Part shown: positions 1 through 64,000 of the stretch, piece after piece | Layout: each line of letters begins with the position of its first letter | Numbering within the stretch: position 1 is the first letter of the stretch | Assembly (NCBI RefSeq): GCF_027627575.1 | Contig: NZ_CP114065.1 | Location: 4,278,001 to 4,342,000 of the forward strand | Reading direction: 5' to 3' | Length of the DNA stretch: 64,000 nucleotides | Source of the DNA: Kribbella sp. CA-293567 | GTDB taxonomy: Bacteria > Actinomycetota > Actinomycetes > Propionibacteriales > Kribbellaceae | Program-made: the position numbers and the translations under genes | The notes under the pieces: model-generated | Told to the model about the DNA's origin: nothing | Seen by the model: the letters and a program-made list of their open reading frames with translations, nothing else | The model's database searches: none

Positions 1-573
1 TCGCTGGTGGCCCAGTCCCCCGGTCTACTCGGCATCGGCGTCGACGAGGACACCGCGGCCGTCGTCCGCGGCTCCCACCTGGAGGTCGTCGGCCGGGGTG
101 CCGTGACGATCTTCGACGGCAGCCGGATCACCTCCAACGCGCACTACGCGAGCCGGTCGGAGGCGATCCTCGCCTCCGGCGTCGTCCTGCACGTCCTGCC
201 CGCGACCGCGACCTTCGACCTCAAGGCCCGGGTGCTGCTGTCCTACGGTCCGCAGCCGCCGGCCGAGGAGATCGCCTCGATCGAGGCGGCCGAGGCCGAT
301 CTGCGCAAGCTGGCCAAGGAGATCGCCGCCGAGGGCGTGTCACCCGCGTACTACGCCGAGCGCAAGCGGCGGGCGGGCCGGCGTACGGCGAAGGCGGGTG
401 AACCGGGCAGCAAGACGGCGGCTCCGAGGAAGGCGGCCGTCAAGAAGGCCAGATCGTCGGCGGCGAGTCAGTCCAGACCGGAGGCGACCGAGCCTCTGAG
501 CGCGGGCGCCGAACTCAGCCGACCAGACACCGATGCCGCAACAGGGCCGCAACCAGACAGTGGGAACGCATGA
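1..573 (+). CDS. cphB: Cyanophycinase, C-terminal part (5' end outside window)
   Basis: This is the last 190 residues of a protein whose reading frame is open at base 1, so the true start lies upstream. The sequence (GLLGIGVDEDTAAVV, then GxGAVTIFDG) matches the C-terminal half of cyanophycinase, the serine-type exopeptidase that releases beta-Asp-Arg dipeptides from cyanophycin. The last ~75 residues form a Lys/Ala/Arg-rich, then polar, low-complexity tail that is unlikely to be part of the fold. The stop codon overlaps the cphA start (ATGA, 570-573), so the two genes are translationally coupled and form a polymer synthesis/degradation pair. The family assignment is strong because of the neighbour. 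The catalytic Ser is upstream and not visible. Confidence 0.88.
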   Translation, partial: SLVAQSPGLLGIGVDEDTAAVVRGSHLEVVGRGAVTIFDGSRITSNAHYASRSEAILASGVVLHVLPATATFDLKARVLLSYGPQPPAEEIASIEAAEADLRKLAKEIAAEGVSPAYYAERKRRAGRRTAKAGEPGSKTAAPRKAAVKKARSSAASQSRPEATEPLSAGAELSRPDTDAATGPQPDSGNA

Positions 574-3383
574 CGGACACCGCCCCCGACCAGACCCTCG
601 GAACTCCGAGCCCCGACCTGAAGATCATCGAGACCCGCGTCTACCGCGGGCCGAACATCTGGAGCTACGACCCGGCGATCCACCTGGTGGTCGACCTGGG
701 GTCGCTGGAGGAGTTCCCGTCGAACACCATCGACGGGTTCACCGAGCGGCTGCTGGAGCACCTGCCCCGCCTTGACCAGCACCACTGCTCCCGGGGCCGG
801 CGCGGCGGCTTCATCGAGCGGCTGCAGGAGGGCACCTGGCTCGGCCACATCGCCGAGCACGTCTCGCTGCAGCTGCAGCAGGAGGCCGGCCACGACATGC
901 GGCGCGGCAAGACCCGCCAGGTCAAGGGCGTGCCCGGCCGCTACAACATCATCTACTCGTACGCCGACGAGGGCGTCGGCCTGGCCGCCGGTGAGCTCGC
1001 GGTCCGGTTCGTCAACTATCTGGTCCAGCCGACGCCGGACTTCGACTTCACCACCGAGCTGGAGAAGTTCATCCGGCAGGCCGAGCGGAGCGCCTTCGGG
1101 CCGTCGACGCAGGCGATCGTGGACGAGGCGGTCTCCCGCGACATCCCGTGGATCCGGCTGAACAAGTTCAGCCTGGTGCAGCTCGGTCAGGGCGTGCACG
1201 CGAAGCGGATCCGGGCCACCATGACGTCGGAGACGGGTTCGATCGCGGTCGACGTGGCCGGCGACAAGGACCTCACCACCAAGCTGCTCGCGTCGGCCGG
1301 CCTGCCGGTCCCGCGGCAGGCGTCCGTGCGTGAGGTCGAGGACGCGGTCTCGGCCGCGAACAAGATCGGCTACCCGGTCGTCTGCAAGCCGCTCGACGGC
1401 AACCACGGCCGTGGCGTCTGCCTGAACCTGCAGGACGCGGACGCCGTCCGGGAGGCCTTCCCGATCGCCGCCGACCAGTCACGGCGCGGCTCGGTGATCG
1501 TGGAGAGCTTCGTCACCGGCAAGGACTACCGCTGCCTGATCATCAACGGCCGGATGGAGGCCATCGCCGAGCGGGTGCCGGCCCACGTGGTCGGCGACGG
1601 CGTGCACACGGTGGCCGAGCTGGTCGAGATCACCAACGCCGATCCGCGCCGCGGTGTCGGGCACGAGAAGATCCTGACCCGGATCACGGTGAACGCGGCC
1701 GCGCGGGAGCTGGTCCGGACCCAGGGCTTCGAGATGGACGACGTACCGCCCGAGGAAACGATGGTGAAGCTCACGCTCACCGGCAACATGTCCACCGGCG
1801 GGATCTCGATCGACCGCACCTTCGAGGCGCACCCGGAGAACGTCGAGATCGCCGAGGAGGCGGCCCGGATGATCGGGCTGGACATCGCCGGCATCGACTT
1901 CATCTGCCCCGACATCACCCAGCCGGTGCGCGAGACCGGTGGCGCGATCTGCGAGGTGAACGCGGCCCCGGGCTTCCGGATGCACACCAACCCGACGATC
2001 GGCGATCCGCAGTACATCGCCAAGCCGGTGGTCGACATGTTGTTCCCGCCCGGCGCGACCAGCCGGATCCCGATCATCGCGGTGACCGGGACCAACGGCA
2101 AGACCACCACCTCGCGGATGATCAGCCACGTCTTCAAGGGGATGGGCCGCAAGGTCGGGATGACCTCGACCGACGGCGTCGTGATCGACGAGCGGCTGGT
2201 GATCCGGTCGGACGCGTCCGGCCCGAAGTCCGCCCGGATGGTGCTGCAGAACCCGCGGGTCGACTTCGCCGTCTTCGAGGTGGCCCGCGGCGGCATCCTG
2301 CGCGAGGGCCTGGGGTACCAGCGCAACGACGTCGCGGTGGTGCTGAACATCCAGCCCGACCACCTCGGGATGCGCGGGATCGACACCCTCGAGCAGCTCG
2401 CCGACGTGAAGGGCGTGCTGGTCGAGGCCGTGCCGCGGAACGGCTTCGCGGTCCTGAACGCCGACGACCCGCTGGTCCGCAAGATGCGGCGGAAGTGTTC
2501 GGGCGAGGTGGTCTGGTTCAGCATCGCCGAGTCGGGCAGCGAGGTCCGCGAGTACATCGAGGGTCACTGCCGCCGGGGCGGCCGGGCGGTCGTGCTGGAG
2601 CGGTCCGACCTGGGCGACATGATCATCATGAAGCACGGCCGCCGCTCGATGCAGCTGGCCTGGACGCACCTGCTGCCGGCCACCTTCGGCGGCCGGGCGA
2701 TGATGAACGTGCAGAACGCGATGGCCGCCGCGGCCGCCGCCTTCGCCGCGGGCGCACCGCTGCACGACATCCGGCAGGGCCTGCGGACCTTCAACACCTC
2801 GTACTACCTGTCCCCCGGCCGGCTGAACGAGATCGACGTGCACGGCCGCACGGTGATCGTCGACTACTGCCACAACGCGCCGGCGATGCGGATGCTCGGT
2901 GACTTCGTCGACAAACTCGGCGAGAGCCTGAACGCGTCGTCCGAGCTCGGCCGGTCGTCGCGGATCGGCGTGATCGCGACCGCGGGTGACCGGCGCGACG
3001 ACGACATGCGGGAGCTGGGCGAGGTGGCCGCGCAGCACTTCGACGTGGTGATCGTCCGCGAGGACGCCCGGCTGCGGGGCCGCGAGCGCGGCAGCACGGC
3101 CGAGCTCGTCGCCGAGGGCGTCCGGACGGCGATGGAGAACGGCGCGCGCTGCCGGCAGGTGGAGATCGTGCTCGAGGAGCTGACCGCGGTCCAGCACGCG
3201 CTGGCCCGCTCGAACCGCGGCGACCTGGTGGTGCTCTGCGTCGACCAGCACCAGCAGGTGCTGTCCCACCTGGAGTCGGTATCGCACCTGGCCCAGGCCG
3301 GCGCCCGCTCCGGCGACGAGGGCGGCGACCCCGACTTCGTGAAGCCCGACGCCGAGCCGGAAGCTGACCAGTCAGCCGAATAG
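570..3383 (+). CDS. cphA: Cyanophycin synthetase
   Basis: A 937-residue protein, close to the usual CphA length of about 870-930. It makes cyanophycin (multi-L-arginyl-poly-L-aspartate) from Asp and Arg using ATP. The domains are in canonical order: an N-terminal domain (about 10-160), an ATP-grasp domain (about 210-480, with GYPVVCKPLDGNHGRGV), and a Mur-ligase domain whose P-loop VTGTNGKTTTSRM starts near residue 505, followed by the Mur C-terminal domain with DYCHNAPAM. Both active sites look intact, so this should be a full polymerase giving nitrogen/carbon storage granules in the cytoplasm. The start is fixed by the ATGA overlap with cyanophycinase. The C-terminus has an acidic tail. Confidence 0.96.
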   Translation: MTDTAPDQTLGTPSPDLKIIETRVYRGPNIWSYDPAIHLVVDLGSLEEFPSNTIDGFTERLLEHLPRLDQHHCSRGRRGGFIERLQEGTWLGHIAEHVSLQLQQEAGHDMRRGKTRQVKGVPGRYNIIYSYADEGVGLAAGELAVRFVNYLVQPTPDFDFTTELEKFIRQAERSAFGPSTQAIVDEAVSRDIPWIRLNKFSLVQLGQGVHAKRIRATMTSETGSIAVDVAGDKDLTTKLLASAGLPVPRQASVREVEDAVSAANKIGYPVVCKPLDGNHGRGVCLNLQDADAVREAFPIAADQSRRGSVIVESFVTGKDYRCLIINGRMEAIAERVPAHVVGDGVHTVAELVEITNADPRRGVGHEKILTRITVNAAARELVRTQGFEMDDVPPEETMVKLTLTGNMSTGGISIDRTFEAHPENVEIAEEAARMIGLDIAGIDFICPDITQPVRETGGAICEVNAAPGFRMHTNPTIGDPQYIAKPVVDMLFPPGATSRIPIIAVTGTNGKTTTSRMISHVFKGMGRKVGMTSTDGVVIDERLVIRSDASGPKSARMVLQNPRVDFAVFEVARGGILREGLGYQRNDVAVVLNIQPDHLGMRGIDTLEQLADVKGVLVEAVPRNGFAVLNADDPLVRKMRRKCSGEVVWFSIAESGSEVREYIEGHCRRGGRAVVLERSDLGDMIIMKHGRRSMQLAWTHLLPATFGGRAMMNVQNAMAAAAAAFAAGAPLHDIRQGLRTFNTSYYLSPGRLNEIDVHGRTVIVDYCHNAPAMRMLGDFVDKLGESLNASSELGRSSRIGVIATAGDRRDDDMRELGEVAAQHFDVVIVREDARLRGRERGSTAELVAEGVRTAMENGARCRQVEIVLEELTAVQHALARSNRGDLVVLCVDQHQQVLSHLESVSHLAQAGARSGDEGGDPDFVKPDAEPEADQSAE

Positions 3384-3391
3384 CTCCGCGT

Positions 3392-3420
3392 GAGCGGGGA
3401 CACACCGGGTGTCCCCGCTC
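3392..3420 (+). terminator. Hairpin after cphA
   Basis: A perfect 12-bp stem (GAGCGGGGACAC with its complement) closes a 5-nt loop eight bases after the cphA stop. No T-tract follows, as is common in high-GC actinobacteria. It probably ends the cphBA transcript. Confidence 0.7.
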
Positions 3421-3457
3421 CGGGGAACTCGGCCGGGACAAGGGTCGTTGGCTGTCC

Positions 3458-3991
3458 GTGAAGACGAAGCTGCTGCTGGCCGGTCTGGCCGTTGCCCTGC
3501 CCCTCCTGCTGAGTTCCTGCGGATCCTCCGGCCCCGAGGCACCGGCGGCGGAGGCGGCCGTCACGACACCGGGCGTGCTGGTCGAGGACGCCTGGGTGCG
3601 CGCGACGGTCGGTACCAAGAACGCCACGATGACGGCGGCCTTCATGTCGCTGACCAACCCCGGCAACGCCGACATCTCGTTGACCTCGGCAACCTCCCCG
3701 GTCGCCGGGATGGTGCAGCTGCACGAGATGACGATGAAGGACGGCAAGATGGTGATGCAGGAGAAGGCCGACGGCATCAAGGTGCCGGCCGAGTCGCACG
3801 CGCACCTGGCACCGAGCAAGGACCACGTGATGTTGATGGGGCTGAAGCAACAGCTCGAGCCGGGCGACGAGGTACCGCTCACCCTGAAGTTCTCCGACGG
3901 GAGCACGAAGGAGCTGACCGTCGCGGTGAAGCTGTTCACCGAGGAGGAAGAGCACTACCACCCGTCGGCCACACCCAGCACCACACCTTGA
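3458..3991 (+). CDS. Copper chaperone PCu(A)C-family lipoprotein
   Basis: A 177-residue exported protein starting at GTG. The N-terminus is a lipoprotein signal (MKTKLLLAGLAVALPLLLSSC, lipobox LLSSC with Cys21). The mature part is the DUF461/PCu(A)C fold, with metal ligands in the expected order: HEMTM, later MVM, then SHAHLAPSKDHVMLMGL. Proteins of this family carry Cu(I) outside the membrane, for example to cytochrome oxidase or secreted copper enzymes. The C-terminus ends in a His/Thr/Pro-rich tail (EEEEHYHP). The stop overlaps the TTG start of the Dyp peroxidase gene, so the two are coupled. A similar copper-chaperone/Dyp arrangement is known from Streptomyces (ECuC and DtpA); no Sco gene is seen here. 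Confidence 0.9.
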   Translation: MKTKLLLAGLAVALPLLLSSCGSSGPEAPAAEAAVTTPGVLVEDAWVRATVGTKNATMTAAFMSLTNPGNADISLTSATSPVAGMVQLHEMTMKDGKMVMQEKADGIKVPAESHAHLAPSKDHVMLMGLKQQLEPGDEVPLTLKFSDGSTKELTVAVKLFTEEEEHYHPSATPSTTP

Positions 3992-5160
3992 CCGGACGGC
4001 CGTCGCGGCGGCAGCTCTTCGGGTACGCCGGAGCTGCCGCGGCGGGCGCCGCCGTCACCGGTGGCGCCGTTGCCCTGAGCCACAACTCGGGTGCAGTCCC
4101 CACCCGTACGCCGCTCCCCCGCGACCTCAGCCCGTACGGCGAGCACCAGCCGGCCATCGCCGCGACCTCACCGAAGCACGCCGAGTTGGTCGCGCTCACG
4201 CTGCTGCCGTCGACCGGCAAGGCCGCGCTCGGCCGGCTGATGCGCCTCTGGACCAGCGACATCGTCGCCCTGGGATCGGGCCGGCCCGCACCCGGCGACA
4301 CGGCTCCCGAGCTCGCAGTTCCCGGGGTCGCTCTGACCGTGACAGTGGGTTTCGGCGCCAAGGTGTTCACTTTGCCCGGCCTCACCAGGCCGCGCGGGTT
4401 CAGCGACATCCCGGTGATGTCGCACGATCGCCTGCAACCCGGCTGGACCGGTGGCGATCTGCTGATCCTGGTGGGCGCCGACGACGCCGTGTCGGTGGTG
4501 CACGCGGTCCAGCGGCTGGTGGCGGATGCGGCGCCGTTCGCGAAGCCACTGTGGCGGCAGACCGGGTTCTGGAACGCGACCGCACCTGATGGTTCTCCGG
4601 TCACCGGGCGGAATCTCTTCAACCAGGTCGACGGCACCGGCAACCCCGCGCCCGGAACCCCGGAGTTCGACAGCACGGTCTGGGCGCCCGACGGCAGTAC
4701 GACGCTGGTCGTCCGGCGGATCAAGCTGAACCTGCAGACCTGGGACGAACTCACTCGCTCCGAGCAGGAGCGCTCGGTCGGCCGCAAGCTGTCCGACGGC
4801 GCCCCGCTGACCGGCACGGCCGAGCACGACGAACTCGATCTGGAGAAGCGCGACGCCGACGGCCGCCTGATGATCGCGGAGAACGCGCACGCGCGGCTGT
4901 CCCACCACTCGGTGAACGACGGCCGGCGGATCTTCCGCAAGGGCCTCAACTACGTCCACGACACCGGCGCCACCCGCGAGTCCGGCCTGATCTTCCTCAG
5001 CTACCAGGCAGACCTGGTCAGCCAGTTCCTGCCGATGCTCGCCCGGCTCGACGCGGCGGACGCCCTGAACGAGTGGACCACCACGATCGGCTCAGCCGCC
5101 TTCGTGATCCCGGCAGGATTCAGCGAAGGCGGCTGGCTCGGTCGAGCCCTGGTCGGTTAG
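3988..5160 (+). CDS. Dyp-type haem peroxidase, Tat-exported
   Basis: A 390-residue protein. I place the start at TTG 3988, which overlaps the preceding stop (TTGA) and puts a twin-arginine signal at the very N-terminus (SRRQLFGYAGAAAAGAA). The body matches the EfeB/DtpA branch of dye-decolourising peroxidases: NQVDGTGNP carries the distal Asp, AENAHARLSHHS carries the proximal haem His, and RRIFRKGLNY carries the conserved Arg. A folded haem protein exported by Tat fits the family. Being co-translated with a PCu(A)C chaperone suggests a role in extracellular copper handling or copper-oxidase maturation, by analogy with Streptomyces DtpA. The gene ends tail-to-tail with the next one, sharing bases of the stop codons. 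Confidence 0.92.
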   Translation: MTGRPSRRQLFGYAGAAAAGAAVTGGAVALSHNSGAVPTRTPLPRDLSPYGEHQPAIAATSPKHAELVALTLLPSTGKAALGRLMRLWTSDIVALGSGRPAPGDTAPELAVPGVALTVTVGFGAKVFTLPGLTRPRGFSDIPVMSHDRLQPGWTGGDLLILVGADDAVSVVHAVQRLVADAAPFAKPLWRQTGFWNATAPDGSPVTGRNLFNQVDGTGNPAPGTPEFDSTVWAPDGSTTLVVRRIKLNLQTWDELTRSEQERSVGRKLSDGAPLTGTAEHDELDLEKRDADGRLMIAENAHARLSHHSVNDGRRIFRKGLNYVHDTGATRESGLIFLSYQADLVSQFLPMLARLDAADALNEWTTTIGSAAFVIPAGFSEGGWLGRALVG

Positions 5161-5504
5161 CCCGCGCGGAAGCTCAGGAACTTGGTGCTCGGGTAGCTGT
5201 GGAAGTTGTTGGCCGGTTCGAGGTTCGCGACCCCGGTGCAGTCGGCGGTGCGGTACAGGTAGATGTCCTTGGTGCTCCAGTTGAAGAGCGATCCGGGGAC
5301 GAACGGCAGCCGGGTGCAGGACGTGCTGGGCGAGGCGTAGTGCACGCTCCTGCCACCGAACGCGGTGGTCTCGTAGAAGCAGGCGATGCCCGGGACGCAG
5401 GCGCCGGCGTCGGCCGACCGGTCCTGGGCCGCCGAGGCGGGGGTGATGCCGACCGCGACGACGGCGGCGGCAGCGGTGACTCCGAGGGCGAGGCGAAGTT
5501 TCAC
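5157..5504 (-). CDS. Small secreted peptidase-inhibitor I36-like protein
   Basis: A 115-residue protein with a clear Sec signal peptide (about 1-25, ending in ASA-A). The mature domain of about 85 residues has six Cys and the pattern ACFYE...FGGRS...FNWS...DIYLYRTADC, as in the beta/gamma-crystallin-like I36 inhibitor family of Streptomyces and relatives. Some family members inhibit extracellular metalloproteases; the target of this one is unknown. A strong ribosome site (CGGAGGA) stands 5 bases before the GTG start. The gene is convergent with the Dyp peroxidase and overlaps its last 4 bases. Confidence 0.75.
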   Translation of the reverse strand: MKLRLALGVTAAAAVVAVGITPASAAQDRSADAGACVPGIACFYETTAFGGRSVHYASPSTSCTRLPFVPGSLFNWSTKDIYLYRTADCTGVANLEPANNFHSYPSTKFLSFRAG

Positions 5505-5579
5505 AAAAGTCCTCCGGGATGGGATTGCGTATTCCCTGACACCCCAGAGCCTATGGTTGATCTTTCAGCTACGCGCTTC

Positions 5580-6422
5580 TCACCGGCGCGCCGGGAGCAA
5601 CCGGCGCTTGGGCTCCTCGCGGTCGATCCAGTCCAGGTCGTCGGACAGGACGGCGTCGTTGCTGCGTCCGTCGTCGGCCCCGGGCGCCAACGGAGGCGGC
5701 GGTAGCGCGCGCACCTTCAGTGCCACCATCGGGATCGCCAGCAGGACGGCCAGCAGCAGCCACGGCCAGTACTCCCGCAGAAGCGGCTCGAAAGCGGCGA
5801 AGAAGGCGTCGGTGCCCGCGTCGGCAACCACGTCGATCGACTGGCCCTTGGCGGCGGCCACCGCCTGAATGCCGTCGACCATGGCGAACGAGGCCACGTA
5901 GAAGACCGACAACGGCAGCCACGAGTACGCCGATGGCCAGCCGCGCCGCCAGCAGGCGGCGTACAGGAGGGTGGTGAGGCCGATCGCGACCAGCAGGCCG
6001 TTCAGTTGCCACAACCAGAGCCAGTCCTGGAGCTCGTCGGCGGGGCGCAGAGCGAACCAGGCGACGGGCACCGACAACGCAAACGCCGCCAGCACCGTGT
6101 TACGGGTGCCCAGGGCACCGAGTCCCGCGCCGACGACACTTGCCACCAGCAACGACATCAGAAGTCCCTGGGCCGAAAGATCGTAGCCGCTCAGCCACCA
6201 GGAGCCGACAGCAACGATCAGCACCAGCGGTACGGCGTACCGAAGCCGGGCCACGATCAGCCCCGCCAGCACTCCGCCCGTGAAGCCGCCCAGGACGAGC
6301 AGGTCCAGCCGGGTTCCGACGAAGGTGGTCGAGCCGGCCGGCAGCCCGGTCAGATAGCTCGGCGCGAAGCCGGCCACGAACCAGGCGGCGACCGCCGCTG
6401 GTACCGACCACAAGTAACGCAT
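5580..6422 (-). CDS. Polytopic membrane protein of unknown function
   Basis: A 280-residue protein with about seven hydrophobic segments, the last near residues 220-240, followed by a charged cytoplasmic tail (DDLDWIDREEPKRRLLP). I do not recognise a family or any catalytic motif. It begins 40 bases downstream of the Mur-ligase gene on the same strand, with a hairpin in the gap, so it may be read at a reduced level from the fabG-fabI operon or have its own promoter. Confidence 0.7.
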   Translation of the reverse strand: MRYLWSVPAAVAAWFVAGFAPSYLTGLPAGSTTFVGTRLDLLVLGGFTGGVLAGLIVARLRYAVPLVLIVAVGSWWLSGYDLSAQGLLMSLLVASVVGAGLGALGTRNTVLAAFALSVPVAWFALRPADELQDWLWLWQLNGLLVAIGLTTLLYAACWRRGWPSAYSWLPLSVFYVASFAMVDGIQAVAAAKGQSIDVVADAGTDAFFAAFEPLLREYWPWLLLAVLLAIPMVALKVRALPPPPLAPGADDGRSNDAVLSDDLDWIDREEPKRRLLPARR

Positions 6423-6425
6423 GAC

Positions 6426-6464
6426 GATCCCCGATCCGCCCCGGGCGGCGGAAACCCGGGGATC
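6426..6464 (-). terminator. Hairpin between the Mur-ligase gene and the membrane protein gene
   Basis: GATCCCCG pairs with CGGGGATC, with a GC-rich inner palindrome (CCGCCCCGGGCGG) in the loop. It overlaps the Mur-ligase stop codon and could attenuate transcription into the next gene. Confidence 0.45.
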
Positions 6465-8148
6465 AGTGCTGTGCGCGTTCGACCTTCGCCTTCAAGGTCT
6501 CCGGGTCATCGACGGTAGCCCCCTCGGACCGCAACCAGGCGTCAAGACTCGCCCGATCCTGCAGAGACATCACCGCGACCACGTCACCGGCCCGGGCCTC
6601 GCCGACCAGCGCCTGCGCCGCCTCGAGCTCGGTCGGGAAGGACGGTACGTCCTCGACGCCGACCGAACCGGCGCCCTCCCGGAAGACCGCCTCCAGCTCC
6701 GACGGCGGCCGGCCGCGCAGGTACTCGCCCTTGTGCCCGATCACCACCCGGTCGGCGCCACGGGCACCGATCGCGCCCATCGCGGAGACCATCTCGTCGG
6801 ACCGGTCCCCCGGCGAACCCAGCGCCAGCAGCAGCCGCGCGCCGGGCATCCGGACGCCGTTCATGATCTCCAGCAGGGCTTCCAGGCCGGCCTCGTTGTG
6901 GGCGAGGTCGATCACCACGGTGAAGTCGCGGACGGAGTACATGTTCATCCGGCCCGGGTTGTTCTCCGACGGCGAGAACGTGCTCAGCCCCTCGATCACC
7001 GCGGCCCGCGGCAGCCCGAGCCCGAGCGCCGCCGAGGCGGCGGCGAGCGCGTTCTCCACGTTGTAGTGGGACAGCCCGGACAGCGTCATCGGGACGTCGA
7101 CGACCTTGAGCAGCGGCTCGGCGTCGCTGGCCTGATCGAGCACGGTGATGAACCCGTCCAGCACGGTGGTCGCCCGGCCGCCCTCGTCCAGCACGCTGCG
7201 GATCGACGGCGAGTCGGGATCGCGGGAGAACACCCAGCTCTTGGCCGGCGAGTCCAGCCGCATCGCGAAGGTCCGCGGGTCGTCGCCGTTCACCACGCAC
7301 CAGCCGCGCGGCCGGGTGATCTTGGTGATCACGGCCTTCACCTCGGCCAGCTGGTCGACGGTGTCGATCCCGCCCAGGCCCAGGTGGTCGGCGGTGACGT
7401 TGGTGACGACCGAGACGTCGTTGTAGGCGACGCCGACGCCGCGCCGCAGGATGCCGCCGCGGGCCGTCTCGGTGACGGCCAGCTGCACTCCGGGCTGCGA
7501 CAGCACCTGGCCGGCGCCGCTCGGGCCGGAGAAGTCGCCGTACTCGACCAGCTTGCCGTCGAAGTACACGCCGTCGGTGCTCGACCAGCCGGTGTGCAGG
7601 CCTGCTGCCCGGCCGATGTGCGCGATCATCCGCGAGGTGGTGGTCTTGCCGTTCGTGCCGGTGACGGCGACGACGGGGATCTTCGGGCGCAGCGTCGGCG
7701 GCGCGTTACCGGCCGGCTCGTTGCGGACCCGGTCCCCGACGCTCGTCACCAGTTCAGGCAGCTCGTCGGCGCCGAAGGCGTCGACCACCTCGACGATCGC
7801 CATCGCGAGCGCGCGGGCGCGGCCCTCGTGCGCCCACGGGAACGCCACCACCAGCCGGTGCACGTCGTTCTCGGAGCGGACCCGGACGCCGATCCGCCCG
7901 ATCCCTGCCTCGCGGGCGATCCGACGCAGAATGTGCCCGACCACCCGGACCGCGAACCGCTGCCGGAAGCCGGAGCCGATCCGCCCGGGCCGGGTCGCGC
8001 CGAGCCCGAGTGCCTGCGCGTACGCCTTCGCGGCCGGAGCCGGCGCGTCGATCAGGGCCGACAGGTCGAGCGTGAGCTTGATCGCTGCCCGGCTGAAGTA
8101 CAGGTTGGCCCCGTCCAGGACGCGGAGCTCTACCAAGGAGGTGGACAC
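6463..8148 (-). CDS. Mur-ligase family protein, CphA-like without ATP-grasp
   Basis: A 561-residue protein. Residues 1-150 resemble the N-terminal domain of cyanophycin synthetases (VELRVLDGANLYFS). Residues about 160-440 form a Mur-ligase ATPase domain with VTGTNGKTTTSRM, STDGV, TARGGILRRG and NVTADHLGLGGIDT, closely parallel to the same segments in the cphA of this window. The C-terminal part has VIDLAHNEAG. The ATP-grasp domain that sits between these parts in CphA is missing, yet the protein is uninterrupted and all Mur motifs are kept. It should therefore catalyse one ATP-dependent amide ligation; the substrate is unknown. The GTG start overlaps the fabI stop by one base. Confidence 0.85.
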   Translation of the reverse strand: MSTSLVELRVLDGANLYFSRAAIKLTLDLSALIDAPAPAAKAYAQALGLGATRPGRIGSGFRQRFAVRVVGHILRRIAREAGIGRIGVRVRSENDVHRLVVAFPWAHEGRARALAMAIVEVVDAFGADELPELVTSVGDRVRNEPAGNAPPTLRPKIPVVAVTGTNGKTTTSRMIAHIGRAAGLHTGWSSTDGVYFDGKLVEYGDFSGPSGAGQVLSQPGVQLAVTETARGGILRRGVGVAYNDVSVVTNVTADHLGLGGIDTVDQLAEVKAVITKITRPRGWCVVNGDDPRTFAMRLDSPAKSWVFSRDPDSPSIRSVLDEGGRATTVLDGFITVLDQASDAEPLLKVVDVPMTLSGLSHYNVENALAAASAALGLGLPRAAVIEGLSTFSPSENNPGRMNMYSVRDFTVVIDLAHNEAGLEALLEIMNGVRMPGARLLLALGSPGDRSDEMVSAMGAIGARGADRVVIGHKGEYLRGRPPSELEAVFREGAGSVGVEDVPSFPTELEAAQALVGEARAGDVVAVMSLQDRASLDAWLRSEGATVDDPETLKAKVERAQH

Positions 8149-8924
8149 TAGGCACCCATCGCGTGAAAGCCGCCGTCGACGTGGATGATCTCGCCGGTGG
8201 TGGAGGGGAAGAAGTCACTGAGCAGGGCGACGATCGTCTTGCCGGTCGGCTCGAGGTCGGACGGGTCCCAGCCCAGCGGGGCCTGGTCCAGCCACGGTCC
8301 CTCGAACTTCTCGAAGCCCGGGATCGCCTTCGCGGCCAGCGTCTTCAGCGGACCGGCGGAGACCAGGTTGCAGCGGATCCCCTGCGCGCCCAGGTCACGC
8401 GCCAGATAGCGCGAGGTCGACTCCAGGGCCGCCTTCGCGACCCCCATCCAGTCGTACCCCGGCCAGGCCACGCTGGCGTCGAAGGTCAGCCCGACGATGC
8501 TGCCGCCCCGGCTCATCAGCGGCGCGCAGGTCACCGCCAGCGACTTCAGGCTGTACGCCGAGACGTGCACCGCGCGGGACACGTCGTCCCACGGGCCGTC
8601 CAGGAACTTGCCGCCGAGGATCGTCTCCGGGTTGCCGTAGGCGATCGAGTGCACGACGCCGTCGAGACCGTCGACGTGCTCGCGGATCGCGGCCGGCAAC
8701 GCGGCCAGGTGATCCTCGTCGGTGACGTCGAGCTCGATCACCGGCGGCGTCACCGGCAGCCGGCCGGCGATCCGCCGGGTGATGCTCAGCGCCCGGCCGA
8801 AGTTCGAGATCAGTACCGTGGCGCCTTGTTCCTGCGCCACCTTGGCGGTCGCGAAGCCGATCGAGGAGTCGAGCGTCACGCCCGCGACCAGGATCCGCTT
8901 GCCGTCGAGGATGCCCACCGGCAT
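8148..8924 (-). CDS. fabI: Enoyl-[acyl-carrier-protein] reductase (NADH), FabI/InhA type
   Basis: A 258-residue SDR-fold enzyme for the last reduction of each fatty acid elongation cycle in FAS II. Hallmarks are the FabI-style cofactor loop ILVAGVTLDSSIGFATA, the HSIAYGNPE segment, and the catalytic Tyr-x6-Lys (YDWMGVAK), followed by the SAGPLKTLAAKAIPGF substrate loop. ATG 8924 is used; GTG six bases downstream has the better-spaced ribosome site (AAAGGG) and is a possible alternative. It lies 24 bases after fabG and overlaps the Mur-ligase gene, so it is the middle gene of a three-gene operon. Confidence 0.95.
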   Translation of the reverse strand: MPVGILDGKRILVAGVTLDSSIGFATAKVAQEQGATVLISNFGRALSITRRIAGRLPVTPPVIELDVTDEDHLAALPAAIREHVDGLDGVVHSIAYGNPETILGGKFLDGPWDDVSRAVHVSAYSLKSLAVTCAPLMSRGGSIVGLTFDASVAWPGYDWMGVAKAALESTSRYLARDLGAQGIRCNLVSAGPLKTLAAKAIPGFEKFEGPWLDQAPLGWDPSDLEPTGKTIVALLSDFFPSTTGEIIHVDGGFHAMGA

Positions 8925-8948
8925 TCCCTTTCTCGAAAGAAGTATTGG

Positions 8949-9653
8949 TCAGTGGCCCATGCCGATGCCGCCGTCGACCGGGATCACGGCGCCGGTGATG
9001 TAGGCGGCTTCGTCGGAGGAGATCCAGCGGACGGCCTGGGCGATCTCCTCGGTCCGGCCGAACCGGCCGAGCGGGATCTGGCCCAGGTACTGCTTCTGGG
9101 TCTCCTCCGGCAGCACGGCGGTCATGTCGGTCTCGACGAACCCCGGTGCCACCACGTTGGTGGTGATGCCCCGGCTGCCGAGCTCGCGCGCCATCGACCG
9201 GGCCATCCCGATCAGTCCGGACTTGCTGGCGGCGTAGTTCACCTGGCCGGGCGAACCGAGCAGACCGACCACCGAGGAGATGAAGACGATCCGGCCCCGG
9301 CGCAGCCGCAGCATGCCCTTGGCCGCGCGCTTGGCGACCCGGAACGAGCCGGTCAGGTTGGTCTGGATGACCGCGTCCCAGTCGTCGTCGGACATCCGCA
9401 GCAGCAGCGTGTCGCGGGTGATGCCGGCGTTGGCGATCAGTACCTCGACCGGGCCGTGCTCGGCCGCGATGGTGTCGAACGCGGCGTCGACCTGCTCGGC
9501 GTCGGTGACGTCGCACTTGACGCCGAGGAAACCTTCCGGCGGCTCACCGCTACGGTAGGTGACCGCGACCTGGTCGCCGGCCTCCCGGAAAGCGGTCGCG
9601 ATAGCCAGCCCGATGCCCCGGTTGCCGCCGGTGACCAGTACCGATCTCGCCAC
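8949..9653 (-). CDS. fabG: 3-oxoacyl-[acyl-carrier-protein] reductase
   Basis: A 234-residue classical SDR that reduces 3-oxoacyl-ACP with NADPH in FAS II. It shows TGGNRGIG (cofactor), NAG(I) at about residue 77, the active-site Ser (ISSVVG), YAASK, and PGFVETDM. It starts at GTG 9653 behind a strong ribosome site (GAGGAGA). It forms an operon with fabI in the fabG-inhA order typical of mycobacteria and relatives. Confidence 0.94.
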   Translation of the reverse strand: MARSVLVTGGNRGIGLAIATAFREAGDQVAVTYRSGEPPEGFLGVKCDVTDAEQVDAAFDTIAAEHGPVEVLIANAGITRDTLLLRMSDDDWDAVIQTNLTGSFRVAKRAAKGMLRLRRGRIVFISSVVGLLGSPGQVNYAASKSGLIGMARSMARELGSRGITTNVVAPGFVETDMTAVLPEETQKQYLGQIPLGRFGRTEEIAQAVRWISSDEAAYITGAVIPVDGGIGMGH

Positions 9654-9730
9654 GTTTCGATCTCCTCACGCAAGTCCCGTCCAGCGCCGTACGGCGCTGC
9701 CGCACGAACGGTATCTCCCGACCCCGCCGG

Positions 9731-9765
9731 TACTGCGAACCGGGCGGCCCCGGCGGTTCGCAGTA
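9731..9765 (-). terminator. Hairpin after the dodecin gene
   Basis: TACTGCGAACCG pairs perfectly with CGGTTCGCAGTA across an 11-nt loop, 21 bases past the dodecin stop and 78 bases before the fabG start. It should separate dodecin from the fabG operon. Confidence 0.65.
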
Positions 9766-9786
9766 CTCCGCTCCGGCCGCTCGCGG

Positions 9787-9999
9787 TCAGGAGTCCTCGA
9801 GGCGGAAACCGACCTTGAGGCCGACCTGGTAGTGGTCGATCGCGTTGTCGACGATGTGGCCGCGGATCTGCGTCACCTCGAACCAGTCCAGGTGCCGCAG
9901 GGTCTCACCGGCGCGGGAGATCGCGTTGGTGATCGCCGCGTCGACGCCTTCCTTGGAGGTGCCGACGAGCTCGGTGACGCGGTAGGTGCGATCGGTCAT
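9787..9999 (-). CDS. Dodecin family flavin-binding protein
   Basis: A 70-residue protein matching dodecin in length and sequence (TYRVTELVGTSKEGVDAAI, DWFEVTQIRGHI, YQVGLKVGFRLE). Dodecins form hollow dodecamers that store and quench flavins, or coenzyme A in some actinobacteria. The conserved Trp of the WFEV segment stacks on the isoalloxazine ring. The ATG is preceded by AAGGAGAA. Monocistronic, with its own terminator. Confidence 0.93.
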   Translation of the reverse strand: MTDRTYRVTELVGTSKEGVDAAITNAISRAGETLRHLDWFEVTQIRGHIVDNAIDHYQVGLKVGFRLEDS

Positions 10000-10077
10000 G
10001 GCTGTTCTCCTTCGGCTGGGTAGGCCGCAACTTCTGCAGCGGCGTACCGTTGATATTGATGTTGGTGAGGAGAATAG

Positions 10078-10401
10078 ATGTCACAGCGCCGTAAGCGGGG
10101 TCGTGAACGGTCCGACGCAACGGTCATCACGGTGACCGATGCGCAACCCGGCCGGTCGGTGGACCTGGAGACCAGGATCTTCCGCTACGCCTGGATGATG
10201 TCGTTGCGGGTGGTGTGTTTCGTCGGCGCGGTGATCACTCCGTCCCCCTGGCGCTGGATCCTGCTGGTCGGTGCCGTTTTCCTGCCGTCGGTGGCGGTCG
10301 TACTGGCGAATGCGCGGCAGACCGCGAAGGTCTCCGGGGGCGAGGTCTACCTGCCGCCGGCCCGGCCGGAACTGCGTCAGGAACACGACACCGAAAAGTG
10401 A
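10078..10401 (+). CDS. DUF3099 domain membrane protein
   Basis: A 107-residue protein with two transmembrane helices (about 37-55 and 59-79) and the DUF3099 pattern (ITDAxxS...Rxxxy...R, then PSPWRWxLLxGAVFLPxVAVVLAN). The function of the family is unknown; it is restricted to actinobacteria. GAGGAG sits before the ATG. It is divergent from dodecin, with about 78 bases between starts, and is followed by a strong terminator. Confidence 0.88.
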
Positions 10402-10486
10402 TCCGCGTCGGGACTGGATTCTCATGACGGATCCGTGTCAGAATCTGCGTGCTCTGAAGTTCACGGATGAAATTCAGGGTGTTGAT

Positions 10487-10534
10487 GCGGCGTCGGACGG
10501 CTCCCCCCGTGGCTGTCCGACGTCGCTTCATTTT
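10487..10534 (+). terminator. Rho-independent terminator after the DUF3099 gene
   Basis: GCGGCGTCGGAC pairs with GTCCGACGTCGC (one wobble) and is followed directly by TTCATTTT. This is one of the few hairpins in the window with a real T-rich tail, and it supports there being no gene between 10402 and 10609. Confidence 0.8.
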
Positions 10535-10609
10535 GCCCAGGCTTTTGATTATTGAGTGGTCAGGAACAATTGCCCGGACCGCCCGGAATGTCACCCAGGA
10601 GAGCCTGCT

Positions 10610-10828
10610 GTGAGCACCACCGAGAACGACGAGCAGCTGTCGACCGTCTGCTCTGCAAGGGGATGCGGCCAACCGGCCACCTGGGCGCTGCGGTGGAACA
10701 ACCCGAAGATCCACACCCCCGACCGGCGTAAGACCTGGCTGGCTTGTGACCAGCACAAGCAGAGCCTGTCGGACTTCCTCGGTGCGCGTTCTTTCCTGCG
10801 CGAGGTGGAGCCTTTCCCCGCGCCGTAA
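10610..10828 (+). CDS. Small conserved Cys-rich protein
   Basis: A 72-residue protein starting at GTG 10610, eight bases after AGGAGA. It carries CSARGCGQPATWALRWNNP, then LACDQHKQSL and FLREVEPF. The Cys/Cys/Cys/His spacing suggests a small zinc site. Such proteins are widespread in actinobacteria and are sometimes labelled acetone carboxylase, which the sequence does not support. Function unknown. Upstream in-frame codons are ignored because they overlap the preceding terminator. Confidence 0.75.
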   Translation: MSTTENDEQLSTVCSARGCGQPATWALRWNNPKIHTPDRRKTWLACDQHKQSLSDFLGARSFLREVEPFPAP

Positions 10829-10893
10829 CCGGACCTCTTACCGGCCTTCGGTGCGCGTTACACCGGAAAAAGTAAATTTCCGGTTCAGAAACG

Positions 10894-11913
10894 TCAGCCG
10901 CCGATGGCGGACATCGGCCGGACCGGCTGCAGGAAGCTCGGATCGTTGATGCCGTGGCCGGGAAGTTTTCCGCGCATCGCCCGCCGCCACCGGTCCGCCA
11001 GTTCCTCGTCGCCGGCCCCCGCCCGCAGCGCCGTTCGCAGGTCGGACTCGGTCCGGGCGAACAGACAGTCACGAACCTGGCCGTCGGCCGTCAGCCGGAC
11101 CCGGTCGCAGTCACCGCAGAACGGCCGCGTGACGCTCGCGATGATGCCGACCGTGGCCGGACCGCCGTTCACGGTGAACGACTCGGCCGGCGCGCTGCCC
11201 CGGGTCGCCGCGTCGGTCGCTGCCAGGCCGAAGCGCTCGCCGAGCAGTTCGAGGATCTCGTCGGCCGTGATCATCTGGTCCCGGCTCCAGCCGTGCTGGG
11301 CGTCCAGCGGCATCTGCTCGATGAAGCGCAGCTCGTAGCCGTGGTCGAGGCAGAACTGCAGCAGCTCCGGCGCCTGGTCGTCGTTCACGCCCCGCATCAG
11401 GACCGCGTTGACCTTCACCGGGGTCAGGCCGGCCTCGTGGGCCGCCGCCAGGCCGGCCAGCACGTCCTTCAGGCGATCGCGCCGGGTCAGCTCCAGGAAG
11501 GTGTCCTGCCGAACGGTGTCGAGGCTCACGTTCACCCGGTCCAGGCCGGCCTCGCGCAACGCCTGCGCCTGCCGGGCCAGACCGATCCCGTTGGTCGTGA
11601 TCGAGACCTGGGGGCGCGGCAGCAACTTCGTCGTCCGGGAGACGATGTCGACGACGCCGCGACGCAGCAGCGGCTCCCCACCGGTGAAGCGGATCTCGTC
11701 GACGCCGAGGTGGCCGACCGCCACCGAGACCAGCCGGACGATCTCGTCGTCGGTCAGCAGCTCGGGCTTGGCGAGCCAGTCGAGCCCTTCCTCGGGCATG
11801 CAGTAGGTACAGCGGAGGTTGCACCGGTCGGTCAGCGACACGCGCAGGTCGGTGGCCACCCGGCCGTAGTTGTCGGCGAGCCCGAGCGGGGTCCTGCTGG
11901 GTGCTGTCACCAC
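10894..11913 (-). CDS. moaA: GTP 3',8-cyclase (molybdenum cofactor)
   Basis: A 339-residue radical-SAM enzyme for the first step of molybdopterin synthesis. The N-terminal [4Fe-4S] motif is CNLRCTYC (about residues 32-39), followed by FTGGEPLLR. The C-terminal cluster is CGDCDRVRLTADGQVRDC, and the protein ends in the Gly-Gly tail (SAIGG) needed for activity. The length is normal for the family. It is divergent from the SURF1 gene. No other moa gene is in the window. Confidence 0.96.
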   Translation of the reverse strand: MVTAPSRTPLGLADNYGRVATDLRVSLTDRCNLRCTYCMPEEGLDWLAKPELLTDDEIVRLVSVAVGHLGVDEIRFTGGEPLLRRGVVDIVSRTTKLLPRPQVSITTNGIGLARQAQALREAGLDRVNVSLDTVRQDTFLELTRRDRLKDVLAGLAAAHEAGLTPVKVNAVLMRGVNDDQAPELLQFCLDHGYELRFIEQMPLDAQHGWSRDQMITADEILELLGERFGLAATDAATRGSAPAESFTVNGGPATVGIIASVTRPFCGDCDRVRLTADGQVRDCLFARTESDLRTALRAGAGDEELADRWRRAMRGKLPGHGINDPSFLQPVRPMSAIGG

Positions 11914-11978
11914 CCCAGCCTACGTCGCGCCCGGCAGCCGGGCGCAGCACGTTTCAGTGGATGGCCTAAGTTCGAAGC

Positions 11979-12755
11979 GTGCGTCGTCTGATGAATGTCC
12001 GGTGGTTCACCTCCGCCTTGGTGATCGTCGTGCTCTCCGTGGCCTGTCTGCAGCTCGGCCGCTGGCAGCTGCACCGGCTGGACTCCCGGAAGGCGCACAA
12101 CGAGGTGATCCGGAAGAACCTGGCCGCTCCGGTCACCCCGCTGACCGAGATCGTCGGGCCGGACCGGGTGATCGGCGAGCAGCACGACTGGCGCACCGCC
12201 ACCGTCACCGGCCGGTACGACGCCACCAAACAGGTGGTCGTGCGCTATCGCAACGTCAACGACCGGCCGGGGTTCGAGATCGTCACGCCGCTGCTGCTGC
12301 CCGACGGCACCGCCGTACTGGTCGATCGGGGGTTCTTGCCGAAGCAGGGCGGGGAGCTGGCGCCGGGCACCGTTCCGGCCGCGCCGTCCGGGGAGGTCAC
12401 CGTGACCGGCCGGCTCCGCCGCAGCGAGCGCGGCGGCCACACCAACGGCGGTACGCCGGCCGACGGCACCGCCCGGCTGATCAACGGGGCCGAGTACGCC
12501 CCGGCGCTCGGACTGACCCTGTACGACGGCTATCTGACGGTGGACCAGCAGGAGCCGGCCGCCGATCCGGCCTTCCGGGGGTTCCCGGGGCCGGAGATCG
12601 ACGGCGGACCGCACTTCTTCTACGCGTTGCAGTGGTTCCTCTTCGGCCTGCTGGCGATCGGCGGGCTGGTCTACTTCTCCCGGCAGGACGTGACCGCCGA
12701 GGAGCCGGCGACCGTTGCCGGGAACAACGACGATGTGGCGCGGACCACTCCCTGA
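11979..12755 (+). CDS. SURF1 family cytochrome oxidase biogenesis protein
   Basis: A 258-residue protein with an N-terminal transmembrane helix (about 9-25), a large extracytoplasmic loop containing CLQLGRWQLHRL, VTGRYD and GFEIVTPLLLPDGTAVLVDRGF, and a second helix near 218-236 (FYALQWFLFGLLAIGGL). This is the SURF1 layout; family members help assemble haem-copper oxidases, possibly by delivering haem a. It starts at GTG 11979. It is monocistronic, with a hairpin downstream. Confidence 0.92.
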   Translation: MRRLMNVRWFTSALVIVVLSVACLQLGRWQLHRLDSRKAHNEVIRKNLAAPVTPLTEIVGPDRVIGEQHDWRTATVTGRYDATKQVVVRYRNVNDRPGFEIVTPLLLPDGTAVLVDRGFLPKQGGELAPGTVPAAPSGEVTVTGRLRRSERGGHTNGGTPADGTARLINGAEYAPALGLTLYDGYLTVDQQEPAADPAFRGFPGPEIDGGPHFFYALQWFLFGLLAIGGLVYFSRQDVTAEEPATVAGNNDDVARTTP

Positions 12756-12878
12756 GCACCCGTTGCCCCCGGCTACGACCGGCGCGCGGACCTGCGTCAC
12801 CGAGTGTTTCGCCAGGGCCGACGCTGCCGGCAACTACCTTGCGGTGAGACGCAAGTCCAGTGAATGAGATCGATGCCA

Positions 12879-12899
12879 CCCGGCGCGGCGTGCGCCGGG
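12879..12899. terminator. Short GC hairpin between SURF1 and SDR genes
   Basis: CCCGGCGC pairs perfectly with GCGCCGGG across a 5-nt loop. It lies 33 bases before the SDR start, so it is either the SURF1 terminator or a leader hairpin of the SDR mRNA. Confidence 0.35.
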
Positions 12900-12931
12900 C
12901 GAGATGTGGTGGCGTGAGGCAGGATGGGGAC

Positions 12932-13687
12932 GTGGACCTCGGACTGCGCGATCGCATCTACATCGTCACCGGCGCCAGCGGCGGGCTCGGTTACGCCACC
13001 GCCAAGGCATTGGCCGCGGAAGGCGCCAAGCTGGTCATCTCCAGCCGGAGCGAGGAGTCGATCTCCCGCGCCGCCGCCGAACTCGGCCAGAACGTGGTCG
13101 GCATCCCGGTCGACAACGCCGATCCGGAGAGCGCCGAGCGGCTGGCCGCGACCGCGATTGCCAAGTGGGGTGCCCTGCACGGCGCCCTGATCAGCGTCGG
13201 CGGCCCCCGGCCCGGCACGGCGATGGACACCGAGGAGGACGACTGGCGCGCCGCCTTCGACAGCGTCTTCCTGGGCGGGCTGCGGATCGCCCGCTCGGTC
13301 GCCCGGGCCGGCACCGACGGTACGTCGATCGCCTTCGTGCTGTCGTCGTCGGTGAAGTCGCCGATCAACGGCCTGGCGATCTCCAACGGGCTCCGGCCCG
13401 GCCTCGCGATGGTGGCCAAGACGCTGGCCGACGAACTCGGCCCCAACGGCGTCCGGGTGAACGGGTTGATGCCCGGCCGGATCGCCACCGACCGGCTGAA
13501 GGAACTGGACGGCAAGTCGGGTGACCCCGACGCCGCCCGCCGCGCCGCGGAGAAGACGATCCCGCTCCGCCGTTACGGCAACCCCGACGAGTTCGGCCGG
13601 GTCGCCGCCTTCGTCCTGTCCCCCGCCGCGTCCTACCTCACCGGCGCCATCATCCCGATCGACGGCGGCGCCCTCCGCGCGATCTGA
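12932..13687 (+). CDS. SDR-family protein with altered active site
   Basis: A 251-residue SDR-fold protein starting at GTG 12932 (VDLGLRDRIYIVTGASGGLG); AGGA lies upstream. The Rossmann motif TGASGGLG and the C-terminal PIDGG are intact. Where SDRs have Tyr-x3-Lys, this protein has LAISNGLRPGLAM, so Ile and Arg occupy those two positions by my alignment. The active-site Ser region (LSSSVKSP) is kept. It may use a different mechanism or bind nucleotide without acting as a standard dehydrogenase. Substrate unknown; neighbours give no clue. An upstream in-frame extension to 12860 lacks SDR character and was not used. Confidence 0.85.
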   Translation: MDLGLRDRIYIVTGASGGLGYATAKALAAEGAKLVISSRSEESISRAAAELGQNVVGIPVDNADPESAERLAATAIAKWGALHGALISVGGPRPGTAMDTEEDDWRAAFDSVFLGGLRIARSVARAGTDGTSIAFVLSSSVKSPINGLAISNGLRPGLAMVAKTLADELGPNGVRVNGLMPGRIATDRLKELDGKSGDPDAARRAAEKTIPLRRYGNPDEFGRVAAFVLSPAASYLTGAIIPIDGGALRAI

Positions 13688-13723
13688 CGGCGCCCGTCAC
13701 GCTCGCCGACCCACCGCTTCCTA

Positions 13724-13858
13724 CCCGACGGCGCTCACCACCCACCGCTCCGTGCCCGACGGCGCTCACCACCCGCAGCCTGGCGCGGCGCTTTTCTGCC
13801 CGACGGCGCTCACCCCTGCAGCCCCGGCGCGGCGCTCCTCTGCCCGACGGCGCTCACC
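13724..13858. repeat. Four imperfect tandem repeats
   Basis: The 16-base core CCCGACGGCGCTCACC occurs at 13724, 13755, 13799 and 13843, giving spacings of 31, 44 and 44 bases. The intervening parts are also similar (GCAGCC..GGCGCGGCGCT). The array fills the gap between the convergent SDR and ligD genes and is non-coding in both. Confidence 0.85.
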
Positions 13859-13897
13859 CCCCCGGAGCCCGGCGCGCCGCTCCCCGGCTCGACCGCG

Positions 13898-14986
13898 CTA
13901 CTCGCCGGGCACGGACTCCTCCGGCTCCGGGTCCTTCGGGCTGTCGCGGTCCTTCGACGGCTGCACCCGCTTCGGCTCGCCGGGCATCTTCGGGTACTCC
14001 GGCGGGTACGGCAGGTCGCCTTCGCCGAAGTCGCGCTCCTGCTTGGCCGACAGCTCCAGCAGCGACTCCAGCGAGAACGCCTGCTCCCCGACCGCCGCGT
14101 GCAGGTCACCGGCCTCGGCGAAGCGGGCCGGCATCGTCAGCACGTCGAAGTCGTCCGGCACCACCTCGGACACCTCCTCCCAGCGCAGCGGCGCCGAGAC
14201 CCGGGCGCGCGCGTTCGGCCGGACGGAGTACGCCGAGGCGATGGTGCGGTCGCGGGCCATCTGGTTGTAGTCGATGAAAACGCGCTCGCCGCGCTCCTCC
14301 TTCCACCAGTTGACCGTCACCTGGTCGGGCATCCGCCGGGACAGTTCGCGGCCGACCGCGATCACGGCCCGCCGTGCCTGGACGAAGTCCCACCGGGGCT
14401 CGATCGGCACGTAGACGTGCAGCCCGCGACCGCCCGAGGTCTTCGGATAACCCTCCAGACCGTGCTCGGCGAGCAGTTCCCGCAACACCGGAGCGATCAC
14501 GGCGGCACTCTTGAAGTCGGTGCCGGGCTGGGGGTCCAGGTCGATCCGCAGTTGGTCCGGCGAGTCCAGTTCCGGGCGGCGTACCGGCCAGGGGTGGAAG
14601 GTGAGCGTGCCCAGATTCGCCGCCCAGGCGACCACCGCCAGCTCGGTCGGGCAGACCTCGTCGGCCGGCCGGCCGCTGGGAAACCTGATGGTCGCCGTCT
14701 CGACCCAGTCGGGCGCGCCCTTGGCGACCCGCTTCTGGTAGAACGCGTCGCCCTTGTTGTCCATCCGGGTCGACAGCTTCGCGCCCTCGAACCACCCGCC
14801 CGGCCAGCGCTCGAGCGTGGTCGGCCGGTCCCTGAGCGCGCCCAGGATCCCGTCGCCGACCGCGACGAAGTAGTTCACGATGTCGAGTTTGGTCAGGCCC
14901 CGGTCCGCGAAGTACGGCTTGTCGGGGTTGCTGACCCGGACCGTCCGTCCCGCGATCTCCAGCTCGATTGCCTTGGTCGCCGCCAT
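13898..14986 (-). CDS. ligD: LigD polymerase/primase domain protein
   Basis: A 362-residue stand-alone version of the LigD polymerase domain (archaeo-eukaryotic primase fold), which fills gaps with ribonucleotides during non-homologous end joining. Catalytic acidic residues lie in RIDLDPQPG, and the nucleotide-binding segment is TSGGRGLHVYVP. The 5'-phosphate-binding N-terminus reads VRVSNPDKPYF. There is no ligase or nuclease domain. The last ~40 residues are a Pro/Asp/Glu-rich tail. Actinobacteria often split LigD activities over several genes; no Ku or ligase gene is in the window. Confidence 0.93.
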   Translation of the reverse strand: MAATKAIELEIAGRTVRVSNPDKPYFADRGLTKLDIVNYFVAVGDGILGALRDRPTTLERWPGGWFEGAKLSTRMDNKGDAFYQKRVAKGAPDWVETATIRFPSGRPADEVCPTELAVVAWAANLGTLTFHPWPVRRPELDSPDQLRIDLDPQPGTDFKSAAVIAPVLRELLAEHGLEGYPKTSGGRGLHVYVPIEPRWDFVQARRAVIAVGRELSRRMPDQVTVNWWKEERGERVFIDYNQMARDRTIASAYSVRPNARARVSAPLRWEEVSEVVPDDFDVLTMPARFAEAGDLHAAVGEQAFSLESLLELSAKQERDFGEGDLPYPPEYPKMPGEPKRVQPSKDRDSPKDPEPEESVPGE

Positions 14987-15031
14987 GGCGCGACGCTACC
15001 GCCCGGCACCGGCAAAACCGCCGCGAGCACG

Positions 15032-15051
15032 CGGGAAAGAGAAATTTCCCG
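15032..15051. other. Inverted repeat upstream of the M4 protease gene
   Basis: CGGGAAA and TTTCCCG flank a 6-nt purine-rich spacer in the intergenic region shared by the divergent ligD and protease genes. It is A/T-richer than its surroundings and could be part of a regulator site. Confidence 0.3.
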
Positions 15052-15144
15052 ACCTCTGGCCACCCTGGGTGACTGGGCGGTAACGTTCCAGCACCTCGTT
15101 CCTGGGGCGTGAGGCCCCCGGGACACCCTTGAAGGAGCGCGAGG

Positions 15145-16740
15145 ATGAACAAATCCGCCCTGCTCGCCGCTGCTACCGCAGTGGCGACCGCAACCGCCCT
15201 CGGGCTGACCGGCGCCACCACGGCCACCGGCGCCCCCGCGGCAGAGCCGGTCCCGACCTCCGCTGCCGCGGTCGCCCGGGCCAAAGCCGCCGTCCCGGCG
15301 AATCTCGGCACCCTGAAAGCCACCGGCGCCGACACCTTCCTGGTGAAAGACGTCATCGTCGACGCCGACGGCAGCACCCACGTCCGGATGGACCGCATCA
15401 TCGGCGGCCTGCCCGTGCTCGGCGGCGACGTGGTCATGCACCAGGCCAAGGACGGCGCCGTGAAGGGCGTCAGCCTGACCCTGGACCGCTCGGCGAACGT
15501 CGGCCGGACCCCGAGGATCACCGCCGCCACCGCGGTCGGCAAGGCAGTGACCGGCAACCTCAAGGCCGAGGGCAAGCCGGCCCTGGTCATCGAGGCGCGC
15601 AAGGGCGCGCCGCGACTCGCCTACCGGGTCAGCAGCGGCGGCACGCAGGCCGACGGCACGCCCAGTCACGTGACGACGACGATCGATGCCCTCACCGGCG
15701 CGAAACTGGTCAGCGAGCAGCACATCCACACCGCGACCGGCGACGGCAAGAGCCTGTACTCCGGCACCGTCCCGCTCGACACCACCGCGGTGACCGGTGG
15801 GTTCAACCTGACCGACGGAGCCCGCGGCAACGGCACCACGCTGGACGCGCAGAACAAGACCGACTCGATCTTCTGCCAGATCCTGCAGATCGGTTGCCCG
15901 GTCGCGGCCAAGTTCCTCGACGCGGACAACCACTGGGGCAGCGGCCTGAACACCGACCGCGCGTCAGCGGCGGCGGACGCGCACTACGGCGCGGCGACGA
16001 CGTTCGACTACTTCAAGCTGATCCACGGCCGCAACGGCATCTTCAACGACGGCAAGGGCGTCCCCAGCCGGGTGCACTACGGCACCAACTACGTGAACGC
16101 GTTCTGGGACGGCAAGAAGATGACCTACGGCGACGGCGACGGGGTCGTCGCGGGCCCGCTGGTCTCGATCGACGTGGCCGGCCACGAGATGTCGCACGGC
16201 GTCACCTCGGCCACCTCGAACCTGACCTACTCCGGTGAGTCCGGCGGCCTGAACGAGGCCACCAGCGACATCTTCGGGACCGCGGTCGAGTTCTACTCCG
16301 ACAACGCGGCCGACCCCGGCGACTACTACATCGGCGAGGAGATCATGAAGGACCGGCCGGCCCTCCGGTACATGGACAAGCCGAGCAAGGACGGCAACTC
16401 CAAGGACTGCTGGTACTCCGGTATCGGCAACATCGACGTGCACTACTCCTCGGGCGTGGCGAACCACTTCTTCTACCTCGCCGTCGAGGGCAGCGGCCCC
16501 AAGGTGATCGGCGGCCTGCAGCACGACTCGCCCACCTGCAACGGATCGACCGTGACCGGTGTCGACCGGACCAAGGTCGCCAAGATCTGGTACCGGGCGC
16601 TGACCACGTACTTCACCACCGGTACGACGTACGCGCAGGCCCGGGTCGCGACGCTGAACGCGGCCACCGACCTGTACGGCGCTGCGAGCCCGGAGCGCGC
16701 GACGGTGGCGGCCGCCTGGTCGGCCGTCGGCGTCAACTGA
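15145..16740 (+). CDS. Thermolysin-like M4 metallopeptidase, secreted
   Basis: A 531-residue extracellular zinc protease. Residues 1-30 form a Sec signal (ALGLTGATTATGAPAA). An FTP/PepSY-type propeptide covers about 35-190. The catalytic domain has His347-Glu348-x-x-His351 (GHEMSHGVT) and the third zinc ligand Glu371 in GGLNEATSDIFG, then DVHYSSGVANHFFYLA with the catalytic His region. The C-terminal M4 helix domain ends the protein. AAGGAGCG precedes the ATG. The gene stands alone and ends in a strong hairpin. Confidence 0.96.
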   Translation: MNKSALLAAATAVATATALGLTGATTATGAPAAEPVPTSAAAVARAKAAVPANLGTLKATGADTFLVKDVIVDADGSTHVRMDRIIGGLPVLGGDVVMHQAKDGAVKGVSLTLDRSANVGRTPRITAATAVGKAVTGNLKAEGKPALVIEARKGAPRLAYRVSSGGTQADGTPSHVTTTIDALTGAKLVSEQHIHTATGDGKSLYSGTVPLDTTAVTGGFNLTDGARGNGTTLDAQNKTDSIFCQILQIGCPVAAKFLDADNHWGSGLNTDRASAAADAHYGAATTFDYFKLIHGRNGIFNDGKGVPSRVHYGTNYVNAFWDGKKMTYGDGDGVVAGPLVSIDVAGHEMSHGVTSATSNLTYSGESGGLNEATSDIFGTAVEFYSDNAADPGDYYIGEEIMKDRPALRYMDKPSKDGNSKDCWYSGIGNIDVHYSSGVANHFFYLAVEGSGPKVIGGLQHDSPTCNGSTVTGVDRTKVAKIWYRALTTYFTTGTTYAQARVATLNAATDLYGAASPERATVAAAWSAVGVN

Positions 16741-16749
16741 TCGGCTGAG

Positions 16750-16792
16750 ATCGCCCGGGCCTGTCCCACTGGGGCGGACAGGCCCGGGCGAT
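16750..16792 (+). terminator. Strong hairpin after the M4 protease gene
   Basis: A perfect 17-bp stem (ATCGCCCGGGCCTGTCC with its complement) encloses a 9-nt loop, starting 10 bases after the protease stop. Confidence 0.8.
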
Positions 16793-16856
16793 TGCGGCTG
16801 GCTTACGTCAGGGCCCGGGACGGGGTTTCGGTTGACCCGCCGCCGATAATGGGGAC

Positions 16857-17276
16857 ATGACAGAGAGCACCAGGCAGTACGCGGTACAGAAGTCCGACCA
16901 GGAGTGGCGTGCCGAGTTGTCGCCGGCGGAGTTCCAGGTGCTTCGCAAGGCCGGGACCGAGCGGCCGTTCACCGGTGAGTACACCGACACCAAGACGATC
17001 GGCGTGTACCAGTGCCGGGCGTGTGACGCGGAGCTGTTCCGCAGTGAGACCAAGTTCGACTCGCACTGCGGCTGGCCGTCGTTCTTCGCCCCGCTGGCCG
17101 AGGACCGGGTGGAGTACATCGAGGACCACGACCTCGGCATGAAGCGCGTCGAGGTCCGCTGCGCCAACTGCGGCTCCCACCTCGGCCACGTCTTCGAGGG
17201 TGAGGGCTACGGCACCCCCACCGACCTGCGCTACTGCATCAACTCGGTCAGCCTGAAGCTGACGCCCGCGGAGTAG
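16857..17276 (+). CDS. msrB: Peptide-methionine (R)-S-oxide reductase
   Basis: A 139-residue MsrB, which reduces the R form of methionine sulfoxide. Zinc Cys pairs are CRACD and CANCG, the core is SHLGHVFEGEG, and the catalytic Cys is in RYCINSVSL. The length is typical of a single-domain cytoplasmic form. Confidence 0.96.
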   Translation: MTESTRQYAVQKSDQEWRAELSPAEFQVLRKAGTERPFTGEYTDTKTIGVYQCRACDAELFRSETKFDSHCGWPSFFAPLAEDRVEYIEDHDLGMKRVEVRCANCGSHLGHVFEGEGYGTPTDLRYCINSVSLKLTPAE

Positions 17277-17314
17277 CCCGCCGGCCCGGTCCTCGTCGCC
17301 CCGGTCCGCATCGC

Positions 17315-17698
17315 TCAGACCGGAGTGGCGAGGGCTACCGGGTTGTTGTCGGGGTCGGTGACGTAGGCCTGGCGTTCACCCCAGGGCATGGTGGCCGGCT
17401 CCTGCAGGACCGGGTGGCCGGCCGCCCGGAAGGCCTCCACGGTGGCTTCGACCGAGTCGACGTAGACGAAGAGCTCGAAGCGTGCCGCCGTACCGACGTT
17501 GATGCCCAGCTGGGCTTCCGGCCAGCTGGAGTCGGCGATCCCGAGGGATGACTCGCCGCGTTCCAGGCCGACGTAGTGCGGGTCGCCCTCCATCGGGAAC
17601 TGGTAGCGCGACTCGTAACCGAGCAGGGCGTAGAACTCCAGCGACCGGCGCACGTCGGAGACGTACAGGACCGGGAAGGCCTTGCGCTCGGTGGTCAC
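17315..17698 (-). CDS. VOC-superfamily (glyoxalase/bleomycin-resistance fold) protein
   Basis: A 127-residue protein of the VOC fold with paired beta-alpha-beta-beta-beta units: [22 protein letters not shown] at the start and [17 protein letters not shown] at the end. The substrate is not predictable. Its GTG start overlaps the hemQ stop (GTGA), so it is the last gene of the haem operon. A role in haem synthesis is not implied by family. Confidence 0.85.
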
Positions 17699-18396
17699 GC
17701 CAGGTTCGCGATCAGGTCACTCAGCTCGGCCCGTTTGCCGGTGTAGAACGGGACCTCCTCACGCACGTGCCGTCGGGCGGTCGACGCGCGCAGGTCGCGC
17801 ATCAGGTCGACCATCCGGTGCAGCTCGTCGGCCTCGAAGGCCAGCATCCACTCGTAGTCGCCGAGCGCGAACGACGCGACCGTGTTCGCCCGGACGTCGG
17901 GGTAGCCGCGGGCCATCTTGCCGTGCTCGGCGAGCATGAACCGGCGCTCCTCGTCAGGCAGCAGATACCACTCGTAGGACCGGACGAACGGGTAGACGCA
18001 CACGTAGGCGCGAGCTTCCTCGTCGGCCAGGAACGCCGGGATGTGGCTCTTGTTGAACTCCGCCGGGCGGTGCAGCGCGAGCTGCGACCAGACCGGTGCC
18101 AGGTGCCGGCCGAGCCGCGAGCGACGCAGTACGTGGTAGGCCTTCTGCAGCGCGTCGGACGTCGGCGCGTGCCACCAGACCAGGAAGTCGGCGTCGGCGC
18201 GGAAACCCTCCACGTCGTACCAGCCGCGGATCACCACGTCGTCATCGGCCGCGAGCTTGCCCAGCAGCTCGGAGAGCTCCGCGGCCAGCTCCTCACGCTC
18301 GACCTCACCGAGCGGCGTCTCCACCTTGAACACCGACCACATGGTGTAGCGGATCACATTGTTCAGCTCGCGCGCCTTCGGCTTCGTCTCGGTCAC
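17695..18396 (-). CDS. hemQ: Coproheme decarboxylase
   Basis: A 233-residue chlorite-dismutase-fold protein of the HemQ/ChdC type, which converts coproheme III to protoheme at the end of the coproporphyrin-dependent haem pathway of Gram-positive bacteria. The active-site Tyr lies in [13 protein letters not shown], and the proximal haem His in [12 protein letters not shown]. Chlorite dismutase itself uses a distal Arg, and the context (hemE-hemY upstream) clearly favours HemQ. It starts at GTG 18396. Confidence 0.94.
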
Positions 18397-18474
18397 CTTC
18401 CCATTGTCGCCAATGCGTCCACGGCGCCGTGCACCCGGGTTCGGCTTACGTGATCGCCGCCGTCATCAGCCTGA

Positions 18475-19896
18475 TCACGAGTCTGCAGACTTCGATGCCT
18501 GCAAGTGAGCCTGGACCTGGCCTGCTGCCTTCACAGCACTAGCAACGCAGGCGGCGATGCCGACGCCTCGGTAGGCCGCGCCGCAGACGGCTAGGCCGGG
18601 GTGGTCGGCTACTGCTGCCTCCACGCGGGCGATGCGGTCCAGGTGGCCGACGGCGTACTGCGGGAGTCCTCCGCCCCATCTGGTGACCAGTGAGGCGACT
18701 ACCGAGGTTTCGAGGCCTATCGCAGTGCGTAGGTCGGCCGCGGCGAGAGCTGTGAGTTCCTCGTCGGAGCGTTGGAGCACGTACTCCTCACCGAGCCGGC
18801 CAACAGAGCAGCGGAGTACTGCGAGGTCTCCCCCGGCGTCAGCGGACCACTGCCACTTGGCGTGCGAGTAGGTGGAGGCCTTGATCGTGCGGCCTTCCAC
18901 TGACGGCACCAGGAAGCCTGAGCCGGTGGCTGTCGTGGGCCAGTCCTCCTTGCGTACTGCGAGCGTGACGATCGCCATACTCGCGTACTGAATGGCAGAC
19001 AGCTCTGTGGCCGCCTGCGGCACCACTTCGGCCAGCATGCGGCCCGCCGGCGAGGCAGGCGCCGCCACGATGACAGCGTCCGCTTGCAGCAGCGTCGGGG
19101 CCGGCACTGGGCCCGTCTCCAATTCATAGCCGCCCGCAGTACGCCGGATGCGCCGTACGGTCGCACTGCGGTGGATCTGCACCCCGCGACCCAACAGGTC
19201 GGCTTCCAGTGCAGTGATGAGCCGGTTGATCCCACCCTTGATCCCGGCGAACACCGGGTCGCCGGACGCGTTGCGGCGCTGGCTTGCTTCACGCAGCTCA
19301 GTTGTTGCCGCCAGCAAGCTGGGCGCGGTCCGCAGCTTGGCATAGAGATCCGGTACTGCGGCCGCGAGCGAGATCTCCTCCGCCCGACCGGCATAGACCC
19401 CACCGAGCAACGGGTCGACGAGCTTGTCCGACACGGCGGTGCCCATCCGCTCAGCGACGAACCGTCCGATCGCCACATCCTCGGTCAGCTCGGGCGCCTT
19501 CAGCTCAGGCTCGCGCGCCACCGCGGCGGCGCCGTCCTCCCCCAGTACGTCGATCGTCGCGGCAGCCTCCGCCGGCACCCCCATCACCGTCGGCGGAATC
19601 GACCGGATCCGATCACCGATCCACAGCCCGGCCTGCAGGGTCGCCGGGTGCACGACGTCGTCACCCAGTCCGACCGAGCGGATCAACTCCACGGCCTCTG
19701 GCCGGCGAGCCAGCACGGACTCGGCCCCGAGGTCGACCGGGATGCCTTCCAGCTCCGCGCCCGCCAGCTTGCCGCCCAGCCGTGGCGACGATTCCAGCAC
19801 GGTGATCCTCGGCGGATTGGGGCCGCTCGCCAGCGCGTGCGCCGCGGCCAGTCCACTGATCCCGCCACCTACGACTACTACAGACTTACGCTCCAC
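18475..19896 (-). CDS. hemY: Coproporphyrinogen III oxidase (HemY/CgoX type)
   Basis: A 473-residue FAD-dependent oxidase with the N-terminal dinucleotide motif VVVVGGGISGLAAAHALA, the ESSPRLGGKL segment, and the C-terminal FAD motif GLAVCGAAYRGVGIAACV. In actinobacteria with HemQ this enzyme oxidises coproporphyrinogen III. It lies between hemE and hemQ on one strand, with gaps of 48 and 78 bases. Codon use is looser than in its neighbours, with several ATA, AGA, GTA and TCA codons. GTG 19896 is preceded by a weak GGGG. Confidence 0.93.
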   Translation of the reverse strand: MERKSVVVVGGGISGLAAAHALASGPNPPRITVLESSPRLGGKLAGAELEGIPVDLGAESVLARRPEAVELIRSVGLGDDVVHPATLQAGLWIGDRIRSIPPTVMGVPAEAAATIDVLGEDGAAAVAREPELKAPELTEDVAIGRFVAERMGTAVSDKLVDPLLGGVYAGRAEEISLAAAVPDLYAKLRTAPSLLAATTELREASQRRNASGDPVFAGIKGGINRLITALEADLLGRGVQIHRSATVRRIRRTAGGYELETGPVPAPTLLQADAVIVAAPASPAGRMLAEVVPQAATELSAIQYASMAIVTLAVRKEDWPTTATGSGFLVPSVEGRTIKASTYSHAKWQWSADAGGDLAVLRCSVGRLGEEYVLQRSDEELTALAAADLRTAIGLETSVVASLVTRWGGGLPQYAVGHLDRIARVEAAVADHPGLAVCGAAYRGVGIAACVASAVKAAGQVQAHLQASKSADS

Positions 19897-19944
19897 AGCC
19901 CCATGAGATCAGACCGTCGCAGGCCGGCCGTAGGTGAGGCGCTC

Positions 19945-21042
19945 TCAGGCCCGCTTGGACTTCTGCTGAACCGCCTTCACGATCCTGTCCAGTACGTCGG
20001 GGTCGGTGGTCGGCGGGACGCCGTGGCCGAGGTTGAAGATGTGCCCGGGGGCCGCCTTGCCCTCCGCCAGAATGCGGTCGAGCTGAGGCTCGATGGCGTC
20101 CCAGCCGGCCACCAGCAGGGCCGGATCGAGGTTGCCCTGGACCGGCTTCGGCGCACCGCTCGCCGCGGTGATCCGGCGGACCGCCTCGTCCAGCGGCACC
20201 CGCCAGTCGACCCCGACGACATCCGCGCCGGCCTCGCTCATCAGGCCGAGCAGTTCACCGGTGTTCACGCCGAAGTGCAGCCGCGGTACGCCGTACTGCG
20301 CGAGCGCGTCGAACACCTTCGCCGAGTGCGGCTGCACGAACTCCGCGTAGTCGCGCGCCGACAGCCCACCGGCCCACGAGTCGAACAGCTGGATCGCCGA
20401 GGCACCCGCCTCGATCTGCACCGACAGGTAGGCGATCGCCACGTCGGCCAGCCGGTCGGCGAGGGCGTGCCACAGCTTCGGGTCGCCGTGCATCAGCGCC
20501 TTGGTCTTCGCGTGGTCCTTGCTCGGCCCGCCCTCGACCAGGTACGACGCGACGGTGAACGGCGCCCCCGCGAACCCGATCAACGGGGTCCCGCCGAGCC
20601 GCTTGACCAGTTCCTGCACCGACTCGGTGATGTAGGAGACATCGGCCGGCGTCACCGGGCGGACCGCTTCGAGGTCCGCCGTCGACTTCACCGGGGACGC
20701 GACGACCGGGCCGACGCCGGGCTGGATCTCCAGATCCACGCCCACCGCCTTGAGCGGCAGGACGATGTCGGAGAAGAAGATCGCCGCGTCGACGCCGTAA
20801 CGGCGTACCGGCTGCAGCGTTATCTCCACGACGAGGTCGGGCCGCATACAGGACTCGAGCATCGTGGTGCCTTCGCGGATCGCCCGGTACTCCGGCAGCG
20901 AGCGACCCGCCTGGCGCATGAACCAGACAGGCGTGTGCGGGACCGGCTCACCACGGGCGGCCCGCAGGAAGGCGGACTGCGCGGCAGCCGGCGAAGGCTG
21001 CGAGTGAGTATCGGTGGCGGTCGAAGGCGAGGGTTGGGTCAC
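19945..21042 (-). CDS. hemE: Uroporphyrinogen decarboxylase
   Basis: A decarboxylase of about 365 residues that turns uroporphyrinogen III into coproporphyrinogen III. It carries the signature [16 protein letters not shown], the catalytic Asp region [13 protein letters not shown], and the C-terminal ILNLGHG-like FNLGHGVPP. Several in-frame GTG starts exist; I use 21042 (MTQPSPS), because the extension to 21081 has no family similarity. It is the first gene of the haem cluster and is divergent from the DUF3000 gene. Confidence 0.95.
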
Positions 21043-21131
21043 GGGCACAGCACCGATGATCCCATGCCCGCGACCTGTCACCGGCGCGTCGTCACCGGCG
21101 TCGGTGAGTAATCAGTCGTAGGCTGCGAAGC

Positions 21132-21734
21132 ATGGGTGCCCGCAAGCAGGTCGACGCGCCACCCGCGGAGTTCGCCGAGGCCCTGACGCAGTTGCGTGAG
21201 GCCCGGTTCCGGCCCGAGGTGTTCGTCGAGGAGATGCCCGCCCCGCAGCGGATAGCACCGCACGCGGCGGCGGTCAGTGCCGATGTGACGGTCGATGGCG
21301 ACGATATCGCCACCGGCCGGCTGGTCGTCCTCTACGACCCGGCGGGGAACGACGCCTGGCAGTCGACCTTCCGTTGTGTCGCGTACGTCCGTGCCGCCGT
21401 CGAACCGGAGATGGTCACGGACGCGCTGCTCGGTGGCGTGGGCTGGACCTGGCTGATGGAGGCGCTGGCCGACCGCGGCGCCGAGTTCATCGCGCCGAGC
21501 GGTACCGTCACCAGAGTGGTGTCGGAGAGTTTCGGCGGGATGGCCGACGACGAGGCAACGGCGGAGATCGAGATCCGCGCGTCCTGGAGCCCGGTCCCGG
21601 GCCCGGACGGGATGGCCGATGTGAGTCACCACGCCGAGGCCTGGGGCGAGGTGCTCTGTACTGCGGCGGGGTTGCCGCCGGTTCCGCCGGGGGTGGTCGC
21701 GATGCCGACCCGGCGTGGTCAGCGGGGCAGATGA
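21132..21734 (+). CDS. DUF3000 domain protein
   Basis: A 200-residue actinobacterial protein of unknown function (PEVFVEEMPAPQRIAPHAAAVSADV, GWTWLMEALADRGAEF, EIEIRASWSP). There is no signal peptide or membrane segment. Its stop overlaps the start of the RNase D gene (ATGA). This DUF3000-rnd pairing recurs in actinobacteria and hints at an RNA-related role, which is inference only. Confidence 0.9.
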   Translation: MGARKQVDAPPAEFAEALTQLREARFRPEVFVEEMPAPQRIAPHAAAVSADVTVDGDDIATGRLVVLYDPAGNDAWQSTFRCVAYVRAAVEPEMVTDALLGGVGWTWLMEALADRGAEFIAPSGTVTRVVSESFGGMADDEATAEIEIRASWSPVPGPDGMADVSHHAEAWGEVLCTAAGLPPVPPGVVAMPTRRGQRGR

Positions 21735-23023
21735 GCCCGGCCGAGACCCAGCAGCAGCCGCCCGTCCCGGAAGATCCGGCCGAAGACCTGCCTCTGCTCG
21801 AACTGCGGGACGGGCTGTCGGAAGTCATCGACACCGACCCGGCGCTGGCCGAGGTGGTCGAGGCCTTCCGGTCCGGCACCGGCCCGGTCGCCGTCGATGC
21901 CGAACGGGCGTCCGGCTACCGCTACTCACACCGCGCGTACCTGGTCCAGCTCCGCCGCGAGGGATCCGGCTCGGCGCTGGTCGACCCGATCCCGTTCGGT
22001 GACCTGTCCTCGCTCGGCGACGCGATCATCGACGCCGAGTGGATCATCCACGCCGCCAACCAGGACCTGGCCTGCCTGGCCGAGGTCGGGATGGTGCCGC
22101 GCACGGTCTTCGACACCGAACTGGCCGGCCGGCTGCTCGGCTACCCGAAGGTCGGCCTGGCCTCGCTGGTCAGCGAGGTGCTCGGCTTCAAGATGCGCAA
22201 GGAGCACTCGGCCGCCGACTGGTCGACCCGTCCGTTGCCGGGTCCGTGGCTGATCTACGCCGCGCTCGACGTCGAGATGCTGATCGAACTACGCGACGCG
22301 ATCGAGGCCGAGCTGCGCCGCGAGGGCAAGTGGGAATGGGCCCAGCAGGAGTTCACCGCGATCCTCAACGCGCCTCCCCGCGAGCCGAAGCCGGACCCGT
22401 GGCGGCGTACGTCGGGCATGCACCGGGTCCGCAACCGGCGCAGTCTCGCCGTGGTCCGGGCGTTGTGGGAGGCCCGCGACCAGATCGCGGCGTCCGCCGA
22501 TATCTCCCCCGGCCGCATCCTCCCGGACGCGGCCATCGTCGAGGCGGCCGCGGCGATGCCGGTCGACCGTGACACGTTGCAGCGGCTGACGGCCTTCAAG
22601 GGCCGCGGCGCGCACCGTCACATGCGCACCTGGTGGGAGGCGATCGAGCACGCTCGCCGCCTGCCCGACAGCGAACTGCCGAAACAAGGCCCCCGGTACG
22701 ACGGCCCGCCGCCGGCCCGCGCCTGGGCGGATCGCGATCCCGACGCGGCTGCCCGCCTGTCGGCCGCGCGCTCGGCGGTCAGCGAGATCGCCGAGGCCCA
22801 CCGTCTGCCGACCGAGAACCTGCTCTCTCCGGACACCATCCGCCGGCTCGCCTGGACTCCCCCGGCCGCCTCGGACCTGGCCGCGGTCACGACGTTCCTG
22901 CGCGAGCACAACGCCCGCGAGTGGCAGATCGGCCTGACCGCCGAGATCCTCACCGATGCCATCGCCACGGAGGCGGCAGCTGCCGTCCCGCTCGAAGACA
23001 CGGACGAGCTCACCGCCGAGTAG
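21731..23023 (+). CDS. rnd: Ribonuclease D-like 3'-5' exonuclease with HRDC domain
   Basis: A 430-residue protein starting at the ATG coupled to the DUF3000 stop. The DEDD exonuclease domain (about 45-215) has VDAERASGYRYS (first Asp-x-Glu), AANQDLACL (second Asp) and the C-terminal YAALDVEML motif. An HRDC helical domain follows (RNRRSLAVVRALWEARDQIA), then a helical tail specific to actinobacterial forms. Expected role: trimming of tRNA or other stable RNA 3' ends in the cytoplasm. Confidence 0.93.
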   Translation: MSPAETQQQPPVPEDPAEDLPLLELRDGLSEVIDTDPALAEVVEAFRSGTGPVAVDAERASGYRYSHRAYLVQLRREGSGSALVDPIPFGDLSSLGDAIIDAEWIIHAANQDLACLAEVGMVPRTVFDTELAGRLLGYPKVGLASLVSEVLGFKMRKEHSAADWSTRPLPGPWLIYAALDVEMLIELRDAIEAELRREGKWEWAQQEFTAILNAPPREPKPDPWRRTSGMHRVRNRRSLAVVRALWEARDQIAASADISPGRILPDAAIVEAAAAMPVDRDTLQRLTAFKGRGAHRHMRTWWEAIEHARRLPDSELPKQGPRYDGPPPARAWADRDPDAAARLSAARSAVSEIAEAHRLPTENLLSPDTIRRLAWTPPAASDLAAVTTFLREHNAREWQIGLTAEILTDAIATEAAAAVPLEDTDELTAE

Positions 23024-23031
23024 CAGGCTTC

Positions 23032-23057
23032 CGTACCGGTAGCGCGCTACCGGTACG
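23032..23057. terminator. Perfect 26-base palindrome between convergent genes
   Basis: Two 13-base arms (CGTACCGGTAGCG with its complement) meet without a spacer, 9 bases after the rnd stop and 25 bases from the gpx stop. It probably works as a bidirectional terminator; as an RNA the centre would open to a 4-base loop. Confidence 0.7.
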
Positions 23058-23081
23058 AAACCCGCCAGTGGCCGGTCGGCG

Positions 23082-23570
23082 TCAGGCCGGAAGCTGAGCC
23101 TCGATCGCGGCGACGACCTCGTCCGACTCAGGCAGCGTCCGGGTACGGAAGCGGCCGGCCACCGTTCCGTCGGGGCTGATCAGGAACTTCTCGAAGTTCC
23201 ACTGGACGTCGCCGGCATTGCCCTCGGCATCGGAGGCCGCAGTGAGCTCGGTGAACAGCGCGTGCCGGCTGTCGCCGTTGACATCCAGCTTGTCCAGCAT
23301 CGGGAACGTCACGCCGTACGTCATCGAGCAGAAGGTCGCGATCTCCTCGGAGGTGCCGGGCTCCTGATCACCGAACTGGTTGCAGGGCGCGCCGACCACG
23401 GTGAAGCCACGGTCCTGGTAGCGCTTCTGCAGATCCTCCAGACCCGCGTACTGCGGAGTCGAGCCGCACTTGGAGGCGACGTTGACCACCAGCACCGCCT
23501 TGCCCTTGTAGTCGGCCAGGGAGGTCTCCGCGCCGGTCAGGGTCCGCAGCGGGATGTCGTACAGGCTCAT
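23082..23570 (-). CDS. Glutathione peroxidase-family thiol peroxidase
   Basis: A 162-residue protein with peroxidatic Cys35 in NVASKCGSTPQYAGL, the conserved Gln (CNQFG), and Trp/Asn (QWNFEKFL). In actinobacteria, which lack glutathione, such enzymes usually use thioredoxin or mycothiol-linked donors. I chose ATG 23570 because GAGG lies six bases upstream and families begin MSLYDIPL. A TTG 12 bases further up overlaps the preceding stop and is the alternative. Last gene of a three-gene operon. Confidence 0.92.
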   Translation of the reverse strand: MSLYDIPLRTLTGAETSLADYKGKAVLVVNVASKCGSTPQYAGLEDLQKRYQDRGFTVVGAPCNQFGDQEPGTSEEIATFCSMTYGVTFPMLDKLDVNGDSRHALFTELTAASDAEGNAGDVQWNFEKFLISPDGTVAGRFRTRTLPESDEVVAAIEAQLPA

Positions 23571-23578
23571 GAAGGTCC

Positions 23579-24259
23579 TCAAGCGATCGGAAGGTGGTGG
23601 GCAAGGAACGTCTCGGTACGGCTCCAGGCGAGTGCTGACGACTCGGCATGGTGGAAGGCGGGCATCGGATTGTCGAAGGCGTGCCCGGCTCCGGGATAGC
23701 GATAGATCTCGTTCTCAGGTCCGTCGACGGCCGCCACGATCCGGTCGACGACCTCGCCCGGCAGGTAGTCGTCGGCGTCCCCGAAGTGGTGCAAGCTGAC
23801 CGCGTCGACCTTCGGGGCGAGGTTCAGCAGCTCGGGCAGCGCGGAGCCGTAGTAGCTCACCAGTACGTCGGCCGACGACTCGGCGGCCACGTTGAAGCCC
23901 AGACCGCCGCCGAAGCAGAACCCGACGATCCCGACTCCCAGTTCCCTGCTGCGCAGGTAGTCCAGCGCGGCGATCGAATCGGAGACGGCGGTGGGCCAGT
24001 CGAGCCGCTGCAGCAGCCCCATCGCCTGGTCGAGCAGGTCGGGCGCCGACTCGTTCAGCTCCGCGTCGTCCAGCCGCCAGTAGATCTCCGGCGCGACGAC
24101 GTGGTATCCCAGGCTCGCCAGCTCAAGGCCGCGCTGCTGGATGTAGTCGGAGACCCCGAAGATCTCCTGCAGCAACAGCAGCCCCAGCCCGGAGCCCCCG
24201 ACAGGTTCCCAGACATGCGTGGGCATCAGCCCCGAACCGGTATCAATCTCCAAGATCAC
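23579..24259 (-). CDS. Dienelactone hydrolase family protein
   Basis: A 226-residue alpha/beta hydrolase. The nucleophile is Cys in GIVGFCFGGGLGFN (dienelactone hydrolase type), with the Asp in HFGDADDYLPGE and the His in YPGAGHAFDNP completing the triad. It starts at GTG 24259, nine bases after the upstream gene. The natural substrate cannot be inferred; no aromatic-degradation genes are nearby. Confidence 0.9.
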   Translation of the reverse strand: MILEIDTGSGLMPTHVWEPVGGSGLGLLLLQEIFGVSDYIQQRGLELASLGYHVVAPEIYWRLDDAELNESAPDLLDQAMGLLQRLDWPTAVSDSIAALDYLRSRELGVGIVGFCFGGGLGFNVAAESSADVLVSYYGSALPELLNLAPKVDAVSLHHFGDADDYLPGEVVDRIVAAVDGPENEIYRYPGAGHAFDNPMPAFHHAESSALAWSRTETFLAHHLPIA

Positions 24260-24268
24260 TCTTGGAGC

Positions 24269-24937
24269 CTACTGCGCCCCCAGCGACTCCCGCCGGGACA
24301 CGGGCTCCGGCGCGGCAGCGGGGATCCACGCCTTGCACTCCGCGATCGCCGCGTTGAGCAAGTCGTAGAGCCGCTCGTCCGGATCGGACACGCAGGCCTG
24401 TGAGATTCCCTCCACGGCACACGAGACGGCCCGCGGCGCCGTACGGTGTGCGAAGTCCGGCGTACCGCGGTGTGGCCGGGCAGTGAAGGTCCGCGCCCAC
24501 TTGGCAGCCGCCGGTACTGCGTCCAGCGCCTCCTGGGCTTCAGGACGAAGGCTGTCGAGGGGACGGCCGTCCAGTGCCGCCAACTCTCGCTCGCCGACCA
24601 GCAGAGCCACGGCCAGGATGTACTGCCGCTCCTGCGACACCACTGGCAGCGCATGCTCGATACAAACCGCCGTCACCCGCGGTACGACGTGCGGGTCGTC
24701 CGGGGTCAGGCCGATCACCGAGGGGATGAGTGGCGCCAGCCGAGCCCGGCCGGCGTCCGTCGTGCAGTCGTTGACGTCGCGGGCCACTCCGGCCAGCAAC
24801 GGATGGGTGCAGGCCGGGTGATCCGACCACGGCTCCCCCGCCAGATAAGACGCGAACTCCATGAAGCAGGCGCCCTTCCGGGGATTGCGGTGTTTGCCCC
24901 GCGACAGGACCGGGACAGCAAGCTCGAAGTTTTTCAT
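24269..24937 (-). CDS. Conserved hypothetical protein
   Basis: A 222-residue soluble protein beginning MKNFELAVPVLSRGKH at ATG 24937, behind GGAG. It contains several Cys (ACFMEFASYLAGE, PACTHPLLAG, NDCTTDAGRARL, AVCIEHALP, ISQACVSDPDERLYDLL) and mostly helical character. I do not recognise the family, although the N-terminal block looks strongly conserved and has no signal peptide. It is the first gene of an operon with the dienelactone hydrolase and peroxidase genes. A longer in-frame start at 24994 has no good ribosome site. Confidence 0.7.
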   Translation of the reverse strand: MKNFELAVPVLSRGKHRNPRKGACFMEFASYLAGEPWSDHPACTHPLLAGVARDVNDCTTDAGRARLAPLIPSVIGLTPDDPHVVPRVTAVCIEHALPVVSQERQYILAVALLVGERELAALDGRPLDSLRPEAQEALDAVPAAAKWARTFTARPHRGTPDFAHRTAPRAVSCAVEGISQACVSDPDERLYDLLNAAIAECKAWIPAAAPEPVSRRESLGAQ

Positions 24938-25038
24938 TGCGGCTCCAGAGACGCTCCTGGTTCCAGAATGCGCCGGATCGCCGCCCGATGCCACTGGTCG
25001 TGGCAGTCGGCTGTGAGCAGTGGCACAAGCGTGGCGGG

Positions 25039-25068
25039 TTGGGCGGATGTGTTACCGACCGGTAGCAT
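25039..25068 (+). promoter_or_regulatory. Putative promoter and operator of the beta-oxidation operon
   Basis: TTGGGC (25039) and TAGCAT (25063) are 18 bases apart, in the positions of -35 and -10 boxes, 40 bases before the thiolase start. A small palindrome TACC-GACC-GGTA (25053-25064) fills the spacer and overlaps the -10 box, as expected for a repressor site of the TetR type. Inference from position only. Confidence 0.4.
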
Positions 25069-25107
25069 CGTTCCTGCTCCCACTCCTGAAGCACAGAGGA
25101 GGGCCTC

Positions 25108-26313
25108 GTGCCCCGTGAGATCCGCGATGTCGTGTTCGTCGACGGCGTTCGCACCCCGTTCGGAAACGGCAAGGCCACCGGCCTGTACGCCGAGACGCGC
25201 GCCGACGACCTGGTGATCAAGTGCATCCGGGAAATTCTCCGGCGCAACCCGTCGCTGCCGCCGGAGAAGGTGGAAGAGGTCGCGATCGCGGCCACCACCC
25301 AGATCGGTGACCAGGGCCTGACCATCGGCCGGACCGCCGCTCTGCTGGCCGGTCTGCCGAACACCACGCCGGGCTACTCCGTCGACCGGATGTGCGCGGG
25401 GGCTCTGACGGCGGTGACCACCCTCGCGTCCGGGATCGCCTTCGGCGCGCAGGACGTGGTGATCGCCGGCGGCGTCGAGCACATGGGCCGGCACCCGATG
25501 GGCGAGGGCGTCGACCCGAACCCGCGGATCATCTCCGAGAAGCTGGTCGACACCAGCGCGCTGGTGATGGGCTCCACCGCCGAGAACCTGCACGACCGGT
25601 TCCCCTCGATCACCAAGGCGCGCACCGACGCCTACGCGGTCGCCTCCCAGGAGCGCGCCGCCAAGGCGTACGCGAACAACCTGATCCAGCCGGACCTGGT
25701 GCCGATCGCGATCCGCTCGGCCGAGCACGGCTGGGGTCTGGCGACCGCCGACGAGCCGATGCGGCCGGGCACCACGCTGGAGGACCTGGCCAAGCTGAAG
25801 ACCCCGTTCCGGCCGCACGGCCGGGTCACGGCGGGCAACGCGGCCGGGATCAACGACGGCGCCACCGCGGCCCTGCTCACCTCGGCCGAGGCCGCTGAGG
25901 AGCTCGGTCTGACGCCGAAGATGAAGCTGGTCTCCTACGGCTTCGTCGGGGTCGAGCCCGAGGTGATGGGCTTCGGACCGGTGCCGGCCACCGAGAAGGC
26001 CCTGAAGCTGGCCGGCCTGACCATCGACGACATCCAGGCCTTCGAGGTCAACGAGGCGTTCGCCGTCCAGGTGCTCGCCTTCCTGGAGCACTACGGCATC
26101 GCCGACGACGACCCCCGCGTCAACCCGTACGGCGGCGCGATCGCCTACGGCCACCCGCTGGCCTCGTCCGGCATCCGGCTGATGACCCAGCTGGCCAAGC
26201 AGTTCGAGCTGCGGCCCGAGGTGCGCTACGGCCTGACCACCATGTGCGTCGGCCTCGGCATGGGTGGAACGGTCATCTGGGAGAACCCGAACTTCGAGGG
26301 GAACAAGGCATGA
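25108..26313 (+). CDS. fadA: Acetyl-CoA acyltransferase (thiolase)
   Basis: A 401-residue degradative thiolase that cleaves 3-ketoacyl-CoA in fatty acid beta-oxidation. The acylated Cys is in SVDRMCAGAL (about residue 95), with the active His in GGAIAYGHPLASSG and the second Cys in TTMCVGLGMGG. It starts at GTG 25108 behind GAGGAGG. It is coupled to the next gene by an ATGA overlap, so the two subunits of the beta-oxidation complex are made together. Confidence 0.95.
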   Translation: MPREIRDVVFVDGVRTPFGNGKATGLYAETRADDLVIKCIREILRRNPSLPPEKVEEVAIAATTQIGDQGLTIGRTAALLAGLPNTTPGYSVDRMCAGALTAVTTLASGIAFGAQDVVIAGGVEHMGRHPMGEGVDPNPRIISEKLVDTSALVMGSTAENLHDRFPSITKARTDAYAVASQERAAKAYANNLIQPDLVPIAIRSAEHGWGLATADEPMRPGTTLEDLAKLKTPFRPHGRVTAGNAAGINDGATAALLTSAEAAEELGLTPKMKLVSYGFVGVEPEVMGFGPVPATEKALKLAGLTIDDIQAFEVNEAFAVQVLAFLEHYGIADDDPRVNPYGGAIAYGHPLASSGIRLMTQLAKQFELRPEVRYGLTTMCVGLGMGGTVIWENPNFEGNKA

Positions 26314-28427
26314 GCCAGCTGCAGCAGCTGATCGACGACGCGCTCGCGATCGAGAACGACGAGCTCGTCACGCTGGCCCCGAGCCGCGACGTCGTACTGC
26401 CGAACAAGGCCGGCGTACTCGCGCTGATCACCCTCGACAACGGCCAGGACCACACCAAGCCGAACACCTTCGGCCCCAAGGGTCTGGCCGAGCTGAACAA
26501 GGCGATCGACGCGGCGCTGGCCCGTGAGGACGTCGTCGCGATCGGTGTCACCGGCAAGCCGTTCATCCTGGCCGCCGGCGCCGACCTGAGCGGCGTACCG
26601 AAGCTGGCCGGGCGGGAGCAGGCGCTCAACCTGGGCAAGATCGGCCACGGCGTGATGCGCAAGCTGGCCGACGGCGGCAAGCCGTCGTTCGCGTTCGTCA
26701 ACGGCGTCGCGCTGGGTGGCGGCCTCGAGGTCGCGTTGCACGCGCAGTACCGGACGGTGTCGGTCGCGGCGGGGATGCTCTCCACCCCGGAGGTCTTCCT
26801 CGGCCTGCTGCCGGGCTGGGGCGGCAACTTCCTGCTGCCGAACCTGATCGGCGCCGACAAGGCCGTCAAGGTGGTCGTCGAGAACGCGCTCAACCAGAAC
26901 AAGATGCTCAGCGGTCCCGAGGCGGTCAAGCTCGGCATCGGTGACGTGCTGCTGGACTCGGCCGACTTCCTGGAGCAGTCGCTGATCTGGGCGAGCAAGG
27001 TGCTGACCGGTGAGATCACCGTCAACCGGCCGGAGATCGACCGCGGCGAGGCCTGGGACGCGGCGGTTGCCCGCGGCAAGGCGTTCGCCGACCTCAAGGT
27101 GAGCGGCGCAGCCCCGGCGCCGTACCGGGCTCTCGAGCTGATCGCGGCCGCCAAGGACAACGACCGCGATCGCGGTTTCGCCGCCGAGGACGAGGCACTC
27201 GCCGACCTGATCATGAGCGAGGAGCTGCGCAGCGGCCTCTACGCCTTCGACCTGGTCAACAAGCGCGCCAAGCGGCCGGCCGGAGCGCCGGACAAGTCGC
27301 TGGCCCGCGCGGTCAACAAGGTCGGCGTCGTGGGCGCCGGTCTGATGGCCGGTCAGCTCGCGCTGCTGTTCGCGCGCCGGCTCGAGGTGCCCGTGGTGCT
27401 CACGGATCTCGACCAGGAGCGGGTCGACCGCGGCGTCGGCTCCGTGCACGGCGAGATCGACAAGCTGCTCGGCAAGGGCCGGATCCGCCCGGACAAGGCG
27501 AACCAGCTGAAGGCGCTCGTCACCGGCTCGGTGGACCGCTCGGTCTTCGCCGACGCCGACTTCGTGATCGAGGCCGTCTTCGAGGAACTGCAGCTGAAGA
27601 AGACGATCTTCGCCGACCTGGAGAAGATCATCCGGCCGGACGCGATCCTGGCCACCAACACCAGCTCGCTGTCGATCACCGAGATGGCGGCGGACCTGGA
27701 GCACCCGGAGCGAGTCGTCGGGTTCCACTTCTTCAACCCGGTCGCGGTGCTGCCGCTGCTGGAGATCATCCGCGCCGACCAGACCGACGACGGCGCGCTG
27801 GCGACGGCTTTCGCGGTCGGCAAGAAGCTGAAGAAGTCGTGCGTGCTGGTCAAGGACGCGCCGGCCTTCGTGGTGAACCGGCTGCTCACCCGCTTCCTGG
27901 GCGAGGTCAGCGCGGCGGTCGACGAGGGCACGCCGATTCCCGAGGCGGACAAGGCCCTCTCGGCGCTCGGCCTGCCGATGCCGCCGTTCGTGCTGCTGCA
28001 GCTGGTCGGGCTCCCGGTCGCGCTGCACGTCGCCGAGACGATGAACCGGGCGTACCCCGACCGGTTCGCCGTCTCGGCGAACCTCGCCAAGGTCGTTGCC
28101 GCTGGCAAGAGTTCCTTCTACAGCTGGAGCGCCGAGGGCAAGCCGTCGGTCGACCCCGAGGTCGAGGCTCTGGTCACCGTCGGCGACCAGCCGTCCGGCG
28201 CCGAGGAGCTGCGCACCCGGGTGCTGACCGCGCTGGCCGAGGAGATCCGGATCATGCTCGACGAGGGCGTGGTCGCGGAGGCGCAGGACATCGACCTGTG
28301 CCTGCTGCTCGGCGCCGGCTGGCCCTTCCACCTCGGCGGCATCACGCCGTACCTGGACCGTAGCGGGATCGCGGAGAAGGTCAACGGCAAGCGGTTCCTG
28401 CCCAAGGGCGTCGCGAGCATCGCGTAG
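26310..28427 (+). CDS. fadB: Fatty acid oxidation complex alpha subunit (enoyl-CoA hydratase / 3-hydroxyacyl-CoA dehydrogenase)
   Basis: A 705-residue bifunctional enzyme. Residues 1-300 form the crotonase domain (AAGADLSGVP oxyanion region, GGGLEVALH and a Glu-containing TPEVFLGLLPGWGG loop). Residues about 330-520 form the NAD-binding domain (VGVVGAGLMAGQLA), with the dehydrogenase signature GFHFFNPVAVLPLLEI. The C-terminal dehydrogenase domains follow (VNRLLTRFLGE). It starts at the ATG overlapping the thiolase stop. The order thiolase-then-alpha is usual in actinobacteria. Confidence 0.95.
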   Translation: MSQLQQLIDDALAIENDELVTLAPSRDVVLPNKAGVLALITLDNGQDHTKPNTFGPKGLAELNKAIDAALAREDVVAIGVTGKPFILAAGADLSGVPKLAGREQALNLGKIGHGVMRKLADGGKPSFAFVNGVALGGGLEVALHAQYRTVSVAAGMLSTPEVFLGLLPGWGGNFLLPNLIGADKAVKVVVENALNQNKMLSGPEAVKLGIGDVLLDSADFLEQSLIWASKVLTGEITVNRPEIDRGEAWDAAVARGKAFADLKVSGAAPAPYRALELIAAAKDNDRDRGFAAEDEALADLIMSEELRSGLYAFDLVNKRAKRPAGAPDKSLARAVNKVGVVGAGLMAGQLALLFARRLEVPVVLTDLDQERVDRGVGSVHGEIDKLLGKGRIRPDKANQLKALVTGSVDRSVFADADFVIEAVFEELQLKKTIFADLEKIIRPDAILATNTSSLSITEMAADLEHPERVVGFHFFNPVAVLPLLEIIRADQTDDGALATAFAVGKKLKKSCVLVKDAPAFVVNRLLTRFLGEVSAAVDEGTPIPEADKALSALGLPMPPFVLLQLVGLPVALHVAETMNRAYPDRFAVSANLAKVVAAGKSSFYSWSAEGKPSVDPEVEALVTVGDQPSGAEELRTRVLTALAEEIRIMLDEGVVAEAQDIDLCLLLGAGWPFHLGGITPYLDRSGIAEKVNGKRFLPKGVASIA

Positions 28428-28438
28428 TACTTCGGACT

Positions 28439-28483
28439 GCTGGGGGCCGGAGCGGCGCCGGAAGCCCGCTCCGGTCCCCCAGC
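28439..28483 (+). terminator. Hairpin after the beta-oxidation operon
   Basis: A stem of 17-18 bp (GCTGGGGG-CCGGAGCGG with its complement, one bulged T on the right) starts 12 bases after the fadB stop. Confidence 0.75.
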
Positions 28484-28522
28484 AAGCTTTTCTCCGCAAC
28501 GTCCGGCAGGCACTGCCACGCC

Positions 28523-29827
28523 CTAGCCCCGGAACGTCCTGACAGCGGCCACCAGTTCCGCCGGGGTCCTCCCGGTGTGCTTCTTGATGATCGCCGCGGA
28601 CGCCGCTGGACTGGTGCCGTGCAGCGCCAGATCGGTGTAGAGCGACGCCATCCCCTTCACGCCCTCGGTCGACACCAGGTACTCCGTCGCCCACCAGGCC
28701 TGCCCGTACGACCGGTCACCGTTCGCCGCGAACTGCGCCTCCCCCGGCAGCACCTTCAGCGACGGCAGGTACTTCTTCTTCACCGTGCTGCGGTACGGGT
28801 CGACCGTCCACTGCGGATCGTCCTCGATCGACCGGCACCGCACGTACTCCGCGACCCCCTCGACCAGCCAGGTCGGCGTCCGCACCCCGATCGGCACGGT
28901 CGCGACATGGGTCATCTCGTGCACCAGCAGATCCTCGTCGAGGTTCTTGCGGACGGCCGGGTTGATGACGATCCGGCTGCCCACGGGAGCGACCGTCCTG
29001 CCGCTCCGCGGGTCACCGTCGTACAGGGTGACGGCCTTGGCCGCGATGGTCCAGCCGGCCCCCGTCCCGGTGGTCCACAGCATCGACATCACCCGCGGTT
29101 CGGACATCGCGACCACCATCACCGCGCCGTTCCACGGTCGTGGCCAGTGCCGCCGGACGGCGGCGACCGCGGACTGCGACACGCCCCCGATCTTCCGGCC
29201 CAGCGCCGACTCGGTCTTGTCGACCACCACGACCACCTTGCCGCGGCGGATCACGGTGATCGGCCGGAAGTCCCACGGCTGGCGGTGGCCGTCCTCGCTC
29301 AGGGTCTCGTCGATCGCGTCGTCGGCCACCAGGATCCAGCGGCTGCGCCGCACCGCGAAGGTGTAGCCGAGATCGGTCTGCACGGGCCTCGGATCCAGGC
29401 CGGTGAGCTGGTAGCGCATCATCACGCGGGTGGAGTACGCGCTCCTGCCGTACTTCGTCACCATCGCCGGCGCGGGCCGCTCGTCGGCGGCGGAGTACCG
29501 CAGGGTGGTGAAGCGGAACTGCCGCAGGTTGCCGAACAGGACGCGCTGCTCGGCCACCAGTTTCGGCTGCTGCGGGTCGACCGAGGCGAGGAAGGCGTTC
29601 AGATCGCCTTCGACGACGGCGGTCGCGCGCTGGGCGAGAATCTTGTCGATGGCGGTCCTGCGGGCCTTCACCGAGGTGGCGTTGCTTCGGCCGGAGCCCT
29701 CAGCCGCGGACGCCGTACCGCCGGGAGCGGCGCCGTTGTCCGGCCGGGTCACCACGATGACGCCGGTTGCGCTCGCCAGGACGAGCGCGGCCGCGCCGGC
29801 CCAGAGACGCCCCCGCTGCATCACCAT
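28523..29827 (-). CDS. Membrane-anchored/exported gluzincin-type metallopeptidase-like protein (copy 1)
   Basis: A 434-residue protein with an N-terminal hydrophobic anchor or uncleaved signal (about 8-26). A linker and an alpha/beta N-region (about 50-200) lead to the peptidase-MA-like core: His303-Glu-x-x-His307 in LLVHEMTHVATVP, and the downstream WLVEGVAEYV that supplies the third zinc ligand Glu. The C-terminal helices end in TGRTPAELVAAVRTF. It is paralogous to the proteins at 31490-32872 and 32991-34376. Catalysis outside the membrane is expected from topology; the substrate is unknown. GAGGAGAAGG precedes the ATG. Confidence 0.82.
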   Translation of the reverse strand: MVMQRGRLWAGAAALVLASATGVIVVTRPDNGAAPGGTASAAEGSGRSNATSVKARRTAIDKILAQRATAVVEGDLNAFLASVDPQQPKLVAEQRVLFGNLRQFRFTTLRYSAADERPAPAMVTKYGRSAYSTRVMMRYQLTGLDPRPVQTDLGYTFAVRRSRWILVADDAIDETLSEDGHRQPWDFRPITVIRRGKVVVVVDKTESALGRKIGGVSQSAVAAVRRHWPRPWNGAVMVVAMSEPRVMSMLWTTGTGAGWTIAAKAVTLYDGDPRSGRTVAPVGSRIVINPAVRKNLDEDLLVHEMTHVATVPIGVRTPTWLVEGVAEYVRCRSIEDDPQWTVDPYRSTVKKKYLPSLKVLPGEAQFAANGDRSYGQAWWATEYLVSTEGVKGMASLYTDLALHGTSPAASAAIIKKHTGRTPAELVAAVRTFRG

Positions 29828-29886
29828 GCAAACCTTCTCCTCACCCCCAGGTCGGCCGCACGGATATTACCCCTCGGACGCCGAAA

Positions 29887-29923
29887 GGCCGCGCCCCCGG
29901 GAAGATTCCCCGAAAGCGCGGCC
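29887..29923 (-). terminator. Hairpin after the amino-acid permease gene
   Basis: GGCCGCGC pairs with GCGCGGCC, with an inner GGGGAATCTTCCC partial palindrome, just downstream of the permease stop. Confidence 0.6.
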
Positions 29924-29941
29924 CGAAACCGGCGGGTGGCG

Positions 29942-31420
29942 CTAGGCCTTGGTGCTCTCGCCCGTGCGTTCCGTGTGGCCGACCCGGCTCCTGCGGTAGC
30001 CGTAGACGGCGTAGATGACGAAGCCGAGCGCCATCCAGATGATGAACCGGATCCAGGTCTCCAGCGACAGGTTCAGCATCAGGTAGATGCAGATCAGCGC
30101 CGCCAGCAACGGCACCACCGGGTTGCCGGGAACCTTGAAGGAGCGCTTGATGTCGGGCCGGCGCTTGCGCAGCAACGGCACCGCGATCGAGACCAGGGTG
30201 AACGCGGCCAGGGTGCCGATGTTCACCATCTCCTCCAGCTTGCCGATCGGCGTCAGGCCGGCCACCAGCGCGACGACCACGCCGATGCCGATCGTCAGCC
30301 GGTACGGCGTACCGAACTTGGGGTGCGTCCTGCCGAGCTTGGCCGGCACCAGGTGGTCGCGGCTCATCGCGAAGACCACCCGCGCGGCACCGATCATCAG
30401 GGTCAGCACCACGGTGGTCAGACCGGCCACCGCACCGGCCGAGATCAAGGTCGCGAAACCCGGTTTGCCGACCGAGCGGAACGCCTCGGCCAGGGCCGCC
30501 TCACCACTGATGTCGGTGTACTTGACCATGCCGGTGATGACGATGCAGACCGCGACGTAGAGCACCGTGCAGATCGCCAGCGACCCGATGATGCCGCGGG
30601 GCAGGTCGCGCTGCGGGTTCTTCGCCTCCTCCGCGGTCGTCGCGACCACGTCGAATCCGATGAACGCGAAGAACACCAGTGAGGCGCCCGAGATCAGGCC
30701 CATCACGCCGAACGTCGAGGGCGCTCCGGTGATCCACTGGATCAGTGGCGTGTGGATCGTCGCGTCACCGTCCGCGGCCGGAACGCCCGGCGGGATGAAC
30801 GGGCTCAGGTTGGAGGCCTTGATGTAGAACAGCCCGGCGATGATCACGAACAGCACCACGAAGAGCTTGACCGCGACCAGCGCGAGGTTGACCCGCAGCG
30901 ACTCCTTGATGCCGATCGTCGCCAGGACGGCCAGCACGAGCACCAGCAGCATCGCGAGCACGTTCACACTGCTGTCCGGCCCGATCGACTCCGGCCAGCT
31001 CAGCCCGATCTGCTCGAGGAACAGCGCGGCGTAGGTGGACCAGCCCTGGGCCACGACGCTTGCCCCGAGCATCAACTCCAGCAACAGGTCCCAGCCGATG
31101 ATCCAGGCGAAGACCTCGCCGAGCGAGAAGTACGAGAACGTGTACGCCGAACCGGAGACCGGCACGGTCGAGGAGAACTCCGCGTAGCACAAGGCGGCCA
31201 GCCCGCAGCAGATCGCCGCGAACACGAAGGAGAGCGCGATGCCCGGCCCCGCGTAGGCCTGGGCGGCCCGGCCGGTCAGCGTGAAGATGCCGGCGCCGAT
31301 GATCACGCCGATACCGAAGACGGTCAGGTCGAGGGCGGTGAGGCGTTTCTTGAGCTGGTACTCCGGCTCGTCGGTGTCCGCGATCGACTGCTCGATCGTC
31401 TTCTTTCGCAACAGACTCAT
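29942..31420 (-). CDS. APC-family (cationic amino acid type) permease
   Basis: A 492-residue transporter with about 12-13 membrane helices. It begins MSLLRKKTIEQSIADT at ATG 31420, right behind a strong AGGAGG. The first helix holds the APC substrate/ion motif GIGVIIGAGIFTLTG, and helix 6 reads ASLVFFAFIGFDVVATTAEE. It resembles the CAT/YfnA-type bacterial amino acid permeases, so proton-coupled uptake of amino acids is likely; the specific substrate is not readable. It lies between metallopeptidase paralogues 2 and 1 on the same strand. Confidence 0.93.
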   Translation of the reverse strand: MSLLRKKTIEQSIADTDEPEYQLKKRLTALDLTVFGIGVIIGAGIFTLTGRAAQAYAGPGIALSFVFAAICCGLAALCYAEFSSTVPVSGSAYTFSYFSLGEVFAWIIGWDLLLELMLGASVVAQGWSTYAALFLEQIGLSWPESIGPDSSVNVLAMLLVLVLAVLATIGIKESLRVNLALVAVKLFVVLFVIIAGLFYIKASNLSPFIPPGVPAADGDATIHTPLIQWITGAPSTFGVMGLISGASLVFFAFIGFDVVATTAEEAKNPQRDLPRGIIGSLAICTVLYVAVCIVITGMVKYTDISGEAALAEAFRSVGKPGFATLISAGAVAGLTTVVLTLMIGAARVVFAMSRDHLVPAKLGRTHPKFGTPYRLTIGIGVVVALVAGLTPIGKLEEMVNIGTLAAFTLVSIAVPLLRKRRPDIKRSFKVPGNPVVPLLAALICIYLMLNLSLETWIRFIIWMALGFVIYAVYGYRRSRVGHTERTGESTKA

Positions 31421-31489
31421 CAGGCCTCCTTGCACTCGGACGGAACCCCCCGAGCCTGCCAATCTGACGCCGCGAGGTCAAACCGCCAC

Positions 31490-32872
31490 TCAGCGTTGAG
31501 GCTCGTACTCCTTCAGGTAGATCCACAGAGTCGCCTCGGTGAACCCGGTGCGGGTCAGCAGGATCCGGTCCCTCGACGCCTGATCGGTTCCGTGCCTGGC
31601 CAGATCCTCGTACAGCTCCTCGACATCCGCCAGGCCCAGCCGCTTCACCAGGAAGCGGACCGCCAGCCAGCTCACGCCGTACACGTCGGCGGTGCTCTGG
31701 TAGAAGCCCGCGTCCGAAGGCAGCGCGGTCAGCAGCGGCAGCGCGTCGTCGATGACCTCCTGCTCCCACTTGCCGACCTCGTTGGGTCCGCTGATCGCCT
31801 CGATGCCCCGCCAGGAGACGTACTCCGCGGCGCCTTCGGCCAGCCACAGTGGCTCGTAGCCGCCGAGGTCGGCGGTCGCGACATGGGTGATCTCGTGCGA
31901 CAGCAGGATCTCGTCGACCTCGTCGCGCTGGTTGGGGTTGATCACGATGTAGGCACCGGCGACCGTACCGTCGGCGGTGTCCTGACCGGGCAGCGAGGAG
32001 AAGGTCGAGCCGGCGCTGGCCGCGGACTCGATGTCCTCGTCGGCGAACCGCGCGTCCCGGATGTCGGTGTCGTCCAGCGCCGCGATCAGCACGGTGCCTC
32101 GCCACTTGCGCGGCCAGTAGGCGGCCACCTCGGCGAGCGCCTCTTTCGCCTCGGTGACGATCGACCGGCCGCGCTGGGTGTCGCCCTTGTCGACCAGCAC
32201 CAGCACCCGGGCAGCACGGTGCACCTCGAAGCGGCCGAGGTCCCAGGGTTCCTGGTGCGCGCCGGGCCCGAGGTCCTGGTCGAGATCGTTGTCGTCGGCC
32301 ATGATCCAGCGGCCCCCGCGCTGCACGAAGGTGTAGCCGAGCTCGGTGGTCACCGGGGTGAGATCGACCTGATGGATCTGGTAGCGCATCAGGACGCGGA
32401 CGAGGTACGTCGTGGGGCCGTGCTCGCGGACCGCGGCCTGGTCGAACCGCTCCTCGGCCCGGCTGTAGCCGATCTCGTCCAGGCCGATCTCGACCAGGTT
32501 CGCGAACAGCACCTTCTGGGCCTGCCGCAACTTCACGTTCGCGGGATCGAGGTCCTGCAGGAACAGTTTCTCGTTGACGGTCCGGACTGCCTGGGCACGC
32601 CGGAGCAGGATGGTGTCGACGGCCAGCCGGCGGGCAGCGATCGCGGCGGCCGTCTTCGACTGCGGCCCGCTGGTCTGGCTCGGCTTGGTCGCCGGCGGCT
32701 TGGTGAAGGGCGCGCTGGGCCTGGCCCGGGCATCCCGTTCGCGGTCGTCCACCGCGTAGACCACACCGGCAGAGACCACGGCCACGGCGAGCAGCAGGCC
32801 CAGCCAGCGGCGGGGCCCGTGGGGCGGGGCCTGAGCACCGGACGGAGCGGTGCTAGGTGGTGTCGAACTCAC
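31490..32872 (-). CDS. Membrane-anchored/exported gluzincin-type metallopeptidase-like protein (copy 2)
   Basis: A 460-residue paralogue of copy 1. GTG 32872 is used, about 10 bases after GGAGGA. A Pro/Ser-rich cytoplasmic start precedes a transmembrane segment (WLGLLLAVAVVSAGVVYAV, about 23-41). The core has His326-Glu-x-x-His330 (LLSHEITHVATADLGGY) and WLAEGAAEYV. The shared N-region pattern (RRAQAV, KVLFANL, YLVRVLMRYQ, ELGYTFVQRGGRWI) shows common ancestry with both neighbours. The reading frame stays open further upstream, but without a plausible start. Confidence 0.82.
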   Translation of the reverse strand: MSSTPPSTAPSGAQAPPHGPRRWLGLLLAVAVVSAGVVYAVDDRERDARARPSAPFTKPPATKPSQTSGPQSKTAAAIAARRLAVDTILLRRAQAVRTVNEKLFLQDLDPANVKLRQAQKVLFANLVEIGLDEIGYSRAEERFDQAAVREHGPTTYLVRVLMRYQIHQVDLTPVTTELGYTFVQRGGRWIMADDNDLDQDLGPGAHQEPWDLGRFEVHRAARVLVLVDKGDTQRGRSIVTEAKEALAEVAAYWPRKWRGTVLIAALDDTDIRDARFADEDIESAASAGSTFSSLPGQDTADGTVAGAYIVINPNQRDEVDEILLSHEITHVATADLGGYEPLWLAEGAAEYVSWRGIEAISGPNEVGKWEQEVIDDALPLLTALPSDAGFYQSTADVYGVSWLAVRFLVKRLGLADVEELYEDLARHGTDQASRDRILLTRTGFTEATLWIYLKEYEPQR

Positions 32873-32990
32873 GTCGGGTCGATTCCTCCGGTCCGCCCGT
32901 CTGCTACAGCCCGGCCACCCTACTCGGTCCTGCCGATTCCACCACCGACACGCCGGGTGCGGAAGCTGCCCCGATCTGCCCGGTGGCCGG

Positions 32991-34376
32991 TCAGGGGGTG
33001 ACTGCTGCTCTTCGGAGCTCGACGAAGAGGCCGGCTTCGGTGATGCCGAGGTGTTCGAGCATGATCCGGTTGCGCTCGGCCTGGGTGGTGCCGAGGGCGG
33101 CCATCTCCTGGTAGAGGGTGCCGACCTCGACCCCGCCGTACTTGGTGAAGAGGTGGTCGACCGCGAGCCAGGACATCGGGTAGGAGACGATCGAGTTCTT
33201 GAAGAACACGCCGTCCGCGGGCAGTGACCTGACCTTCGCCAGGTACTTCGCCCGGACCTCGTTGCGGTACTTGTCGAGCGCGAGGTCCTTCTCCCCCTCC
33301 ATCGGCAGGAACTCCACGTACGCCGCCGCGCCCTCGACCAGCCAGCGCGGCGCGAAGGCCCCGTACGGCGCGGTCGCCACGTGGGTGAACTCGTGCGCCA
33401 GCGTGCGGGCGTCCACCTTGGCGCGGTTGCGCGGGTTGACGACGACGTACGAGTCGGCTCGCTCCCCCAGCGCCGCCTTCTCACCGGGCAGTGTCCGGTA
33501 GACCCAGGTGGCCATCGCGAGCGCGTCCTCGGCGTTCTTCGGGACGGTGTAGTCCGCGCCGCGGACGATCTTGTCGTCCAGCGCGATCACCACGCCGGAG
33601 CCGGTCCAGCCGCCGGGCCAGCTCTTGCTCACCGCCTGGACCGCGCTGAGCGCCTTGGCGACCAGACCGTTGGCCAGCTTGTTCTGGTCGCGCTCGACCA
33701 CCACCAGCACCCGCGGCGCCCGCTTCACCAGGATCTCGCCGAGATCCCACGCCTCCTGATGTGAGCCCCGCGGCAGCAGACGGTCCATGTCCGAGTCGGA
33801 CCGCAGCAGCCAGCCGCCGTCGGCCTTCTGGCTGAACGTGTAGCCGAGCATGGTCCGCACGGGCTGCGGGTCGATTCCCTTGATCTGATACGTCATCGCC
33901 ACGCCGACCAGATAGGTCGAGGGACCGTACTTGTCGACCAGCCGCTGGTCGAACTGCTCGCTGAGCTGGTCGTAGCGCAGGCTCTGGAAACCGAACTGCC
34001 GCAGGTTCGTGAACAGCTGCTTCTGCCGGGCGACCAGCAGCTCGTCGGTGGGGTCGACGTCGCGCAGGAACTGGGTGAGATCGTTCTGGCCGACCGCTTG
34101 CGAGCGGCGTACCAGGAACTTGTTCACGCCCGCGGTCCGGGCGGTCTCGTCGACCTCCGGCGAGCCGATCGGCTGGGAGGGCGTGACGCCGGCGCGGTTG
34201 ACGTCGTCGGCGCTGGACCGGTGCAGGGCGAGACCACCGGCGACCGCACCGGCTACGAGAACCAGCGACAGCAGCAACGGCCAGAGCCGTCGCCGCCGGG
34301 GAGCCGCGGAGTGACGTCCCCTCGCCGGTCCCCCGTCAGGCGCCGCCCGGCCTGCCGCTCGCGGTGTCTGACTCAC
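32991..34376 (-). CDS. Membrane-anchored/exported gluzincin-type metallopeptidase-like protein (copy 3)
   Basis: A 461-residue paralogue with an Arg-rich start and a membrane helix at about 31-51 ([21 protein letters not shown]). It has His328-Glu-x-x-His332 ([14 protein letters not shown]) and [10 protein letters not shown]. Compared with copies 1 and 2, the second Glu of the EGxAEY block is Ala here, but the presumed zinc-ligand Glu is kept. The GTG start at 34376 lies inside the end of dxs, giving a 41-base overlap; no later Met/Val start is available before the membrane helix. Confidence 0.8.
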
Positions 34377-36228
34377 TGGTGATCGCGTCCCCTTGCTTGG
34401 CGATCATCTCTATCACGTCCCGGGCCACTCCCTGGCCGGTCAATCCGATCGCCTGCAGGATCACGTCACGCTTGGCGTGGTCGAGGAACTGCTGCGGGAT
34501 GCCGAAGTCGCGCACCGGGATGGTGACGCCGGCATCGCGGAGCGCCTGCGAGATCGCCGCACCGCAGCCACCGGCGCGGCCGTTGTCCTCGATCGTCACG
34601 ACGAACTTGAACCTGCCGGCCAGCTCGATCAGTTGCGGGTCGACCGGCTTCACCCAGCGCGGGTCGACCACGGTGACGCCGAACCCCTGCGCCTCGAGGC
34701 GGCCGGCGACGTCCACGGCGGTGGCGGCCATCGAGCCGATGCCGACGATCAGTACGTCGGTCCCGGTGCGCACCAGGACGTCGCTGCCGCCGACGCGGTC
34801 GATGGCCTCGAGGTCGGGGAACACCTCGCCCTTCGCGTACCGCAGTACGGTCGGGGCGTCGTCGACCTCGACGGCCTCGTTGAGCAGCTCGCGCAGCCGG
34901 CTGCCGTCGCGCGGCGCCGCCAGGCGGAGGCCGGGGACGAGCTGCAGGATCGACATGTCCCACATGCCGTTGTGACTCGCGCCGTCGTCACCGGTGACCC
35001 CGGCGCGGTCGAGCACGAAGGTGACCCCGCACTTGTGCAGCGCGACGTCGAGCAGCAGCTGGTCGAAGGCGCGGTTCAGGAAGGTCGCGTAGAGGCCGAC
35101 CACCGGGTGCAGGCCGCCCATCGCGAGGCCGGCGGCGCTCGTCACGGCGTGCTGCTCGGCGATGCCGACGTCGAAGATCCGGTCGGGGAACTCGGCCGCG
35201 AACGGCGCCAGCCCGGTCGGGTGCAGCATCGCGGCGGTGATCGCGACCACGTCGGGACGGCGGTGGCCGATCTCGACGATCTCCTCGGCGAACACGTCGG
35301 TCCAGCCGCGCGGCTTGCTCTTCGGCCGGACCTGGTGGAAGTTGTCCTCCTCGTCCTGCACGGCGGCGGCGTACCCGAAGCCCTTCTGGGTGACCGCGTG
35401 CACGATCACCGGGCCGCCGAACGCCTTCGCCTTGGTGAGCGCGTCCTCCATCGCCTGCCGGTCGTGGCCGTCCACCGGGCCGACGTACTTGAGGCCGAGG
35501 TCCTCGAACATGCCCTGCGGCGCGACCATGTCCTTCAGGCCCTTCTTCACCCCGTGCAGCACCTCGTACATCGGGGGGCCCACGTACGGCGTCCGGCCGA
35601 GGTTCTTCTTGACCAGGTCGAGGATCTTCTCGTACCGCGGGTTGGTGCGCAGGCTGGTCAGGTGGGTGGCCAGCCCGCCGACGGTCGGGCTGTAGGAACG
35701 CCCGTTGTCGTTGACGATGACGACGAGCTTGAGGTCGTCGGCCGCGGCGATGTTGTTGAGCGCCTCCCAGGCCATCCCCCCGGTCAGGCCGCCGTCGCCG
35801 ATCAGCGCGACGACGTGCCGGTCCTCGCCGCGCAGCCGGTACGCCTTGGCCAGGCCGTCGGCATACGACAGGGAGGTCGAGGCGTGGCTGTTCTCGACCA
35901 CGTCGTGGTCGGACTCGGCCTGGCTCGGGTACCCCGAGAGTCCGCCTTGCTGACGGAGCGTGTCGAACTGCGCCGCCCGGCCGGTGAGCAGCTTGTGCAC
36001 GTAGGTCTGGTGCCCGGTGTCGAAGACCAGCCGGTCACTGGGCGACTCGAACACCCGGTGCATGGCGAGGGTGATCTCCACCATGCCCAGGTTCGGACCC
36101 AGGTGGCCGCCGGTGCGGGACACCGTCTCGACCAGGACGTCACGGATCTCCGAGGCCAACTCACGCAACTGAGAATCGGTCATTCCTTTGAGGTCCGCCG
36201 GGCCATCGACGGTCTCCAGAACGCGCAT
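34336..36228 (-). CDS. dxs: 1-deoxy-D-xylulose-5-phosphate synthase
   Basis: A 630-residue thiamine-diphosphate enzyme of the MEP isoprenoid pathway, joining pyruvate and glyceraldehyde 3-phosphate. The N-terminal [16 protein letters not shown] and the TPP motif [16 protein letters not shown] are present, followed by the PVDGHD and [15 protein letters not shown] blocks and the transketolase C-terminal domain. Full length for the family. The stop lies 41 bases inside the following metallopeptidase gene. AGGAG precedes the ATG. Confidence 0.96.
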
Positions 36229-36384
36229 CGAGCTCCTCCGCAGGTTGTCCTCGAAGTCTTGAGTCTATGCACGGACAGCGACGAATCCGAACTCAGCCGG
36301 GGCGAGAGGTGCATTTCTCACACTCCCACGGCCCCACCGGCCCGCTTGCTCGCTTGTGATGCCACCCTCACCTAGAGTCATGGC

Positions 36385-36897
36385 ATGAAGACGGTGAGGA
36401 CACTCTTCTGCAAGTACGACCGGCGCCCGCACCGCTTCGTCGAATCCATCCACCTGGGCGACGACGAACACGGCCTCTGGGTCGGCTCCCTCCCCGGCTC
36501 CCGCGCCCAGCGCGCCGACGGCACCTGGGTGACGATCGACCACCACCGAGTCCGCCTCTACCCCCACGGCCAATGGTGGAGCGCCCTCTTCAACGACGCC
36601 CCCCACCCCACCCGCGTCTACTGCGACATCACCATGCCCCCGGAGTTCGGCGTCGACTCGGTCACCGCCGTGGACCTGGACCTCGACGTCCGCCTGCTCC
36701 GCGACGGCACCGTCAAGGTGATGGACGAAGACGAGTTCCTCCTCCACCAGAAGCTCTACTCGTACCCACCCCAGGTCATCGCCACCGCCGAAGCCACCTG
36801 CGCCTGGGTGGTCGCCAACATCACCACGGCAGAGCCGTTCACCACGGTTTACCAGGAGTACCTGGACAAACTCCGCTCGCTGTCCCTTCACGGCTGA
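36385..36897 (+). CDS. DUF402 domain protein (copy A)
   Basis: A 170-residue protein of the DUF402 (FomD-like) barrel family: KYDRRPHRF at the start, then YPHGQWWSALFNDAP, YCDITMPPEF, VDLDLDV and DEDEFLLHQKLYSYPPQ. Related proteins hydrolyse nucleotide phosphates or phosphonate-nucleotide adducts using the acidic Asp/Glu cluster as metal ligands; the substrate here is unknown. About 45% of positions look identical to the copy at 39920-40414 (estimate by eye). Confidence 0.88.
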   Translation: MKTVRTLFCKYDRRPHRFVESIHLGDDEHGLWVGSLPGSRAQRADGTWVTIDHHRVRLYPHGQWWSALFNDAPHPTRVYCDITMPPEFGVDSVTAVDLDLDVRLLRDGTVKVMDEDEFLLHQKLYSYPPQVIATAEATCAWVVANITTAEPFTTVYQEYLDKLRSLSLHG

Positions 36898-36910
36898 GGG
36901 ACAGCGAGCG
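36874..36910. terminator. Bidirectional hairpin between DUF402 and LamG genes
   Basis: A perfect 14-bp stem (CGCTCGCTGTCCCT with its complement, 9-nt loop). The left arm is inside the last codons of the DUF402 gene and the right arm ends 7 bases from the LamG stop, so it can serve both convergent genes. Confidence 0.75.
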
Positions 36911-36916
36911 TCACGG

Positions 36917-38728
36917 CTAGGAGCCGCAGTTACTGAGGTCCGGGTAGTCCTGGCAGAGGCGCTGGGCCTGGGCTTGACCGGAGTACACGCGGAGGTCGTC
37001 CAGGCGGCCGATGAAGGACTTGCCGGAGGTCCGGGCGGCGCCGACGACCGTGGTTCCGGTGCGGAGCGGGGTCCCTGAGTAGGTCTGGGTGGAACCGCTG
37101 GACGAGCGGAGGTCGACGGTCAGAACCAACTTGGCGGCCGGTTCACCGATGCCGTTGACGTCGAGGCTGGAGAAGGTGGCTGCCAGCACGGTCCAGCTGG
37201 TGAGGAACTCGCGGTCGACGGTCGCGGTCGCGAGGGTCTCGGTGGACGACTTGGCGTCGCCGCGGGCGAAGATCCACTGGCTGCTGAACTGGTCGACCGG
37301 CTTGTACTCGAGGCGCCAGCTGTCCTTGCCCGTGGTTCCCTGCCGGACGATGACCATCGGCTTGTCGAGGTCGCCGACCTTGACGCGCAGGGCGACGGTG
37401 AAGGTGCTGCCGCCGTCGATGACCGACGGGCTGAGCGTTACCGACTCGCGAGCCTTGCCGGTCAGCTCCAGCACCCGACCGCGCTCCTCGTCGTCGACGA
37501 AGGCGCCGGACTGATTGCTGGTAGCGCCGAAGCCCGCCACCGTGAGGTCAGCGCCTCGCACGGCTTCCGGGGTGCGCCAGACGTTGTTGGGGGCCTTGGC
37601 CGCATTGTCGAGCGGCCAGTACGCCGCCAGGCCGGCGGTGACGCCGTCGTTGATCCGCGGTTCGACGATGCCGGGGATCTCCTCCGCGACGAGCACGCGC
37701 TGCCAGACGTTGACCTGATCGAGGGAGCCCGCGAAGTTGCCGGTGAAGGCCGCGGCGTACTTACCCCGGCCGACCGTCAAGGGGCCGGTGGCCTGCCAGG
37801 CCGGCGTGCTCGGCGAAGTCGCGGTCTGCTGCAGCCGGCCGTTGACGAAGAGCTGAAGCGCGCCGGTGGTCGCGTCGTAGGTGCCGATCAGGTGGATCCA
37901 GGCACCGTTGACCGGAGCTTCCTTGGAGCTGGCCCGGTAGCGGGCCGGGTTCCTGACGTCCGCCGACGTACGGGCGAAGACCCAGCGCTTGGCGGGAGCG
38001 TCGTAGTACAGGCCGAAGGCGCTGCTGTTCGTGCCCGGTACCGCTGCCACCACGCCATTCTTGGTCGCGTTGGTCGGCCGGACCCAAGCGGAGACTGTCA
38101 GGCTCTTCGAGGTGTCGACCACGGGATCGGCGGCCTGGGCATAGTCATCGGCGCCATCGAGGGCGAGCGAGCCGTTGACCCGGCCCTTGCCGTCGAAGGC
38201 GCCACCGTTGGTGACCGTCAGCGGGTGGGCCGGGGTCGCGGCGTCGGCGGCCGTCGTACCGGAGCCGTCGTCGAAGGACCAGGAGCCGATGGGCTTGGGC
38301 CGCGGTCCGGCATTGAAGCGGAAGTACGCCGTCGTACTGGACTGGCCGATCTCGTTGATGCTGACAGCCTGCAGCTGGCTGAGTCCGCCACCTGTCGGGG
38401 TCAGCGAGACAGTCACGCTGGTGCCGGTCACTTCTTCGGTCACCGAGCCGAACTTGTACCACTGCCTGACCACATCGGGTGACGTCGCGGTGATCGTGAA
38501 GATCACCGGCTCACCGGTGACGGCGGTCTCCGGGCAGGTGTTCTGGCCCAGGCAGTTGAGGATCTCCACGCCCTTGTACGTCGCGGTGATCTGCGGCGGA
38601 GCCGGCGGCACCGGCGGGTCATCCAGCGTGTTCCCTGCCGCCTGCATCCCGGTCAGTCCTGCGATCGCAAGACTCAGCGCCGCGACAACCGCCGCTCCGC
38701 GCACGCCTCGGATACCCCACCTGGCCAT
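36917..38728 (-). CDS. Secreted protein with two LamG/concanavalin-like domains
   Basis: A 603-residue exported protein. The Sec signal (about 1-32, AAVVAALSLAIAGLTG) is followed by a short Ig-like segment with a Cys pair (ILNCLGQNTCPE), then a first LamG domain (about 150-345: GSWSFDDGSGTTAAD, LALDGADDYAQ, LTVSAWVRP, VNGRLQ). A second LamG-like domain (about 370-590) ends in RLDDLRVYSGQAQ. LamG domains bind carbohydrate or protein; no enzymatic domain is visible. ATG 38728 follows GGGGGAGGG. Reading frame further upstream is open but low-complexity. Confidence 0.88.
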   Translation of the reverse strand: MARWGIRGVRGAAVVAALSLAIAGLTGMQAAGNTLDDPPVPPAPPQITATYKGVEILNCLGQNTCPETAVTGEPVIFTITATSPDVVRQWYKFGSVTEEVTGTSVTVSLTPTGGGLSQLQAVSINEIGQSSTTAYFRFNAGPRPKPIGSWSFDDGSGTTAADAATPAHPLTVTNGGAFDGKGRVNGSLALDGADDYAQAADPVVDTSKSLTVSAWVRPTNATKNGVVAAVPGTNSSAFGLYYDAPAKRWVFARTSADVRNPARYRASSKEAPVNGAWIHLIGTYDATTGALQLFVNGRLQQTATSPSTPAWQATGPLTVGRGKYAAAFTGNFAGSLDQVNVWQRVLVAEEIPGIVEPRINDGVTAGLAAYWPLDNAAKAPNNVWRTPEAVRGADLTVAGFGATSNQSGAFVDDEERGRVLELTGKARESVTLSPSVIDGGSTFTVALRVKVGDLDKPMVIVRQGTTGKDSWRLEYKPVDQFSSQWIFARGDAKSSTETLATATVDREFLTSWTVLAATFSSLDVNGIGEPAAKLVLTVDLRSSSGSTQTYSGTPLRTGTTVVGAARTSGKSFIGRLDDLRVYSGQAQAQRLCQDYPDLSNCGS

Positions 38729-38791
38729 GAAACCCTCCCCCTCGCCGTCGGACTCCAGCAGCCAGGCGGCCGGATCATCATGGGGCCTTGG

Positions 38792-38846
38792 GCAACCGCC
38801 GTCCATGGATCCATCGGTATTTGCAACAAGCTGCAACCGCTGCAAC
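38792..38846. promoter_or_regulatory. GCAAC repeats upstream of the LamG gene
   Basis: GCAAC occurs at 38792, 38823, 38833 and 38842, the last three at near-helical spacing, and the first two of these form TTGCA-N6-TGCAA. The cluster lies in the gap between LamG and rmlB and could be a repressor site for the LamG gene. Confidence 0.3.
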
Positions 38847-38853
38847 GCCCCGG

Positions 38854-40410
<1,557 letters not shown>

Positions 40411-40414
<4 letters not shown>

Positions 40415-41913
40415 CGCACCCGGTGCAGCCGGAGCGACACGTCGGTCAGGCGTAGCGTGCTCGGGATGGTTCCGTTCTGACCGGCGAACATGTCGGCGAC
40501 CGGCGACACCGTCAGGTACAACGTCTTCCCCGCCGGTACGTCGACCGCGATTCCAGGGAGGTCGACGGTCCTGCGGGCTCCGCGCACCGGGCGCTGCTCC
40601 CGCAACGGCATCGTGTTGTTCTGCACGACCTTCGCATCCAGCGGCGACGTGCCCACACTGAGCGCGAAGAAAGCAGCCGCGTTCGGCAGCGAGCTGCTGA
40701 CCTTCGCCTTGAGCTGCGGAACCCCCGCGACGGTGATCGGCCCCTTCGCCAGCACCGTGGTCGCGCTGCTGATCCGCCCCAGCCGGTACTGCGTGTTCGG
40801 CGCTAGGCTTCGTTGCGTCAGGCAACGACCATCGGCGGTGGCCAGGTGGTACTTGCCGAAGCCGCCCAGCCCGGTCTTCTCGTGCTTCAGGTTGAGCGCC
40901 AGGAACCGCTGCGCGAGAGCACCGAAGGAGGCCGACCCGAGTGCGATCGAGCACGGGTCCCCCGGTGTCACGAAGCCGGGCGGCAGCACGCTCGGCAACG
41001 TGTGCCCGGCGTTGTAGCCGACGAACAGCGACTTGGCCCGGGCGCGTCCGGTGAGTGCCCGGTCGAAGTTCTGCAGGCCCTGGTTGAGGTTGAACAGGTT
41101 GTCCGACAGGCCCTGGCCGATCAGCACCGGAACGTCGAGCTTGCGCCCGTGCTTCACGTGCCAGGCCGGGCCGTTCTTGGCGAAGAACGCGTCCAGGTCA
41201 CGCCCGGCCTGACCGCGAGGCCAGTGCCCGGTGGTGATCAGCGCGACGAAGCCCGCGGAGACGGCCGGCGGAAGGTTCTTGCCGCCACCCGCGAAGAGGA
41301 TCGACAGCCACAGCGTCCGGGCGGCCTCCGAAGGTGCCAGGCTCTGCTTCAGGTCCCACCAGGTGATCTCCGGCGCCAACGCGTCGAAGCGGGTACGCCC
41401 CTTGTCACGCAGCTCCGTGAAGGCCCCCGCGAACTGGTAGCCACCGCCGTACGAACCCCCGATCGCGCCGATCAGCGGATCGCCCGGCCGTTGCTTCGTC
41501 ACCCAGCCGAGGCCGGCGACGAGGTCGACCAGCTTGATCACGTCGCGGCCTTCGAGCTCCGGGTTCATCACGTGCGCGACACCGGTCGACTCGCCGAAGC
41601 TACGCTGGTCGAAGCTCAGCACGCCGTACCCGGCGTCGAGGTAGGACTTGAACGCGGCAGCGTCCTTGGTCCGGCTGCCACCCCAGCCGTGGCTGTGGAA
41701 GATCAGCGGCACGGTTCGGGCCCGGGAGGCAGCGGCCGGCTGGAAGAGCGAGTAACAGATCCGCACCGGCGTCGCCGTACCGGGCTCCGGCACGCTGTCC
41801 ACACACGCGTTGGTGGTGGTCACGCTGTCGGCCGCCGTCGCGGCGGACGGCAGCCAGACCGGGGTGACGAGGGCGGCGACGGTCGCCAGGCTGACGGTGA
41901 TGCGGCGGTACAT
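40411..41913 (-). CDS. Exported X-Pro dipeptidyl-peptidase (S15)-like alpha/beta hydrolase
   Basis: A 500-residue secreted protein with a Sec signal (about 1-28, ending ATAADS). The hydrolase domain has HSHGWGGSRT (oxyanion), the GAIGGSYGGGYQ nucleophile elbow with its Ser, a Gln/Asp acid loop (VLIGQGLSDNLFNLNQ) and a His in YNAGHTLPS. The C-terminal beta-sandwich (about 380-500) resembles the PepX C-terminal domain of CocE/NonD-type enzymes. Peptidase or esterase activity is possible. The start is ATG 41913; in-frame sequence upstream is Cys/Arg-rich and not part of the gene. Confidence 0.85.
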
Positions 41914-42036
41914 GTGACCCCCAGTGAGCGGGCGGACTCGATGCGCACAAGGTAAACGATCCGAACTGCCGGCAACAGGGCGCGTACTCCGCTGTGGGCG
42001 AACCGCGCGGCAACAGCACACGCGGCCTGCGACACT

Positions 42037-43950
42037 GTGCCGGTGGATATCGCGATCGAGATCGTTGCTCTCGTCGCCGTGGTCGCGGCTGGTGCCGCGC
42101 TCGCCCGGCGAATCGGGATCTCGGCTCCCCTCTTACTCGTCGTCATCGGCGTCGCCGCGTCGTACCTGCCGTTCGTGCCGCGGGTCGAGCTGTCCCATGA
42201 GGTCGTCCTGGTCGGCTTCCTGCCGCCGCTGCTGTACTCCGCGGCGATCAAGACCAGCCTCGTCGACTTCCGCAAGCACCGCCGGTCGATCGGCTTGCTG
42301 TCGATCGGCCTGGTCGCCTTCACCACGGTCGGCGTCGGACTGGTCGCGTACTGGCTGCTCGGCGAAGGCATGGTCGGCTCGGGCCAGGAGCCGCTTCCCC
42401 TGTGGGCGGCGTTCGCGATCGGCGCCGTCGTCGCACCGCCCGACGCGGTCGCGGCCACCGCGATCGCCAGGAAGGTCGGCCTCCCCCGCCGGGTCGTCAC
42501 GATCCTCGAGGGCGAGAGCCTGGTCAACGACGCCACCGCGCTGGTCTGCCTCCGGACGGCGATCGCCGCCGCCCTGATCACGCCGACCTTCCTGCACGTC
42601 AGCCTCGACTTCCTCCGCGCCGCCGGGGGCGGCGTACTGATCGGCCTGGTCGTCGCGATCGTGCTGGCCAAGGTCCGCAAGCGCTTCACCGACCCGGTGC
42701 TGGACACGACCCTCAGCCTGACCGCGCCCTTCATCGCGTACGTCGCCGCCGAGAACCACTACGTGCACGCCTCCGGGGTGCTCGCGGTGGTGGTCACCGG
42801 CCTGCTGCTCGGTCACAAGGCGCCGATCATCCAGTCCGCGGCCTCGCGGATGTCCGAGCGGACCAACTGGCGCACCTTCCAGTTCCTGCTCGAGAACACC
42901 GTCTTCCTGCTGATCGGCCTGCAGACCCGGTGGATCCTCGACGACCTCTCGGAGAGCCCGCTGTCCGGCTGGACCATCGCGCTCGCCACGATCGGTGTCT
43001 TCCTGGCCACCGTGCTGCTCCGCCCGATCTGGCTGTTCCCGGTCACCTACCTGTCCCGGCGCATCCTCGGCCGGTCGAGGCCGGGCCCGGTCTCCGTGCA
43101 GGCCCTGATCGTCGTCTCGTGGGCCGGCATGCGTGGGGTGGTCACGCTGGCAGCCGTCTTCGTCCTGCCCGACGACACCCCGCACCGCGAAGTACTGGTC
43201 TTCATCGCCCTCGTCGTGACCGCCGGAACCCTGCTGCTGCAGGGATCGACCCTGCCCTGGCTCGTACGCCGGCTGCGCCTGCCCGGTCCCGACCCGGCAG
43301 AGGACGCACTGCAGGAGGCCGCCGTACTGCAAGGCGCTCACCGGGCCGCCGAGATGAAGCTCAGCGAACTGGTCACGCCGGACGATCCGCCGGAGGTCAT
43401 CGCCCTGCTGCGTCAGCGCGGCGAGTCGCGGGCACTCGCTGCCTGGGAGCGGCTCGGCCGGCCCGAGACGGATCTGGAGACGCCGAGCGAGGCCTACCGC
43501 CGGCTGCGGATGGCGATGCTCAAGACCGAGCGAGCCCACATCCTCAAGGTCCGCGACGAAGGGCTGGTCGCCGACGAGGTGCTGCAGCGCGCCCAGATCC
43601 AGCTCGACATCGAGGAGTCGATCCTCGACCGGGTCGAGGCCGACGACGTCGGTGGGCAGTCGGAGAACCTGGTCGCTCCCCCGACGCCGGCCGCCGAGTG
43701 CGAGCACCTGGCCTCGGCGCCTTGCGTGATCACGCCGACGACGCCCGAGGGCTGCGAAGAGTGCCTCGCCGAGGGCGCCACCTGGGTGCACCTGCGGTTG
43801 TGTCTGGGCTGCGGTCACGTCGGCTGCTGCGACTCGTCGATCGGGCGGCACGCGGACCTGCACTTCGACCGGACCCGGCACCCGGTGATGCGCAGCTTCG
43901 AGCCGGGCGAATCCTGGCGCTGGTGCTTCGTCGACGAGAAGCTGGGCTGA
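42037..43950 (+). CDS. CPA1-family Na+/H+ antiporter with C-terminal UBP zinc finger
   Basis: A 637-residue protein. Residues about 1-410 hold 11-12 membrane helices of a CPA1 antiporter, with PPDAVAATAIARKVGLP and EGESLVNDATALV as the ion-site and inverted-helix motifs. A helical cytoplasmic region (about 430-540) follows. The last ~85 residues form a ZnF-UBP domain: CEHLASAP, CEECLAEG, LCLGCGHVGCCD, RHADLHF and HPVMRSFEPGESWRWCF. In eukaryotes this fold binds the ubiquitin C-terminus; in bacteria its partner is unknown. It is coupled to the HIT gene by TGATG. Confidence 0.93.
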   Translation: MPVDIAIEIVALVAVVAAGAALARRIGISAPLLLVVIGVAASYLPFVPRVELSHEVVLVGFLPPLLYSAAIKTSLVDFRKHRRSIGLLSIGLVAFTTVGVGLVAYWLLGEGMVGSGQEPLPLWAAFAIGAVVAPPDAVAATAIARKVGLPRRVVTILEGESLVNDATALVCLRTAIAAALITPTFLHVSLDFLRAAGGGVLIGLVVAIVLAKVRKRFTDPVLDTTLSLTAPFIAYVAAENHYVHASGVLAVVVTGLLLGHKAPIIQSAASRMSERTNWRTFQFLLENTVFLLIGLQTRWILDDLSESPLSGWTIALATIGVFLATVLLRPIWLFPVTYLSRRILGRSRPGPVSVQALIVVSWAGMRGVVTLAAVFVLPDDTPHREVLVFIALVVTAGTLLLQGSTLPWLVRRLRLPGPDPAEDALQEAAVLQGAHRAAEMKLSELVTPDDPPEVIALLRQRGESRALAAWERLGRPETDLETPSEAYRRLRMAMLKTERAHILKVRDEGLVADEVLQRAQIQLDIEESILDRVEADDVGGQSENLVAPPTPAAECEHLASAPCVITPTTPEGCEECLAEGATWVHLRLCLGCGHVGCCDSSIGRHADLHFDRTRHPVMRSFEPGESWRWCFVDEKLG

Positions 43951-44366
43951 TGGCGGACTGTCTGTTCTGCTCGATCATCGCCGGTACGACGCCGGCGCAC
44001 GTCGTCTACGACACCCCTGAGGTGCTCGGCTTCCTGGACATCAGGCCGGTGTTCAAGGGCCACACGCTGCTGGTACCGCGGGAGCACGTCCCGACGCTGG
44101 TCGAGTTGCCGGACGAGCTCTCGGTGCCACTGTTCGGCGCGGCTCGCTCGGTCGCGGCGGCCGTCCGGACGGCGTACGACGCCCAGGGGTCGTTCGTTGC
44201 CATCAACAACGTGGTCTCACAGTCGGTTCCGCACCTGCACGTCCACGTCGTACCCCGCACCAAGGGCGACGGTCTGCGCGGCTTCTTCTGGCCGCGCACC
44301 AAGTACGCCGACGACGCCGAGGCAGCGCAGTACGCGGAAAGGCTCCGGAGCACCCTCACCGAATGA
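43950..44366 (+). CDS. HIT-family nucleotide-binding protein
   Basis: A 138-residue protein with the histidine triad HLHVHVVPR (the active His is the middle one of the triad) and the N-terminal CLFCSIIAGTTPAHVV typical of HIT/HINT proteins. Members hydrolyse AMP-linked or ADP-linked nucleotides. Its ATG overlaps the antiporter stop. Confidence 0.95.
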   Translation: MADCLFCSIIAGTTPAHVVYDTPEVLGFLDIRPVFKGHTLLVPREHVPTLVELPDELSVPLFGAARSVAAAVRTAYDAQGSFVAINNVVSQSVPHLHVHVVPRTKGDGLRGFFWPRTKYADDAEAAQYAERLRSTLTE

Positions 44367-44378
44367 GCTCCGGAGCCT
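44340..44378. terminator. Bidirectional hairpin between HIT and phoD genes
   Basis: AGGCTCCGGAGC and GCTCCGGAGCCT form a 12-bp stem across the HIT stop codon, 9 bases from the convergent phoD stop. Each arm also contains the self-complementary CTCCGGAG. Confidence 0.65.
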
Positions 44379-44387
44379 GCCCCTGCC

Positions 44388-46025
44388 CTACGGGCGCTGG
44401 GTCTCCCAGGCGATGGTGTCCGGGCCGGCGGCAGCGGTACGGAAGGCCGCGGCCTGCGGGGTGTCGCCGGTCTGCTGCAGACCGGGGTGGCGGTCCTCGA
44501 TCGTGAACTGCGCGCGGGTGAAGACGTCGGCGCCCTTGCTCTGGACGGCGCGGACGCAGCGGAAGTCCGCGACCATCGACTCCCGGGTGATGGTCGTGTT
44601 GACGTAGCCGCGCAGGTTGTTCTGGAACCGCAGGTGCGGGTTCCAGCGAAGCCACGGGTGCGCGCCCGAGGCCGAGTCGGCACCGTTGCCGCCGGTGGTG
44701 ATCGAGGAGCAGACCAGTTCCGAGCCGACCGTCCGCGAGGTCGGGTCGTCGTAGTCGAGCTTCAGGTCGGACGCCCAGTGCGCGTGCACGTCACCGGTCA
44801 GGACGACGGCGTTCCGCACCCGCGCGTCGACCCAGCCCCGGGTGATCCGGTCCCGTGAGGCGACGTAGCCGTCCCAGGCATCCATCGAGGTCAGCTTCAC
44901 CGGCCCCTCGGTGTTGTCGCGCTGGGCGAAGAACACCTGCTGGCCGAGCACGTCCCAGCGGGCCTCCGATCGGCGGAACCCGTCGATCAGCCACTTCTCC
45001 TGCCGCGCACCCGTGATCGACCGCTTCGGGTCGACCGCCGCCGGGCAGTCCTTGTACCCGTCGCCGCAGCCCTGGTCATCGCGGTACTGCCGGGTGTCGA
45101 GCATGTGGAAGGTTGCCAACTCCCCCCACTTCACCCGGCGGTAGAGCTGCATGTCGATCCCCCGCGGCTTCGAGGTCGCCCGCAGCGGCATGTTCTCGTA
45201 GTAGGCCTGGAACGCGGCGGCCCGGCGCTCCAGGAACCCGTCCTCCGGCTTCTCCGGGATCTCGTCGGCCCAGTTGTTGTCGACCTCGTGGTCGTCCCAG
45301 ACCACCAGCCACGGCGCGACGGCATGCGCGGCCTGCAGGTCGAGATCGCTCTTGTACTGCGCGTGCCGCTGCCGGTACGAGGCCAGGGTCGTGGTCTCCG
45401 GTCCGTCGTGGTCGCGCACGTTGCCGCCTGGGGCGACATAGGTGTTCTTGGTGTACTCGTACTGGTAGTCGCCCAGGTGCAGCACCAGATCGGGCCGGTC
45501 CTCGGCCAGCCGCCGGTACGCCGTGAACCAGCCGTGCTCGAACTGCGAGCAGGACACGAACGACATCGCCAGCTCACGGGGCGTCGTTCCCCGGGCCGGT
45601 GCGGTGAGCGCCCGCCCGGTCCGCGAGACGCGGCCGTCGACACGGAAGCGGTACCAGTACTCGCGGCCCGGGCGCAGTCCGTCGATGGTCACGTGGATCG
45701 AGTGCGCGTGCTCGGGGCGGGCGACCGCCACCCCCGAGCGCACGACGTGGTGGAACCGTGGGTCGCTCGCCACCTGCCACTGCACCGGGTACGGGCGAGT
45801 CGGCATGCCGCCGAGCCCGTTCTCGGCGAGCGGGTCGATCGCGAGCCTGGTCCAGAGCACGAAACCGTCGGGCCATGGATCGCCGCTGGCGACGCCGAGC
45901 GTGAAGGGGTCCTGCGGGATCGGGGTGGCGGCAGCGGTGGTGGCGGTGGTCAGACCGGCGAGGCCGGCGACGGCCGCGGAGGAAGCCAGGCCGGCTTTCA
46001 GGACGGATCTACGGGAGGTCTCCAT
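44388..46025 (-). CDS. phoD: Alkaline phosphatase D (PhoD), Tat-exported
   Basis: A 545-residue secreted phosphodiesterase/phosphomonoesterase of the PhoD family, which uses Fe/Ca. The N-terminus is a twin-arginine signal (SRRSVLKAGLASSAAVAGL). The PhoD N-terminal domain begins at FTLGVASGDPWPDGFVLWTRL. The metallophosphatase core has FVSCSQFEHGWF, LHLGDYQYEY, VWDDHEVDNNW and, near the end, LTGDVHAHWAS. It is divergent from the subtilase, with PHO-box-like repeats in its promoter region (46060-46095), consistent with induction at low phosphate. Confidence 0.95.
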   Translation of the reverse strand: METSRRSVLKAGLASSAAVAGLAGLTTATTAAATPIPQDPFTLGVASGDPWPDGFVLWTRLAIDPLAENGLGGMPTRPYPVQWQVASDPRFHHVVRSGVAVARPEHAHSIHVTIDGLRPGREYWYRFRVDGRVSRTGRALTAPARGTTPRELAMSFVSCSQFEHGWFTAYRRLAEDRPDLVLHLGDYQYEYTKNTYVAPGGNVRDHDGPETTTLASYRQRHAQYKSDLDLQAAHAVAPWLVVWDDHEVDNNWADEIPEKPEDGFLERRAAAFQAYYENMPLRATSKPRGIDMQLYRRVKWGELATFHMLDTRQYRDDQGCGDGYKDCPAAVDPKRSITGARQEKWLIDGFRRSEARWDVLGQQVFFAQRDNTEGPVKLTSMDAWDGYVASRDRITRGWVDARVRNAVVLTGDVHAHWASDLKLDYDDPTSRTVGSELVCSSITTGGNGADSASGAHPWLRWNPHLRFQNNLRGYVNTTITRESMVADFRCVRAVQSKGADVFTRAQFTIEDRHPGLQQTGDTPQAAAFRTAAAGPDTIAWETQRP

Positions 46026-46059
46026 GCCGCGACGTTTCCCCGCCCGAGCGGCCAGTGAT

Positions 46060-46095
46060 TGACCTTCAGGTGACCAATGGATGACAGTGATTGAC
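46060..46095 (-). promoter_or_regulatory. PHO-box-like direct repeat array
   Basis: On the minus strand GTCA begins four times at spacings of 10, 11 and 11 bases, in units reading GTCAATCACT, GTCATCCATT, GTCACCTGAAG and GTCAATCACT (plus-strand TGAC at 46060, 46071, 46082, 46092). The 11-bp direct-repeat period and the GTCAnC core match the known architecture of PhoP sites in Streptomyces. The array ends 35 bases before the phoD start and 82 bases before the subtilase start. Confidence 0.65.
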
Positions 46096-46176
46096 GAAAG
46101 CGGGCTTTAAGGCTTTCTGAAGGCGGCCGCCCAGGATGTGGAGATCCGAAGCTCTGCACCCATGGGGGGACCAACC

Positions 46177-49100
46177 ATGCGATCTCGAAGACTGTTCACT
46201 GCCGGAGCCGCGGCTCTGGTGATGCTGGCGGCGACGGCCGTCCAGCAACCGGCGCAGGCCGGACCGGATCCGACGCCGAATCCCACCGAGCAGCGGCTCA
46301 TCGACGAGGCCGGCCAGGAGGGCACGGTCCGGGTGATCGTCCAGGTCGACCAGCTCGGCGACCAACAGACCGTGCTCGACAACGTCGACGAGGGCACCAC
46401 GGAGGTCAACCGGACCTACCGTTCCTTCCCGCTGGTCGCGCTCGACGCGGACCAGAAGGCGCTCGAGGAACTGGCGGCCGACCCGAACGTCGTCGCGATC
46501 CACGAGGACAAGGTCGGTTCGCCGTCGCTGGCTTCGAGTCTCCCGTTCATCCGGGCCGACCGGGTGCAGCAACTGGGCTTCACCGGAGCGGGCCAGACGG
46601 TCGCGATCCTCGACACCGGAATCGACCGGGACCATCCGTACTTCGCCGGCCGGATCGTCTCCGAAGCGTGCTACTCGAGCGTGAGCGACGCGGCCAACCA
46701 GGCGTCGCTCTGCCCGGACGGTACGGCGGCCCAGACCGGCGCGGGGGCGGCCGACGCCGAGACCGCGCAGTGCCTCAACGGGACCGCCAACATCTGCCGC
46801 CACGGCAGCCACGTCGCGGGCATCGCGGCCGGTGGTGGAACCGGCGTGACGGGTGCTCCGGGCAACGGAGTGGCACCGGGCGCGAACATCATCGCGATCC
46901 AGATCTACCACCGCGTCAACAACGGCTGTGACGGCAGTCCGCCGTGTGTGCAGTTCTTCACCTCGGACTTCATCGCCGGTATGCAGCGCGTCTACGACCT
47001 GCGCAACTCCTTCAGCATCGCCTCGGCCAACCTCAGCGGTGGCGACGACAGCAACAACACGACGGCCTGCGACGGCAGTTCGGCCAAGGCGTCGATCGAC
47101 CTGCTGCTCTCGGTGGGCATCACGACCACGATCTCGTCCGGCAACGAGTCCCACCCGGCCGGAGTCGGCGAGCCCGCCTGCGTCTCCACCGCCGTGACTG
47201 TCGGCGCGATCGGCGCGAACGGCAGCGGGAACGATGTCGACACCCCGGCGGGCTACTCGAACCGCGGCTCGCTGCTGGACGTGTTCGCCCCCGGTACGTC
47301 GATCGACTCGGCCGTACCGGACGACGCCTGGGCCAATCTCCAGGGCACCTCGATGGCCGCTCCCCATGTCGCCGGAGCGATCGCCGCACTGCGTCACGCC
47401 TATCCGGCGGCGACAGCGGCGACCCTGCTCGGATATCTGCGTGACTCAGGCGTCGACATCACCTACGCGACGAGCCCGACGGCGAACGTGACGACGCCGC
47501 GCATCGATCTGCTCGGGGCGCTGCAGGAAGGCAACAACTCGCCGTCGGTCGGCGTCGACCAGGCAGCGGTCAACGTCGACGAAGGCTCGGCCGCGACCAA
47601 CGCGGGCGGCTTCGGAGATCCCGAGGGGCGGCCGGTGACACTGGCCGCGTCGCGTGGGGTGGTGACCGATGTGGGCGGCGGCCGCTGGTCCTGGAGTCTC
47701 GGCACCAACGATGGGCCTGCTCAGAGCGGTGCCGTGGCGATCACGGTCACCGACGACAAGGGCGAGACCGCGACGGTCACCTTCCAGGTGGCCGTGGCGA
47801 ATGTCGCCCCGAGCATCGGCATCGACGCCGGACAGCTGACGACGGTTGCCGAGGGCACCGACTTCGCGGTGAAGGCACGCTTCTCGGATCCGGGGTGGGC
47901 CGATACCTACAGCGCTTCGGTCGAGTGGGGCGACGGTACGACGAGCACGCCGGCCGCCGGAGTCACGACGCAGGGGCCGCCGACGGATCTGGGACAGATC
48001 GTGGGCAACCACGTCTATGCGGACAACGGCTCGTACACAGTGAAGGTGACCGTGACCGACGACGACGGCGGGACGAGTTCCGCGTCGTTCGCAGTACAGG
48101 TGAGCAATGTCGCGCCGGCCGTGACGATCGATCCGGCGCAGGTCAAGACGATCACCGAGGGGTCCGTGCTGGCGACGAAGGGATCGTTCGTCGATCCGGG
48201 CTGGGGTGACACGTACTCGTCGGAGATCTCGTGGGGCTTCGGTGCTCCGACTTCGGGAGCGTTGATGCTCACCAACGACGGCGCGCCGGCCGATCAGGGT
48301 GCGGTGACCGGTTCGCGGGCCTATGGCGACAACGGGTCGTTCACAGTCGGTCTGACGGTCAGCGACGACGACGGGGGCAGCGGGACCGCATCGTTCCCGC
48401 TGCAGGTCACGAACGTCGCGCCGACGGCCGCGATCGACGAGAGCGGCGCGACGGTGGTGAACGGCGTACCGACGTTCATCGCGCACAGTGGACAGCCGGT
48501 GAGCTTCAAGGCGCGGTCGACCGACCCGGGCAGCGACGACCTGACGCTGAGTTGGAGCTGGGGTGACGGGTCGCCTACGCCAGACGTGACGACGAGTTAT
48601 CCGGTCAACCCGCCCGGCGCGGACCCGGCGCCGAGTCCGAGCTTGCAGCCGCGCGACGTGACTGACAGCCAGTCGCATGTCTTCGGGTCGGCGTGCAACT
48701 ACGACGTGGCTTTCGGTGCCGGCGACGACGACGGTGGAGCAGGGGCCGACTCGGCGAAGGTCGTGGTGACCGGCAACGCGAAGCTGACCCGCATCGCGCC
48801 CTTGTGGTTCCTGCAGACCCGTTCCGGGCTTCGGCTCCCGCCGATCGATCTACCGGTGAGCACGGTGAACTGCTATCTGCAGGTGGTCCAGCACATGAGT
48901 CCGCTGTTCTCGGAGGCCAAGGACGTCTCCACGATGGCCAAGGCGAACAACGTGCTGAGCCTCCAACTGCTGAACCCGAAGGCCGAGTTCGACCGTCAGG
49001 CCCTCACCGCCTGGCTGAACTTCGCCGACGGCTCCTTCGACCTCACCACCCGGGTCGACACCAACCTCGACCTCCGCCTCGACAGCACCTTCGGCGCCGT

Positions 49101-49203
49101 CCTGGCCAAGGCCGAAGCCATCCGGCTCAATCCAGCATCCACCAACACCCAGATCCGGCAGCAGACCCTGCTACTGGAGAAGCTCAACCTGTTGGGCCGG
49201 TAG
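46177..49203 (+). CDS. Secreted S8 (subtilisin-like) serine protease with PKD-like repeats
   Basis: A 1008-residue exported protease. The Sec signal covers about 1-29, and an I9-type propeptide about 45-115 (VRVIVQVDQLG to VVAIHEDKVG). The catalytic triad is Asp146 (AILDTGIDRDHP), His209 (RHGSHVAGIAAG) and Ser392 (GTSMAAPHVAG). From about 450 on there are four beta-sandwich repeats of PKD/Ig-like type (EWGDGTTS, VTVTDDDGGTSSASF, VSDDDGGSGTASF, WSWGDGSP), then a final helical segment of about 140 residues (LTRIAPLWFLQTR). The Asp-rich loops suggest calcium binding. ATG 46177 follows GGGGGA; longer starts at 46138 and 46162 are less likely. Confidence 0.93.
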   Translation: MRSRRLFTAGAAALVMLAATAVQQPAQAGPDPTPNPTEQRLIDEAGQEGTVRVIVQVDQLGDQQTVLDNVDEGTTEVNRTYRSFPLVALDADQKALEELAADPNVVAIHEDKVGSPSLASSLPFIRADRVQQLGFTGAGQTVAILDTGIDRDHPYFAGRIVSEACYSSVSDAANQASLCPDGTAAQTGAGAADAETAQCLNGTANICRHGSHVAGIAAGGGTGVTGAPGNGVAPGANIIAIQIYHRVNNGCDGSPPCVQFFTSDFIAGMQRVYDLRNSFSIASANLSGGDDSNNTTACDGSSAKASIDLLLSVGITTTISSGNESHPAGVGEPACVSTAVTVGAIGANGSGNDVDTPAGYSNRGSLLDVFAPGTSIDSAVPDDAWANLQGTSMAAPHVAGAIAALRHAYPAATAATLLGYLRDSGVDITYATSPTANVTTPRIDLLGALQEGNNSPSVGVDQAAVNVDEGSAATNAGGFGDPEGRPVTLAASRGVVTDVGGGRWSWSLGTNDGPAQSGAVAITVTDDKGETATVTFQVAVANVAPSIGIDAGQLTTVAEGTDFAVKARFSDPGWADTYSASVEWGDGTTSTPAAGVTTQGPPTDLGQIVGNHVYADNGSYTVKVTVTDDDGGTSSASFAVQVSNVAPAVTIDPAQVKTITEGSVLATKGSFVDPGWGDTYSSEISWGFGAPTSGALMLTNDGAPADQGAVTGSRAYGDNGSFTVGLTVSDDDGGSGTASFPLQVTNVAPTAAIDESGATVVNGVPTFIAHSGQPVSFKARSTDPGSDDLTLSWSWGDGSPTPDVTTSYPVNPPGADPAPSPSLQPRDVTDSQSHVFGSACNYDVAFGAGDDDGGAGADSAKVVVTGNAKLTRIAPLWFLQTRSGLRLPPIDLPVSTVNCYLQVVQHMSPLFSEAKDVSTMAKANNVLSLQLLNPKAEFDRQALTAWLNFADGSFDLTTRVDTNLDLRLDSTFGAVLAKAEAIRLNPASTNTQIRQQTLLLEKLNLLGR

Positions 49204-49207
49204 CCCA

Positions 49208-49248
49208 ACGTGTCGTGGCGGGTCCTCACCGGATCCGCCACGACACGT
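49208..49248. terminator. Hairpin after the subtilase gene
   Basis: A perfect 14-bp stem (ACGTGTCGTGGCGG with its complement) across a 13-nt loop, between the convergent subtilase and HEAT-repeat genes. It can serve both. Confidence 0.75.
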
Positions 49249-49264
49249 CCAGCGCAAGTTCTGT

Positions 49265-49822
49265 CTACTGCAGTTCTCGGTCGAGGCGTCGGGTCAACCG
49301 CTCAAGCGCTCGGTCCACCGCCACCCGTACTGCGTCATCCGGGTCGTCACGCACCACCTCCAGCGCCGCAACATGCTCGTACTCCCCCGCCGCCCCCACA
49401 GCCCGTACTGCGGCCGCGCGGACGCGAGGTAGCTCGTGCTCCAGCATCGGCAGCAGCGCATCCACCAACTGACCCAGCTCGCGGTGAGCGGCGATCCGGG
49501 CCACGTGTTCACGCACTCGCCACGCCGGGTCGCCGGCCACCGAGAGCAACGCGTCGACCACGTCATCACGCCAGACGTACAGAAAGACTCGCGCCGCCCA
49601 GACCCGGATCCAGTAGAAGTTCACCGGGTCGACCGGCCTGGCCCAGCCGCCTGGATTCTCCGACCCGGTGATCGCCACCAACTTCGGCAGGTCAGCCCCG
49701 AAGGCGTCCTCCCCCGAGATCTCGCCGGTCAGGAACGCGACGCACCAGTCGATCACCGCGTCCTCGCCGTATCGCGTGCAGGCCGCGCGGACCACCTCGC
49801 GTGGATGTTCCCGCTCCGCCAT
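49265..49822 (-). CDS. HEAT-repeat domain protein
   Basis: A 185-residue all-helical protein. The C-terminal ~100 residues hold HEAT-like helical pairs (DALLSVAGDPAWRVREHVARIA, ALLPMLEHELPRVRAAAVRAVG, VVRDDPDDAVRVAVDRALERL). No catalytic motif; probably a protein-interaction scaffold. It is the downstream gene of a possible two-gene unit with the DUF3558-type lipoprotein, 33 bases apart. Confidence 0.8.
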   Translation of the reverse strand: MAEREHPREVVRAACTRYGEDAVIDWCVAFLTGEISGEDAFGADLPKLVAITGSENPGGWARPVDPVNFYWIRVWAARVFLYVWRDDVVDALLSVAGDPAWRVREHVARIAAHRELGQLVDALLPMLEHELPRVRAAAVRAVGAAGEYEHVAALEVVRDDPDDAVRVAVDRALERLTRRLDRELQ

Positions 49823-49855
49823 ACCGGACAGTCAAGCGCATCCCGCCGGCAGTTC

Positions 49856-50446
49856 TCAGCCCCGCGCCAGCACCTCGATCATGAACTCCTTGATCGTGCC
49901 CACGCTGGCCTTGCTGCCCGCACCGGAGGTCTGCACGCCGGTCAGCACACCGGCGTGCTCGACCACGGCGTACCAGATCGGCACGCCACTGACCGACGCT
50001 CCGATCGCGAAGCCCTGGTCGCCGACCCCCTCGAGCAGTTTGCGGCCGCGCGCCTTCTTCGCCTTGGCCTCGGCGATGACCTTCTGCGAGTACGCCGGAT
50101 AGAGCGCGCCGTCACCGCGGGTGATGCTGACCGCGCCCGGCCCGTCCACCGGCTTCACCGTCGCCCAGGTGCAGGTGACGTAGCCGCCGCCCTTGCTCAT
50201 CACGGCCTTGCGCACCGGCAACCCGAGCGTCGCGCTGATCTCCGCCGTCGTGAACATCTCGCACAGCGGCTTGGGCGGCGCCTCGGTCTCCTCCTCGATC
50301 GCCGGCAGCGTGTCCTCGGGCACCGGCGCGGAGGTCTTCGGCCGCACGGTCGGCCCGGCGGTGGTCGGTCCGTAGGTGGTCGGCTCCCCGGCCGCGCACC
50401 CCGCGACCGAGAGCACCGCCGCGAGCAAGAGCACTGGGTAACGCAC
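49856..50446 (-). CDS. DUF3558-type lipoprotein
   Basis: A 196-residue lipoprotein: the signal MRYPVLLLAAVLSVAGC carries the lipobox with Cys17. A Thr/Pro-rich linker (about 20-60) leads to a domain with PLCEMFTTAEISATLG, a second Cys (YVTCTWATV), VGDQGFAIG and VLTGVQTSG, the DUF3558/DUF3515-like arrangement with one disulfide. It sits outside the membrane; function unknown. GTG 50446 is used. Confidence 0.78.
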   Translation of the reverse strand: MRYPVLLLAAVLSVAGCAAGEPTTYGPTTAGPTVRPKTSAPVPEDTLPAIEEETEAPPKPLCEMFTTAEISATLGLPVRKAVMSKGGGYVTCTWATVKPVDGPGAVSITRGDGALYPAYSQKVIAEAKAKKARGRKLLEGVGDQGFAIGASVSGVPIWYAVVEHAGVLTGVQTSGAGSKASVGTIKEFMIEVLARG

Positions 50447-50549
50447 TATTTCCCCCCGGAATGAGGCTCGGCCCGCCCGGCCGGCGCATCGACAGCTAAC
50501 CAGGACTGTATTACGGCCGGCGACCGGGCCGGTGAACGGCTCCGAACGA

Positions 50550-50597
50550 ACCGGTACGGCGGACCGCGAGCGTCAGCCCGCAGTACGCCGTACCGGT
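50550..50597 (-). terminator. Hairpin after acnA
   Basis: ACCGGTACGGCG and CGCCGTACCGGT form a 12-bp stem across a 24-nt loop, 28 bases past the acnA stop. The long loop makes it weaker than others here. Confidence 0.5.
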
Positions 50598-50624
50598 GGT
50601 GCTCAGGTCAGGCCGGGATCCCGA

Positions 50625-53441
<2,817 letters not shown>

Positions 53442-53543
53442 CAACCTGCTCCTCTATCCGGTCCTGTATCCGCTGACCCCATCCTGCCGACTCCCCCACA
53501 CGCCCAGCAGGTCAGGCTGCCCTAACTCCCGGGCATCAAACTC

Positions 53544-53571
53544 TCTCGACATCAAGATACACGACATCGAG
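53544..53571 (-). promoter_or_regulatory. Palindrome-like elements upstream of acnA
   Basis: TCTCGACATCAAGA (53544-53557) is an imperfect palindrome (minus strand TCTTGATGTCGAGA), and CGACATCGAG repeats part of it at 53562. Both lie about 105-130 bases before the acnA start, where a promoter would be. Could bind a TCA-cycle regulator; the regulator is not identified. Confidence 0.4.
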
Positions 53572-53606
53572 CCACTTCCGCGATCACCGAACGTCGGCGA
53601 AAAGAG

Positions 53607-54806
53607 TCAGTTCACGGCGGCGGCCGCAATCCGGGCACCGAGAGCCTCCACCTCGTCGAGCACGTCGGACACCCCCCAAACCTGGTTGCGAACCCGGTTG
53701 GTGAGCGGACGGATGACACCGGCTCCGTGCAGCCGCTCGATGGCCGAGTAGACACTGCTCAACGGACCGCCGATCGCTTCAGCCGCTTCCTCAGCAGAGA
53801 AAACCGGTGCAGCCACCAGCCCGTCCAGCAATCGAGCCACCGCGCTTCCCCGGCGCCCGCCGACAGCCATCTGCCAGAGCTCGGGCATCTCCAAGATGCG
53901 CCGCGCGGTCACCTGAGACTCCCGGGCCGCGGCAGTCGCCGCCTTCGAGAAGGCGAGGATGATCGGCTCGATCCGGCCCGTCCGGTAGGCGGTCAGCAGT
54001 CCGAAGTACTCGTCGCGCCGGGCCACGAGCGCCGACGCCAACGGCACGACCACTTGGCGAGTGGCGCCGCGGCGACGGAGTACTGCGTTGATCAGCGCGC
54101 GCCCGATGCGGCCGTTGCCGTCGGTGAACGGGTGGATCGACTCGAACTGTGCATGCGCCACGGCCGCCTGAGCGAGCACCGGAAGGTCGGTCCGGTTGGC
54201 GAACGTGACCAGATCCTCGAGATAGCCGACGACCGTCTCGGCGGCCGGCGGCACGAACAACGCGGTACGGGGCGAGTGGTCGCTACCGCCGATCCAGTTC
54301 TGCATGTCCCGTAGGCGACCCGCGTAGGCACGCTCGTGTTCATCCTCGGCCATCAACGCCCGGTGCGCCGTCAGCAGGTGCTGGACCTCGATGTCCCCGC
54401 CGGCCTCGACGGAGTTGATCATCGTCACCAGCGCCGCCGTGGCCGCGACCATGGACGTGGCGGAAGCGTTGGAGCGGATTCCGTGCAGGGCACGAGCGAA
54501 GTCGTTCACGGAAGCCTCGATCCGCTCGATCTTCGACGAAGCGACGGATTCCGTGCGCAGCAACAGCGTCTCGAGGCCCTTGAGGTGTGGACCGTGTGAG
54601 TGATCCAGTGCGGAGATCTCCCGGATACAGTCCTCTGCCGCTGCCTGCACCGACGATGCCAACCGGACCGGCAGATCCGCGATCAGCGGTGGCCGCAGGG
54701 TGACGACCTCGGCCAGCTTGCGATCCTCCATCAGGCCGCCACGGTGCAACTGCCGCCAGGGCCGCACCTCCGGTAAGTGGGGAGGCCAGCTCGCTTCCGT
54801 GGTCAT
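53607..54806 (-). CDS. Fic-family protein with C-terminal winged helix
   Basis: A 399-residue protein. The Fic core motif HPFTDGNGRIGR spans residues 225-236, with catalytic His225, so AMP transfer (or removal) on target hydroxyls is expected. An N-terminal inhibitory-helix-like motif SSKIE (90-94) is followed by Arg where Gly or Asn is usual. The flap region and helical bundle are intact. Residues about 325-390 form a winged-helix DNA-binding domain (FSAEEAAEAIGGPLSSVYSAIERLHGAGVIRPL). The gene is alone on its transcript; a 16-bp palindrome lies 8 bases before its start codon, suggesting autoregulation. Confidence 0.93.
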   Translation of the reverse strand: MTTEASWPPHLPEVRPWRQLHRGGLMEDRKLAEVVTLRPPLIADLPVRLASSVQAAAEDCIREISALDHSHGPHLKGLETLLLRTESVASSKIERIEASVNDFARALHGIRSNASATSMVAATAALVTMINSVEAGGDIEVQHLLTAHRALMAEDEHERAYAGRLRDMQNWIGGSDHSPRTALFVPPAAETVVGYLEDLVTFANRTDLPVLAQAAVAHAQFESIHPFTDGNGRIGRALINAVLRRRGATRQVVVPLASALVARRDEYFGLLTAYRTGRIEPIILAFSKAATAAARESQVTARRILEMPELWQMAVGGRRGSAVARLLDGLVAAPVFSAEEAAEAIGGPLSSVYSAIERLHGAGVIRPLTNRVRNQVWGVSDVLDEVEALGARIAAAAVN

Positions 54807-54813
54807 CCTGCCG

Positions 54814-54870
54814 CCTAAGTCGGAATAACGCCGGAGTTATTCCGACTTAGGTAGCATAACTCGGAATAAC
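54814..54870 (-). promoter_or_regulatory. Palindromic operator and third half-site of the fic gene
   Basis: A perfect inverted repeat with 16-bp arms (CCTAAGTCGGAATAAC, 54814-54829, and its complement at 54836-54851) has a 6-base spacer. A third copy of the inner half-site TCGGAATAAC lies at 54861-54870, 41 bases from the first, on the same face of the helix. A TATGCT -10-like box (54858-54853, minus strand) lies between them. The element is far AT-richer than the surroundings. Confidence 0.75.
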
Positions 54871-54875
54871 TCGGC

Positions 54876-55808
54876 TCAGGAGAGCTGGGGCAGGACGTCG
54901 GAGGCGATCAGGTCGAGGTGGTCGAGGTCGGTGAGGTCCATGATCTGGAGGTAGAAGCGCTGGGTGCCGAGCTCGGCGAAACGGGCCAGCTGGTCGACCA
55001 CCTGGTTCGGCGTACCGCCGACGCCGTGGGCCTGCAGTTCGTCCAGGGTCCAGCCGGCGGCGTGGGCGCGGCGCTTCACCTCGGCGTCGTCCTTGCCGAC
55101 CACCACGCGGTGGGCCGCGGACAAGGCGAGCGTGTCGGGGGCGCGGTCGATCGCCTCGCAGGCTTTGCGCACCCGGTCGAACAGAACCTTGGTGTCCTCG
55201 ACCGACTTGAAGCCGGCGTTGAACTCGGCGGCGTACATCGCGGTGAGAGCAGGCGTGCGCTTCTTGCCTGCGCCGCCGATGATGATCGGCGGGTGCGGCT
55301 GCTGGACCGGCTTCGGCAGCGCCGGGGAGTCCTTCAGCTGGTAGTGCTCGCCGTCGAAGTCGTACTTCTCGCCGACCGGCGTGTCCCACAGCCCGGTGAT
55401 CACCTCGAGTTGCTCGGCCAGCAGGTCGAAGCGTCCGGGCGTGTCCGGGAAGTCCAGCCCGTACGCCGCGTGCTCCGCCTCGAACCAGCCCGCGCCGAGC
55501 CCGAGCTCCGCGCGTCCGCCGCTCATCTGGTCGACCTGCGCGACCGTGATCGCCAGCACGCCGGGGTGGCGGAAGGTGGCCGGGCTGACCAGCGTGCCGA
55601 GCTTGATCCGGCTGGTCTCGCGGGCCAGGCCGGCCAGCGAGATCCACGCGTCGGTCGGACCGGGCAGGCCGTCGCCGTCACCCATCACGAGGTAATGGTC
55701 GGAGCGGAAGAACGCGTCGAACCCGCACTCCTCCGTCCGGCGGGCGACCGCCAGCTGGACGTCGTACGTGGCGCCTTGCTGGGGTTCGGTGAAGATCCGG
55801 AGCAACAT
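54876..55808 (-). CDS. LLM-class F420-dependent oxidoreductase
   Basis: A 310-residue luciferase-like TIM-barrel protein. Typical blocks are ARRTEECGFDAFFRSDHYL near the start, KLGTLVSPATFRHPGVLA, GRAELGLGAGWFEAEH (cofactor phosphate loop) and PPIIIGGAGKKRTPALTA. The form is that of actinobacterial F420-dependent members; the substrate is unknown. It starts 10 bases after the giant repeat-protein gene and may share its transcript. Confidence 0.92.
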   Translation of the reverse strand: MLLRIFTEPQQGATYDVQLAVARRTEECGFDAFFRSDHYLVMGDGDGLPGPTDAWISLAGLARETSRIKLGTLVSPATFRHPGVLAITVAQVDQMSGGRAELGLGAGWFEAEHAAYGLDFPDTPGRFDLLAEQLEVITGLWDTPVGEKYDFDGEHYQLKDSPALPKPVQQPHPPIIIGGAGKKRTPALTAMYAAEFNAGFKSVEDTKVLFDRVRKACEAIDRAPDTLALSAAHRVVVGKDDAEVKRRAHAAGWTLDELQAHGVGGTPNQVVDQLARFAELGTQRFYLQIMDLTDLDHLDLIASDVLPQLS

Positions 55809-55818
55809 GCGGACAACG

Positions 55819-58800
55819 CTATCTCGCGGTCGTGTACAACTTCTCCAGGTACGACGGTTGCCAGTCCGGACCGCGCCCGTTCAGCCGCCGGACCAGCCCG
55901 TGGACGTCGAGCCGCGACTCGATCGGGTTGTCCCACCAGTCGGGCACGCTGTCGTACCAGCGGTCGATCCGCATCGTCCGGCCGGCCACGTCGATCCGCG
56001 CGAACAGCCAGCCACCCTGCTCGCTCTCCGACTCCGCGATCCAGAGGTCGCCGATGAGCTCGCTGAGCAACTCAGCGGCGTACTGCGGATCGTCGACCTC
56101 CGGCGGCTCCAGGTCGAACCGGTAGCTCGGCGACGCCGGGTCGAGCACCTGCACCTGGATGGTGAACCCCGACGGGACGACCTTGGTGCGGGCGCGACAC
56201 CAGTCGTGCAGGGCGTCGAAGGCCGCGGTCTTCTTCGGCCGCGGGCGCGGACGCTCGACCTCGGCCCGCATGGCTTCCTCGATCGACCCCGGCAGCGGCT
56301 CCACGCGAGGACCGTCGTTGCCGACGACACCGAGGCCCGGGATGGCGACCGCGCCGCCACCCTCGTCGGGGACCACCAGCTTCTCGGGGCGCTCGGTGAG
56401 CTGGTCCTCGGATTGGTCGCTGGGCTGATCGTCGGGTTGGCCGCCGGGTTGGTCGACGCTCGGCGCTCGAGTTTCTGCCGCGGCTTCGGCTTGGGCGATC
56501 TGCTCAACCGGAGCTTCAGACTCATCGGCCGGCTGGTCCGACTCTGCGGTCTCTGCCCCGGCGCGGAGGTCGTCGCCCTGAAGGTCATCCGCCCGAGGGC
56601 CGTCGGCCGGTTGCGGATCAAGGTCGCGGACGGCTTCGAACTGTGCGGTGACCTCCGTCGCTGCAGGTTCCGGAGAGTCGCCCAGCTGGTCGGCGGTCCA
56701 GTCGGCTTCGCCGATGATCTGGTCGTGGAAGTCTTCGTCGCCCAGCCGGTAGTCGAGGTCGTCCAGCGGTTCGAGACTGCTGAAGCCGCCCGGCGGGAGG
56801 TCCCGGGCCTGCGGGGCGAACGGCGAACCGCCGGCGTAGTACTCGTTCTCGAGATCCTCGTCGCTGATCGCCGCGATCTCGGCCGTAGGCGCCTCATCCT
56901 CAACCTGAGGTTGACCCTCTGGGATGGTCGAGGCTGAGTGCTGTTCAACCTCGTCGTCGGTCGACCGGGCGTCGCCGGTAGCCGACTCGGTCACCAGGCG
57001 CTCCTCAGCCGGTACGACGCTCGTCAGCTCCCCTGCCGGCGCCTCGACGTGCTCGGACGATCCGGCAGGTGAGTCGCGATCGGGCTGGTTCAGCTCTTCT
57101 TCAGCAGACTCGACCTCTTGAGCGCCTGACTCCCCGAACCCTCTCGCGCGTGACTCTTCGAGCAGGTCCTCCGAGCGAGGGTCGCCGTCAGTCGGATCGT
57201 CCCGTTGGAGGCTCTCCGACGACGCGTCGATTCTGTCGCCGTTGGGTGCGTAGTCCGCAGGAGGCAGCTGCTCGGCCGGATCCGCGTACGCCTCGACGCC
57301 GAGTGCGTGATGTTCAGCGGGCAGCTCTTCGGCAGCTGCGGCGGAACCGTCAGCGTCGGGCAGCTGTTCTACGGCCGAAGTCTCCTGCTCAGCTCCGGCG
57401 AACACACCGGCGTCGGCATCAGGCGCCCGTTCGACGCCCGGCGGAACCGCACCGGAGGTGTCGCCGTCCGGCGCGTGCCACGGCGTGAGCTGATCCTCGC
57501 CATACGTGTCGGACGTATCGGCGTCCGACACGTGGCCGAGCGCCGGTTCATCCTCGTCGGACATGTCAGAGGTGTCGGCGGCCGGCGCGTGCTGAAGCGT
57601 CAGCGGATCGGTGTCGGATGTGTCGGCGTCCGGCGCGTGCTGGGATGTCAGCGCCCTGGTGTCGGAGGCAGCGGCGTCCGGCGCCTCATGGAGCACCAGC
57701 GGACGGTCGTCGGGCGTGTCAGCGTCCGGCACGTGCTGGAGTGTTAGCGGGTCGTCGGCGGGGCGGTGCGATTCCTCTTCGACGTCGCTTGGGTGCTCGG
57801 CGGGTGACTCCGGCGGCAGTTGGGTGATGGGTTCGGTCGGTGCTTCTGCTTCGGCGGACTTGGCGGGGCCGGCGGCGTTCTGGGCCTCCAGGTACGCGGC
57901 GACGTCCTCGATCCAGACGCCGTTGATCCAGGCGCCGCCTACCCAGTCGCGCTGGGCGAGGGCGCGGGGAAGTGCTGGCTTCGGTTCTGGTTCTGGCTCG
58001 GCTGGTACTTCGGCGTCGGCGGCTGCGGTGGTCTGGAGACGTCCTGCAGCACCGGTAGACGTTTCCGGGTGCTCCTCATCCTCAACCCATGCATCCGGCT
58101 CGGACGATTCCGGAGACTCGTCGCCGGCTCGAGTGTTCTGCCCGTCGGCGCTTTTGTCGAAGCGAGCGTTCGCCTCGTACTCGTCGGCCTCCTGCGAGCG
58201 CTGGTCTGGCTCGTAGACGGGCTGAGACCTGGTGACCGCGTTCTGGAGTTCTGGGGAGAGGGCCGAGTGGTCGGCGGGGTCGCCGATGTAGTGCGTCTGC
58301 TCGTCGAGCGGGCCTGGTGTCGCGTGTGCGTCGCGGAGGTCTCCGGGCTGGGTCGGCTCGGGATGCTGGCTGCTGTCCCCCGCGTACCGGCTCTCCGCCG
58401 CATCATCGAACTGCCGGGCTGTCGCCTCGTCTGACTGCCCGCCTGTCGGCTCGTCGAACCGCCGCGCTCTTGCCTCGTCGGGCTGCCCGACTATCGCATC
58501 GTCGAACCGCGGCGCTCTCGCCTCGTCGGGCTGCCCGACTATCGCATCGTCGAACGGCCGGGCTGTCGCCTCGCCTGGCTGCGGGGCGAACGCCTGGTGG
58601 AGCTGCGGTGCCTGCTCGGCCTTGTCGAGCTGCCGCGCCCGCTGGGCCTCGGACGGCCGCGGGCTTTGGCGGGCTTCTGGCGCCTCTTCGACGCCCAGTC
58701 CTGCGGAGGTGTCGGCGGGCCACTCGGATGCGGCTGAGGGCGAGATAGAGGGCGGTGAGGGGGCGCTGGCCAGGTTGGAGTAGGCGCCCGGTGACGTGTC

Positions 58801-61134
58801 GGCGGCGTCACCCGGAAGCGGGGTGATCGGACCGGTGTCCGCGTCGGCGATCGGCGGGATCACGCCGGTGTCGTCGTCGGAGGCGACCGCGTCGGCGGTG
58901 GGCGCGGCGAACCCGTCGGCGTCAACGGGCGGGGCGAGCGCCTCAGTGTCGGCGGGCGGGGTGAGCGCCTCGGTGTCAACAGGCGAGGTGAGCCCCTCGG
59001 TGTCAACAGGCGGAGTGAGCGCCTCAGTGTCGGCGGGCGGGGTGAGCGCCTCGCTGTCGGCAGGCGGCACGATCGCGTCGGTGAAGGCGACGGGAGCGAT
59101 GACGCCGGTGTCGTCGAAGGGCAAGTAGGCGGCGGTCGCATCTACGTCGTGGCCGGACGGCGAGGCGACCGCACGGTCCGCGAACGGCGAGACGCTCGTA
59201 CCCGCGCCGGACGAGCCGGTGGTGTGAGCACCAGGTGGGGAGGTGGTCGCGTGGTTGCCCGGCGGTGAGGTGCTCGCGCCGTAACCGCGAGGCTCGCTGC
59301 TCGCGTGATCGTCGGCAGCCGCAGTGCTCGCGTCGTTGCCCGGCGGCGAGGTGGTCGCCTGGTTGCCCGGCGGCGAGGTGCTCGCGCCGTAACCGCGAGG
59401 CGCGCTGCTCGCGTGATCGTCGGCAGCCGCGGTGCGCGCGTCGGAGTCGGGATGTGCGGTGCCCGCGCCGGAGTCGGGACGCGCGGTGCTCGCGCCGGAG
59501 TCGGGATGCGCGGTGCTCGCGTGGGTGTCGGGGTTTGCGCGGGCGTCAGTGGTCGCGGTCGCATCGGGGGTGGCTGTGGTGTCCTGGGTCAGGGACTCGT
59601 CCGGGACTGCTGCGATCTCGCTGGTGGCGTCGTCGGCTGACCAGGACGGCTGATCCGGCGCGTTGCGGATGACGTCCGGTACGTACGTCGCTGCGGCCGG
59701 TGCGTCGGCGAAGAGGCTGGCGTAGAAGTCTTCGCCGTCGTCGACAGGGCCGCCTACTCGCGGTGGCTCGGCGGCAGGGAGCGGGCGGTCGGCCGATGCG
59801 TCGGGGTGAGTACCGGCATCCGGTACGGGCTCGTGGCTCGGGTCGGTCGACGACCGGGCCTCTGGCGTGTACGGCGGGCGCGGATAGCCGTCAGTGCCCG
59901 CATCCGGCGCATACGGCGGACGCGGGTAGCCATCGGCACCAGGAGCCGGGGCGTATGGCACTGCGGCGGGGTACGCCGACTGGTTGGCGTCGGCGGGACC
60001 AAGCGCTGAGCGGTCAGCCGCAGGCCCGGGGGTGTAAGGAGCAGCGTCGGACCAACTGTTGGAGCGCGGGGCGGGATCTTCGTGCTTGCGGCGACGGAAC
60101 AGCCGGGGCTTCTTGGCCACTACGCCGTACGCGTCCGCGCCGCTATCGGTGTCGTCCGGCGGGTCCGGGGCGGGTTCCGGCGTGATGGGTGACTCAGGGG
60201 CCGGGGCGAAAGGTGAGTGGGGACGGAAGGGCGGCTCGGTGGTGAGCGGTGGTTCGGGAGTGAAGGGTTCCGGGTCAGCCGCGTAGGGCTGGTGCCGGCC
60301 GGCGTACGGGTCGGGGCCGCCGATGATCAGGTTGGAGTCGTCGTCACCGATCGGCTGGCCGGTGAACGGGCTGATGCCGGGCGGGACGAGGACGGACTCT
60401 TCCTCGCTGTCCTCGTCGTCGACCTCGGCAGGATCAGCGCTGAACCCGCCAGGGCTCGCCGGGGAGGCCGGCTCGGGCACCGGCTGGCTGACGGAGTTCC
60501 CGTCGAACTCGGCCGCGGCGGCCAGCGCCGCGCTGAGATCAGGCTGCTGCGGCGAATGCGGCCCGATCCCGAGCGCGGTGAACAACTCCCCCAGCGACTC
60601 CGCCGTGACGCCGGTAGTCGCCGCGGTACGGATCAGCCGCACGCCGACTGGCAGCAGCTCGTCCAGCCCACCGAGATAGTCGGCCCATTCGGCCGCCCAC
60701 TCGATCATCTCTCGGGCGGCTTCCTCGTCCGAGGTGATCCATTCGCCGATCGGCAGGAACCCGTCGTCGAGCGGCTGCCACGGATCCCCCGGGTACGACG
60801 CACGCGCCCAGGTCCCGTTGAAGCTGCCGTAGACGAACCCCAGCTCGCCTGCCGCCATCCGGCGCTTGACCTCCGGCTGGCCGATCCAGCCGGGCGCGCC
60901 GGCCAGCAGGTCCGCCGCGGCGGTCTGCGTGTGCTGCGTGTGGAACCCGAAGAGCACCGCGCGGCCGCCGTCGAGCCGGGCCATCCGCAGGTCGCTGCCG
61001 GTCTCGTCCTGGTGGTACCAGCCGTGCTCGTCGGCGTACCACCGGCGGTCGAAGCCGGTGGCATGGGCGACCGCGGCGAGGGCGCTCCAGCGAGCGCGCA
61101 ACTCCTCCGGGTCGTCCAGGTCGACGAGCGGCAT
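55819..61134 (-). CDS. Giant 1771-residue protein with globular ends and a disordered repeat-rich middle
   Basis: Residues 1 to about 205 form a Trp/Tyr-rich globular domain (RWYADEHGWYHQDETGSD, GSFNGTWARASYPGDPW, WAAEWADYLGG). Residues about 1600-1771 form a second one (FTIQVQVLDPASPSYRFDLEP, LLSELIGDLW, DRWYDSVPDWWDNP). The ~1400 residues between are rich in Asp, Glu, Ala, Pro, Ser and Thr, nearly free of aromatics, and include 9-, 10-, 16- and 36-residue repeats. There is no signal peptide or membrane helix, so it is probably cytoplasmic. I do not recognise either domain with certainty; the C-terminal one faintly recalls immunity-type folds. It runs directly into the LLM gene. Confidence 0.85.
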   Translation of the reverse strand: MPLVDLDDPEELRARWSALAAVAHATGFDRRWYADEHGWYHQDETGSDLRMARLDGGRAVLFGFHTQHTQTAAADLLAGAPGWIGQPEVKRRMAAGELGFVYGSFNGTWARASYPGDPWQPLDDGFLPIGEWITSDEEAAREMIEWAAEWADYLGGLDELLPVGVRLIRTAATTGVTAESLGELFTALGIGPHSPQQPDLSAALAAAAEFDGNSVSQPVPEPASPASPGGFSADPAEVDDEDSEEESVLVPPGISPFTGQPIGDDDSNLIIGGPDPYAGRHQPYAADPEPFTPEPPLTTEPPFRPHSPFAPAPESPITPEPAPDPPDDTDSGADAYGVVAKKPRLFRRRKHEDPAPRSNSWSDAAPYTPGPAADRSALGPADANQSAYPAAVPYAPAPGADGYPRPPYAPDAGTDGYPRPPYTPEARSSTDPSHEPVPDAGTHPDASADRPLPAAEPPRVGGPVDDGEDFYASLFADAPAAATYVPDVIRNAPDQPSWSADDATSEIAAVPDESLTQDTTATPDATATTDARANPDTHASTAHPDSGASTARPDSGAGTAHPDSDARTAAADDHASSAPRGYGASTSPPGNQATTSPPGNDASTAAADDHASSEPRGYGASTSPPGNHATTSPPGAHTTGSSGAGTSVSPFADRAVASPSGHDVDATAAYLPFDDTGVIAPVAFTDAIVPPADSEALTPPADTEALTPPVDTEGLTSPVDTEALTPPADTEALAPPVDADGFAAPTADAVASDDDTGVIPPIADADTGPITPLPGDAADTSPGAYSNLASAPSPPSISPSAASEWPADTSAGLGVEEAPEARQSPRPSEAQRARQLDKAEQAPQLHQAFAPQPGEATARPFDDAIVGQPDEARAPRFDDAIVGQPDEARARRFDEPTGGQSDEATARQFDDAAESRYAGDSSQHPEPTQPGDLRDAHATPGPLDEQTHYIGDPADHSALSPELQNAVTRSQPVYEPDQRSQEADEYEANARFDKSADGQNTRAGDESPESSEPDAWVEDEEHPETSTGAAGRLQTTAAADAEVPAEPEPEPKPALPRALAQRDWVGGAWINGVWIEDVAAYLEAQNAAGPAKSAEAEAPTEPITQLPPESPAEHPSDVEEESHRPADDPLTLQHVPDADTPDDRPLVLHEAPDAAASDTRALTSQHAPDADTSDTDPLTLQHAPAADTSDMSDEDEPALGHVSDADTSDTYGEDQLTPWHAPDGDTSGAVPPGVERAPDADAGVFAGAEQETSAVEQLPDADGSAAAAEELPAEHHALGVEAYADPAEQLPPADYAPNGDRIDASSESLQRDDPTDGDPRSEDLLEESRARGFGESGAQEVESAEEELNQPDRDSPAGSSEHVEAPAGELTSVVPAEERLVTESATGDARSTDDEVEQHSASTIPEGQPQVEDEAPTAEIAAISDEDLENEYYAGGSPFAPQARDLPPGGFSSLEPLDDLDYRLGDEDFHDQIIGEADWTADQLGDSPEPAATEVTAQFEAVRDLDPQPADGPRADDLQGDDLRAGAETAESDQPADESEAPVEQIAQAEAAAETRAPSVDQPGGQPDDQPSDQSEDQLTERPEKLVVPDEGGGAVAIPGLGVVGNDGPRVEPLPGSIEEAMRAEVERPRPRPKKTAAFDALHDWCRARTKVVPSGFTIQVQVLDPASPSYRFDLEPPEVDDPQYAAELLSELIGDLWIAESESEQGGWLFARIDVAGRTMRIDRWYDSVPDWWDNPIESRLDVHGLVRRLNGRGPDWQPSYLEKLYTTAR
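58393..58584 (-). repeat. 48-bp tandem repeats in the giant gene
   Basis: About four units of 48 bp (16 residues) with the protein pattern FDDAIVGQPDEARAxR; matching positions are 58441, 58489 and 58537. In frame and therefore tolerated. Outer units are diverged. Confidence 0.8.
58919..59080 (-). repeat. 27-bp tandem repeats in the giant gene
   Basis: Six units of exactly 27 bp (9 residues, pattern DTEALTPPx) start at 58919, 58946, 58973, 59000, 59027 and 59054. The units differ by only a few bases, so the array is recent. Confidence 0.88.
59249..59520 (-). repeat. 108-bp duplication and 30-bp repeats in the giant gene
   Basis: A 108-bp unit (36 residues, containing PRGYGASTSPPGN) is duplicated in tandem; for example GTAACCGCGA falls at 59281 and 59389. 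It is followed at about 59430-59520 by three 30-bp units (pattern PDSGASTAxx). Both keep the reading frame. Confidence 0.85.
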
Positions 61135-61239
61135 CGGGTCTCCTGCTCAGTGCCAGTTCGGCAATTTCCTGCCGAACAGATCCGGCCAGACGAATCCAGG
61201 CCAGAACGGTACCCGAGACCACCTCACCCAGCCAGGCCC

Positions 61240-62409
61240 CTAGGCAGGTCGCGGTTCGAGCACAGCCACGCACTCTATGTGATGCGTCATCCCGAACAAG
61301 TCGAACGCCCGCAACGAGCTGACGCCGTACCCGAGGGCGCCGAAGGTCTTCAGGTCACGCGCCAGCGCTGCCGGGTCGCAGGCCACGTACGCGATCTTCC
61401 GTGGCGACAGCGCCGCGATCCGCCGTACGACGTCCTTGCCCGCGCCCGTCCGCGGCGGGTCGAGCACGACCAGGTCGACCGACTCCAGCCCCTGCCCGGC
61501 CGCGGTGTTCAGCACCTTGGCGACGTCGCCGGCCTCCAGCGTCACTTCCGGCAGGTCGTGCAGGTTCCGCCGGGCGTTCTTCACCGCGTCCTTGCTACCC
61601 TCGACAGCCAGTACTGCGCACCCCGCCTGCGCCAGGAAGGCCGCGAACAGCCCCACTCCGGAGTAGAGGTCCAGTGCGGTCTCACCGTCGCGGGGCTCCA
61701 ACCCGGCCAGTACTGCGTCGACCAACGTCTCCGGAGCCGCCGGGTGGGCCTGCCAGAAGCCGTTGGCCTCCACCCGGAAGCGCCGGTTCCGTACGACCTC
61801 TACAACCCGGCCACCCGAGTTGTCGTCGGTCAGCACGGCCGTCTTGCCCTCCGACGACACCACTGCCTTCACCGAGGACGCCTCTGGCCACTGCTCGTGC
61901 AGCACCTCCGGGGCGCCCGGATGCGCGATCAGGCACTTGTCGATCTGCACCAGGTCGTGGGAGCGGTGCGCGTACATGCCGGGCCGGCCGTCGACGACGG
62001 CGTACCGCATCCGGGTACGCCAGCCGAGGCCGTCGTCGCCGGGCGACTCCATCACGATGGCCCGCTCGATGCCGCCGATCCGCCGCAGCGTATCCGACAC
62101 GACTGTCGCCTTCAGCCGGCGCTGCTCGACGATGTTGGCGTGCTGGAAGTCGCAGCCGCCGCACAGGCCGGGCCCGGCGTACGGGCAGGGTGGTTCGATC
62201 CGTTGCGGCGATGGCGTCAGCACCTCCACCGCGTCGGCCCGGAGGTACTTCGTGGTCTGCTCGGTCACGCGGGCGCGCACCAGTTCCCCTGGTAGCGCGT
62301 GCCGGACGAAGACGACCTGGCCCTCGTGGCGCGCGACACAGTGCCCGCCGTGCGCCACCGGCCCGACCTCGAGCTCCAGCAGCGTCCCGACGATCTGCTC
62401 TGCCGTCAC
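61240..62409 (-). CDS. TrmA/RlmD-type RNA (uracil-C5-)methyltransferase
   Basis: A 389-residue class I SAM-dependent RNA methyltransferase. An N-terminal TRAM domain (about 1-55) is followed by the [4Fe-4S] Cys cluster (CPYAGPGLCGGCDFQH). The SAM domain has LDLYSGVGLFAAFLA and DPPRTGAGKDV, with the catalytic Cys in YVACDPAALARDL. Target (23S rRNA or tRNA uridine) is not decided by sequence alone. GTG 62409 follows AGGAGA and overlaps the stop of the upstream permease (GTGA); longer in-frame sequence upstream is non-coding. Confidence 0.93.
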   Translation of the reverse strand: MTAEQIVGTLLELEVGPVAHGGHCVARHEGQVVFVRHALPGELVRARVTEQTTKYLRADAVEVLTPSPQRIEPPCPYAGPGLCGGCDFQHANIVEQRRLKATVVSDTLRRIGGIERAIVMESPGDDGLGWRTRMRYAVVDGRPGMYAHRSHDLVQIDKCLIAHPGAPEVLHEQWPEASSVKAVVSSEGKTAVLTDDNSGGRVVEVVRNRRFRVEANGFWQAHPAAPETLVDAVLAGLEPRDGETALDLYSGVGLFAAFLAQAGCAVLAVEGSKDAVKNARRNLHDLPEVTLEAGDVAKVLNTAAGQGLESVDLVVLDPPRTGAGKDVVRRIAALSPRKIAYVACDPAALARDLKTFGALGYGVSSLRAFDLFGMTHHIECVAVLEPRPA

Positions 62410-64000
62410 CTGTCTCCTGAACTCTTGCGCGCGCCGCGCCGTACTTGGCCGGCTACGCGGTCTTCCCGGTCCTGTCGCTCCTCGGCTGCCTGGGACGAGA
62501 CCAGCTGGTAAGGAACCGACGTGACCATCACACCAGGTGTGAACAAGAGCCTGCCCTTGAGCCGTAGCGCGCTCTGGTTGTGCAGGATGTGCTCCCACCA
62601 GTGACCGACGACGTACTCGGGGATGTAGACCATGACCACATCCCGCGGTGACTGCCGGCGGATGTCTCGAACGTACTGCACGATGGGGCGAGTGATCTCC
62701 CGGTACGGCGACGCGAGGCGCTTGAGCGGCACCGGGATGTCCCGTGCCTCCCACTCGGCCTGCAGCAGCTCCGACTCGTCCCGGTCGACGTCCACCGTGA
62801 CCGCTTCGAGCATGTACGGCCGGGCCGCCTTGGCGAACGCCAGCGCCCGCAGGGTCGGCTTGTGGAGCTTGGAGACCAGCACGATCGAGTGCACCCGGGC
62901 CGGCAGCATCAGCTGATCGCTGGCGTCCACCGCCATCTCCCGGCCGACCGTGTCGTAGTGCTTGCGGATGCCCTTCATCATCACGAACAGCACGGCCATC
63001 GCGATGATCGCGATGTAGGCGCCGTGGGTGAACTTGGTGACCAGGACGATCACCAGCACGGTGCCGGTCAGTGACAGGCCGACCGTGTTGATCACCCTCG
63101 AGCGGACCATCCGGTGGCGCTTGGCCGGGTCGGTCTCGGTCTTCAGGTGCCGGGTCCAGTGCCGGATCATGCCGAACTGGCTGAGCGTGAAGGAGACGAA
63201 CACCCCGACGATGTAGAGCTGGATCAGCTTGGTGACCTCGGCGTCGAAGGCGATGATCAGGCCGATCGCGCACAGCGCCAGCAACACGATCCCGTTGCTG
63301 TAGGCCAGCCGGTCGCCGCGGGTGTGCAGCTGCTTGGGCAGGAAGCCGTCCTTGGCCAGGATCGAGGCCAGTACCGGGAAGCCGTTGAACGCGGTGTTGG
63401 CCGCCAGCACCAGGATCAGCATGGTCGCGCCGATCACCAGGTAGAAGCCGGGCGGGAAGTTGGAGAAGACCGAGTCGCTGATCTGGCCGATCACGGTCTT
63501 CTGGACGTAGGAGTCACCGACCGGCTCCCCGTCGCGGTACAGCTGGGCGTGCGGGTCCTCGGCGAACCGCAGGTGGATCTTCGACGCGAGGTACAGGATG
63601 CTCATCAGCATCGTGATCGCGATCGCGCCGAGCAGCAGCAGGGTGGTGGCGGCGTTCTTGCTCTTCGGTTTGCGGAACGCCGGTACGCCGTTGCTGATCG
63701 CCTCGACCCCGGTCAGCGCCGCGCAGCCCGACGAGAACGCGCGCGCCAGCAGGAACGCCGCCGCGACCCCGCTGAACACCTCGTGGCCCGGCTCGGGCCG
63801 CACCTCGAAGCCGGCGCTCTCGGCCATCGGCAGGGTGCCCAGGGTGAGCCGGATGACGCCCCAGATCGCCATCCCGACGATGGCGGCCATGAAGATGTAG
63901 GTCGGGATCGCGAACAGCGCGCCGGACTCCCGGACGCCGCGCAGGTTCAGCGCGGTGAGCAGCAGGATCAGCCCGACCGCGAGCGCCACCTCGTGGCCGG
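62406..64000 (-). CDS. KimA-like APC-superfamily potassium permease (5' end outside window)
   Basis: The last ~531 residues of a transporter; the frame is still open at 64000. At least eight membrane helices are followed, from about 62970 down, by a cytoplasmic domain with VDVDRDESELLQAEW and the conserved end GHWWEHILHNQSALRLKGRL and VTSVPYQL. That tail is characteristic of KimA/YdaO-like proteins, known in Bacillus as K+/H+ symporters controlled by c-di-AMP. Amino-acid transport is the alternative. Its stop overlaps the RNA methyltransferase start, so the two are co-translated. Confidence 0.87.
   Translation of the reverse strand, partial: GHEVALAVGLILLLTALNLRGVRESGALFAIPTYIFMAAIVGMAIWGVIRLTLGTLPMAESAGFEVRPEPGHEVFSGVAAAFLLARAFSSGCAALTGVEAISNGVPAFRKPKSKNAATTLLLLGAIAITMLMSILYLASKIHLRFAEDPHAQLYRDGEPVGDSYVQKTVIGQISDSVFSNFPPGFYLVIGATMLILVLAANTAFNGFPVLASILAKDGFLPKQLHTRGDRLAYSNGIVLLALCAIGLIIAFDAEVTKLIQLYIVGVFVSFTLSQFGMIRHWTRHLKTETDPAKRHRMVRSRVINTVGLSLTGTVLVIVLVTKFTHGAYIAIIAMAVLFVMMKGIRKHYDTVGREMAVDASDQLMLPARVHSIVLVSKLHKPTLRALAFAKAARPYMLEAVTVDVDRDESELLQAEWEARDIPVPLKRLASPYREITRPIVQYVRDIRRQSPRDVVMVYIPEYVVGHWWEHILHNQSALRLKGRLLFTPGVMVTSVPYQLVSSQAAEERQDREDRVAGQVRRGARKSSGDR

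Follow-up and report, generated by a model that had tools for sequence, protein, structure and literature searches.

Gene content of the cyanophycin locus

The window, i.e., the whole 64,000-nucleotide stretch of the Kribbella sp. CA-293567 genome analyzed here, carries a cyanophycin locus (Table 1), in which the 3' part of cphB (its frame continues upstream of the window edge, as read in L123, the window's copy in our set of loci) is followed by a complete cphA gene. Convergent with cphA is a gene with a GTG start codon, named SHORT in this work, whose product consists of an N domain and a Mur domain. Upstream of SHORT, on the same strand, lie fabI- and fabG-type genes, and the stop codon TAG of fabI overlaps the start codon of SHORT as TAGTG.

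Table 1. Genes and protein features of the cyanophycin locus (positions as in the window; residue numbers refer to SHORT)
Feature	Position	Strand	Basis
cphB (cyanophycinase), 3' part, entering from before the window	1..573	+	TIGR02069, partial match of 48.6 bits, below the cut-off of 126.6
cphA (cyanophycin synthetase, complete, 937 aa), convergent with SHORT	570..3383	+	TIGR02068, 1167.9 bits (cut-off 850)
SHORT, N-domain and Mur-domain protein, 561 aa	6463..8148	-	ORF list, Pfam, Ka/Ks
CphA-type Mur ligase domain, residues 154-528	6565..7689	-	NCBIfam TIGR02068, Pfam
Loop GHKGEYLRGR, residues 471-480	6709..6738	-	Alignment with CphA: one-residue insertion, Y-L-R-G-R in place of D..-RGR
P-loop TGTNGKTTT, residues 163-171	7636..7662	-	Conserved columns
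CphA-type N domain, residues 3-127, without Cx19HxxEH	7768..8142	-	hhalign, motif count
fabI-type enoyl-ACP reductase, upstream of SHORT	8148..8924	-	NF005908, 416 bits (cut-off 299)
fabG-type 3-oxoacyl-ACP reductase	8949..9653	-	TIGR01830, 306.3 bits (cut-off 297.75)

A gene located downstream of SHORT (5580-6422, minus strand) encodes a 280-aa protein, membrane-like by eye and matching no family, which was found in the same place in all 21 named Kribbella-type loci and was unmatched at non-Kribbella loci. The region between this gene and cphA (3458-5160, plus strand) contains ORFs resembling, by eye, a copper chaperone (PCuAC) and a Dyp-type peroxidase.

Domain composition and predicted fold of SHORT

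The Pfam scan of SHORT revealed Mur_ligase_M at residues 162-374 (69.3 bits, cut-off 24) and Mur_ligase_C at residues 399-527 (56.6 bits, cut-off 28.4), and with both domains above their curated cut-offs the protein belongs to the Mur ligase superfamily. It gave no ATP-grasp match; for the CphA protein of the window, the same scan returned several ATP-grasp models besides the N domain and the two Mur models. The best match of residues 154-528 was with the Mur portion of the CphA model TIGR02068, the Mur parts of SHORT and the window CphA share 36% identity over 408 columns, and the cyanophycin synthases present in PDB match SHORT with E-values from 9e-74 to 6e-71. The first 127 residues matched no Pfam model of their own, PF18921 included. 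When residues 3-127 were compared with CphA N domains profile to profile (hhalign), the probability was 93 (E-value 3.3e-7, 124 columns), and only 0.11 in the reversed control.

The AlphaFold2 model of SHORT was of middling quality (pLDDT 77.5, pTM 0.56). Its residues 3-543 align with residues 1-877 of the TeCphA1 chain 7wae_A (Z 46.4, 519 residues), superposing on the N domain and the M domain of CphA and not on ATP-grasp; because three of the 15 alignment rows behind the model were CphA sequences, it is not fully independent of this answer. The sequence-only reading, according to which the N domain is joined directly to the Mur domain, is thus borne out by Pfam, hhalign and the structure model alike.

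In 21 pairs of seven Kribbella-type sequences, the Ka/Ks ratio of SHORT ranged from 0.07 to 0.19, and the gene is under purifying selection within Kribbella. The protein search with SHORT yielded 22 loci, i.e., 20 of Kribbella, one labelled Streptomyces sp. SID13031, and one of a Pseudoxanthomonas CphA. It is also worth mentioning that the SHORT proteins of six loci (L102, L105-L108, and L110) have a C-terminal extension of about 150-170 aa, with TPR_5 detected in that of L106, the sole one scanned, and that in two single-contig genomes (L116 and L117) a frame change, reflecting either sequencing error or decay, splits SHORT next to an intact cphA.

Co-occurrence of SHORT and cphA

In the class sample (394 genomes), 30 genomes carried SHORT together with cphA, none SHORT alone, seven cphA alone, and 357 neither. 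Within the phylum sample (396 genomes), 24 carriers of SHORT were found, of which 23 had a CphA-type match, while the 24th (G765) has a piece of cphA at a contig end, on the same contig as SHORT; no genome had CphA alone. Both sets of counts rest on three candidates per genome, scored after a loose first look, and the two samples have four carriers in common (G000, G048, G081, and G128). The link of SHORT with cyanophycin is supported by these samples, with cphA in 30/30 class and 24/24 phylum carriers.

The order sample (196 genomes) gave a match in 79 genomes. SHORT was present in 77 of them, each time with at least one further match; G420 showed cphA alone, on a contig ending where SHORT would be expected (and no FabI match), and G520 a single weak match. 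Of the 46 genomes of genus g3 with FabI, 15 lacked any match, and in the other 31 SHORT was accompanied by one or more further matches. Fisher tests of the SHORT-cphA co-occurrence were extreme, with kinship ignored. On the FabG+FabI tree of 44 order genomes, five changes of state were forced by starred branches and nine were needed on the best tree; one state was used for both genes, as they agree in those genomes, so this count concerns gain and loss and leaves the pairing itself outside its scope, five pairs being too few to reach 0.05 in the pairing test. As the two genes are neighbours, their joint loss may be the loss of a block.

Conservation of the gene neighbourhood

Among the class loci, cphA was located 3' of SHORT and convergent with it in 34 of 37, and the contigs of the remaining three end 0.1-2.2 kb past SHORT. 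At the loci of other classes the same was observed in 14 of 19, the remaining five contigs ending 2.1-6.7 kb past SHORT. In one locus where cphA is present (L112), the SHORT and cphA matches overlap by two bases.

The distribution of the fatty acid genes is different. Within the class, 35 of the 37 loci have a co-oriented fabI upstream of SHORT (once 4.6 kb away), the two exceptions being L101, whose genome (G237) has no FabI match anywhere, and L102, with fabG only; in the named Kribbella-type loci, the convergent cphA and the upstream fabI were both present in 21/21. In other classes fabG-fabI was found at 0/19 SHORT loci, 14 of which had more than 2 kb of 5' sequence. Moreover, FabI was detected in 168 of the 196 order genomes, that is in 76 of the 77 with SHORT and in 92 of the 119 without it. 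In 20 SHORT-free order genomes, neither SHORT nor cphA nor cphB was found near fabG-fabI in the 18-19 kb taken; that fabG and fabI stood together, or nearly so, in all 20 loci is by choice, since these genomes were picked for FabI, and the figure free of this bias is the 92 of 119 given above. The absence of fabG-fabI outside the class, where cphA is kept, indicates that cphA is the old neighbour of SHORT and fabG-fabI an acquired neighbour in one class.

These data bear on the possibility that SHORT is a fatty acid-related ligase with an acyl or ACP acceptor, which had been suggested from its apparent coupling to FAS II genes. The same-strand fabI upstream of SHORT and the TAGTG overlap speak for such a role, and the placing of SHORT in a fabG-fabI operon holds for the window; phylum-wide, however, the partner is cphA. 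Given the lack of fabG-fabI at all 19 other-class loci, the presence of FabI without SHORT in 15 of the 46 genus g3 genomes, and the SHORT-bearing genome G237 with no FabI match, this explanation is close to refuted, and a functional link to FAS II was rejected.

Amongst the 45 largest families of neighbouring genes, only SHORT, cphA and cphB (with ORFs in their other frames) recurred in both groups of loci, apart from two families that each had just one member from another class. A family of M20 peptidases, distinguished by clustering, occurs near SHORT in eight of the 19 other-class loci; the three members scanned (PF01546; L179:7039-8235, L180:7504-8715, and L184:5133-6335) are located upstream of SHORT and divergent from it. 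The M20 peptidase is a candidate beta-Asp-Arg dipeptidase.

Phylogeny and relatives in other phyla

The trees were built for 70 and 56 rows, both hand-picked subsets of 119 rows plus 10 more. SHORT forms one old clade of its own (starred branches, 97 and 99), and the idea that it is a recent truncation of the neighbouring CphA was rejected on this ground. Six Mur rows (weak SHORT matches of the phylum search, taken as MurE-like) were split from the SHORT/CphA side by a starred branch of 100, which agrees with the earlier assignment of SHORT to the CphA rather than the MurE side. The AU test rejected none of the three placements of SHORT, i.e., with actinobacterial CphA (p 0.46), with cyanobacterial CphA (p 0.462), or with family f19 (p 0.621), the last of which fits even better than the free tree. 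Hence SHORT may either derive from a CphA that lost its ATP-grasp domain or descend from an ancestor composed of N and Mur domains.

In the plasmid search with SHORT, none of the 22 matching records covered 80% of the query. The search with a Shinella "Mur ligase family protein" gave four records covering at least 80%, from Shinella zoogloeoides, Roseateles sp. XES5 and two Ruegeria, the Roseateles and Shinella proteins sharing 93.7% identity. All four records with a full-length relative, which make up two pairs of close relatives, show the row cphB-cphA-Mur ligase on one strand. These proteobacterial proteins (578-601 aa) form one clade with SHORT (starred branch, 98). The domain scan, performed for the Shinella protein, showed Mur domains and no ATP-grasp match, and the N part of the proteobacterial relative matched SHORT with a probability of 41 over 45 columns and CphA with one of 2.6. 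All four share with SHORT the Y-L-R-G-R loop, Gly 211, Arg 236 and Arg 276, and have no Asp at the second acid site described below. We therefore group them with SHORT as cphA-linked Mur-only ligases, a grouping made here and marked by the common clade, the loop insertion Y-L-R-G-R, Gly 211 and Arg/Lys 276, all of which were found. Upstream of cphB in the Ruegeria loci (L200 and L201) there are saccharopine dehydrogenase-like and aldehyde dehydrogenase genes.

CphA-like proteins with a lost or sub-threshold ATP-grasp part were also found at Deinococcus plasmid loci (L195, L196, and L198). The D. deserti "Mur ligase family protein" has an N domain and Mur domains with no ATP-grasp match, while the CphA-like proteins of D. 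taeanensis and Deinococcus KNUC1210 gave ATP-grasp matches below cut-off only; in KNUC1210, the Mur ligase is split into two ORFs and comes last in a row, after cphA and the genes for an isoaspartyl peptidase and a cyanophycinase, in this order. As the Deinococcus pair in the tree branches with Deinococcus CphA (starred branch, 99), the loss of ATP-grasp there was separate from that of SHORT.

ATP-binding and substrate-site residues

For the comparison of conserved columns, the split SHORT of L116 and L117 were left out, and of Kribbella only L002, L005 and L123 (the copy of the window) were retained. One further Kribbella sequence was kept for the residue counts and trees, from which the SHORT fragments L191-L193 and the row L188, mislabelled as CphA, were omitted; a length filter removed another five mislabelled rows.

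Eight residues around ATP in the Mur site of TeCphA1 are named in PMC9427784. Seven of them (N497, K499, T500, T522, E558, R731, and H748 in TeCphA1 numbering) are identical in 51/51 SHORT and 61/61 CphA proteins, including N166, K168 and T169 of the SHORT P-loop, and the eighth, F692, is variable in SHORT and CphA alike. The ATP chemistry of the Mur site thus looks intact. This conservation bears on the idea that SHORT is a non-catalytic partner or regulator, e.g., a hetero-oligomer subunit of CphA. Both of its domains are shared with CphA, it is always accompanied by cphA, and some members carry a TPR-type C-terminal extension, as such a role would have it; a non-enzyme, however, would be free to lose the seven residues kept in 51/51, and we regard a purely non-catalytic function as quite improbable.

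Two acidic positions presumably facing the substrate differ between the proteins. According to PMC9262961, the side chain of E607 in Su CphA contacts the bound cyanophycin. This position is Glu in 61/61 CphA proteins and Arg or Lys in 44/51 SHORT proteins (SHORT position 276). At the second site, an Asp (window-CphA 832) is present in 59/61 CphA proteins and unconserved in SHORT; this Asp stands where MurE has its DNPR motif. The loop of SHORT is one residue longer here, with Y476 in 51/51, Glu as residue 474 in 21/51, and Leu in place of Lys 473 in 13/51; of the two RGR arginines, one is present in all 51 proteins and the other in 49. Thus, the Mur motifs, reported earlier as parallel to those of cphA, are indeed present, and fixed differences occur at likely substrate positions. 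Since charge shifts between CphA and SHORT occur in either direction (with the cut-offs used, an acid is lost in 12 columns and gained in five, and a base is lost in 15 and gained in six), the argument against arginine is carried by the E607 and Asp-832 sites alone. E607 may serve just the N-domain site absent from SHORT; CphA proteins without the N-domain primer site (Ab, Tm, and L118) still keep Glu at this position.

The latter site, the primer-making zinc site Cx19HxxEH, is described as the primer-cutting motif of CphA in PMC9262961. It was found in 62/64 CphA and 0/55 SHORT proteins (L116 and L117 omitted); three of the 19 other-class SHORT in this count are fragments that lack the N domain, so that 0/16 is the fair figure there. 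One could suppose that SHORT makes the short chains from which CphA starts, as some CphA enzymes depend on primers (PMC9262961) and three proteobacterial CphA proteins encoded beside a relative of SHORT keep HxxEH without the Cx19 spacing. On the other side, the motif is complete in 62 of the 64 CphA proteins (22 of them Kribbella-type, some from SHORT-free genomes), the two lacking it (L022 and L118) have no SHORT within the stretch taken, and building the backbone needs an ATP-grasp part, which SHORT does not have. Primer synthesis is accordingly very unlikely.

Proposed function of SHORT

CphA uses its ATP-grasp site to add Asp and its Mur site to add Arg, and holds the polymer between the N domain and the Mur core (PMC9427784). 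By analogy with CphA, SHORT would activate a carboxylate as an acyl phosphate and join it to an amine, and the acceptor would be a cyanophycin chain end or fragment held between the N domain and the Mur core. Lacking ATP-grasp, SHORT cannot lengthen the chain by the route of CphA. The amino acid that it adds is, judging more weakly from the two CphA acids lost, probably other than arginine, because neither the Glu of E607 nor Asp-832 is kept; SHORT might then cap or modify the polymer or one of its fragments. We tentatively propose that SHORT is an ATP-dependent Mur-type amide ligase serving cyanophycin metabolism and probably not adding arginine, and it appears to be an old helper enzyme of this pathway. 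A more specific version, in which a stand-alone Mur enzyme provides a third cyanophycin ligase activity in actinobacteria and some proteobacteria, attaching a non-arginine residue and leaving the polymer capped or mixed, is possible but doubtful. Other side chains are on record, as PMC8560796 cites glutamic acid replacing arginine in a cyanobacterium.

The addition of one basic residue, as originally suggested, is weakened by the same positions. Under this explanation SHORT would form or salvage beta-Asp-Arg units by attaching Arg or Lys to the beta-carboxylate of Asp, the acceptor being a small molecule or a short chain. This is what CphA does at its Mur site, the N and Mur domains flanking the polymer are both kept, and so are the two RGR arginines. 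Against it, 44/51 SHORT proteins have Arg or Lys where Arg-adding Mur sites have an invariant Glu, the Asp is unconserved, and all four proteobacterial relatives carry Arg at the first position and lack Asp at the other. We consider this explanation unlikely.

The genes for dipeptide degradation were searched for in 18 genomes, 14 of them bearing SHORT and cphA. IaaA (PF01112) was found in one of these 14 and IadA (TIGR01975) above cut-off in none, with weak TIGR01975 matches in 10/14; dipeptide handling may therefore differ in SHORT-bearing genomes, which would suit an enzyme salvaging beta-Asp-Arg. PF04952 was matched in 0/14 SHORT genomes and 1/14 control genomes, a weak search given that the model is a 76-position domain matching just one control. 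PMC10206079 reports IadA and/or IaaA in all 35 cphA-bearing Actinomycetota of its set, and the conflict with our result may lie in thresholds.

CphA is taken to make cyanophycin alone. Should SHORT be the ligase that we propose, a dedicated second ligase that accompanies cphA across the sampled phylum and is encoded behind cphB-cphA in proteobacteria would alter the pathway as well as the polymer composition to be expected. SHORT is an example of the Mur half of CphA occurring on its own, would offer a small enzyme for producing cyanophycin variants, and marks the Glu of E607 and Asp-832 as candidates for arginine or polymer recognition.

Comparison with known cyanophycin and Mur ligases

No description of the SHORT family was found in the open-access literature, most subscription papers lying outside that search. 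Two divergent sequences named MurE and MurF and counted as CphA (PMC11915815) and adjacent "CphA1" and "CphA2" genes in Sideroxydans (PMC5178258) may or may not be of the SHORT type. Fuser and Steinbuchel 2007 on groups of cyanophycin ligases, to which PMC3646047 points, may have listed such proteins.

With CphA1, SHORT has in common the N domain, the Mur domain and the seven named ATP residues of the Mur site; it differs in having neither ATP-grasp nor Cx19HxxEH and in forming its own clade, and its score with the CphA1 model TIGR02068 (377.7 bits) is under the cut-off of 850. CphA2 of cyanobacteria is, like SHORT, a CphA relative with just one ligase site in use. The single active site of CphA2 is the ATP-grasp one, and SHORT, with the Mur site only and without the ATP-grasp part that defines CphA2, is its mirror image. 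CphA2 polymerises beta-Asp-Arg with a single site (PMC10206079).

The proteobacterial relatives, unlike SHORT, are encoded co-directionally behind cphA, and their N part matches weakly. The Deinococcus "Mur ligase family protein" resembles SHORT in being CphA-like with Arg at the E607 site, whereas it represents a separate lineage with Deinococcus CphA. Finally, MurE and the pseudomurein ligases share the Mur fold and motifs with SHORT and have no CphA N domain. SHORT scored under the cut-off of every listed model of these ligases (105 bits with the MurE model TIGR01085, cut-off 257.3) and lies outside the MurE-like rows (starred branch, 100). SHORT is thus a member of the Mur ligase superfamily that departs from the defining features of CphA1, CphA2 and MurE.
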